DNA of 36,483 nucleotides, from positions 1 to 36,483 of IMG/VR virus record IMGVR_UViG_3300031539_000138; one strand, 5' to 3'. The notes beneath the pieces were generated by a model. It was not told where the DNA came from, made no database searches, and saw nothing but the letters and a program-made list of their open reading frames with translations. The position numbers and the translations under genes are program-made. Of the stretch, positions 1-36,483 are shown piece after piece. The stretch comes from a virus. Within the stretch, counting starts at the first letter, position 1, and each line of letters begins with the position of its first letter.

Positions 1-1
1 G

Positions 2-1441
2 CCACTAGTCTATCCTTTTTACATTAAGCTGAACGATTTAACCAATGTCAGCGTTGCTTCTCCAACGGATAATTACGTACTTACATACGATGCTGCAACG
101 AAACTTTGGGGGGCAGAGGTTACGGCTGCTGGTGATGCCTTTACCGTTAAAATTGACGCTGGAGCGACTGCTGGTTATTTGGGAGCGGCTTATAGTGATG
201 GCGTTCTCAGGGTTGACCAGAATGAATTGACATACACGGATGGCGGGAACTTTATTACTCTTGGGCTTGCGGATCACGATACGGCACGCACGGCTTTAGG
301 GCTTGCAATAGGAACTGACGTACAGGCCTATGACGCCGACCTTACTACCTATGCGGGGATTACCCCATCGGCTAATGCACAGACTCTTCTCGCAGAAACA
401 TTTGCTCAGATGCTAGCCTCTATTGGAGGGCAAGCTTCCGACGCCAGCCTTACAAGTATTGCAGGACTTACTTATGTTTCTGGTAGTTTCATAGCCTTAA
501 CTGCTGAAGATACCTATACTGTCAGAACCTATGCACAAACTTTATCAGACATTGGTGGACAGGCCAGTGATGCGGACTTAACAACATTAGCAGGTTCAAC
601 TGCATGGAGATTATTCTATTCTGATGGTTCAAACGTTATTACTGAACTAGCTTTGGGGACAAGCGGGCAATATCTCAAAGCCAACGGAACAACGTCTGCT
701 CCGACTTGGGATACACCTGGAGGTTCTGATACTTTTGCAGGTTTTCAGATAGATGGTGTATCTCAAACAGCAGTTGCCCCAACTTTTGATTTTGACGGGA
801 CCGCTTTTAGTATAGTAGAAAACCCTGATAATGATTTTGATATTAATATTGTTGCTGCCACTGATGAAATAGCTGGAAAAGTAGAATTAGCCACAACGGC
901 TGAAACTACGACTGGGACTGATGCTACTAGAGCGGTAACTCCTGATGGGCTAAAAGATGGATACCAGGGGTCGGCTAACGTTACAACCCTTGGAACAATC
1001 GGGACAGGAACATGGGAAGGAACGGCTGTTGATAATGCTCATGTGGCTGGATTAAACCAGAATTGTTTGACTACTTCAGATATTCAACATGCCGATATTT
1101 ACCACACGGGTTTTATCGGCACAAATTATTACGATAATGGAAATTCAGGGGCTTCCATAACTATTGATTGGAATAATGGCAATCTTCAGTATGTGACTTT
1201 AACTGCTGTCGGGGTTGACATAACTTTCACAGAACCCCCGCATCCAGGAAAATGTGAACTATGGATAATCCAAGATGGTACTGGTAGCAGAACAATTGAT
1301 TGGGAACATGAGATAAGTCCGAAGTGGCCTGGGGGCGTTGAGCCAACCTTGACCACGACTGCTGCTGCGGTGGATGTTATTTGTTTTACATACATAGGTG
1401 GAACGACATATAGAGGATTATATAACGGCGATTTTAAATAA
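2..1441 (+). CDS. Tail fibre-like protein, 5' partial
   Basis: The frame is open from base 2, so the N-terminus lies outside the window; about 479 residues are present. The sequence is rich in Thr, Ala, Gly and Asp and low in Lys and Cys, as in phage fibre shafts. Two imperfect repeats of the form IGGQAS-DA-LT--AG occur near bases 422-468 and 551-600. A later stretch (GKVELATTAETTTGTDATRA, then VTPDGL) matches the ATxxE-TGTD-RAVTP signature seen in many tail-fibre shafts. The C-terminus is a beta-rich tip. It is the first visible gene of the rightward virion operon and is followed by a hairpin and a beta-helix gene. The fibre role is inferred from composition and motifs; the receptor is unknown. 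Confidence 0.75.
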   Translation, partial: PLVYPFYIKLNDLTNVSVASPTDNYVLTYDAATKLWGAEVTAAGDAFTVKIDAGATAGYLGAAYSDGVLRVDQNELTYTDGGNFITLGLADHDTARTALGLAIGTDVQAYDADLTTYAGITPSANAQTLLAETFAQMLASIGGQASDASLTSIAGLTYVSGSFIALTAEDTYTVRTYAQTLSDIGGQASDADLTTLAGSTAWRLFYSDGSNVITELALGTSGQYLKANGTTSAPTWDTPGGSDTFAGFQIDGVSQTAVAPTFDFDGTAFSIVENPDNDFDINIVAATDEIAGKVELATTAETTTGTDATRAVTPDGLKDGYQGSANVTTLGTIGTGTWEGTAVDNAHVAGLNQNCLTTSDIQHADIYHTGFIGTNYYDNGNSGASITIDWNNGNLQYVTLTAVGVDITFTEPPHPGKCELWIIQDGTGSRTIDWEHEISPKWPGGVEPTLTTTAAAVDVICFTYIGGTTYRGLYNGDFK

Positions 1442-1450
1442 ATAGAGAGC

Positions 1451-1476
1451 GGGAAGGAAGCTGTAACTTCCCTCCC
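1451..1476 (+). other. Intergenic stem-loop
   Basis: GGGAAGGAAG, a 6-nt loop (CTGTAA) and CTTCCCTCCC can pair at 9 of 10 positions (one A-C mismatch) in the short gap between the fibre and beta-helix genes. No T-run follows, so it is not a standard intrinsic terminator. An mRNA-processing or stability element, or a leaky attenuator, is possible. The next gene has GGAG at 1489 and ATG at 1500. Confidence 0.5.
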
Positions 1477-1499
1477 TAACCCTTGACTGGAGACAAAAC

Positions 1500-3143
1500 A
1501 TGATCGTAAAGCGACCGATATCAAAGGCTTTTATCATTTTAAGTCTTTTCGCAATATTATTACTAGGATTTTCTACATTTGGATTTTCTACAATTTATTA
1601 TGTGAACACTGCCGCTGATGCTGGTGGTGATGGGACAACTCAAGAATTAACAGGGGAACACTGTGCTTTTAAGACTATTGCACAGGTTAATGCGGCATCT
1701 CCTGCGGCTGGTAGTTCTATTCTATTTAATAAGGGGAATGAGTGGCGAGAGAAACTGACTGTTCCTACTTCTGGGTCTGACGGTAGCCCGATTACTTTTG
1801 GGGCTTATGGGAGTGGGAATGACCCGATTATTAATGGGGCGGATTTGGTGACAACTTGGAGTGATGAGGGAAGTAATGTTTGGAGTGCCACTCTTGCTAC
1901 TGGACCCAATATCGTCTTTTTTGATGGAACTAAAGGCACTAATGATGTTACGCCTGATACTGATTATGACTGGTACTATGATTCTAATACTTTATATATA
2001 TATTCTACATATGACCCCGATACTGCTTATACAGATCCTGGAATAGAAACGGCAAAAAGGGATGGATTTCGATTAGATAATAAGGATTATATAACTATAC
2101 AAAATCTTCATATGACTCACGCCGACTGGCACGGGATAAAACTTCAAAATGGAGCAAGTAATGTTATCATAGATACTTGCACGATTGATTATTGCAGAGT
2201 CGATGGCATATGTTGCAATGATTCAGATGGGCCAGCAATAGATAGTGTAACAATTCAAAACTGTACAGTTTCATATTGTGATGAAACTGGAGTTTCTGTT
2301 GGTCAATATGCTACAAATTGGACAATTTATAATAATAATGTTCAATATTGTGATGAGTCTGGTGTGAATTCAGCATCAGGGATAGGAGTATGGGGGAATA
2401 ATGCTACTTCTGGTGGGCATATAATTCAGAATAATATAGTTAAAAACAATTGGCATGGAATACATATAGACCAAGTAGCAACAAGTTGTACTCTTCGATA
2501 TAACTGGGTTGAGAGCAATAATAATGAAGGTATTTTCATGGAAAAGGTTGTAGGTGATGAAGTTTATTATAATATTTCAATTAATAATGCCGCAAATGGC
2601 ATTGGATTGAACGGGGTAGCTGGAGACCCGTGTAACGAACAGAAAATTTATAATAACTTATGTTACGGAAATGGTAACTATAATATTTGTGTAGGAGGTA
2701 ATGGGGCTAATAGCGTATGTAATAATATTATTAAAAACAATATTTGTGATAATGCTACTTATCTTGAACTTTGCGCAAGAGATGGTGGTGAAAATGATGG
2801 CACAAATGGGAGTGGAAATGTTTACGAATATAATTGCTTCGGAACAGAATACACCGATTTTATAAGGTGGGGAGCAACCGATTATTCTACTTATGATACT
2901 TGGGAAACAGCCTATAGCGGCTCAACCTATTCAGTAGAATCCGACCCCCTTATGACCGACCCTGCCAATGACAATTTCAAACTCAATCCTCATTCACCCT
3001 GTGTCAATGCTGGGACAGACGTATCGCTGACAGAGGATTACGAAGGATTGAAGATTCGGCATGCCCCAGACATAGGGGCATATGAGAACCAAACTAATGC
3101 ACTGTTCTTTGCATGGAATTTATTTAAACAATGGTGGTATTAA
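1500..3143 (+). CDS. Secreted-looking right-handed beta-helix protein
   Basis: 547 aa. Residues 1-9 are basic and 10-30 form a long hydrophobic stretch (AFIILSLFAILLLGF), as in a signal peptide or signal anchor. A typical beta-helix entry follows (IYYVNTAADAGGDG), then an aromatic lead-in module at 113-184 ending DPDTAYTDPGI. Roughly residues 190-470 carry many short Asn/Ile-rich coils such as ITIQNL, VTIQNCTVSYC and NNIVKNNWHGIHI, the pattern of pectate-lyase-like parallel beta-helices. The C-terminus (PHSPCVNAGT, DIGAYE) is the usual closing motif of such proteins. Depolymerase or adhesin activity on host glycan is inferred; no catalytic residues are assigned. A signal peptide is odd for a virion protein. 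The lead-in module recurs in the next gene. Confidence 0.75.
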   Translation: MIVKRPISKAFIILSLFAILLLGFSTFGFSTIYYVNTAADAGGDGTTQELTGEHCAFKTIAQVNAASPAAGSSILFNKGNEWREKLTVPTSGSDGSPITFGAYGSGNDPIINGADLVTTWSDEGSNVWSATLATGPNIVFFDGTKGTNDVTPDTDYDWYYDSNTLYIYSTYDPDTAYTDPGIETAKRDGFRLDNKDYITIQNLHMTHADWHGIKLQNGASNVIIDTCTIDYCRVDGICCNDSDGPAIDSVTIQNCTVSYCDETGVSVGQYATNWTIYNNNVQYCDESGVNSASGIGVWGNNATSGGHIIQNNIVKNNWHGIHIDQVATSCTLRYNWVESNNNEGIFMEKVVGDEVYYNISINNAANGIGLNGVAGDPCNEQKIYNNLCYGNGNYNICVGGNGANSVCNNIIKNNICDNATYLELCARDGGENDGTNGSGNVYEYNCFGTEYTDFIRWGATDYSTYDTWETAYSGSTYSVESDPLMTDPANDNFKLNPHSPCVNAGTDVSLTEDYEGLKIRHAPDIGAYENQTNALFFAWNLFKQWWY

Positions 3144-3777
3144 AATGACCGTAAAAGAAATTAGAGATAAGGTAAGGATTCACATTGATGAGTCTACGAG
3201 CAACTCTGAAAGTTTGACAGACGCACAAATTAACAGCTTGATAGCAGATGCTACAGAAGAGGTTGCGTCTCTCTTCCTGACTTTAGACGATTCTTTTTAT
3301 ATTACTGATGCAACTTTTACTATACTGGCAAATATAGAAACATATGATTTACCTACTGGCTTTCTCCGCATTAAAGAATTAAGAGATGATAAGAAAAACC
3401 CCATTTTTAGATTGTACGAAATTGGGAAACGAAGTAACTTTTTGAATATTGGACATACAGTACGATATTACTTCCAACATGGGAAAATAGGATTCCTGGC
3501 CATCCCTTCCGCAAATGCGACATATCCATACAAATATATTAAGGCTGCTGACGTTTTAGCCCTAACGGCTAATGGGGATGACCTTGTCACTACCTGGGCA
3601 GACAATGGTTCTAATGTATGGAAAGCTGACTTAGTAACCGAACCTACCTACGTCTTTTTTGATGATGTACAGGGAACAAAGAGAGCATCGATAGCAGCCT
3701 GTACTGAAGCAAACGATTGGTTCTGGGCTGCCAGTGTGCTTTATGTCTATTCGACAACTGACCCCGATACTGCTTAT
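2012..3777 (+). repeat. Shared module copies in adjacent genes (19-nt identical core)
   Basis: The module spans 1836-2051 in the beta-helix gene and about 3577-3798 in the adaptor gene. Within it, 19 bases are identical at 2012-2030 and 3759-3777 (TGACCCCGATACTGCTTAT). The proteins also share LVTTW, GSNVW, VFFD and DPDTAY-DPGI in the same order and spacing. This indicates duplication or exchange between neighbouring virion genes. Confidence 0.8.
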
Positions 3778-4023
3778 GTCGACCCTGGAATTAAGGCATC
3801 AGTAAGAACTCTGGATGATGTAGTGCCAGACGTACCCGCATACCTTGGTCATACTTTAATTTCTATTGTGGCTGCTCTCCTGGCTATGGATATGGACGAA
3901 GAGACAAGTTCGTATTTGATTAATAAGAAGCGTGATTTGGAGAGGCAAATTATTGACTTATACAGCCAGAGGAACACCGATTTTCCGAGGATGGTTGAAA
4001 GCGACCCAGATTTGGAGTTGTAA
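3145..4023 (+). CDS. Head-tail adaptor-like protein with inserted module
   Basis: 292 aa. I chose ATG 3145, one base after the upstream stop, because the longer frame would lie inside the beta-helix gene. The N-terminus (KVRIHIDES, LTDAQINSLIADATEEV) resembles phage adaptor/connector proteins of the T7 gp11/P22 gp4 type, and the C-terminus (VVPDVPAYLGHTLISIVAAL) resembles their closing helices. Residues 145-218 are a separate module ending YVYSTTDPDTAYVDPGI, closely similar to residues 113-184 of the preceding beta-helix protein. It sits where adaptors usually have only a short loop before the PDVP helix. The adaptor assignment fits the nozzle-like gene downstream; it rests on motif recall, not a search. 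Confidence 0.6.
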   Translation: MTVKEIRDKVRIHIDESTSNSESLTDAQINSLIADATEEVASLFLTLDDSFYITDATFTILANIETYDLPTGFLRIKELRDDKKNPIFRLYEIGKRSNFLNIGHTVRYYFQHGKIGFLAIPSANATYPYKYIKAADVLALTANGDDLVTTWADNGSNVWKADLVTEPTYVFFDDVQGTKRASIAACTEANDWFWAASVLYVYSTTDPDTAYVDPGIKASVRTLDDVVPDVPAYLGHTLISIVAALLAMDMDEETSSYLINKKRDLERQIIDLYSQRNTDFPRMVESDPDLEL

Positions 4024-4025
4024 TT

Positions 4026-4727
4026 ATGCAAGAACTATATAAAAACAAAATTTGGCTACGACAGAAATATATAGATGGGGAATATTCTATACGCACCATA
4101 GCAAAGTTATGTGGTGTTTGCTATGGAACAATACAATATTGGTTAAAAAAATTTGATATTTCTAAGTGTCATAGAATGGGAAATATTATGGCTAATAATA
4201 CATATCGAAATAAAGATTGGTTATGCCAAAAATATGAAAACGAGGAACTTTCTACACTTGCTATAGCAAAATTATGCAGTGTTGATGATGGAACAATTTG
4301 GCAGTGGTTAAAGAGATTTAATATTCCACGAAGAACAATAGGGGATGCAGAAAAATTATATTATTTAAAAAATCCAGGCATTCAAAAGGGTGAAAATGAC
4401 CCTAATTGGAAGGGTGGGCGGCTAATAAAAAATGGTTATATTCAAATTCTTAAATCAGATCATCCATACGCAAATAACTGTGGTTATATTTATGAACATC
4501 GGCTTATCATGGAGAAAAAACTGGGTAGATATTTAACTAAGGACGAAATAGTACATCATATCAATGGCATTAGAGATGATAACCGCCCTGAGAACCTCGT
4601 TATTGAAGATAGGGAAACACATCAAACAGGTTATATCGGGGGTTATCAAGTTGGCACAACAACAGGATATATTAAAGCCGTGTCTGAAATAGCAAAAAGT
4701 TTAGCATCTAATGCTCGGGGGTATTGA
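4026..4727 (+). CDS. HNH homing endonuclease, copy 1 (two HTH units)
   Basis: 233 aa. It has two N-terminal helix-turn-helix units of the same kind, about residues 4-48 (IAKLCGVCYGTIQYWLKKF) and 57-100 (IAKLCSVDDGTIWQWLKRF). A WKGGR linker follows, then an HNH_3-type nuclease core with EHRLIMEKKLGRYL, DEIVHHINGIRDDNRPENL. The HH and downstream N are the expected HNH residues. The other three copies in the window have one HTH unit. The gene sits between adaptor and glycosyltransferase genes, same strand, 2 nt after the adaptor stop. Its 3' end (CTCGGGGG) supplies the ribosome site for the next gene, which overlaps it by one base. A free-standing homing endonuclease is the likely role; its target is unknown. 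Confidence 0.9.
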   Translation: MQELYKNKIWLRQKYIDGEYSIRTIAKLCGVCYGTIQYWLKKFDISKCHRMGNIMANNTYRNKDWLCQKYENEELSTLAIAKLCSVDDGTIWQWLKRFNIPRRTIGDAEKLYYLKNPGIQKGENDPNWKGGRLIKNGYIQILKSDHPYANNCGYIYEHRLIMEKKLGRYLTKDEIVHHINGIRDDNRPENLVIEDRETHQTGYIGGYQVGTTTGYIKAVSEIAKSLASNARGY

Positions 4728-6163
4728 TGATTTATGATTTAGGAAAACTTATAAAAAGGCTAAGCATAGTGATGATTGTGAAGAATGAAGAATCCTGTCT
4801 TGCGAGGTGCTTGGATTCTGTTAAGGGTGCTGATGAAATAATAATTTGTGATACGGGCTCCACTGACAAAACAATCGAAATAGCCAAAAAATATACGAAC
4901 AAGGTTTATACGGATTATAAATGGAACGATAATTTTGCAGAAGCCCGGAATCATGCAAAAAGCAAAGCAACTGGTGATTGGATATTGAGTATAGATGCAG
5001 ATGAAGTCTTGGCTAAAGATGGAATGGCAGAAATACAGAAAGCAATCCAGCGTTCTAAAATTAATAGAATTGCAGTCCACATGGAATATGCAACTGGCGG
5101 CTGGTGGTGGTTTCCAAGGTTATTTAAGAACGATGAAACCAATTGTTGGGCAGGGGCTATTCATAATTATCTTATGCCGATTGGCCCATATGAAGAAAGC
5201 AAGATTAAAATTATTGTTTATTCTAGCCTTAGTCATCTAAATGATGTTGATAGGACTTTACGAATATTGAAAAAGGAAGTAACAGATAATCCGCAATCCT
5301 CAAGAGAATTTTTTTACTTAGGGAGAGAATATATATATAGGCAAAATTGGATTGCAGCCCTTTATTGGCTTGAGCGGTATATTAACCTTGGTGGTTGGAC
5401 AGCAGAAAGAGCAGATGCTTTTCTGTTTATAGCAAAAGCATTATTTAAGTTACGTAGAAGGGACGAGGCAAAAACGGCTACTTTAGAGGCGATAAAAATA
5501 AATGCGGATTTTAAAGAGGCTATTGAATTTATGGCTTATATCTCCAGTAAAGAGAATAAAGATAGGTGGCTGTTGTTTGCGGAGTCGGCTAAAAGCAGGC
5601 ATGTATTGCTTAATAGGACTGTAGTAGAGCGTGATGCTGATTATTACAATGAGCTTTTTGCGAATAATTCTGATATGAGTCGATATGCCAACATTGATAA
5701 AAAAGTTGCCAAGACGGCAAAAGGGACAGTTCTTGAAATAGGCTGTGGAACAGGTGAGTTAGCAAAACGCTTACCTAAAGAACGATATTATGGATTCGAT
5801 TTTAGTAAAACAGCAGTGGGCATTGCCAATCATCCGCATATTTGGGAAGGAAATGCGTATCATAAGAAAAATTATAACGGCCGCAGTTATGATACTTACG
5901 TTGCCCTTGAAGTGTTAGAGCATGTAGATGATTATAAAGTATTAGAGCATCTCCCCAAAGGAAAACCAATTATATTTTCTGTGCCTTCTTTTCCAGACCC
6001 TTCACATTTACGATTCTATACTGAGGAATCAATGCGAAGAAGATATGAAGGTCATATAGACATTAAAAATGTTACGAGATTTAACATTCATGCTAAAGGT
6101 TGGGAAGAGAGTGAACCCGATACGAATGATTATATTTTGTTAGTAGAGGGAATAAGAAAGTAA
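4727..6163 (+). CDS. Family-2 glycosyltransferase fused to a methyltransferase
   Basis: 478 aa from ATG 4727, with GGGGG five bases upstream. Residues about 10-110 are a GT-A glycosyltransferase: LSIVMIVKNEE, IIICDTGSTDKT, and SIDADE as the metal-binding DxD-type motif. The middle (about 180-275) is helical and TPR-like (FFYLGREYIYRQNW, FLFIAKALFKL). The C-terminal part is a class I SAM methyltransferase: VLEIGCGTGELAKRL (motif I), YYGFDFSK, and VALEVLEHV. The order GT, TPR, methyltransferase suggests transfer of a sugar that is then methylated, on a virion protein or host surface glycan; the substrate is inference. It lies inside the tail-gene run, next to the nozzle gene. Confidence 0.85.
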   Translation: MIYDLGKLIKRLSIVMIVKNEESCLARCLDSVKGADEIIICDTGSTDKTIEIAKKYTNKVYTDYKWNDNFAEARNHAKSKATGDWILSIDADEVLAKDGMAEIQKAIQRSKINRIAVHMEYATGGWWWFPRLFKNDETNCWAGAIHNYLMPIGPYEESKIKIIVYSSLSHLNDVDRTLRILKKEVTDNPQSSREFFYLGREYIYRQNWIAALYWLERYINLGGWTAERADAFLFIAKALFKLRRRDEAKTATLEAIKINADFKEAIEFMAYISSKENKDRWLLFAESAKSRHVLLNRTVVERDADYYNELFANNSDMSRYANIDKKVAKTAKGTVLEIGCGTGELAKRLPKERYYGFDFSKTAVGIANHPHIWEGNAYHKKNYNGRSYDTYVALEVLEHVDDYKVLEHLPKGKPIIFSVPSFPDPSHLRFYTEESMRRRYEGHIDIKNVTRFNIHAKGWEESEPDTNDYILLVEGIRK

Positions 6164-6164
6164 C

Positions 6165-7970
6165 ATGAAACGCAAAAAAAACTTAACCGCATCCCCAGAA
6201 TATGACTTTAGCGGGGGTCGGATTGCAGCAGCTTCCCGGACTAAATTACATCCATCTCAACTTATTACAGCAAAAAATATTAATATCTTAGTTGATGGTG
6301 CGGCTGAAGTTCGGGGGGGATATGAAAAAGTTTCTACCGTTGCTTTCGGAGCAATTATAGACCGGTTTCTTCATTTTAAAACGCCTGAGTATGACAAGAT
6401 TATTGCATACGGTGGGGCTCATGTTAAACGGTTAGATACTGGTACTCCTGATGTTTGGACACCTCTTTCAGCTGCCATGCCGGACACAGATGATTACAGG
6501 TCAATGGTTATTGCTAAAGAAATGCTTTATATCGGTGCGAGTGATGCTACAGGGGTACGTAAATATTATCCAGCCGAGACGGTTTTGTGGCCTGCAGGCA
6601 TAACAAAACCCGCAGCTAAAGTCCAGAAGTCATCAGATGAAGATGGAAACCTCACGGGTGATTATTACTATTACTGGACATATTATAATTCTGTTACTGG
6701 TGAAGAGAGCGACCCCTCCCCTATCGCTGACAAGATAACAGTGGTGGCCAAGAAAGTAACCCTAAGTGATTTTGTTGCCAGCCTCGATGCACAAGTAGAT
6801 AAAATAAATATCTATAGAAACACAAGCGGGGTTTCTGAAAATTTTTATGTTGGTCAGAAAGACAACGATGCTAATAATTATACTGACGACTGCAAGGATG
6901 ACGATATTGGAGATGCAATAAGTTTTAGGAATGGTATTCCCCCAAAGTCAAATATCATGTTGTATTATCTTAATCACATGCTATATGTGGATTCAGAGAA
7001 TCCCACACGACTTTATTATTCTGAACCATTCAAGCCTGGTTCAGTCCACGCAAATAATTATTGGGGCATAGAAGAACAAAATGGTGGAGAAATTCTGGCG
7101 TTGGTCCCCAGTTACGGCAATATTGTCGTTATTAAGTCAAATGGGGTAGTTTGTTTGCATTTTAATGCTGAGTTTCCAGAGGATAGTATTTATACCCTTA
7201 TTGCTGCTGATTATGGGGGTGTTAGTTCTGCATCTGCAACTAATATAGGGGGGGATGTTATTTTTCTCTCTTCAGAAGGATTAAAAATAGTTACTGATGC
7301 GGGAAGCAGGGTAAGTGATATCGTCACTCCTATTGAGGGGGATTTTGGGACTAAGCCATTGATGCCGATTACTAATATATTTAGAGACTGTTTTCAAGCC
7401 ACGCTTTCAAGAGCTGTCGGTGTCTATTACGAATTCAAAAATCAATATCACATATCAGTTCCATATTATACTGAGGGTGATAATGATATGACTATTGTTT
7501 GGCATAGGGATTCAAATGTTTTTACTGTTCACGAAGATTTTAATGTTAAGGCTGGTGCTTTGTATAATGAATACAATCGTCTTTTAATTTATCGTTCACA
7601 TAATGACCAATATATTTATTGCCATGATAAAGGTAATACAGACGATACTGCGGCCATTGATTTTGAGGTTCAAACGGGGTGGCATGGAATAAATGATATT
7701 CCCGATAAAAAACGAATACGTCTTGTTTTCCTTACGGTTTATGGCACAGATGGTTTTGTGTTGAATTATGAGATTTTTAAGGGTTTTGAGGAAACGGCCA
7801 CAGCAAGGACAATCACACATGACGGTTCTGGGGGGGCTTCAAATGCGGCAATATATCGTCATGGAGTAAGAATAAAAGGCAGGGTATTTTCTACTAAATT
7901 TTATGGCAGTGTGAGTTTGCCAACGGGGATTAGCGGGTATCAATTTTTCTATCAACCTAAGGCATTATAA
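6165..7970 (+). CDS. Nozzle/tail-hub-like structural protein
   Basis: 601 aa. The N-terminus has DFSGGRIA, a P/Q-rich turn, KNINILVDGAAEVRGGYEKV, the pattern of podovirus tail nozzle and tail-stabilising proteins (T7 gp12/P22 gp10 type). The rest is beta-rich with propeller-like units such as MLYIGASDATGVRKYYP, LYYLNHMLYVDSENPTRLYYSE and GGDVIFLSSEGLKIVTDAG. There is no signal peptide or enzyme motif. It starts one base after the glycosyltransferase stop and overlaps the next gene by one base. The assignment is based on N-terminal pattern, length and the adaptor-like gene upstream; a generic tail protein is the alternative. Confidence 0.55.
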   Translation: MKRKKNLTASPEYDFSGGRIAAASRTKLHPSQLITAKNINILVDGAAEVRGGYEKVSTVAFGAIIDRFLHFKTPEYDKIIAYGGAHVKRLDTGTPDVWTPLSAAMPDTDDYRSMVIAKEMLYIGASDATGVRKYYPAETVLWPAGITKPAAKVQKSSDEDGNLTGDYYYYWTYYNSVTGEESDPSPIADKITVVAKKVTLSDFVASLDAQVDKINIYRNTSGVSENFYVGQKDNDANNYTDDCKDDDIGDAISFRNGIPPKSNIMLYYLNHMLYVDSENPTRLYYSEPFKPGSVHANNYWGIEEQNGGEILALVPSYGNIVVIKSNGVVCLHFNAEFPEDSIYTLIAADYGGVSSASATNIGGDVIFLSSEGLKIVTDAGSRVSDIVTPIEGDFGTKPLMPITNIFRDCFQATLSRAVGVYYEFKNQYHISVPYYTEGDNDMTIVWHRDSNVFTVHEDFNVKAGALYNEYNRLLIYRSHNDQYIYCHDKGNTDDTAAIDFEVQTGWHGINDIPDKKRIRLVFLTVYGTDGFVLNYEIFKGFEETATARTITHDGSGGASNAAIYRHGVRIKGRVFSTKFYGSVSLPTGISGYQFFYQPKAL

Positions 7971-10537
7971 TGGACAATATACTAAGGATAAGGATTCCGT
8001 TTCTAACTCAGGATGTGAGGATAGATACGAATTTTAAAGTAATAGCACAGCAGATTAATGCTCTTCCTAGAGATAATACTATCAGTGATGAGAAAATAAA
8101 GGACGGTACTATCTCTCAGAAAAAACTTAGTTTTACACTGACTGAGATGGGCACTCTTGATGACCTGAATGACGGTGCTTATGGAAAAATTCTCTCAACC
8201 GAGATTTCTGCTGGGCATATTAATTTAATGGCAGTTTCAGTTGTAGACCCATCCTTTACAACTGATAAAATAGGAGAGGGCGACAGTCATAAGTGGGACA
8301 CGGGGATTCCTCCGACTATTCTTGACCAATTAGCCGATGGCACTTATAAAAAGGTTCTGGCGGCAGATTTCACAGCAGAACATATAAAGCTTGCTGCAAT
8401 TACACAAGACACGACTCATCGGGTGGTGACTGATACTGAGAAAGGGACTTGGAATGGTAAGCCTGATGACATGGATGCGATTGGACAAGGGAGCACTTAT
8501 TGGAAATTAGCTCAGACTGAAATTGAGGCGGGACACATTAGATTATCAACTGCATACGGTACTTTAGATAATATAGCAAATGGTGCAGACTATGGCAAAG
8601 TAGCCCTGACAAGCATTGGTGCAGGTAAAATAATCGTAGCTGGGCTGGATAATGATGTAATCGCCAGGATGTTTGCCGATGGGGATGCCAAGACAAACAT
8701 CGAGGCATGGAGACATGCTTCTGACGTGACATTGATAGATGGTGGGGATATATATGCCGATTCAATTACTCTTGGGAGTATTAAAAGCGATGCATTTTCT
8801 TCTCTGGCTAATAGAAATCTTATTCAAAATAGTAGTTTCGATAAAGATGTTAGTGATACTTGGCCAATGACTTATTGGGATTGTGATAAGACTGGAGGAA
8901 CGTTTTATTCTTGTTCTAATTGGGCAGCAACGGAAAATCATAAAAAATATCCGTGGGATTTTGTCTTCTATTGCCACGTGGCGGCCGAAAATAATGACGG
9001 AAGTCAATATGTGCTGTTAAAATCTTCTGAATATATTCCAGTAGATATTACAAAACCCTATACGCTTAGCACATGGATTAAAAGACATGGAGATGTTCTA
9101 CGATGGTATTTAGGATTATATTTTTACGATTCTGATAAAGTTGCTTGCGACCCTACTTTTGATCTGCCTGCAAGCATGAATGGCATTACAACTACAGGTA
9201 CAGCCTATACTCATTATTCTGGGACTTTTGGGCCAGGAATGGATGTAGAATTTCCAGCTAATTGCAGATATGTGAAAATCCGATTTCATCCAATGTATAA
9301 CTATGGCTCGGGTTCATCTATCGGTTCTATGTCAACGGGATTACAGTTTGAGCCTGGAGACCATGTGACGGATTGGAAACCTTATTTACTGCCAGAAAAG
9401 TGGATGCATGGCAGTGATGCAACTTATATAGACGGTGGGAAAATATATACCCACTCAATAAACACTATTAGTTTAATAGCAGATTCAATTACTACAAAGT
9501 ATCTTAAACTCCCCTTTCCATCGTGGCATCAAGCTATATATAAAGTTTGTCCTTCATATAAGAACGGCTCTTTTGATAGTTTTATACAAGAATATTTTGC
9601 GGCTGGGACAGGTGCGAGTGGGGGGAATTATTATTGGTATAGGGCGTATTCAAAATTTAATCTTTTTCCTCTATTTGGAAGGACACTTACGGTGGCTGAA
9701 TTAAGATGGATACTCGCAGATAAGGGTTTTGCTGGAAGCGGAGCAAACGCTCAAATTCCACTCAGGCTACATGCAGTTGATGATTATGGAACTCCAACGA
9801 AGGATGACTGGGATTTGGTCACTAAAGTTGATTATGGAATTGTAAATGTTTATACAGATACAACTGGTAATGCCTATTCAGAAGATATAAAAACCCGAAT
9901 TCAAGCATTAATAAATGCCGAGACGCCTTATGCAGCTTTTAGATTCACTGGTCAGGTAGCTTCTCAAAAAATTACAAGATATCATACTCCTGTAAATTCT
10001 GATATAGGTGGATATTATGTATTGGGGAATAGTCCTGCTGCTTCTGCTGGGATACTTCGTGCTGATAGTCCTGGGAATTTAGCTGGGGCATTGGCAACAC
10101 CTTCTGGGAATCCAAATGTTATTAAAGTGCTTGGTTCAACTAATGCCTGGAGTTTTTATTTTTATATCTGGTCGGGCTACACTAACGATACCGTCACTTG
10201 GAGGTGGAGGCTCTATAAAAGAACTACCCCAGGAGTAGAAACCGAAATCAATAATGGAACATTTAATAGTGTTGGTACTGGAGTACAACAGGTAGCACCT
10301 TCAATTACTTTACCTGAGACGGCGATGGACGTTACGGATAGACTGGTTTTGAAACTTTGGCATGAGGCGAGTGCTGGAGCAGGGGCAGCCGGATGGGTGA
10401 TAGGAACTGACCACGGGAATCAGAATAACGAATACATTAAGGTAGATATTCCAGGAGATCCGCCTACTGAGCCAGCAGACCCCAATAATGCCAACAACTA
10501 TCGAATCTCAGAACCATGGCTGTATGTGGAGTTTTAA
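7970..10537 (+). CDS. Large modular tail fibre/receptor-binding protein
   Basis: 855 aa. The start overlaps the previous stop (TAATG). Residues 60-225 hold four imperfect units of about 30-50 residues (LDDLNDGAYGKILSTEI-AGHI; LDQLADGTYKKVLAADF-AEHI; YWKLAQTEIEAGHIRL; LDNIANGADYGKVALTSI-AGKI). The linker motif ASDVTLIDGGDIYADSIT (about 250-267) recurs as GSDATYIDGGKIYTHSI (about 477). Between them, 283-470 resembles a carbohydrate-binding jelly-roll (NLIQNSSFDKDVSDTWPM, then a WKPY end). After 515 there is a DNRLRE-like stretch and a beta-sandwich C-terminus. Host-receptor binding is inferred from architecture and from being the last large gene before lysis. Confidence 0.75.
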   Translation: MDNILRIRIPFLTQDVRIDTNFKVIAQQINALPRDNTISDEKIKDGTISQKKLSFTLTEMGTLDDLNDGAYGKILSTEISAGHINLMAVSVVDPSFTTDKIGEGDSHKWDTGIPPTILDQLADGTYKKVLAADFTAEHIKLAAITQDTTHRVVTDTEKGTWNGKPDDMDAIGQGSTYWKLAQTEIEAGHIRLSTAYGTLDNIANGADYGKVALTSIGAGKIIVAGLDNDVIARMFADGDAKTNIEAWRHASDVTLIDGGDIYADSITLGSIKSDAFSSLANRNLIQNSSFDKDVSDTWPMTYWDCDKTGGTFYSCSNWAATENHKKYPWDFVFYCHVAAENNDGSQYVLLKSSEYIPVDITKPYTLSTWIKRHGDVLRWYLGLYFYDSDKVACDPTFDLPASMNGITTTGTAYTHYSGTFGPGMDVEFPANCRYVKIRFHPMYNYGSGSSIGSMSTGLQFEPGDHVTDWKPYLLPEKWMHGSDATYIDGGKIYTHSINTISLIADSITTKYLKLPFPSWHQAIYKVCPSYKNGSFDSFIQEYFAAGTGASGGNYYWYRAYSKFNLFPLFGRTLTVAELRWILADKGFAGSGANAQIPLRLHAVDDYGTPTKDDWDLVTKVDYGIVNVYTDTTGNAYSEDIKTRIQALINAETPYAAFRFTGQVASQKITRYHTPVNSDIGGYYVLGNSPAASAGILRADSPGNLAGALATPSGNPNVIKVLGSTNAWSFYFYIWSGYTNDTVTWRWRLYKRTTPGVETEINNGTFNSVGTGVQQVAPSITLPETAMDVTDRLVLKLWHEASAGAGAAGWVIGTDHGNQNNEYIKVDIPGDPPTEPADPNNANNYRISEPWLYVEF

Positions 10538-10565
10538 TGATGTGGATAATAAAAGGAGAATTTAA

Positions 10566-10799
10566 ATGAAAAAAGAATTAACGACAGTCCAAGTCTATGC
10601 TGTAACTGCTGCCAAAGCTAATGTTACACGAACAGACATGGAATTACAATCTCTTTTACAGAGTGTTGCAGATGAACTTGGTGTGGATTATAAAAATGAG
10701 CTTTGGGGAATATCCAATGATTTAAAATATTTAGAGAGACGGGATGTTCCAAAGTCTAAGGTTAAGGAGATTATTCCAAGCGAGAAAAAGAAAAAATGA
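10566..10799 (+). CDS. Small hypothetical protein in lysis region
   Basis: 77 aa with a strong AGGAG site seven bases before the ATG. It has a helical middle (MELQSLLQSVADELGVDY) and a very basic C-terminus ending KKKK. There is no membrane segment or cysteine. Its stop overlaps the M15 peptidase start (ATGA), so they are probably translated together. I do not recognise the family. Confidence 0.75.
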   Translation: MKKELTTVQVYAVTAAKANVTRTDMELQSLLQSVADELGVDYKNELWGISNDLKYLERRDVPKSKVKEIIPSEKKKK

Positions 10800-11143
10800 C
10801 TCAACGAATAAGATTCATATGGATGTTTGCTCTCCTGGCATTATTTGCATACATCAATAAGATTGAATTTATTATATTCTGTTTTCATCGGACTGAAAAA
10901 GAGCAGAAGGAATTATTTGAAGAAGGTAAAACGAAGTGTGATGGAGTAAAGAAAAAATCCAGACATCAGAATTGGAGGGCGATTGATTTAGTTGTAATAG
11001 AGGATGGTAAATGTATCTGGCATGGGACATCTAAATATGAACTTTTAGGTAGATTTTGGAAGCTACTCGGCGGAACGTGGGGACATGATTGGTATAAAAA
11101 CAAAGAAACTGACTTTGACGATATTTACCACTTTGAGGTTTAA
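10796..11143 (+). CDS. M15-type peptidase, probable endolysin
   Basis: 115 aa. The zinc-site pattern of the M15_4/VanY-like family is visible: SRHQNWRAIDLVV (S-x-H with D seven residues later) and, at the C-terminus, WGHDW and DDIYHFEV (D-x-x-H-F-E). These enzymes cleave peptide cross-links of peptidoglycan, usually as L-Ala-D-Glu or D-Ala-D-Ala peptidases. Residues 6-28 are hydrophobic (FIWMFALLALFAYINKIEF), so it could be a signal-anchor endolysin. The usual GGDW is GHDW here. It is followed at once by a coiled-coil membrane protein and a holin candidate, consistent with a lysis cassette. Confidence 0.8.
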   Translation: MTQRIRFIWMFALLALFAYINKIEFIIFCFHRTEKEQKELFEEGKTKCDGVKKKSRHQNWRAIDLVVIEDGKCIWHGTSKYELLGRFWKLLGGTWGHDWYKNKETDFDDIYHFEV

Positions 11144-11145
11144 AT

Positions 11146-11805
11146 ATGAGCATTAAAGAAATTATTGCAAGAGAAAGTATAAAAAAGATTTTAGATATTA
11201 CTGGGATTGTCTTGGTTGCTTTTCTTGTGCTATTGTACTTGGGAAAAGCCTGCAAAACTACAGACAAAAACAGTCAACTTAAAGGTGAAATAATACAATT
11301 AAATCAGATGCTTTCTGTTCAGCGTCAAGTTTCTCAGAAAGAAATAAAGGAATTAGAGGCTGACATTACTGAACGGAATGAGGAAATTATAACTGTCGTG
11401 GCAGATGTTATAGCGAAAGAAGAAAAAATACAGGAATTGCATGTTGTCACGCAAAAACTTGAAAAAACATTACTATCTGCAACCCAAATTTCAAAAGATG
11501 ACATTATTGGCAATCTAAAAGAGCAAGTTACTGCCTGGAAGGATAAATTTGCGATTATTAATGCCGTTGTCAAGGATAAAGATGAGATAATTTTTAACCT
11601 CCAGGGAAAATATGAAGCACAGGTAAGGATTTCAACATACTATGAAGCATTATGGGAAAATACACGGGTGCTTATGGAAAAACAAAAAGTCAGAATAAAG
11701 GTACTTGAGGGAAAGCAGGGGAACTTACAGTTTGTTTCTACTGTAAAAAACATTGTAATCGGTGGGCTTGTTGCTTACATAGGTTATGGAGTAATAAAGA
11801 AATGA
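11146..11805 (+). CDS. Two-TM coiled-coil protein, spanin-like
   Basis: 219 aa. One transmembrane segment lies near residues 17-34 (GIVLVAFLVLLYLGK). A long charged coiled coil rich in E, K, Q and I covers about 40-185, and a second hydrophobic segment closes the protein (IVIGGLVAYIGYGVIKK). The position between endolysin and holin candidates suggests an Rz-like inner-membrane spanin, but those normally have only the N-terminal membrane segment. I see no convincing lipobox (LGKAC is a poor match), so a unimolecular spanin is not supported. Its stop overlaps the next start (ATGA). Confidence 0.6.
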   Translation: MSIKEIIARESIKKILDITGIVLVAFLVLLYLGKACKTTDKNSQLKGEIIQLNQMLSVQRQVSQKEIKELEADITERNEEIITVVADVIAKEEKIQELHVVTQKLEKTLLSATQISKDDIIGNLKEQVTAWKDKFAIINAVVKDKDEIIFNLQGKYEAQVRISTYYEALWENTRVLMEKQKVRIKVLEGKQGNLQFVSTVKNIVIGGLVAYIGYGVIKK

Positions 11806-11981
11806 ATGCATTAATGCGAACAAGATTGAAGATTTGCGTAATTGCGTTTTTTACGGTTATGGCGACAGCAATTCTTAAGCATTGGTTGCCAGGTATAGAC
11901 AATACTATTGTCGGTTTTGCGGTTGTGAATGTATTGGGTTATGGAATCTATGAAACACTTCGTCCTAGTAATGGTAAATAA
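11802..11981 (+). CDS. Small membrane protein, holin candidate
   Basis: 59 aa; ATG 11802 overlaps the previous stop by four bases. An in-frame ATG at 11814 is an alternative start. There are two hydrophobic segments, about residues 10-25 (KICVIAFFTVMATAILK) and 35-50 (TIVGFAVVNVLGYGIYE), separated by a short polar turn, with a short C-terminal tail. Size, topology and its place after peptidase and spanin-like genes fit a small class II-type holin. Function is inferred from context only. The HNH gene begins one base after its stop. Confidence 0.65.
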   Translation: MNALMRTRLKICVIAFFTVMATAILKHWLPGIDNTIVGFAVVNVLGYGIYETLRPSNGK

Positions 11982-11982
11982 A

Positions 11983-12540
11983 ATGCACAAAAATAAAGTA
12001 CATCATGATGGGAATTGGTTAAATCAGAAATATTGGGATGAGAAATTTAATCAATATGAAATAGCAAAGTTATGTAATGTCACCCAAACAACAATAGGAC
12101 GATGGTTTAAAAAATATGGCATAAAAGCAAGAACAAATAGTGAGGCGATAAAATTACATCGTTTGAAAAATCCAAACTTCAGAAACAGAGAAAATCATCC
12201 TCTTTGGGGAAAGCGAGGCGAGGATGCAGGTCATTGGAAGGGGGGAAAACGACACCTTGATAGTGGTTATATTAATATTTATCAACCAAATCACCCACAT
12301 GCTTACGGCAATCATTATATTCGTGAGCATCGCCTTGTCATGGAACAATATTTAGGAAGATACTTAGAACCCAATGAACTTGTACATCATAAAGATGGCA
12401 ATAAAACAAATAATAATATTAGCAATCTTTATCTAACTACGAGAAAAAAACATAAAATGGGTTATGGGGAAGCATATCAAGAAGGATTTGCCGCCGCATT
12501 GCTTCTCTGTTTAATGGCAAATAAATATAGGGCGATATAA
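11983..12540 (+). CDS. HNH homing endonuclease, copy 2
   Basis: 185 aa from ATG 11983, the first start after the holin stop; longer in-frame starts lie inside the holin gene. One HTH unit (IAKLCNVTQTTIGRWFKKY), a WKGGKR linker, and the HNH core EHRLVMEQYLGRYL, ELVHHKDGNKTNNNISNLYL. The C-terminal tail (YGEAYQEG, then ALLLCLMANKYR) is nearly shared with copy 3 on the other strand, showing these two are close relatives. The gene splits the lysis cassette from the next operon genes. Its last codons (ATAGGGCG) lie where the ribosome site of the following gene should be. Confidence 0.88.
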   Translation: MHKNKVHHDGNWLNQKYWDEKFNQYEIAKLCNVTQTTIGRWFKKYGIKARTNSEAIKLHRLKNPNFRNRENHPLWGKRGEDAGHWKGGKRHLDSGYINIYQPNHPHAYGNHYIREHRLVMEQYLGRYLEPNELVHHKDGNKTNNNISNLYLTTRKKHKMGYGEAYQEGFAAALLLCLMANKYRAI

Positions 12541-12541
12541 A

Positions 12542-12700
12542 ATGCCGTCAAAGTCCTTTTCAAATGATTCGCTAATGAATCATTATATGAGTTTATTAAA
12601 AAAGTGCCCTAAATGTGGGGCAAAAATGGAGAGAAAGCAATCTTGCTGTTCGGTTATTTGGAAATGCACGAAATGCCGTTGGAAGGAATCTGATATATAA
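12542..12700 (+). CDS. Mini zinc-ribbon protein
   Basis: 52 aa, beginning one base after the HNH stop. Two Cys pairs, CPKCG and CTKCRW, sit about 25 residues apart, with an extra CC between them. This is the pattern of a single zinc ribbon. It has no other domain. It may bind nucleic acid or protein; function unknown. Confidence 0.65.
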   Translation: MPSKSFSNDSLMNHYMSLLKKCPKCGAKMERKQSCCSVIWKCTKCRWKESDI

Positions 12701-12721
12701 AAAAAATTAAGGAGAAATAAA

Positions 12722-13381
12722 ATGTCATCAAATCCAATCTATGGGAATTTACCACAGGGAATAGTTCCAGGCGGGGTGGCTGCTCAAAACTATGCTCCAA
12801 CACTTACTCAAAGTGGACAAGGGGGATGGTATCCGCCTTCATATTACGGTATGAGCGGTGGACAAGGCTACGGACAGGGTTACGGACAGGGTTACGGCAT
12901 GCAGTCTGGGGGTGGTGGCGGCAGTTGGCTTAATAATGCACTAGGGGCAGGCGGAGCAGGGGCTGCACTGGCACCCATTTTAGGGATGAGCGGCCCCGCA
13001 GGATTGGCTGTCGGTGTGGGACTTTCACTTCTAACTGGACTTATAGGTGCTCTAGGTAAAGGTGCGAAGCGAAATAGATATATCGCAGAAGCAAAGAAGT
13101 TATTTCCTGAATTGAGCAAAGAAAGTTTTATGTATAAGAATCCAGAACTCAACAACGCAATTCAAACTACTTTGGGTCAAAAGATGAGTAATATGGCTGA
13201 TTGGGGTATGCCTGCTGGAAGGGACGAAGGGATAGATAATTTAATGGCTATTTTAAAAAAACTTACAATGACACCACAATCCAATAAAATAAAAGCGGGT
13301 CAGCCCCAATCAAGCCGCACCCAGAGAGCTGGTGGCTGGCAGCAGCAAGCATTTAATAAAAGACAGGCATCCCCGTATTAA
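12722..13381 (+). CDS. Gly-rich protein with membrane-active segment; ejection-protein candidate
   Basis: 219 aa with AAGGAG nine bases before ATG. Residues 47-59 are GQGYGQGYGQGYG, encoded by near-perfect DNA repeats. Residues 61-67 are Gly-rich. Residues about 74-113 are a glycine-zipper hydrophobic stretch (GAGGAGAALAPILGMSG, then GVGLSLLTGLIGALGKG). The C-terminus is polar and basic. A soluble protein with a Gly/Ala hydrophobic core just before several large virion-like genes suggests an internal virion protein that inserts in the host membrane during DNA ejection. This role is inference; I recognise no family. Confidence 0.65.
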   Translation: MSSNPIYGNLPQGIVPGGVAAQNYAPTLTQSGQGGWYPPSYYGMSGGQGYGQGYGQGYGMQSGGGGGSWLNNALGAGGAGAALAPILGMSGPAGLAVGVGLSLLTGLIGALGKGAKRNRYIAEAKKLFPELSKESFMYKNPELNNAIQTTLGQKMSNMADWGMPAGRDEGIDNLMAILKKLTMTPQSNKIKAGQPQSSRTQRAGGWQQQAFNKRQASPY

Positions 13382-13392
13382 GGAGAACTATT

Positions 13393-14592
13393 ATGATAGG
13401 ATATGGAGAAGAAGATAAAAACAATCGGGGATTAATTATTCCTCCCCCTAATCCATATATACAAGCACCAGGGTCATCCCCATATAATCAAAACAATCCT
13501 GCTGTGGGTGCGGGTGGTGGAAATTTGGGCTGGATTGCGGGAGCTGGTGATATAAGAACACTAGGGCGTGACATTCCTAGACGAGACCCCATTGATCGTC
13601 CACCACATCCCGAGCCGACACCACCACCAGATACGCCACCAAATACAGGTAAATGTGATGCGGAGGGAAACTGCCCAACTGGTTATCATTGTCATAAACC
13701 AAGTAATACATGTATAAAAGACGAAGAAAATCCGCCACCACCAGATACAGAACCCCTTCCTGGTGAAGACTTTCCTGGCCCAGACCCAGATGTTGAACCA
13801 TTCGTAGACCCCAACGCCCCTAGCACTACACCATCAGATAATGCTGGCCAAGAAGGAACTTCTGGGTGGTGGACACCCCCAACGGCTGACCTTAGCTCTC
13901 CCCCAGGATATGAATGGGCTAAAGAGATGTATTCTCCTCAATTACTGGATTATATTAATAAGATGTATGGTGAGGTTAGTCAAGAACCCAAATCACTTGA
14001 GGACATGTACCAGGGATTTTTAGAAAAAAATCCTGCACTAGAACAGATACAATATAATCAGGCATTAGCACGATTAAAAGGACAGCAGACAGCGTCAACT
14101 GAAAGTTTAAATCGTGCCATGTCTACTAGACGAGGTGGTGCTGAATCAGGTGGATACATAAATTCGTTGGAAGATATTGCACGTACATATGGTCGAGGTG
14201 TTCAAGATATAGCTACAAATCAAGCTGTAAGAAATATGACTGAACAGGAAGCACGGCAGCAAAATCTAATAGGCTATGCAGGACAGGATATTGCCAATAG
14301 ACAAGACTGGTTAGGTACAATGGGTGGTTGGGCTGGACAAGTGATGCCTTTTGAGCAGTGGAATATCCAAACTCCACATGATTGGGCATACCAGAAAGCA
14401 GGATTCAATCTTAATGATGCAGTGATACAGGAACAAATCAATGCGGCACGTAGAGGCGAATCGATGGGTTGGCTCACTTCGTTAATGAATTGGCAGAATC
14501 AGTTAGGCAGCCAGTATTACACGGGGCAAGGACAATGGGGTGACTATCAGAACACACGTGGCGGGAATATCTTACCTGGCTATGGGATGTAA
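13393..14592 (+). CDS. Virion-like protein with proline linkers and a small Cys-rich domain
   Basis: 399 aa. A Pro/Asp-rich region (about 66-170) surrounds a compact Cys motif at 86-109: C88, C94, C100 and C107, written CDAEGNCPTGYHCHKPSNTC. Spacing C-x5-C-x5-C-x6-C with P-x-G-Y is typical of small disulfide-bonded EGF- or EB-like modules. The C-terminal half is alanine- and glutamine-rich and helical (NQALARLKGQQTASTESLNR), ending with Gln/Gly/Tyr-rich segments. It lies between two other presumed internal virion genes. Disulfides would form only outside the reducing cytoplasm, hinting at surface exposure. Function unknown. Confidence 0.65.
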   Translation: MIGYGEEDKNNRGLIIPPPNPYIQAPGSSPYNQNNPAVGAGGGNLGWIAGAGDIRTLGRDIPRRDPIDRPPHPEPTPPPDTPPNTGKCDAEGNCPTGYHCHKPSNTCIKDEENPPPPDTEPLPGEDFPGPDPDVEPFVDPNAPSTTPSDNAGQEGTSGWWTPPTADLSSPPGYEWAKEMYSPQLLDYINKMYGEVSQEPKSLEDMYQGFLEKNPALEQIQYNQALARLKGQQTASTESLNRAMSTRRGGAESGGYINSLEDIARTYGRGVQDIATNQAVRNMTEQEARQQNLIGYAGQDIANRQDWLGTMGGWAGQVMPFEQWNIQTPHDWAYQKAGFNLNDAVIQEQINAARRGESMGWLTSLMNWQNQLGSQYYTGQGQWGDYQNTRGGNILPGYGM

Positions 14593-14603
14593 AGGAGGCT
14601 ATC

Positions 14604-15638
14604 ATGGCATTTGACTGGGAAGAATTTGCAAAAACAGGCATGGGGCCAGCAGTGAAGATGTATCAGGACTATATAACTGGTGGTATACGAAGCCAATTAT
14701 CACGACAAGGTTATTCACAAAGAATGAATGAAGCACAGTATGATGCACAGATAAAAAGTAAGCAAGCGAAAGAGGATTATGAGTATAAAAAGCTAATTGA
14801 GGATACGAAATATACACATGCCAGACAAATCGTTTTAGATAAATATACCAGTGCTGAACTATTGGAATTATTAAGAAACAAAAACAAACTAGGTCAATCG
14901 GAGTATGTGCGTGGTACAAATATAATAGTAGGACAAATAAAGCAAAAAGCCGATGAATATAAAAATTTCTCACAGAAAGATGTTGCATTATTTAAAGCTA
15001 CCTTAAAACAGTATGGCATGGTAAATCCAGGAGGATTAATGCAAATTAAGCAAGTTAATCTCGTTAATGGTATACAGCAATCTAAGGCGTTCAGGGATAT
15101 AGTAACGAGTGTTAAAAAAGAAAATGATGCCATGCTTCGTAATCCTGATTATATAGATTTACTTGACAGAGAACTGATGACTACTGATGAGGAAAGGTTA
15201 ACTACGTCAGAACAAGTACGATTAAGTAAATTTCGAGACCGCCGAAAGAAGAATTTAGAAAAAATCCAAACGGGGACAGCAAGTATGGGTCAAATTAATA
15301 ATGGGCTTTTTAGAACTGTGTCTGAATATCAGATTGGAGACCCAGTGCCACTTACACCCCAACAAGTACAAGACCTTAACTCATTTGGCATCCCAGTGCC
15401 ACAAGGAAAACCAAACCCTAAGGCTGTATCAATGAGTGATCACATCGAGTTCATCCGAAAGAGCGTGAAGGACAATAGGGGATTACCCAATAAACCAGAC
15501 GACACTACTGAACTTTTGAGTTATGGCCTTGACCTTATGTGGTTAGAACGCAATTGGAAGATTTACACACAGTTTTTTACTACACATCCAAACTACACAG
15601 TAAAAGAATTATTTGAACTTCTGGGAAGAAAGAAATAA
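14604..15638 (+). CDS. Helical internal-virion candidate
   Basis: 344 aa with AAGGAGG eight bases before the ATG. Mostly charged helices (YKKLIEDTKYTHARQIVLDK; NDAMLRNPDYIDLLDRELM); no Cys, signal peptide or membrane segment. Its stop overlaps the next start (TAATG), tying it to the 1043-aa protein. I do not recognise the family; context suggests an internal core or ejection protein. Confidence 0.6.
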   Translation: MAFDWEEFAKTGMGPAVKMYQDYITGGIRSQLSRQGYSQRMNEAQYDAQIKSKQAKEDYEYKKLIEDTKYTHARQIVLDKYTSAELLELLRNKNKLGQSEYVRGTNIIVGQIKQKADEYKNFSQKDVALFKATLKQYGMVNPGGLMQIKQVNLVNGIQQSKAFRDIVTSVKKENDAMLRNPDYIDLLDRELMTTDEERLTTSEQVRLSKFRDRRKKNLEKIQTGTASMGQINNGLFRTVSEYQIGDPVPLTPQQVQDLNSFGIPVPQGKPNPKAVSMSDHIEFIRKSVKDNRGLPNKPDDTTELLSYGLDLMWLERNWKIYTQFFTTHPNYTVKELFELLGRKK

Positions 15639-18600
15639 TGTGGGAAGACCCTTACGATAAATTTTATTCTTCAAAAAAGCCACCCCCCTCTTCTACCAAT
15701 ATACAAGATACATACGATAAATTTTACTCTTCAAAAGAACCAGAACCTAAAGACACTACAACCCCAGCAAAGAGTGAGGATTTCTTTACTAATTTTCTGC
15801 AACAGCAACCCTGGCAAACAGGCAAGCCAAGCCCAAAGAAACAAGCTAAAATATTACTAGGGCACGCTAAAACAAGTGGTAAGAGGTCACTTTCATTGCT
15901 TGGGGCAATCGTTGAGGCTGAAATGGGACTGATTGAGTATCCTATACTTAGACATATAATGCAGGCCACACGAGTTATGAAGGGAAAAGAGAAACCCTCT
16001 CTTATTAAATTTATGAAAGAAGGGATTCCTTATGCTAGTAAAAAAGTTCGAGGAGAAAATATTTTAGAAGAAATTGGAATGGAAGAGGGTTGGAAAAAGA
16101 CAGCCTTAGGTGGCGTAATTGACATAGCGGCTGACCCTTTTACTTATCTTACAATAGGGGGAACAAAAGCAGGGCGATTAGCTAAGTTGGTAGAGAAAGG
16201 TAAAATGGGCAGTGGGGTTACTACAAAGGTTGCAAAGCAGATAGCAAAATATGAGCGTGGAGGGAAAATACTTCCTAAACTTGGCAAAACAGTAGAAGAG
16301 CAGATACAACTTGGACAACGAGGCGCTCAATTTATGGGGAAGCCTTTCTTTACAGAAATGCAGTCTAAAATTTACGGTAAAATTCTAAAGCCCATAAAAG
16401 AGACTTTCTTGCAGAGTGGACTAGGAAAACTAACATCAACTAAATATGGAAGTTCGGAAGTCCGTGCTACCCATGAAATGTTTATGAATGAAATACACAG
16501 CAACCCAGAAATAATAAGTAAAATTCAGAAGGGGATGCATGAACGAACAAAGGTTGCAGAACAATTAGCAAAGAAATATAATGCAGACCCACGTGTTCTT
16601 GACCGACATTTAAATCATCTATGTAATACAAAACCTCCAATGGACGCCCCTGCTTTTGTTGGGGTGGAATATAATTTAGATGATATGATTGACCCAGCAA
16701 TGCTAAATACATTACGTGAAGACCAGGAAGCGATGAAATTTACTATGGACTTCAAAAATGAAATGGCTGCAATGGGAGCAAGGGAAGTAAAGGCTGGTGT
16801 TCTTAACCCATCACAGATTATTGAAACAGACGAGATAGACTATTTAACACATTTAATCACTCCGGAAGCCAGGAAAGCGATAAATAAAGTTAATAGGAAA
16901 AGTTTTAGCAGAAAAATTGTAAACATGCTTCACCCCTCTGTCCAGCATAGGACTTTACTTATTCCAACAGAGCCCACAAATAAAATGTTATCTGATGCCC
17001 TTCCAAGAATGAAATGGGCAGATAAAAAGAAACTCCTCGATGCTGGTATTGTAAAATATCCATCTGTTGCAGAAGTAAATAAATTGGCACGTGAGGGGAT
17101 TCTTATTCCAGGAAAGAAAATAGAGCAGTTCTTTTATGAAGACCCTGCAAAAATTATGGCAATACGGCAACTGCGAAGTGAGCAAGCATTGTCTTCTGCA
17201 CGTATCCTTGAGAACGCAAGGGACACAGCATTGAAAGAAGGCTGGGCTAAACCATTTAAAGGAGATACTCCCGAAAAGGGGTGGGGTTTTGTTAAATCCC
17301 CGTTAACTAATGACGTTGTGTTTAAATCGGATGCCGCAGAATCATTAAATATTATATATGAGGGATTAAACAGTAAGGATTTGCCTCTTGTCGGACAGGC
17401 GTATGAGAAGGCATTACAATGGTGGAAGGTAAATACACTTATGTATTTTCCTTCGTTTCATTTCAGAAATGTCTTTGGGGGTAATCTCTGGAATCAATGG
17501 CTTGGGGGAATGCACCCAATAATGGAATCTTGGTTTATGCCAAATGGGGCAAATAATCTAGCAGCGAGAGTTCAAAAGCTTAATGAATTAAATGCAAAGG
17601 GTATATCTGTAGAATCTTCAAAATGGGCAAAATTTTTAAAGAAAACAATAAACTGTGATACTGGAGAAAAATATACTCTTAGCAAAGTTGATGACATGGC
17701 AAAGAATTTTGGTATTTATCGTGCTGGACAATTTACGGCAGACCCTTTTGGGAGAACATCCTCTTTTGGTCGAGATGTACTTGGAAAAAAATCCAAATCA
17801 TTTAATCCTTTCAGAGTTCACAATGTTCTAACTGACAGGGGTATGGCAGTTGGAAGTGCTTTAGAAGACAATGCTAAATTAGGTATGTTTATTTGGGGAT
17901 TAAAAAAAGGAGAAACCCCAGCAGAAGCAGCTAGAATTGCCCATAAATTTATTTTTGATTATTTCGATATTCCAAAATCTATTGAAAGGACTAAAAACGT
18001 ACTTCCGTTTATAACTTGGGACTATAAAAACATCCCATTACAAATTGAGTATTTATTTAGAAAACCACGTTTTGCTGGTGGGGTTTATAAATCAGCACGA
18101 GCCGTATCATCCGGAAAAGAACCACCGCCAGGTGTCGAGTCGTTCTACGAAAAGTCTTTTCCCGTTGCAATAAAGAAAAAAGGGGGGAAACTAACATGGT
18201 TTCCTTTGGAGCGGTGGCTACCAACAGCAGATATAAATCAGTTGGATGTTAGAAAGCCTCTTGAGATGGCTAAAGATTGGGCTTCCAAGGCGTGGCCAGG
18301 AGTTAAAGCTCCCGTAGAATTACTATTTGGAGAAGATTTGTATTTCGGAAAGAAAATAGCAGAAAAAGGAAAGCCGAGGGATGTAGCAATGTTTGGTACG
18401 TATGTTCCTGACTGGATGGCTTATTTAATAAGAACGAATCGCCTTCCCTCAGAGATAGACAGATTAAATCCAGGTAATATTTGGGGAACAGAAACTAAAA
18501 AAGGATTATTTGGATTGGGTGAAAAGCGGGCTGGTAAGTATGAAGCCCCTCAAAAAGCACGTTTATTACGAACTGTAACGGGCATTAAAACTTATGAAAC

Positions 18601-18769
18601 AGATGTTAGAAAAAGTATAGATTATCGTATAGGGGCACTTAAACGTAATATATCATCCAAGCGTAGTGATTTGAAATATGCTGTGAGTGAAAAACAAAAA
18701 GCGAAAATAAAAAAGCAAATACGTGAGATTGAGAGGGAAATAGATAAATTACAAAGAACAAGGTATTAA
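15638..18769 (+). CDS. Very large virion/ejection-like protein (1043 aa)
   Basis: 1043 aa, the last gene of the rightward operon. The N-terminus has two copies of YDKFYSSK 20 residues apart. The body is helical and basic. A C-terminal block (FRNVFGGNLWNQWLGG; AHKFIFDYFDIPKSIERTKN, VLPFITWDYKNIPLQIEYL) resembles the conserved region of large phage structural/polyvalent proteins with a W-x-NIPLQ motif. The end is a coiled coil (KKQIREIEREIDKLQRT). Large size, position after three other virion candidates, and lack of enzyme motifs fit an ejection protein comparable to T7 gp16. That role is inference; no transglycosylase motif was seen. Confidence 0.6.
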   Translation: MWEDPYDKFYSSKKPPPSSTNIQDTYDKFYSSKEPEPKDTTTPAKSEDFFTNFLQQQPWQTGKPSPKKQAKILLGHAKTSGKRSLSLLGAIVEAEMGLIEYPILRHIMQATRVMKGKEKPSLIKFMKEGIPYASKKVRGENILEEIGMEEGWKKTALGGVIDIAADPFTYLTIGGTKAGRLAKLVEKGKMGSGVTTKVAKQIAKYERGGKILPKLGKTVEEQIQLGQRGAQFMGKPFFTEMQSKIYGKILKPIKETFLQSGLGKLTSTKYGSSEVRATHEMFMNEIHSNPEIISKIQKGMHERTKVAEQLAKKYNADPRVLDRHLNHLCNTKPPMDAPAFVGVEYNLDDMIDPAMLNTLREDQEAMKFTMDFKNEMAAMGAREVKAGVLNPSQIIETDEIDYLTHLITPEARKAINKVNRKSFSRKIVNMLHPSVQHRTLLIPTEPTNKMLSDALPRMKWADKKKLLDAGIVKYPSVAEVNKLAREGILIPGKKIEQFFYEDPAKIMAIRQLRSEQALSSARILENARDTALKEGWAKPFKGDTPEKGWGFVKSPLTNDVVFKSDAAESLNIIYEGLNSKDLPLVGQAYEKALQWWKVNTLMYFPSFHFRNVFGGNLWNQWLGGMHPIMESWFMPNGANNLAARVQKLNELNAKGISVESSKWAKFLKKTINCDTGEKYTLSKVDDMAKNFGIYRAGQFTADPFGRTSSFGRDVLGKKSKSFNPFRVHNVLTDRGMAVGSALEDNAKLGMFIWGLKKGETPAEAARIAHKFIFDYFDIPKSIERTKNVLPFITWDYKNIPLQIEYLFRKPRFAGGVYKSARAVSSGKEPPPGVESFYEKSFPVAIKKKGGKLTWFPLERWLPTADINQLDVRKPLEMAKDWASKAWPGVKAPVELLFGEDLYFGKKIAEKGKPRDVAMFGTYVPDWMAYLIRTNRLPSEIDRLNPGNIWGTETKKGLFGLGEKRAGKYEAPQKARLLRTVTGIKTYETDVRKSIDYRIGALKRNISSKRSDLKYAVSEKQKAKIKKQIREIEREIDKLQRTRY
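15653..15736 (+). repeat. 24-nt direct repeat, 60-nt period
   Basis: Two 24-base copies (15653-15676 and 15713-15736) differ at one base and encode YDKFYSSK twice, exactly 20 residues apart, at the N-terminus of the 1043-aa protein. The near-identical DNA suggests recent duplication; a repeated docking motif is possible. Confidence 0.8.
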
Positions 18770-18871
18770 TCCCTTGAAATACCCCTGATTTTTGCCCGCC
18801 ACGTCACGAACTACAATTAATGAATGGTTTGGGTAGGGGGATAAATAGATATCTGGGGTATGAATTTTAAC

Positions 18872-19228
18872 TTATTTATTCTTTTTAAAACTAAACAAAG
18901 TAATTAAAGCAGTTCCTAAAAGAGCAATCGCTAAAAATTCAAAACCCAGTTTCCTAGTATTAACATCTACTCTTGTGCTATATGTGTGAATAGAATATGT
19001 TTGAGGTGAAGGATAAATACTGCTGTATGGGTTTTGTTTATCAGGAGTTCTAACCCACTGTTTTCTATCGTTGGGAACCAAAAACAGAAAACCTCTTCCT
19101 TTTGGAGTAATTGCTACAAGACGGTTAGATTCAAAACTCTTCTCAGTAACTGGGGGATATAATACAATAATAGTCATGGCAAACAATACAATTTTAATTG
19201 TTATCTTTTGAGCTTTATTTAGTTTCAT
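18872..19228 (-). CDS. Two-TM protein with YPP motif
   Basis: 118 aa from the ATG at 19228, preceded by AGAGGT; a longer frame overlaps the upstream gene. Residues 9-28 are a membrane segment ending YPPV, and the C-terminus has a second (LAIALLGTALITLFSFKKNK). The loop contains GRGFLFL. Small two-TM bacterial proteins with YPPW/FLF motifs are widespread and uncharacterised; this resembles them. It is the last gene of the leftward cluster, facing the end of the rightward one. Confidence 0.65.
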   Translation of the reverse strand: MKLNKAQKITIKIVLFAMTIIVLYPPVTEKSFESNRLVAITPKGRGFLFLVPNDRKQWVRTPDKQNPYSSIYPSPQTYSIHTYSTRVDVNTRKLGFEFLAIALLGTALITLFSFKKNK

Positions 19229-19247
19229 TTTTACCTCTATTTTTTTG

Positions 19248-19607
19248 TTAGCGGATTTTATATTTACATGCCGCATAACCAGTATCGAGATATATTTCCC
19301 AATCATGTACATACGTCATTATTATATATGTCCCATTTATAGCATTTAAATAAGCACCTTCTACCCGATATAATTCTATTACTGCTGAATTTGGCAATTG
19401 AATGAGAATGCCCTGCCCATAATGTGTCGTTTTTATAACTCGGACATTGCATTGGTGTTGTAAAAAAGGATACCGACTTAGCATGTTACCATAAGTTACG
19501 GCTTGACTTGTTTGCTGCATACTGTTTGCAAGATATTCCCAGTCCATTGGCACGCATGAACATAGAAGAATAGAAGCAAGAATAATAATTAAGGCTTTAT
19601 TTTTCAT
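19248..19607 (-). CDS. Predicted lipoprotein
   Basis: 119 aa. N-terminal basic MKNK, hydrophobic ALIIILASILL and a lipobox-like LCSC place a lipidated Cys near residue 18. The mature part is about 100 residues with two Cys (HQC and AAC) and a beta-rich C-terminus. GGGAG before the ATG lies inside the 3' end of the HNH gene upstream. It could be an outer-membrane spanin partner or a superinfection/immune-evasion lipoprotein; neither is shown. Confidence 0.65.
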   Translation of the reverse strand: MKNKALIIILASILLCSCVPMDWEYLANSMQQTSQAVTYGNMLSRYPFLQHQCNVRVIKTTHYGQGILIQLPNSAVIELYRVEGAYLNAINGTYIIMTYVHDWEIYLDTGYAACKYKIR

Positions 19608-19608
19608 T

Positions 19609-20142
19609 CTAATTCTCCCTGTACTTATTAGACATCAAACAAAAAAATAATGCAACTGCAAATCCGTTTTTATAACCATCTTGGTATGCGTCCCCATAAC
19701 TCAATTTATGTTTCTCTTTCGTGGTTAGATAAAGATTGCTAATATTATTATTTGTTTTATTGCCGTCTTTATGATGTACAATTTCATTTGATTTTAAATA
19801 TCTCCCTAGATGCTTTTCCATAACGATGCGATGTTCGAAAACATATCTACCGTTCCGTGCATTTGGATGATTGGGTTTATAAACATAAACATAACCATCT
19901 CTATTCTTGTGCCTTCCACCTCTCCACCCATTATGATTTTTACCCCTCCAAACATCGGGGTGTTTTAAATGATATAGTTTTGATCCTTCACTTCCTGTTC
20001 TTCTTTTAATATTAAACTTTATTAACATATACCGTATTGCCCCTGCATTAACATTACATAATTTCGCAATAGCAGATGTAGAAATCTTCTCCCCCCAATA
20101 TTTTTCGTATAGCCAGTTTTTATCTTTATATAATTTAGTCAT
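19609..20142 (-). CDS. HNH homing endonuclease, copy 3
   Basis: 177 aa from the ATG at 20142, one base after the upstream stop. One HTH unit (IAKLCNVNAGAIRYMLIKF), WRGGRHK linker and HNH core EHRIVMEKHLGRYL, EIVHHKDGNKTNNNISNLYL. The C-terminal tail (YGDAYQDG, ALFFCLMSNKYREN) closely matches copy 2 at 11983-12540, though the two lie in oppositely transcribed operons. The last codons contain AGGGAGAA, the ribosome site for the lipoprotein gene. Confidence 0.88.
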   Translation of the reverse strand: MTKLYKDKNWLYEKYWGEKISTSAIAKLCNVNAGAIRYMLIKFNIKRRTGSEGSKLYHLKHPDVWRGKNHNGWRGGRHKNRDGYVYVYKPNHPNARNGRYVFEHRIVMEKHLGRYLKSNEIVHHKDGNKTNNNISNLYLTTKEKHKLSYGDAYQDGYKNGFAVALFFCLMSNKYREN

Positions 20143-20143
20143 C

Positions 20144-20473
20144 TTATTTCTCGAATTGTTCACCCTTGTCTTCTGAACTAAATTCACCATGCCTCTTCAG
20201 CCAATAGAGAAAAGAATACACAGTAATCTTAAATAAATTAACTTCCGGTATAACACCATAATACTTCTTTGTGTTTAAAATCTCCCCGATATACTTTACA
20301 ATGTTCTGTAGAATCCAGGTATCACCCTGCTTGCCCCCAATCTCGCACACAAGGTCAGTGAATTCCTTGTCATTAGATAGAGCATAACGTGTTCCGCCCC
20401 CCTTCCATTGACTTTCACAGGCCTTAATAAACTCTGGCCAATATTGCTCTTTTTGCTTAAGTGATGTATTCAT
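20144..20473 (-). CDS. Hypothetical protein
   Basis: 109 aa. Aromatic-rich helical protein (KEQYWPEFIKACESQW; NLFKITVYSFLYWLKRHGEF) with an acidic end. No membrane segment or known motif. Its start overlaps the upstream stop by one base. The HNH gene follows one base after its stop. Confidence 0.65.
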   Translation of the reverse strand: MNTSLKQKEQYWPEFIKACESQWKGGGTRYALSNDKEFTDLVCEIGGKQGDTWILQNIVKYIGEILNTKKYYGVIPEVNLFKITVYSFLYWLKRHGEFSSEDKGEQFEK

Positions 20474-20655
20474 TATTCTTCATCCCCTTCTCCAAATAGT
20501 TCAGCGATAACATCGCTGTCAAAGGTTAGCCAGTACAGAATTACCTTAAATAAGCCTACCCAGTCCACTAATGTAGCATCCCAATACGTAGATAATTCTA
20601 TTGTGTGTCCCGTATCGTTAGTTGCTTTAATTGTTTGATTCTGTTGTCCTTTCAT
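20473..20655 (-). CDS. Small acidic hypothetical protein
   Basis: 60 aa with a hydrophobic middle (WVGLFKVILYWLTF) and an acidic C-terminus (FGEGDEE). The ATG overlaps the stop of the HNH gene upstream (ATGA), and its ribosome site GCGGGGGAG is encoded by that gene's last codons. Function unknown. Confidence 0.6.
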   Translation of the reverse strand: MKGQQNQTIKATNDTGHTIELSTYWDATLVDWVGLFKVILYWLTFDSDVIAELFGEGDEE

Positions 20656-21188
20656 TTTATCTCCCCCGCCAATGCTTTCAGTGCACTAAAATCAGCCCTT
20701 GGTATAAACCTTCCATTTTTATCTCTCTCTCTTTTGTTTATATGAAATTTTCTATGGCTAATGATTCCCATTAACTGTAAATTTTCTATTCTATTGTCAT
20801 CTTTAATTCCATTGATGTGATGTGCAATCTCATTAGGTTTTAAAAATCGCCCCAGACATTTTTCCATAATAAGACGGTGTTCTAAAACATATCCTTCTTG
20901 CGTTGCATATGGATGTGATGGTCGGTAAATACGAACATAGCCATCACCACTTAGTCTTCTTCCGCCTCTCCATTTAGGATTATTTTTACCTCTTTTAAAT
21001 TCTGGATTTTTCTGATAATGCAAACTTTGTGCTTCGCCTCTTGTTCTTACTTTAATATCAAGTTTATCTAGCCAATAATATATCTCAGAAAAGCTAGCCT
21101 CGCATAGTTTTGCTATATCACATGCAGAATAACCATCTAAAATATATTTTTGATACAACCAATTTCTGTCCTTAAATAGAGCAATCAT
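20652..21188 (-). CDS. HNH homing endonuclease, copy 4
   Basis: 178 aa. One HTH unit (IAKLCEASFSEIYYWLDKL), WRGGRR linker and HNH core EHRLIMEKCLGRFL, EIAHHINGIKDDNRIENLQL. The C-terminal tail differs from the other copies: it ends ADFSALKALAGEIK, resembling the end of the gene just upstream (NLNFQALKVLTGE). At DNA level 22 of 32 aligned bases agree, including a GGGGGA ribosome site. The start is one base after the upstream stop. Confidence 0.88.
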   Translation of the reverse strand: MIALFKDRNWLYQKYILDGYSACDIAKLCEASFSEIYYWLDKLDIKVRTRGEAQSLHYQKNPEFKRGKNNPKWRGGRRLSGDGYVRIYRPSHPYATQEGYVLEHRLIMEKCLGRFLKPNEIAHHINGIKDDNRIENLQLMGIISHRKFHINKRERDKNGRFIPRADFSALKALAGEIK

Positions 21189-21189
21189 C

Positions 21190-22203
21190 TTATTCCCCCG
21201 TTAACACTTTTAATGCTTGAAAATTAAGATTATCCATGTCTATCTTTCCCTTAACGGCATAAACACTACGCAATTTATATAGATAACCAAAAAGTTCGTT
21301 ATTTTTAATATATTCTGCCAACAATTTAAATTGTTCAGGACTCGGTTCTCCGTATCCATTCCAGCTTTGAATTCCCTCGCCTGAACGTGTGCCATCCCCA
21401 TTCCCGAAGATGTTATATCCATATAATTGAATTGCCGTCACTAAATCTTCGTCATCTGCGATTCCATGCACCTCAAGCCTACACCCCAAGCTTTTGAGTC
21501 TATCAAAATGTTTTGGGTCTGCCGAGAGAATTATTTGATTCGAATGAACATCTTTTGTCCATAAATTCATAGCATACCATTGATTGAAACGATAGACCTT
21601 ATCACTTAAGCCATCACATTCCGACATTGGGATGATAAAAAACTTCTCTATCCCAGCATCTTTCAGCTCTTTGAGTATTCTTGCATTCAGTATTGAGTAA
21701 TATGGATACAGCCCAGCATCATAAACACTTGTGAATCCCTGCACATTATTGAGAAAACAGTAATACTTTGCCAGCTCAGAATTTTTGATTGAGCACCAGT
21801 CATGGATGCGGATGAAGGGGACTATGCCGAGGTCTTTGCATGCAGTAAGGAAATGATGAAGTTGATTCCAAAAAGTTTCATTCCAATCATTCAAATCAAA
21901 TCTTTCTATTCCATCATCACACAGATAAGGCTGAAGTGTGTTGCAATTGTGTGAATGTATCAGAAATATCTCTGTACTGTTACCACCCGCTGTTTTGAGC
22001 TTCTGTAAAAAAGCTCTCATCTTTTCAGGTGTTTGCTGACACGCCTCATAAACACTTGCACCAAACCAGGGCGGTTTCGGCTCTTCTATAGCTGGCTCTG
22101 GCACTACTGGTGGCTTTGGTTCTGGCGGTGGTTCGGGCTTAGGCTTGCGATACAAGCAAGGAAAAATCCTTTTAAGAAACTTCTTGATATTTATTTTACG
22201 CAT
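21190..22203 (-). CDS. TIM-barrel glycoside-hydrolase-like protein
   Basis: 337 aa. Basic N-terminus (MRKINIKKFLKRIF), proline/glutamate linker (about 20-45), then a likely (beta/alpha)8 domain: WFGASVYEACQ, a FDLNDWNETFWNQLHHFL helix, LGIVPFIRIHDWCS, KFFIIPMSECDG (E195) and CRLEVHGIAD (E244). Two acidic residues at predicted strand ends resemble the acid/base and nucleophile of GH5-like barrels, but I cannot prove catalysis. It lies in the leftward cluster, not with tail genes, and has no clear signal peptide, so the substrate and site of action are unclear. Confidence 0.55.
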   Translation of the reverse strand: MRKINIKKFLKRIFPCLYRKPKPEPPPEPKPPVVPEPAIEEPKPPWFGASVYEACQQTPEKMRAFLQKLKTAGGNSTEIFLIHSHNCNTLQPYLCDDGIERFDLNDWNETFWNQLHHFLTACKDLGIVPFIRIHDWCSIKNSELAKYYCFLNNVQGFTSVYDAGLYPYYSILNARILKELKDAGIEKFFIIPMSECDGLSDKVYRFNQWYAMNLWTKDVHSNQIILSADPKHFDRLKSLGCRLEVHGIADDEDLVTAIQLYGYNIFGNGDGTRSGEGIQSWNGYGEPSPEQFKLLAEYIKNNELFGYLYKLRSVYAVKGKIDMDNLNFQALKVLTGE

Positions 22204-22206
22204 TTT

Positions 22207-22500
22207 TTACTCCTTTATTTTTACTCCATTATTTTCAAGCCAACTTTTTATATATTTCCTTTCTTTTTCAGCAAGATATTCATCATCAATATCAGGTTCA
22301 TCTTCCACTATTGTAAAAAGATTGCTATGGAAATTGAAAATATCCTTTAAGGAAACTTCTGGCTGGTTCTGGATTAGGTCTTTGATTTGAAGATAGGCTT
22401 GTCTTTCTTGTTCTAGTGTATATTTTGGCATATATATTAATCGTTCATGTTCTGCGCTTTCAAGCCAGATTAATAATTCTTTGTTCGATAATTTACTCAT
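22207..22500 (-). CDS. Hypothetical acidic protein
   Basis: 97 aa, helical and acidic (NKELLIWLESAEHERL; EDEPDIDDEYLAEKERK). No cysteine or membrane segment. It overlaps the upstream gene by four bases (ATGA). Function unknown. Confidence 0.65.
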   Translation of the reverse strand: MSKLSNKELLIWLESAEHERLIYMPKYTLEQERQAYLQIKDLIQNQPEVSLKDIFNFHSNLFTIVEDEPDIDDEYLAEKERKYIKSWLENNGVKIKE

Positions 22501-22715
22501 CTCTCACTCCTTTTCAAGCATCTTATTATCCATTTAACCCCGTCACTCACTAATGTTATAATCCCTGCCAGTCCAGCAAATAGAAACATGACAGCAAATC
22601 CCCAAAAATTATTTATATAAGTTGTAGCCCCCCGTGAAGTTCGGCTCAGCCAGATTGCAGCGAATAGGTTGCATCCGAAATATATGACAAGTATTGCAAT
22701 CAGCCACCAGGTCAT
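22497..22715 (-). CDS. Small two-TM membrane protein
   Basis: 72 aa with two hydrophobic segments, residues 3-23 (WWLIAILVIYFGCNLFAAIWL) in part and 36-55 (NFWGFAVMFLFAGLAGIITL), and a basic C-terminus. Family not recognised. GGAGGA just upstream lies in the preceding zinc-protein gene. Confidence 0.65.
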   Translation of the reverse strand: MTWWLIAILVIYFGCNLFAAIWLSRTSRGATTYINNFWGFAVMFLFAGLAGIITLVSDGVKWIIRCLKRSER

Positions 22716-22868
22716 CTATTCCTCCTTCTTCTTTTCTGCTAAATAGCATGAATAACATAATTGTTTTTGGCGTTCAGTAAGGTTTGAATTTTCCTCTTTA
22801 GATAGAAAATAAGTTACTCTTGGATTTAATTGTTCGCACCCCAAACATTTTATATAATATTCTTTCAT
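22716..22868 (-). CDS. Mini zinc-binding protein
   Basis: 50 aa. Two Cys pairs, CLGC (8-11) and CYSC (38-41), suggest one zinc site. The C-terminus (EKKKEE) encodes the GGAGGA ribosome site of the next gene, which starts right after its stop. The gene fits exactly between its neighbours. Function unknown. Confidence 0.65.
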   Translation of the reverse strand: MKEYYIKCLGCEQLNPRVTYFLSKEENSNLTERQKQLCYSCYLAEKKKEE

Positions 22869-23039
22869 CTATTCCTCAACCCTCGTATTCCACTCTTCTA
22901 TCGCATCGTCCTCATGGGCACGCCACGGCCCCATTGCACCGCAGTTTCCACAGCGAACAAAATACTCCATGTATTCATTATGAGTAATTTCTCCTTCATC
23001 CTTACCACAGAATGGACATTTCTTAAATTTTTCACTCAT
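22869..23039 (-). CDS. Lar-like restriction alleviation family protein
   Basis: 56 aa. The family signature is nearly complete: CPFCG at 8-12, VRCGNCGAMGPW at about 28-39, and AIEEWNTR at 46-53. Lar proteins of lambdoid phages reduce type I restriction by stimulating modification; most phage homologues of this size are untested. It directly abuts the zinc-protein genes on both sides. Confidence 0.8.
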   Translation of the reverse strand: MSEKFKKCPFCGKDEGEITHNEYMEYFVRCGNCGAMGPWRAHEDDAIEEWNTRVEE

Positions 23040-23222
23040 CTAATCCTCCTCATCTGGCACTAAAACATAGCCATTCCCATCACAGCTACGGCACTTCTCC
23101 GTCCCTCCAGCACTCACCCATTGACCCGAAGTTTGGTTATAAAAACCCGCATCAACAATTCCATTACCATCGCAGACAGGGCATCGTTCTGCATGCTGCC
23201 GAAGTCGTGTGTCTTGATTCAT
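23040..23222 (-). CDS. DnaJ-type zinc-finger mini-protein
   Basis: 60 aa. Two CxxCxGxG repeats (CPVCDGNG and CRSCDGNG) separated by about 28 residues match the DnaJ zinc-finger pattern, without a J domain. GGAGG precedes the ATG. The acidic end (PDEED) is unremarkable. Function unknown. Confidence 0.75.
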   Translation of the reverse strand: MNQDTRLRQHAERCPVCDGNGIVDAGFYNQTSGQWVSAGGTEKCRSCDGNGYVLVPDEED

Positions 23223-23253
23223 CTAATCCTCCTTAAGGACATATTTGTCTTTT

Positions 23254-23271
23254 ATTGGTCATGTGACCAAT
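23254..23271. repeat. 18-bp palindrome at a gene end
   Basis: ATTGGTCA, centre TG, TGACCAAT: perfect 8-bp arms. It overlaps the stop codon of the DUF4406 gene and precedes the DnaJ-type gene. No T-run follows on the transcribed strand, so it is a protein-binding site or RNA-processing hairpin rather than a clear terminator. Confidence 0.6.
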
Positions 23272-23627
23272 GTCAACTCTGCCAGGCTCTTAAATACAGG
23301 AATCCCATGCTTTTCTGCGTATTCAATTTCTGCAAGTGTCCCTTTTGATTTTTGCCACCCTGGAGTTAATACCATAGCATCACAAACCGCTAGCCAGTCC
23401 TTACTCATCCTTTTAATCATGACGTCTGTAATAACTTCGTCAGGCCGCAAACTAAGAAAATAAATAAAATCAGCTCCAGGGCAGAACGGAACATAACCAC
23501 ACATAATCAAATCAATAGCTGTTCTAACAAACTTTCTAACATTTGCTAAATATTCTATTGCGTGATTGCCTTCACTGGTTGGAGTCAGGCTTCCAGCAAT
23601 ATAAACCCGCTTTATTTTTTTACTCAT
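23259..23627 (-). CDS. DUF4406 / nucleoside 2-deoxyribosyltransferase-like protein
   Basis: 122 aa. VYIAGSLTP at the N-terminus, FCPGADF in the middle, and MSKDWLAVCDAMVLTPGWQKSKGTLAEIEYA match the DUF4406 pattern (YIAGP, D-L--CDA---LPGW--S-G---E). The fold is related to nucleoside 2-deoxyribosyltransferases, which exchange bases on deoxynucleosides. The Glu in LAEIEYA is the expected catalytic position. A role in nucleotide metabolism or base modification is plausible but unproven. It overlaps the upstream gene by four bases. Confidence 0.8.
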   Translation of the reverse strand: MSKKIKRVYIAGSLTPTSEGNHAIEYLANVRKFVRTAIDLIMCGYVPFCPGADFIYFLSLRPDEVITDVMIKRMSKDWLAVCDAMVLTPGWQKSKGTLAEIEYAEKHGIPVFKSLAELTLVT

Positions 23628-23905
23628 AGAATAATGTCTCCATTCTTTTTTATTGCTTCATCCTCGTGAGGAGCGACTAGCCTGCGATAGATTTCTAGCT
23701 TAATGCTTTCAAGCGTACCGAGTATTTCAGCATAATCCTGCCATTTAATTTTTTGTGGCCATTTTATATCGAGGTCTCCCCTAGCTCTTTTACGCCATAA
23801 ATAATTTAAAATATCGTCAACAACATGATAACAAAGGTCACCCAGAGAATCGCAACCCTCAATCTCTTCGGCGGCATACCGCCTATCTTTTGGAATATAT
23901 GGCAT
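23624..23905 (-). CDS. DUF6899-like phage protein
   Basis: 93 aa, start chosen at the ATG at 23905 with GGAGG upstream, giving MPYIPKDRR. This N-terminus plus GDLCYHVVDDILNYLWRK, YAEILGTLESIKLEIYRRLV and APHEDEAIKKNGDI match a small phage family (DUF6899 as I recall). No function is known. Confidence 0.7.
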   Translation of the reverse strand: MPYIPKDRRYAAEEIEGCDSLGDLCYHVVDDILNYLWRKRARGDLDIKWPQKIKWQDYAEILGTLESIKLEIYRRLVAPHEDEAIKKNGDIIL

Positions 23906-23907
23906 CG

Positions 23908-23988
23908 TTACCTCCCTTTCGTCCAAAGCAAATAAAATACATATAAGATAATTAAAACCCCAATGAAAAATAATCCGAGTTTTAGCAT
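23908..23988 (-). CDS. 26-aa single-pass membrane peptide
   Basis: Starts at the ATG at 23988 with AGGAG ten bases upstream. Nearly the whole peptide is one hydrophobic span (LGLFFIGVLIILYVFYLLW) with a basic TKGR end. It fills the gap between the exonuclease and DUF6899-like genes, and its end supplies GGGAGG for the next gene. Expression is unproven. Confidence 0.5.
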   Translation of the reverse strand: MLKLGLFFIGVLIILYVFYLLWTKGR

Positions 23989-23999
23989 TTCACTTCTCC

Positions 24000-24680
24000 T
24001 TAAATACTCCTTCTAGTAATTGCCATGTGCTCTAAAAATAATTCAAACATACCATCTGTAGATTTCACATCTTCCCTACAATGCTTTAAAACCGTTGCCA
24101 ACGCCTTTTTATTGCCAGCTCCCGACTTCTGCCATAACTCTGGTGTCATTGGATGTTGTTTCGCCGCAATCCCGAAAAACTGACACACAGTAGCAAGCCT
24201 ATTGCTATGCAAGGCAAGTTTATTCCGTGCCGCATAATAAAGATCAGTATGGTATAAATCCCGATAGGCAGGGAAGTCTATGCCATGAAAGATAGCCCGG
24301 CTCCGGACATATGGCAAATCAAACCTTGAACTATACCACCCCACTACCCGATCGTATTTTTTTATCTCCGCAACAGCAGACCGTATAATTCGCTTATCAT
24401 CCTTGTTTCGTGCCTCATCTCTTGTAATTAAATCCTCATGGATAATGTCTATTCCCTGTTCTTTCACACACCAGCAAAGCATGTGCGACCAGTTTGCCTT
24501 CAATCCTGTAGTTTCTATGTCGAATATTCCAATCTTCTCGTGCATGGGTGCTGTATCTGGGTTTTCGGATATAAAGCAATGATAGTGTTCGAGGAACGTG
24601 TGAAAGTGACGGCAATAGTGTGTGCCAAGCCACTCTAAATCCATCTTACGTAATTTCCTTACTGGACATTTTAATTTCAT
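24000..24680 (-). CDS. 3'-5' exonuclease, RNase H-like (YprB type)
   Basis: 226 aa. DEDD-type signatures: FDIETTGL at about residues 53-60 (Exo I), VVGWYSSRFDLPYVRSRA (Exo II), and HCREDVKSTDGMFELF near the C-terminus (Exo III, D-V-x-x-T). This matches RNase_H_2/YprB-like single-strand exonucleases. No polymerase domain. GAGGAG precedes the start. It sits among replication genes and may proofread or process DNA ends. Confidence 0.8.
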   Translation of the reverse strand: MKLKCPVRKLRKMDLEWLGTHYCRHFHTFLEHYHCFISENPDTAPMHEKIGIFDIETTGLKANWSHMLCWCVKEQGIDIIHEDLITRDEARNKDDKRIIRSAVAEIKKYDRVVGWYSSRFDLPYVRSRAIFHGIDFPAYRDLYHTDLYYAARNKLALHSNRLATVCQFFGIAAKQHPMTPELWQKSGAGNKKALATVLKHCREDVKSTDGMFELFLEHMAITRRSI

Positions 24681-24693
24681 TTATTTTTACTCC

Positions 24694-25062
24694 TCACCAT
24701 CTCCGTTGGTTCTGAATCTTTTTATACATACTCGCAACGCTGTTTGAATCAAGCGTAGTAACTAATTTCCTGGCCTCTTCTGGCTCTAAACCAACCTCAA
24801 GGCATGTTCTTTCAAAACAAAGGTCGTCACCACCGTTGTCATTAAAGAAATAGTGACATGCCTTCTTTCCATTTGTTAGTATCGCTTGTTTGTGTTTAAT
24901 CGTTGCTGTTTTATCTGTATGATAATCAAGGGTTTTTGGGTCTAGTAACCAAAACTTATCTCCAAGCCATTTTATTGCCTTCATATAGTCTGAGAAATGC
25001 CGTATCATCTTCGCAATAAGAATTCGTTTGTATGGGTCTTTTACCTTAAAGTTATATGTCAT
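24694..25062 (-). CDS. Hypothetical protein, possible DNA-binding
   Basis: 122 aa. The stretch DDLCFERTCLEVGLEPEEAR resembles a motif (FSF--VC--LGLDP---R) common in small phage and bacterial proteins suspected of DNA binding. The N-terminus is basic and helical. No function can be assigned. It overlaps the membrane protein upstream by four bases. Confidence 0.6.
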   Translation of the reverse strand: MTYNFKVKDPYKRILIAKMIRHFSDYMKAIKWLGDKFWLLDPKTLDYHTDKTATIKHKQAILTNGKKACHYFFNDNGGDDLCFERTCLEVGLEPEEARKLVTTLDSNSVASMYKKIQNQRRW

Positions 25063-25478
25063 TTGTTTTCATTGGTGTTCTCTTTTCTATTGTTTAGGGC
25101 TTCAATAATGTCAATGACGTCCTTCTTTAATTCATCTTTTACGTTTGTGCCTGTGGTTACTGCTTTTTCAACAGTGTCATAGGTTAGGTGTTTTGTAACA
25201 TACATGCCGATGAGGGTATTTTTGTTTGGACAGAAAGTAGCAACCAAAAAGGATATTGACCAAGCAATAATTAAAAACTTCAATATAAATTTCCACCCAA
25301 CCGCCCACTTCTTAAGGTCGTCTTCATAATATTCCCCACCCCCTTTATTTATGCCATAGCCAACCATATAAACAAAAAGAGCAATACTGCTTACAACAAA
25401 AAAGAAATAACACATCTGTAGGATATTGTTGATAAACGATAAAAAATAAATAAAAAATGGACTTGCTATTGGATTCAT
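25059..25478 (-). CDS. Conserved-type phage membrane protein
   Basis: 139 aa. Two membrane segments: about 18-42 (ILQMCYFFFVVSSIALFVYM) and 65-84 (FILKFLIIAWSISFLVATFC). A soluble end contains CPNKNTLIGMYVTKHLTYDT followed by a coiled-coil-like KDELKKDVIDIIEAL. This P-x-K-x-T-L---Y motif is seen in an uncharacterised phage family. The soluble tail probably faces the cytoplasm. Confidence 0.7.
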   Translation of the reverse strand: MNPIASPFFIYFLSFINNILQMCYFFFVVSSIALFVYMVGYGINKGGGEYYEDDLKKWAVGWKFILKFLIIAWSISFLVATFCPNKNTLIGMYVTKHLTYDTVEKAVTTGTNVKDELKKDVIDIIEALNNRKENTNENK

Positions 25479-25479
25479 T

Positions 25480-25929
25480 TCATTCCTCCTTAGCTAACAA
25501 ATGTAGCTTTCCCCTAATAATTTTAGCCACGTCATTCAAACCGTAGCTCGAATCAAACATGTTAAATTTTTTTATCTGAACTAACCCTGGCTTCCTCTTT
25601 AGCCATAACTGAACATGGCAGTGGGGGAAATTCCAGGGGACTTGTTCAAGTTCCTTGACTCTTTTCGCAACACCCTGATGTACGGATGCCTGAATAAACA
25701 ATGGAAGCTTGTCTGGCATAATAACAAGCAAATCTATGCACCCCAGAATGTCGTTTCTTTTACTTATCCAAATGTCCCTCAGTTCACCTGTTTTGTAGTC
25801 ACGTATCTTTACAAGGCTTGCTACCGTCTTTTGGTTATGCACTACTGCACCTGGGTAAGTTTTTATAATCCACTTCTCTACCCAGTTCTGAAAGTCGTTA
25901 CCTATCTTTCTTGTGTTTTTTTTGTTCAT
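25480..25929 (-). CDS. Resolvase-like PD-(D/E)XK nuclease
   Basis: 149 aa. GNDFQNWVEKWI gives the helical Glu, DILGCIDLLVI the core Asp, and LPLFIQAS the strand where (D/E)-x-K is expected; here Q-A-S replaces it, as in some resolvase-like or VRR-type relatives. The pattern and length fit archaeal-Hjc-like or phage Holliday junction resolvases. Presence beside recombination genes supports this. Activity is uncertain because of the degenerate motif. Confidence 0.6.
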   Translation of the reverse strand: MNKKNTRKIGNDFQNWVEKWIIKTYPGAVVHNQKTVASLVKIRDYKTGELRDIWISKRNDILGCIDLLVIMPDKLPLFIQASVHQGVAKRVKELEQVPWNFPHCHVQLWLKRKPGLVQIKKFNMFDSSYGLNDVAKIIRGKLHLLAKEE

Positions 25930-25940
25930 TTAAATCATCC

Positions 25941-26513
25941 TCATCTATTAGCCCTAAAGAATGCTTTAGCAAATCCTTGAGGGGTTATTGCTCTTCGTTC
26001 TGCTACACTTAACCCCTTGATTTTTGGTAGTGGACGGGCATTATTTCTACTTTGAATGATTTCATTTTTAGATAATTTTATTGGACTCTTTTTAGGAATA
26101 TTAAACATGCCCCATATCCAAGTTTCTTTGGAATAATGTTCACCAAAATCACAAGGTTGAAACTTAAAACTAGGATTCCCTAAAAATCTCTTTAAGTGTC
26201 CTGCTGGATTTTCTAATGCCCAAAATTTAAGATTAAATTCATTGTCATATTGCACTTTCCATATTATTTTCAAACAGGACAATACTATTTCCATCGCCCC
26301 CTTGAAATCCCTTTTTGTTTTTGCGGTAGTCCTTGCTCTTGAAAACATTGTACAGGGCGGTGCTGCTAATATCCCATAAACATTTTCAGGTGGCCGGTAG
26401 GTTCTGACATCATATTCAGGTAAGGTTATATTCCTGACATCATAATCTGCATCTTTATATGGTTTTGACCAAGCCCCAGTCCCTCCACATAAATCAAGGA
26501 TAATTTTATTCAT
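25941..26513 (-). CDS. Compact C5-cytosine methyltransferase-like protein
   Basis: 190 aa. LDLCGGTGAWSKPY is the SAM-binding motif I; LAAPPCTMFSRA contains the catalytic PC motif IV; WALENPAGHL resembles motif VI (ENP). QGFAKAFF near the C-terminus resembles the closing helix. It is short for a DNA C5 methyltransferase and lacks an obvious target-recognition domain, like several phage-encoded forms. Roles could be anti-restriction methylation of phage DNA or nucleotide-level modification. Its ATG overlaps the primase stop (TAATG). Confidence 0.7.
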   Translation of the reverse strand: MNKIILDLCGGTGAWSKPYKDADYDVRNITLPEYDVRTYRPPENVYGILAAPPCTMFSRARTTAKTKRDFKGAMEIVLSCLKIIWKVQYDNEFNLKFWALENPAGHLKRFLGNPSFKFQPCDFGEHYSKETWIWGMFNIPKKSPIKLSKNEIIQSRNNARPLPKIKGLSVAERRAITPQGFAKAFFRANR

Positions 26514-28132
26514 TATTCAAACTCCCCTTCATAAGAATCATGCCACAATCCCTGAGGAATAATCTTCCAACCGTTAACAAGTTTATAATTCAAGACCTTC
26601 CCAACTGGATTAGAAGCCCCAGCCTTCCTGTTCTTTGCACTAAGTATCTTAGCTACCCCGTATTCTAACGTGAGATATAATCTCGGCCTCTGAATCGAAA
26701 AGGCTGCCCCACGCCCCAGGGCTACACCATAATTCTTCTGTAACCCTATGAGTGCAATCCCTCTCTCTAACCTTCTGTGAATCTCTTTAATCTTGTCCCC
26801 TATTTCCGGGAAGTCTTTATTTATCTCAAGATAATCTATTATATTTATTCCGTTTGGTTCTACTGCCTGTCCGAAATTATCACCCCTTTCAAATGCTTCA
26901 AAACTCCAATCCCCTATTGTCATATCTTCATGTAAATCTAATCTCATGCGTAGTTCTTCTTCACCCATTTCACTTGATAGAAAAGTAATGGGTTTATCAT
27001 ATAATTCGATAGCTTTGCTCTGATTCCTTTTAATGAAATCAAAAAAGAAAGCAGTCTTCCCTGCATCCTTTGTTCCAACTATCATACAAACATTCTTTGC
27101 GTAAATTTCAAAAAACTCACCAATCCCTAATGGCCAATCAACCCCCAGGGGAACAGGCCGAGCCCCCTTGTAATCCATTGATTGCTTTTCATCTTCCATC
27201 CTTCTGTAAACACCATGCTTAGACGGGTGCTTCTCAAGTAAGTCAGCCTTTCTAAGCCTATATGCTATCTGGTGGATTGCGTTTCTATCCAACTGTGTAA
27301 GGTTTGGTAAGGATTGAAAAACCTGTGTAAGGTTGAACCAACCTGATGTAAGGGCTACCCATTGACGCACCTCATCCATGAGATTCCGCTCCTTTCTGTA
27401 TGCCCTCTCCACTGCTGATTTAACTTTTGTCATAGCCTCTGTTTTAGGAAACGGTGGGGAGCATGAATTGGCTATGCGTGCCACTATCTCTTGAGTCTCC
27501 GCAAGCTCCATGCCCCCCTTAACCAGGGTATGAGCAACATGAAATATGGTTTGGTCTCTATTGCCTATATTGAAAGCGTCTGACGAATTCATTGAGAAGT
27601 TACCAGCATTTACTTGAGCATGATATTTCTGAACTTCGTCTATATATTTTTGTGGTACGGGCGGGAGAGTTACATCACCAATATGAAAATTCTTTAGCCA
27701 TGTATATTTCTTTCCTTCTGTATTGACAGATGGGGGAGCAGTAATAAGACCGCCATCGCTTTTAGTGTCTATCCCAGGAAGGTCACGGCTTCTTGTTACT
27801 AGTTCAGGACAGTATTGAAAATATAAATGTCTGCCCCCAGACGGCGTGATTGCAACTGGACACTTAATGTTGTCAGGCAATATCTTATCTATAATAGTGA
27901 AACCCTCGGTAGTATCAATATCTATAACTGTAATACCACTCACCTTGCCTGTTACAATAGCAATCATTGCATCGGGGAAGCGTTCAAACCAATCCTTGAC
28001 CTCATCTGTGCTTGGCATTTTCTTCTGATATTCCTGCCAATGGATATACGGCTGTTTGTCTGGTTTCTGCGGAATGACTGCAAACTGCATTACCTCGAGG
28101 TAATAAAGTGCCTGGTCTAATATTTTTGACAC
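26513..28132 (-). CDS. Primase-polymerase fused to RecA-like ATPase
   Basis: 539 aa, starting with GTG that overlaps the preceding stop (TAGTG). Residues 1-165 form an archaeo-eukaryotic primase-polymerase: VIDID (71/73), SGGRHLYF (H102) and DGGLITAPPS. About 185-245 resembles a PriCT linker, 250-310 a winged helix. About 325-539 is a RecA-fold ATPase with Walker A GTKDAGKT (353-360), LSSEMGEEELRMRL and IALIGLQKNYG. It is probably the replisome's primase plus helicase or loader. I saw no separate DNA polymerase or DnaB in this window. Confidence 0.8.
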   Translation of the reverse strand: MSKILDQALYYLEVMQFAVIPQKPDKQPYIHWQEYQKKMPSTDEVKDWFERFPDAMIAIVTGKVSGITVIDIDTTEGFTIIDKILPDNIKCPVAITPSGGRHLYFQYCPELVTRSRDLPGIDTKSDGGLITAPPSVNTEGKKYTWLKNFHIGDVTLPPVPQKYIDEVQKYHAQVNAGNFSMNSSDAFNIGNRDQTIFHVAHTLVKGGMELAETQEIVARIANSCSPPFPKTEAMTKVKSAVERAYRKERNLMDEVRQWVALTSGWFNLTQVFQSLPNLTQLDRNAIHQIAYRLRKADLLEKHPSKHGVYRRMEDEKQSMDYKGARPVPLGVDWPLGIGEFFEIYAKNVCMIVGTKDAGKTAFFFDFIKRNQSKAIELYDKPITFLSSEMGEEELRMRLDLHEDMTIGDWSFEAFERGDNFGQAVEPNGINIIDYLEINKDFPEIGDKIKEIHRRLERGIALIGLQKNYGVALGRGAAFSIQRPRLYLTLEYGVAKILSAKNRKAGASNPVGKVLNYKLVNGWKIIPQGLWHDSYEGEFE

Positions 28133-28311
28133 TATCGTTTTTTCCTTTCTGCGTCTAGCATCTTCCAGAAACTCCTAACATCTGTCGGCTGCCCCTCGGA
28201 GTCCTTAACTTTATCAACACAAAACTTCTGCGTGCACAGTGGGCAAATGATATCCCTACCATCCAGATTGCCTGTCATTTCTTTTCCACAGACACTGCAA
28301 CGATAGTTCAT
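28132..28311 (-). CDS. Mini zinc-ribbon protein upstream of primase
   Basis: 59 aa. Two Cys pairs, CSVC (5-8) and CPLC (24-27), form a zinc ribbon; a fifth Cys follows. The C-terminus is basic. It lies between the RecB-like nuclease and the primase with one-base spacing and one-base overlap. Given this position it could be a detached zinc subunit of the primase; that is inference. Confidence 0.65.
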   Translation of the reverse strand: MNYRCSVCGKEMTGNLDGRDIICPLCTQKFCVDKVKDSEGQPTDVRSFWKMLDAERKKR

Positions 28312-28312
28312 G

Positions 28313-28966
28313 TTATATTGCCCGCTTTAATATCCTTTGCGATCCGTGTATCTTCAGTAACATTTTGAAGACCTTCCATGCTACAGGCACGGCTTTCCAG
28401 TGGTGATAGTGAAAACTTGCATCCTCTTTGCCGACCCGCAATAAATGTAATCCCCCTTTAATCTTATTGTCAGGATGCACTTCATCCCATAGGTGCCGAT
28501 ACGCCTCAAGCTGTATAATCATTTCAGGATACACGCCATTACTTGTTTTCCAATCATAAAGTGACAGCTTCCCGTTAATATCAGCTAAACGGTCAGGCGT
28601 ACCCCCAAAGAAATACTTTTCAGAAACCAGGTGAATTTCCGTCTCCTCAAAACTATGCGGCTCAAAACGGACAAATTTTTTCCATTCCTGGTAATTTCTA
28701 AAACTCTGCCTTGCTAATTTAACCAGCTCTTTTGGATAGCTTAAGAGGTCAGGTTTTTGCTTTTTAATATCACACTCAATAAAATAGTGGGCAACCGTCC
28801 CAGCCGTAGCCGCCTTCTGTGATGTGTCTCTATAATTTCGACCCTCTGTCCCCTCATTCCAAGCCCAAAACATCAATGCGTCTCTATTCCACCCCAAGTT
28901 CCCGATAATTGTTGTTACCCCACAAACCCGTGTGCCGTCTTTAGTTTTATATGGTATGCGTGGCAT
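28313..28966 (-). CDS. Cas4/RecB-like PD-(D/E)XK exonuclease
   Basis: 217 aa from the ATG at 28966 (GGGAGG upstream), overlapping the annealase gene by 20 bases. GTVAHYFIE supplies the RecB-type His, GGTPDRLADI the Asp, LSLYDWKTS the D-x-K pair, and IIQLEAYRHLW the Q-x-x-x-Y motif: the order of RecB/Cas4 nucleases. No Cys cluster for iron-sulfur binding is seen. It probably resects DNA ends for the adjacent annealing protein. Confidence 0.8.
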   Translation of the reverse strand: MPRIPYKTKDGTRVCGVTTIIGNLGWNRDALMFWAWNEGTEGRNYRDTSQKAATAGTVAHYFIECDIKKQKPDLLSYPKELVKLARQSFRNYQEWKKFVRFEPHSFEETEIHLVSEKYFFGGTPDRLADINGKLSLYDWKTSNGVYPEMIIQLEAYRHLWDEVHPDNKIKGGLHLLRVGKEDASFHYHHWKAVPVAWKVFKMLLKIHGSQRILKRAI

Positions 28967-30029
28967 CCTGTCCCTCCCGTTCTTTGGCTCTTTTATTGCT
29001 TTCTTTTTGAAACTTCCAGGCATCAATCATTATTTTATATACTCTAGGAATACTCTTTGGTGGGATTTGATTTGATTTCTCATAACCCTCCTGATTCAAA
29101 AGAGCATAATATGTTAAATCACCCAATACACCCTTAATCTTTTGAAAATAGTTCATAAACTCGAATTTATCTATCTTCTTTTCCCCGCCATCTGAAAGTG
29201 TGATCGTGATGTTCTTATATGCTTTCTTGCTCTCTTCTTCAGGCTCCTCAGGCACTAATTCAGAAATATCCTTATCTTTATCTGCTGTCTTTTTTTTGGG
29301 TGCAGTTTTTTCAGTCTTTTTAGGGGCATCTTTTAAAACCTCTGCCTTGTAAATGATTTCAGATTTACCCTGTGTTTCAGCAACCGTTGAATCTCTTATG
29401 TCTTCCATATCCTGAGTGAAAAGATTGGATAATCTCCCAACTGATAGTGCAGCGTCAACTATTGCTCTTTTCTTTGCCATTTTCAGGATGGTGTTTGCAA
29501 TAGTGTAAATATCCTCATTTAACACCACTGCTTTTTTGTACCATTTTCCACCCTTTCCTTTTACGGATTTAAGTACAAGCTCACCCTTTTTTACCATCTC
29601 AATTTGAGCAGGGCTAAGTTGGTTTTCCCAAAGGCTGCGATACCTGTATTTGTTTTCCATGCTATTACAAGAACCCAATCCCTCTGATATTGTCTGGCTT
29701 GTTTCAAGTGAGATTAGTTTACACTTGACCACATAATGAAAAAGAGGTCTGTCAAAATCTTCAATTTCTTTTAAGATTTCGTATTCATCATCTAACATTA
29801 ATAGTTTTACTATTTTCTCTGCACCCGGCTTGAGAAGTGTCGGTTTTTTTGTTCCCGGAATTACTCCATAATCCTTGTCCTCTTCCAATTGAGATTGAAC
29901 AAGTGCCTGGAAGGCTTTGATTTCTTCTAGCCTCCCCTTTATAAGTTCTGTGTTAATATTTACTACGGAAGAAGTGGTTCCTATTTTTTGAATTGCAGTT
30001 TCTTTGTTCTTTGATGTGTCTGTTGGCAT
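28947..30029 (-). CDS. Putative single-strand annealing recombinase
   Basis: 360 aa. The core (DYGVIPGTKKPTLLKPGAEK; GEGLGSCNSMENKYR; ANTILKMAKKRAIVDAAL) is a pattern I know from phage proteins often annotated as Rad52/DdrA-like or recombination-associated. A Lys-rich linker (about 235-265) leads to a C-terminal helical domain. Directly next to a RecB-like nuclease, it forms the usual exonuclease-annealase pair. The annealase role is inference from the family resemblance and context; no structure was checked. Confidence 0.55.
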   Translation of the reverse strand: MPTDTSKNKETAIQKIGTTSSVVNINTELIKGRLEEIKAFQALVQSQLEEDKDYGVIPGTKKPTLLKPGAEKIVKLLMLDDEYEILKEIEDFDRPLFHYVVKCKLISLETSQTISEGLGSCNSMENKYRYRSLWENQLSPAQIEMVKKGELVLKSVKGKGGKWYKKAVVLNEDIYTIANTILKMAKKRAIVDAALSVGRLSNLFTQDMEDIRDSTVAETQGKSEIIYKAEVLKDAPKKTEKTAPKKKTADKDKDISELVPEEPEEESKKAYKNITITLSDGGEKKIDKFEFMNYFQKIKGVLGDLTYYALLNQEGYEKSNQIPPKSIPRVYKIMIDAWKFQKESNKRAKEREGQDATHTI

Positions 30030-30030
30030 T

Positions 30031-30303
30031 TTACGTCTCCTTTTTTATTAATGGTTCACCAGTTACTTTATCGAATCCATCCATAGGAACATCCCAGTAA
30101 TCCCTCATTTCATCCCAATCGAATCCGCATTTTTTCTTATATTCATCAAATATCGCCCTATTTCCAGGATCTAACATTTGTTCTGGAGCTACCCTCTCAT
30201 TACATGCTCTTAATTTCTCCAAAAGATACGAAGGACTTTTATCAATTATTCCTTCGTTGTTAGACATTAAAATTGAAAAAACAACTGCCCCTCTTATATT
30301 CAT
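30031..30303 (-). CDS. Hypothetical protein
   Basis: 90 aa, with an acidic, tryptophan-containing middle (FDWDEMRDYWDVPMDGF). GAGGAG precedes the ATG, which overlaps the upstream stop (ATGA). No known motif. Confidence 0.6.
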   Translation of the reverse strand: MNIRGAVVFSILMSNNEGIIDKSPSYLLEKLRACNERVAPEQMLDPGNRAIFDEYKKKCGFDWDEMRDYWDVPMDGFDKVTGEPLIKKET

Positions 30304-30719
30304 TTTATCTCCTCATCTAATATTTTTATTTCCTTCGCCACTATGGTTTTAAGTCTTCCCGTTATGGTTTTAAATCTTCCCGTATAAATTGTTTGATAGC
30401 CCAAAGCCCCAGCTTTTCTATATTGAACCTTCTTTATAACTTCATTCGGTGAACACCAAATTTGAGCATCTTTTAGGTATAAAAAAATATGAAACCCATG
30501 GCGATATCTGACAAAATGAGCATTAATAATATATTTTTCATCTTTATATGCATCTTCCCTGTAATCCTTTTCTTTTAACCATACATTGGCCGGTCTTTCT
30601 TTATCATCACCCCAAAGCCCCTCCCCAAAAAGTTTTTTATCATAACTGTAAAATACTTTGTATCCAAACCCCGCTCGAATTCCTTTAGGGTATGTTGTTT
30701 CAATAATATCCAAACACAT
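30300..30719 (-). CDS. MCLD-type hypothetical phage protein
   Basis: 139 aa. Start chosen at the ATG at 30719 with GGAGAGG upstream; the longer frame overlaps the previous gene. N-terminus MCLDIIETTYPKG, then GFGYKVFYSYD and HGFHIFLYLKDAQIW, which I recall from small uncharacterised phage proteins. The C-terminus contains a tandem repeat (GRFKTIT-GRLKTIV) from a 21-bp DNA duplication. Function unknown. Confidence 0.65.
   Translation of the reverse strand: MCLDIIETTYPKGIRAGFGYKVFYSYDKKLFGEGLWGDDKERPANVWLKEKDYREDAYKDEKYIINAHFVRYRHGFHIFLYLKDAQIWCSPNEVIKKVQYRKAGALGYQTIYTGRFKTITGRLKTIVAKEIKILDEEIK
30342..30383 (-). repeat. 21-bp tandem duplication in coding DNA
   Basis: 30342-30362 and 30363-30383 are adjacent 21-bp copies with one mismatch. 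They encode a 7-residue repeat without shifting the frame. Likely replication slippage. Confidence 0.85.
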
Positions 30720-30729
30720 TGTCCTCTCC

Positions 30730-30999
30730 CTAAAATGGAGGCTCTGGTGAACCAGGCCCGTCAATTGGAAGTTCAGGTGGCAGTGCGGTTTCGGATGTTC
30801 CTGGTGGTGAAGATACCGAATAATCCCTATTTGAGGCATCGTACTGCTCATGCTTTGCAATCAGCACATCGTAGGCAGGGGCTTTGGGGTGATCACTTTT
30901 ATTTGGGAATACAAGTATATCGGCATTGCCAAGCCTTCCCTTGAAATATGTTAATCCCGACTGTGTCTTCTGTTCCCAGACACTTGCAATTTTAATCAT
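30730..30999 (-). CDS. DUF736-like protein with SSB-like tail
   Basis: 89 aa. KIASVWEQKTQSGLTYFKGR, LGNADILVFPNK and a P-x-YDVLIA strand match DUF736-type small beta proteins. The C-terminal third is proline/glycine-rich and ends GPGSPEPPF, recalling the flexible linker and (D/E)-x-PF tip of bacterial SSBs. No other SSB was found here, so an SSB role is possible; DUF736 proteins are otherwise uncharacterised. AAGGAG precedes the ATG. It is near the start of the recombination gene block. Confidence 0.6.
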   Translation of the reverse strand: MIKIASVWEQKTQSGLTYFKGRLGNADILVFPNKSDHPKAPAYDVLIAKHEQYDASNRDYSVSSPPGTSETALPPELPIDGPGSPEPPF

Positions 31000-31008
31000 T
31001 GGTTCTCC

Positions 31009-31221
31009 TTAATCTATCCTTATTGTCATAAATAAAATAAAATTAAATAATGCTAATTTAATCTCATATAGTTTGTATCCAGGATAATAAAAGGTTTTAA
31101 ATCCCACCCATTCAATAGTCCTCGGCCGATAGAGATTTGAGTTTATTGTCAACTTCCGGAATGGGGTTGATGCCCTGAGAGAAATGTAGATATGCGTGAT
31201 ATGCTCGATTATATCGTTCAC
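31009..31221 (-). CDS. Doubtful small ORF
   Basis: 70 codons from GTG at 31221 with no ribosome site; an in-frame stop lies just upstream, so no longer start exists. It ends eight bases before the next ATG, as operon genes do, and the middle (NLYRPRTIEWVGFKTFYYPG) looks protein-like. A promoter would place transcription start three bases or so upstream, so translation would have to be leaderless. It may instead be a leader RNA. Confidence 0.3.
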   Translation of the reverse strand: MNDIIEHITHIYISLRASTPFRKLTINSNLYRPRTIEWVGFKTFYYPGYKLYEIKLALFNFILFMTIRID

Positions 31222-31230
31222 GATGTGTTA

Positions 31231-31259
31231 AGATTAGCAAACAAATATATTCTTGTCAA
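31231..31259 (-). promoter_or_regulatory. Sigma-70-like promoter, leftward
   Basis: On the minus strand: TTGACA (31259-31254), 17-bp spacer, TAATCT (31236-31231). A perfect -35 and 4/6 -10 at ideal spacing. It lies just after the RHH gene and would drive the DUF736-like, recombination and primase genes. Confidence 0.65.
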
Positions 31260-31273
31260 GTACCTAATCTGAA

Positions 31274-31471
31274 TTATTTATTATTTTTTTCACGTGCATT
31301 CTTTTCAATAACATATTCTGCCAGGATTCTACGGATCACCGCACTCCGATTGGGTTCACCCGTACCCTTTGTGAGATACCATTGCCTAGCCAAATCATCA
31401 AGCTCTGTAACCAGATTATCTGGCACACGTATTTGTATACTATGTGTTTGTATTGTCTTTGTGGTTGTCAT
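31274..31471 (-). CDS. Ribbon-helix-helix regulator candidate
   Basis: 65 aa. A beta strand (SIQIRVPDNL) followed by two helices (VTELDDLARQWY; RSAVIRRILAEYVIEK) gives the CopG/Arc RHH pattern; the strand would contact DNA. AAGGAG precedes ATG. A promoter follows immediately after its stop, so it may control the downstream transcript; inference. Confidence 0.7.
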   Translation of the reverse strand: MTTTKTIQTHSIQIRVPDNLVTELDDLARQWYLTKGTGEPNRSAVIRRILAEYVIEKNAREKNNK

Positions 31472-31482
31472 TTATTTCTCCT

Positions 31483-31830
31483 TTAGACAGGTCTTTTATC
31501 GTAATATTTAGTAATTTTGCCATCCTGACTAATAACCGTAAAAGCTGGCGGTGGTGTACCGTAAAACTCTGCCATCGTCTTTAACTCAGCTTTAAAACTT
31601 TTCTCCGTTGGACAAACTACTCTAATGACATCACCCTCTGCATAAGTTATAATCTCTTTTTTCTCTGGATGTACCCAAACCCCAAAATACCAAGCATCGT
31701 GGTCTGTATCATACTGCTTCCAACCTTTTTTAGAACTACAATACTTAAAATCAAACCTGTATCTGTCACCGTTTAAAATAAAATCTCTTTTTACTAAATT
31801 CCCATGCTCATTAATTTCTTTTTTACTCAT
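31483..31830 (-). CDS. Phage/plasmid-type hypothetical protein
   Basis: 115 aa from the ATG at 31830 with AGGAGG upstream. YRFDFKYCSSKKGWKQYDTD, then HDAWYFGVWVHPEKK and ITYAEGDVIRV, resemble a widespread small family with a QYDT-D-YFG-W motif. The function of that family is unknown. It overlaps the frameshifted gene upstream (ATGA). Confidence 0.65.
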   Translation of the reverse strand: MSKKEINEHGNLVKRDFILNGDRYRFDFKYCSSKKGWKQYDTDHDAWYFGVWVHPEKKEIITYAEGDVIRVVCPTEKSFKAELKTMAEFYGTPPPAFTVISQDGKITKYYDKRPV

Positions 31831-31957
31831 TTTAAACCTCCTGTATAATTCATACACCAATCACTTAAAGAATCAATAAAAGAAAAACTTTCCCTATACT
31901 GATATTCAAAATACCTATCCTTTAATGCTCTTATCTCACCCCCCCCGAAATTCTCAC
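31827..31957 (-). pseudogene. Small gene interrupted at a G8 tract (frameshift)
   Basis: GTG at 31957 overlaps the previous stop by four bases (GTGA) and has AGGAG upstream. After four codons the frame meets eight G (plus strand C at 31939-31946) and stops at TAA. One extra G would give a 43-residue product (MRISGGGEIRALKDRYFEYQ, then YRESFSFIDSLSDWCMNYTG) ending in TGA that overlaps the next ATG. Ends, overlap pattern and protein-like content all point to a real gene. Cause may be sequencing/assembly error, mutation, phase variation or slippage. Confidence 0.55.
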
Positions 31958-32334
31958 AAACGCCCTCTCTCCTTGCCTTTTATAATTTTATACCAATCGA
32001 TAAACCAAATAACACAAATAGCAATACAGCCAGCTATTATTATTACCCCAAAAATCATTTTGAAATCTGATATCATTATGTTACCCCCATATAGAAAAAC
32101 AAGACGGAGTGTCTGCCCAGGCCTGCTTGTGTCAAGCTCGTTGTCCGCTACTCTTCGATACTGGATCGAATACGGTTCGTCACTTGCCTGCATGTATTGT
32201 CTTGTTTCGCCGATCTCGGCCTCTAAATATCCCACTCCGCATGACGCTAAAAGTTTTTCGGCTACTTGACTCAACGCTTGGTGCGTCTTGTTTTCCAAGG
32301 CTTTCGGCTCTGTTTTCTCTGTCTTGTCTTTCAT
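31954..32334 (-). CDS. Hypothetical protein with C-terminal TM
   Basis: 126 aa. The first 85 residues are polar (KALENKTHQALSQVAEKLLA); the end is a membrane span (MIFGVIIIAGCIAICVIWFI) followed by a basic tail. An internal ATG at 32076 has GGGGGT upstream and would give a 40-aa membrane peptide alone, so this may be two starts or two genes. The first ATG overlaps the upstream stop. Confidence 0.5.
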   Translation of the reverse strand: MKDKTEKTEPKALENKTHQALSQVAEKLLASCGVGYLEAEIGETRQYMQASDEPYSIQYRRVADNELDTSRPGQTLRLVFLYGGNIMISDFKMIFGVIIIAGCIAICVIWFIDWYKIIKGKERGRL

Positions 32335-32582
32335 TCTATTTTCCTATGACAAGGGCAATTAGCCCTTGTTTCTCCTTTTTCCATCCATTTATGCCAATAA
32401 ACAGGCTTACCAAGTCCATGTTGTTCCTTATTTTTTCTGAAACACATGGGTTTATAAATGTGTTTTTGCCAATCAATATTTTTATAATAAAGATGATAAC
32501 ATCCACATTCGGAACATAAGTCCTTATAATAAAGCATCCATTTATTTTTTGGGGTTGGATAAACTGCATAATTCTTTTTCAT
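32331..32582 (-). CDS. Cys/aromatic-rich hypothetical protein
   Basis: 83 aa. CSECGC near residue 23, single Cys at MCF, and CPCH near the end suggest a metal site, though spacing is irregular. Many Tyr, Trp, His and Lys. Function unknown. Overlaps the next gene by four bases. Confidence 0.6.
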   Translation of the reverse strand: MKKNYAVYPTPKNKWMLYYKDLCSECGCYHLYYKNIDWQKHIYKPMCFRKNKEQHGLGKPVYWHKWMEKGETRANCPCHRKIE

Positions 32583-32610
32583 TTTATTTTTTCGCCTCTT
32601 TGTTTGTAAA

Positions 32611-32832
32611 TTATAGATTATTTACGATACAGTGATTCATGAAGTCCCCATGTCTTTTTGAGTTTGTTTTATATAAATCTTTCCACATAACTTGAGCATA
32701 CTGTTCTTTTATATACCAGCGTAATTCAATCCCATCCCATTCTTCAGGAAACTGGTCAACCTTTTTAAGAATATCCTTTTTAACATTCCCTACAAGCTCA
32801 TTAATAAATTTAACTTTTTCTTTTTTAGTCAT
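32611..32832 (-). CDS. Small EEWDG-ELR phage protein
   Basis: 73 aa. NELVGNVKKDILKKVDQFPE, then EWDGIELRWYIKEQYAQVM; the P-E-E-W-D-G-x-E-L-R motif occurs in small early phage proteins of unknown role. GAGGT precedes the ATG. Confidence 0.65.
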   Translation of the reverse strand: MTKKEKVKFINELVGNVKKDILKKVDQFPEEWDGIELRWYIKEQYAQVMWKDLYKTNSKRHGDFMNHCIVNNL

Positions 32833-32834
32833 TA

Positions 32835-33089
32835 TTATACCTCACTATTATAGATTTCCATTAATATTTTTCTTTGACTAAATTCAAATGAAAGTGCTTG
32901 CATGTATAACTTATCTTCTTCTGTTAACCCATCAGTTTTTAAATAGATGTGGAAAAGTCCTTTAAAAGCTAGGTCAATTTTTGTGTTTATTTTATCAGCT
33001 GACAATTTCCAATATTTTTTATTGCCTTTCATTTTATCAAACTCTAACATTTGCTCTCGAAAATATTTAGGTGTTAAATTTCTATTCAT
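32835..33089 (-). CDS. Hypothetical early protein
   Basis: 84 aa, basic and helical, no Cys. GAGGTG precedes the ATG. Three bases separate its stop TAA region from the next gene. No family recognised. Confidence 0.6.
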   Translation of the reverse strand: MNRNLTPKYFREQMLEFDKMKGNKKYWKLSADKINTKIDLAFKGLFHIYLKTDGLTEEDKLYMQALSFEFSQRKILMEIYNSEV

Positions 33090-33098
33090 CCTTTCACC

Positions 33099-33248
33099 TC
33101 ACTTTTTAAAATCAATTCTGAACCTGTCTTTCTGACTAGGTTTGATCCTCTTCTTACATCCCCTAAGCGTCCCCTGGTAAATAACTTTCTCATAAGCAAA
33201 TGGGGTAGTAAAGATTTTAATTAGACTTGCCGTTGCTTGTCTTTTCAT
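33099..33248 (-). CDS. Small basic protein, first gene of leftward cluster
   Basis: 49 aa from the ATG at 33248, with GGAGG eight bases upstream. Very basic C-terminus (GCKKRIKPSQKDRFRIDFKK). As the promoter-proximal gene it may be a very early protein acting on host machinery; inference only. Confidence 0.6.
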   Translation of the reverse strand: MKRQATASLIKIFTTPFAYEKVIYQGTLRGCKKRIKPSQKDRFRIDFKK

Positions 33249-33305
33249 TCTTTTGCCTCCGGTTAAATTGTTTTGTAAATCATTTTTAATCACTCTACCC
33301 CATAA

Positions 33306-33332
33306 GCTATACCTAAAATATGTGAATGTCAA
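33306..33332 (-). promoter_or_regulatory. Candidate early leftward promoter
   Basis: Minus strand TTGACA (33332-33327) with TATAGC 15 bp downstream (33311-33306), or TAGCTT at 17 bp. The -35 is perfect, the -10 imperfect. It lies about 60 bp before the first gene of the leftward cluster, where an early promoter is expected. Confidence 0.5.
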
Positions 33333-33437
33333 GTCTTTTCTTTAATTATTTTAAAATAAATTATAACTGTAAACCAACCGAAGTTAATCACCGCAGTTTA
33401 GCATTGTAAAACATGATAAGTTATCAGGGATTAAAAC

Positions 33438-33460
33438 TGACATCTTCAACCTGGATGTCA
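33438..33460. repeat. Inverted repeat, 7-bp arms
   Basis: TGACATC, nine bases, GATGTCA. Perfect arms upstream of the candidate early promoter; a possible operator. Confidence 0.65.
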
Positions 33461-33524
33461 ACACCAAAAGATTAAATGAATAATCTAGATAATATAATAC
33501 TATAGAGTATATCTTATTCTTTAT

Positions 33525-33540
33525 GCATAAGAACTTATGC
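33525..33540. repeat. Inverted repeat, 7-bp arms, 2-bp centre
   Basis: GCATAAG, AA, CTTATGC. A near-perfect palindrome at the left side of the AT-rich tract; candidate protein site. Confidence 0.7.
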
Positions 33541-33568
33541 TTTATTACATAACTTATTAATACATTAT

Positions 33569-33594
33569 AGATTATATCTATAAAGATATAATCT
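33569..33594. repeat. Inverted repeat, 11-bp arms, 4-nt loop
   Basis: AGATTATATCT at 33569-33579 and AGATATAATCT at 33584-33594 are exact reverse complements around ATAA. No T-run follows. A hairpin within AT-rich DNA fits an origin cruciform or initiator site. Confidence 0.8.
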
Positions 33595-33606
33595 CTTTAC
33601 TAAGTC

Positions 33607-33636
33607 TTTTCTATCCCTTTTCTATTTCTTTTCTAT
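33607..33636 (+). repeat. Three 11-bp-phased TTTTCTAT repeats
   Basis: TTTTCTAT starts at 33607, 33618 and 33629, an exact 11-bp period. Phased T-tracts predict curved DNA, and identical octamers on one helix face could bind an initiator. Confidence 0.75.
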
Positions 33637-33924
33637 GCTATATATTAATACTTATTTAATATATTCTATGTATCATATTAATATTCTTTATATATATAAT
33701 CTTGTATCTTAATTATATATATATTATATACTATGTTATTACTTGTCTATTAGTACTTATTATTATATTATATTGTATTAAGTTATATGTTTTAAGCATA
33801 TGTATAAAGAAACATATTACAATAGGCACATGCATCTTTCCTTGAAAATAATTCATACCTCATGCTGCGTCGCATAACATTTATTATGTCAACTCACCCC
33901 AAGACAATCACTTAATACGAGGGG

Positions 33925-33964
33925 GGGTATACCCTATTGACGGGGTGTATATCTATGATATATT
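33925..33964 (+). promoter_or_regulatory. GGGTATACCC palindrome and plus-strand promoter-like site
   Basis: A perfect 10-bp palindrome at 33925-33934 ends two bases before TTGACG (33937-33942), which is followed after 16 bp by TATATT (33959-33964). No plus-strand gene lies downstream, so it would produce a non-coding or antisense RNA if active. Confidence 0.4.
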
Positions 33965-34195
33965 CCTACTATATTATTTACACAACAGAATTGAAACATC
34001 GTTATATATACTAATATAATAGCTAAGTAATATTTTGTTTTAACTTTGTTATTACAAAAGAGATAGGGCGGATTGCATTTGCTATGATATTGTGGTAATT
34101 GAACCTCTGTGTGTCGCAGGAATGTTACACATGTCACATTATTAAATCCTGCATTAGCGATGGTTTTATTATGTTTTTAGGGCAAAAACTGCAAT

Positions 34196-34216
34196 AATGT
34201 CTGGTAAATGTCTGGT
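34196..34216 (+). repeat. AATGTCTGGT direct repeat, 11-bp period
   Basis: Two exact 10-bp copies at 34196-34205 and 34207-34216. Short, but again phased at one helical turn. Confidence 0.65.
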
Positions 34217-34227
34217 TAAATATTGGT

Positions 34228-34245
34228 GTTGTCCGTTTGGGCAAC
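34228..34245. other. Small hairpin
   Basis: GTTGTCC, GTTT, GGGCAAC: 7-bp stem with one G-T pair. No T-run follows, so not an obvious terminator. Confidence 0.4.
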
Positions 34246-34439
34246 AGGGCGAATACTTGTATTATGCTTTTACAAGTTAATTCGATGTTTTCAGCATTTG
34301 TTGAAATGGGGACTATTAGTGAAACGAATACAGGACAGGGTACGGTATTATTAGCACTCAGGGTTGACGTGTTGTGTATTGATGTCAAGTTTTAACGATA
34401 CTAGTTGACAAGTTTGTATACTTGTAATGAGATTTCGCA

Positions 34440-34499
34440 TGTAAGGTTATGTAAGGAATTGAAGTGGTATTGATTGATTTCTGTAAGGTCTATGTAAGG
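34440..34499 (+). repeat. Four TGTAAGG iteron-like repeats
   Basis: Exact TGTAAGG copies at 34440, 34450, 34482 and 34493, all on one strand. Start spacings are 10, 32 and 11, close to 1, 3 and 1 helical turns. The last copy overlaps the 3' end of the 45-aa gene. Iterons for a replication or transcription factor are possible. Confidence 0.7.
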
Positions 34500-34627
34500 A
34501 TTAGATTGTGAGTATGTTCCACGGGTACGATTTTATTGCAAACATTACACCACTTAACATCAGCCCATGTGCCGTCTTCATCCACACAACGCCAATAAGG
34601 CACTACTTCATAATCAAACATATCCAT
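34490..34627 (-). CDS. 45-aa protein with Cys residues
   Basis: Starts at the ATG at 34627 with AAGGAG upstream. It contains RC (14), WCNVC (27-30) and THN near the end, so Cys3/His metal binding is possible. It is the last gene of the terminase-side leftward unit, and its stop overlaps the iteron region. Function unknown. Confidence 0.6.
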   Translation of the reverse strand: MDMFDYEVVPYWRCVDEDGTWADVKWCNVCNKIVPVEHTHNLILT

Positions 34628-34781
34628 TTTGTTTCTCCTTCTCATAAAATACTATATCTCCAGTCGGGCTGTCATCATCTCTTATTATATTCGGATTATT
34701 GAGTATATTCTTACCAATAAGCATAAAAGTTAAATCACGATAAGGATAAGCCTCAGCATCAACCCGTTTTATTCTTAGCAT
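34614..34781 (-). CDS. 55-aa hypothetical protein
   Basis: ATG at 34781, five bases after the upstream stop; the ribosome site is weak. It overlaps the next gene by 14 bases and its end encodes that gene's GGAG site. Contains RVDAEAYPYRDLTFMLIGKN. No family recognised. Confidence 0.5.
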   Translation of the reverse strand: MLRIKRVDAEAYPYRDLTFMLIGKNILNNPNIIRDDDSPTGDIVFYEKEKQNGYV

Positions 34782-34786
34782 TTCTT

Positions 34787-34957
34787 TTAATTTCGTTTTA
34801 TTCCCCCTTTTATTTTTTCTTCTATTCGTGCTAACTTTAATAATACTGTAGAAAAACCACAGAATATAGACATCTCAAATCCCAGTAATTTCCATACTCC
34901 CTGTAGAATCAATATAATGACAGTAGCGTAAATTATATCGCATAATACTTTCTTCAT
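34787..34957 (-). CDS. 56-aa two-TM membrane protein
   Basis: ATG at 34957 with GAGG upstream. Hydrophobic spans at about 8-26 (IIYATVIILILQGVWKLLG) and 28-43 (EMSIFCGFSTVLLKLA), then a basic tail. It lies just downstream of terminase genes. A holin-like topology, but no lysis gene adjoins it. Confidence 0.6.
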   Translation of the reverse strand: MKKVLCDIIYATVIILILQGVWKLLGFEMSIFCGFSTVLLKLARIEEKIKGGIKRN

Positions 34958-34958
34958 T

Positions 34959-35189
34959 TTATTTCCTCAGTTTCCAAGCCTTAATTTCTTTTTTTGTTGC
35001 TTCTGGTTCATAGTCATCAGTGTAGTCATGCATCGCATCTTTCCAGCCCCTATCATAGATTATCTTATAGATGCCGTATTGTACTCCCAATATTTTCGCG
35101 TGCGTCTTTTTGCTTATTGATTTTTCCTTCACGTTCTTTCCCCTTTCAAAATGGTGTTCCATAAATTCTCTTTGGCTTGGTTTTCCCAT
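34959..35189 (-). CDS. Hypothetical protein downstream of terminase
   Basis: 76 aa from the ATG at 35189; GGGAG precedes it inside the terminase end. Basic and helical (KKTHAKILGVQYGIYKII, then RGWKDAMHDYTDDYEPE). No known motif. Confidence 0.65.
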   Translation of the reverse strand: MGKPSQREFMEHHFERGKNVKEKSISKKTHAKILGVQYGIYKIIYDRGWKDAMHDYTDDYEPEATKKEIKAWKLRK

Positions 35190-35190
35190 T

Positions 35191-36483
35191 TTATATCTCC
35201 CAATCAAAATTGTCTTCCTCATGTCGTTCTAATTCACTTTTTATTTCTTCGTCCATTTCTTCATCTGTAGCCGCCTTCCTTCCCCTCCAGGACTCCCGTC
35301 TCTTCTGTGCTGGTTGTGATGCACCTGGGGCGTAGCAAAAGACCTCCCCATATGCAAGGCAGTCCTTGAGGTCATTAAAGCGAAAGTCGGGGTGAAGAAG
35401 TAATTGTTCAATCAGCTTCCCTTGATTCCTGAGAAACTTTATTTTACCAATCCTTAATCTGGGGAGTAACCGCTCTGCCCTTATGTTTTTATCTTTATCG
35501 GGCACAACTGAAGCTGGATAAATTGGTTTAAACCCATGTTTTTCAGCAGTGAGGCGAAGAACATCCCAAAACCCTCCCTGGGTGGCCGCCAACTCTACAC
35601 CTATGGCGAGGGGATTCCACTTATCCCTGAATGCATACAAATCTTTAGCGAAGTCATACCAGTCTTCTTTTTCCTGAAAAATATCGAGAACCCACCATGT
35701 GTCTGTTTCATCTACGGCTATTACAACCAAAGCACTGAAGGCATTTCTCTTCTTTAAGCCGATGGCTAAATCCACGAGTATAAAAATATTGTACGTCTTT
35801 TTAATTAAATCGACATCATTGAGGACATAGTAATTATGGTAAAACATCTCTTCTCTAAACGGGTGTCTATCTGGGGCAATGGGGTTGCATAGATATTCAC
35901 TGTAATAGATATAGAGGTGTCCGCTTTCCGTAAGCTCCTCTTTTTTCTCTGCGAGTTCTTCGGGTGACATCCACTCTTTCCACAGGGGAACCCCTTCTGG
36001 GGTAATGCCGCCAAAAATTCGGCTGTGTACTTTCCTGCGTTTTCGGGTTCTCTCTATGAGGCAATCAGCAGTGATGGGCGTTCCTATCATAACGAGTTTT
36101 CCATCTTTTTTGGACAGGGCTGGCTCTACTTCTTTTATGAGCCAGCGTTCGTTTTTATCCACGTTGTTGGGATTTTCAGCAATCTTCATGTCTTCTGGGT
36201 CGTCTACGAAAATTAACTGTGGTCGTTGATTGAGGTACTTTATCCCTAAAATCTGCTGTCCGAGACCACGTGCTAGAATTTTACAGTGGATTCCATTCTT
36301 ATCATTCTTGAGAATAATCTCTTTCTCCCCCCACTTCTCACTTCTTAAATCACCAAAAAATAGGCGGAACAGGCGGTTATACTGACATTCATACTTGATG
36401 GTGGCTAATCTTTCTGCGGCGATGTCTTCAGTCAGGGAAACGAAGATAATAAAGCGGTAGCCCTCAAAAACGGCCTTGTGGAA
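35191..36483 (-). CDS. terL: Terminase large subunit, N-terminus missing
   Basis: The frame stays open to base 36483, so 430 C-terminal residues are present and the Walker A region lies outside. Walker B is LIFVDDPED, followed by the coupling motif LVMIGTPI. The RNase H-like nuclease shows ILVDLAIG, IGVELAATQGG and FNDLKDCLAYGE, whose three acidic residues are the expected metal ligands. The protein packages DNA through the portal and cuts it. The DDPED and GTP motifs resemble T7-like terminases. It is transcribed leftward, opposite to the tail operon. Confidence 0.92.
   Translation of the reverse strand, partial: FHKAVFEGYRFIIFVSLTEDIAAERLATIKYECQYNRLFRLFFGDLRSEKWGEKEIILKNDKNGIHCKILARGLGQQILGIKYLNQRPQLIFVDDPEDMKIAENPNNVDKNERWLIKEVEPALSKKDGKLVMIGTPITADCLIERTRKRRKVHSRIFGGITPEGVPLWKEWMSPEELAEKKEELTESGHLYIYYSEYLCNPIAPDRHPFREEMFYHNYYVLNDVDLIKKTYNIFILVDLAIGLKKRNAFSALVVIAVDETDTWWVLDIFQEKEDWYDFAKDLYAFRDKWNPLAIGVELAATQGGFWDVLRLTAEKHGFKPIYPASVVPDKDKNIRAERLLPRLRIGKIKFLRNQGKLIEQLLLHPDFRFNDLKDCLAYGEVFCYAPGASQPAQKRRESWRGRKAATDEEMDEEIKSELERHEEDNFDWEI

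Follow-up and report, generated by a model that had tools for sequence, protein, structure and literature searches.

What is a segment of a beta-helix protein doing inside a head-tail adaptor? In a viral DNA stretch of 36,483 nucleotides (IMG/VR record IMGVR_UViG_3300031539_000138; hereafter the window), the gene for an adaptor-like protein adjoins the gene for a beta-helix protein, and a first-pass annotation had noticed a module common to both products. It had read this module as the lead-in of a beta-helix placed in a connector protein, and had proposed that it contacts carbohydrate or fibres on the neck of the virion and anchors the beta-helix protein there by like-to-like contacts. We analysed the repeat, its two host proteins and its relatives elsewhere.

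The adaptor gene and the upstream beta-helix gene share a repeat

Comparison of the window with itself gave a DNA repeat of 77 nt at 71% identity, between positions 1968-2044 and 3715-3791. It contains an identical core of 19 bases (TGACCCCGATACTGCTTAT), located at 2012-2030 and again at 3759-3777 (both on the + strand), which encodes the conserved residues DPDTAY. At the protein level, 43 of the 76 aligned residues (57%) are identical between the adaptor and the beta-helix segment. The local alignment of the two copies scores 226, whereas the highest score among 500 shuffles was 69, and a tblastn search of the window with the adaptor as query returned the repeat at E = 4e-23. These results confirm that the repeat between the two proteins is real and far above chance.

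The upstream copy spans residues 109-189 (1824..2066, + strand) of a 547-residue protein encoded at 1500..3143 (+ strand), which matches Pfam Beta_helix at E=9.5e-15 and is a second home of the module. The N-terminus of this protein (MIVKRPISKAFIILSLFAILLLGFSTFGFS) has the look of a typical signal peptide, so the protein is probably exported rather than virion-bound. Signal-peptide-like N-termini were also seen on beta-helix proteins of four other loci (L004:3726-6951, L005:5784-8716, L030:7009-10984 and L032:2038-4940), in each of which the product of the gene immediately upstream, a fibre-like or small protein, has such a start as well. The phages carrying these genes seem to be of different tail types; a tape-measure-like gene was seen in L030, for example. 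It is unexpected for exported proteins to be encoded within structural modules.

The 292-residue protein is an SU10-type head-tail adaptor

The assignment of the downstream protein (292 residues; 3145..4023, + strand) to the connectors or adaptors held. Its sole Pfam match is SU10_adaptor (PF24175; E=2e-11; 45.2 bits against a gathering cut-off of 27). When the full-length predicted model was searched with Foldseek, the best matches were the tail adaptors of VP1, SU10 and KHP30, and T7 gp11 and KP32 TTPA were also matched at lower ranks. The model itself is weak (pLDDT 51), though it and the Pfam profile both point to an adaptor and not to a non-connector fold. Sequence profiles of plain SU10-type adaptors gave no convincing match to adaptors in the PDB, whereas profiles of TTPA did reach them.

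Published adaptor structures consist of a helix bundle, a fibre dock and a C-terminal embracing part (PMC6702177, PMC9509320). Following this domain order, residues 1-138 (3145..3558, + strand) comprise helices 1 and 2 (residues 3-15 and 26-47 in the model) and a region that we take as the fibre-dock beta domain, the beta part being modelled at low confidence. Residues 222-292 (3808..4020, + strand) hold helices 3 and 4 (232-247 and 252-276) and the C-terminal tail, and here the motif PDVPAYLGH could be aligned with sister adaptors. SU10 gp11, T7 gp11 and KP32 TTPA share this plan, in which helices 2 and 3 flank the fibre-dock beta domain and an embracing segment forms the C-terminal part, and their genes likewise lie near a head closure/nozzle gene. 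They differ in that no extra Ig-like sandwich is described in them as published. Residues 57-99 of KP32 TTPA have been read as a lectin-like sheet (PMC5440376); this is a native element of that protein, unlike the module inserted in the window adaptor.

The gene for a head-closure/nozzle-like protein (6165..7970, + strand; phrog_511, E=3.8e-20; phrog_8040, head closure Hc3, E=2e-4) is separated from the adaptor gene by two genes. An HNH endonuclease gene (4026-4727), in which the helix-turn-helix part is internally duplicated (124 nt, 70%), directly follows the adaptor gene; next comes a glycosyltransferase family 2-methyltransferase fusion (4724-6163). The window yielded no portal or capsid gene.

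The module is an in-frame insertion absent from sister adaptors

Neither viral contigs nor annotated phages yielded relatives when scanned with the whole adaptor as a single protein. Three sister phages (L004, L005 and L007) were instead reached via the head-closure protein, which is 55-56% identical in them. In their contigs, the portal, scaffold and capsid genes are followed by other genes and then by the adaptor and head-closure genes; in L004 and L005, the genes between capsid and adaptor have signal-peptide-like starts.

The sister adaptors (209, 210 and 210 residues) can be aligned with the window adaptor from end to end, save for a gap at residues 139-221. They have nothing between the flanks 'P(A)A/EL' and '.D(D/E)S.PDVP.(Y/F)LGH'. 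The insert is thus 83 residues long and in frame (3559..3807, + strand), slightly larger than first annotated, with a conserved core at about 3571-3795. On its two sides along the chain are the final part of the beta region and helix 3, and the PF24175 match ends at residue 151, beside its start. A search of adaptor homologues for the insertion, as had been proposed at first pass, also turned up two less closely related SU10_adaptor proteins without it, in L012 and in the L003 record, both of which have open frames of normal length. A place for the module in the core fold of the adaptor is ruled out by the sister adaptors. The module had been described as replacing the short loop before the PDVPAYLGH helix; the location was right, but since the sisters have no residues between the flanks, the insert adds to this loop rather than replacing it.

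The module is predicted to be a self-folding Ig-like sandwich

AlphaFold2 prediction of the module alone, with 15 homologues, gave a small, mostly beta domain with high confidence (pLDDT 92.0, pTM 0.82). The module is also the best-modelled part of the full-length adaptor, where its strands reappear. In a Foldseek search of the PDB, the GH120 beta-xylosidase XylC (3vst_A) stood out by probability (0.97) and TM-score (0.73), but its E-value was 0.32, four matches ranked higher, and identity over the structural match was 9%. The top viral structural matches were mostly long proteins, one named as a xylosidase and one as a right-handed beta-helix protein. In XylC, an Ig-like sandwich interrupts the beta-helix and helps to organise the active site (PMC6887791).

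Like the XylC sandwich, whose fold it is predicted to share, the module of the beta-helix proteins lies within a right-handed beta-helix and interrupts it. The adaptor copy interrupts none: no beta-helix was found in the adaptor, SU10_adaptor being its only Pfam match, and hence it lacks the arrangement of GH120 and GH141 enzymes, in which catalytic residues on the beta-helix lie beside the sandwich. The relationship to XylC is remote, and the adaptor copy has no catalytic partner. Among the 15 module members, no Pfam family covered the module, and a single member touched GH141_M (E=0.21). Searches with the module found no match in annotated phages even at E=10 and no convincing match to PDB sequences. 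A pooled alignment of adaptors and modules was misaligned and was left out. The module is best read as a nested, self-folding accessory Ig-like sandwich and not as a coil of the beta-helix; the predicted fold thus does not support its description as a beta-helix lead-in.

The module recurs in T7-type adaptors

In scans with the module only, the host proteins were beta-helix proteins and, apart from these, only head-tail adaptors. Four other viral contigs (L010, L043, L044 and L051), from viruses unrelated to that of the window, encode a T7-gp11-like TTPA (phrog_394, E 1e-42 to 1e-49) that carries the module, in all four at the identical site, after 'HPWNFA.KR..L' and before '..LP.DCLRV'. Two of these contigs are near-identical and come from different samples. 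None of the more than 100 TTPA relatives in annotated phages has the module. In one of these relatives, from L052 (MW202510), the TTPA (L052:5992-6822) has an E1_FCCH domain (PF16190), unrelated to the module, at the same site, which indicates that this site accepts plug-in domains.

Several further observations were made at these loci. The TTPB-like proteins downstream in L043 and L010 also have FCCH domains, together with LamG or CBM_5_12 domains. In L010, tandem TTPA paralogues (L010:2702-3631 and 3632-4414) are encoded, one with the module and one without, so that a mixed neck ring is conceivable. The species-genome collection yielded a single copy, on a contig of a Nanoarchaeota MAG (L038), within an open frame of 2082 residues with beta-helix and other repeats. 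Another module-bearing protein (L045:3152-5605) has, by reading, an apparent calcineurin-like phosphoesterase segment after the module.

The fusion of an SU10-type adaptor with the module is known from a single contig, as might be seen if the metagenome contig had been misjoined. An assembly chimera is nevertheless extremely unlikely: a single reading frame stays open and intact across both junctions, the window contains no near-identical source of the copy, and TTPA is fused with the module in a comparable way in four contigs, including the near-identical pair from separate samples.

The two window copies appear to be old

Synonymous codons agree between the two window copies at 19 of 40 positions, against 16.6 expected. 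This is the background level, so the copies do not appear to be recent; judging by their codons they are old, and the 19-base identity should not be over-read. The adaptor copy is also closer to the TTPA copy of L010 (64%) than to its neighbour in the window (57%). Both results argue against a recent duplication from the beta-helix gene, which we consider improbable even though the two genes adjoin, share the identical core, and can be joined in a tree that topology tests did not reject (in-cis origin, p-AU 0.40). A single origin of all adaptor copies was not rejected either (p-AU 0.11). In the module tree, the TTPA copies grouped together (91/87), while the place of the window adaptor copy was not settled. 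Because the adaptor families and the sites differ, we count two insertion events, possibly from related donors. The ancestral home of the module was probably inside beta-helix proteins of a carbohydrate-enzyme-like kind.

A possible docking or adhesion surface on the neck

What might the module do on the adaptor? On balance, we favour a plug-in domain that can be exchanged and lies on the outside of the neck, serving fibre or spike docking or weak surface binding; we infer its outward position, copy number and function as follows. The fibre-dock domain would have gained an Ig-like sandwich, in frame, at its C-terminal edge. The adaptors of relatives form a ring of twelve subunits, so up to twelve copies could surround the outer neck. 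There the module would provide an add-on surface that either widens the socket for a tail fibre or spike or weakly binds a surface sugar. In Vibrio phage OWB, TTPA and TTPB are reported to bind a host receptor (PMC7241545), which indicates that neck proteins can meet the cell surface. This report, the location at the fibre dock and the unrelated domain accepted at the TTPA site would all fit an outward docking or adhesion role. The carbohydrate- or fibre-contacting role suggested at first pass therefore survives as the leading idea; none of the 15 module members matched a CBM family, and no ligand or catalytic residues were identified in the module.

The other part of that suggestion, that like-to-like contacts tether the adjacent beta-helix protein to the neck, found no support and seems very unlikely to us. 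The copies are encoded in adjacent genes and are 57% identical, but the beta-helix protein has a signal-peptide-like N-terminus. Moreover, a diverged module is present in the beta-helix proteins of L004 and L005, whose adaptors are nonetheless plain, and each TTPA contig shows one module copy, though these contigs are fragments.

A neutral passenger, tolerated in a loop and doing nothing important on the neck, is a more serious alternative, but still an unlikely one. The insertion loop is variable, the sisters of the window phage live without the module, and so do the many TTPA relatives in annotated phages. However, the protein core of the module is kept (57-64% identical) and agreement at synonymous codons stays at the background level, a pattern that points to purifying selection; selection on the module is thus suggested by the codon comparison. 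In addition, adaptors recur as hosts, and no other host outside the beta-helix proteins was found.

Returning to the plug-in domain, the order of the sites along the chains would place the TTPA site at the N-terminal edge of the fibre dock and the window site at its C-terminal edge, so that both adaptor families appear to have taken the module at an end of one domain. These two edges may lie close together in space. Possibly, then, though we hold this only tentatively, podophage adaptors have converged on the fibre-dock region as a socket in which beta-domains can be exchanged. SU10-type and T7-type adaptors would each have acquired the module on their own, at edges that are opposite in sequence but adjoin in space, and the module would change the fibre, spike or sugar engaged by the neck.

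Ig-like and other accessory domains decorate phage virion proteins such as major tail proteins. The module resembles these in being a small beta-domain that a conserved structural protein may carry or lack, and differs in its position on a neck adaptor, at the fibre dock, and in being common to beta-helix proteins. The E1_FCCH insert of L052 shares the site of the module in other TTPAs and is a different domain. Accessory beta-domains on virion proteins are therefore already known; the domain, its place and its recurrence are new here. The literature that we searched, which covers the field in part, does not describe any adaptor with an insert of this kind.

The analysis thus adds a small mobile domain, outside the Pfam families, that is found in both beta-helix proteins and head-tail connectors. 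Residues 139-221 offer a defined deletion, for which the sisters with plain adaptors are natural controls. Neck adaptors are usually viewed as fixed plumbing; if their fibre dock repeatedly accepts foreign domains, surface contacts at the neck could be changed without changing the fibres.
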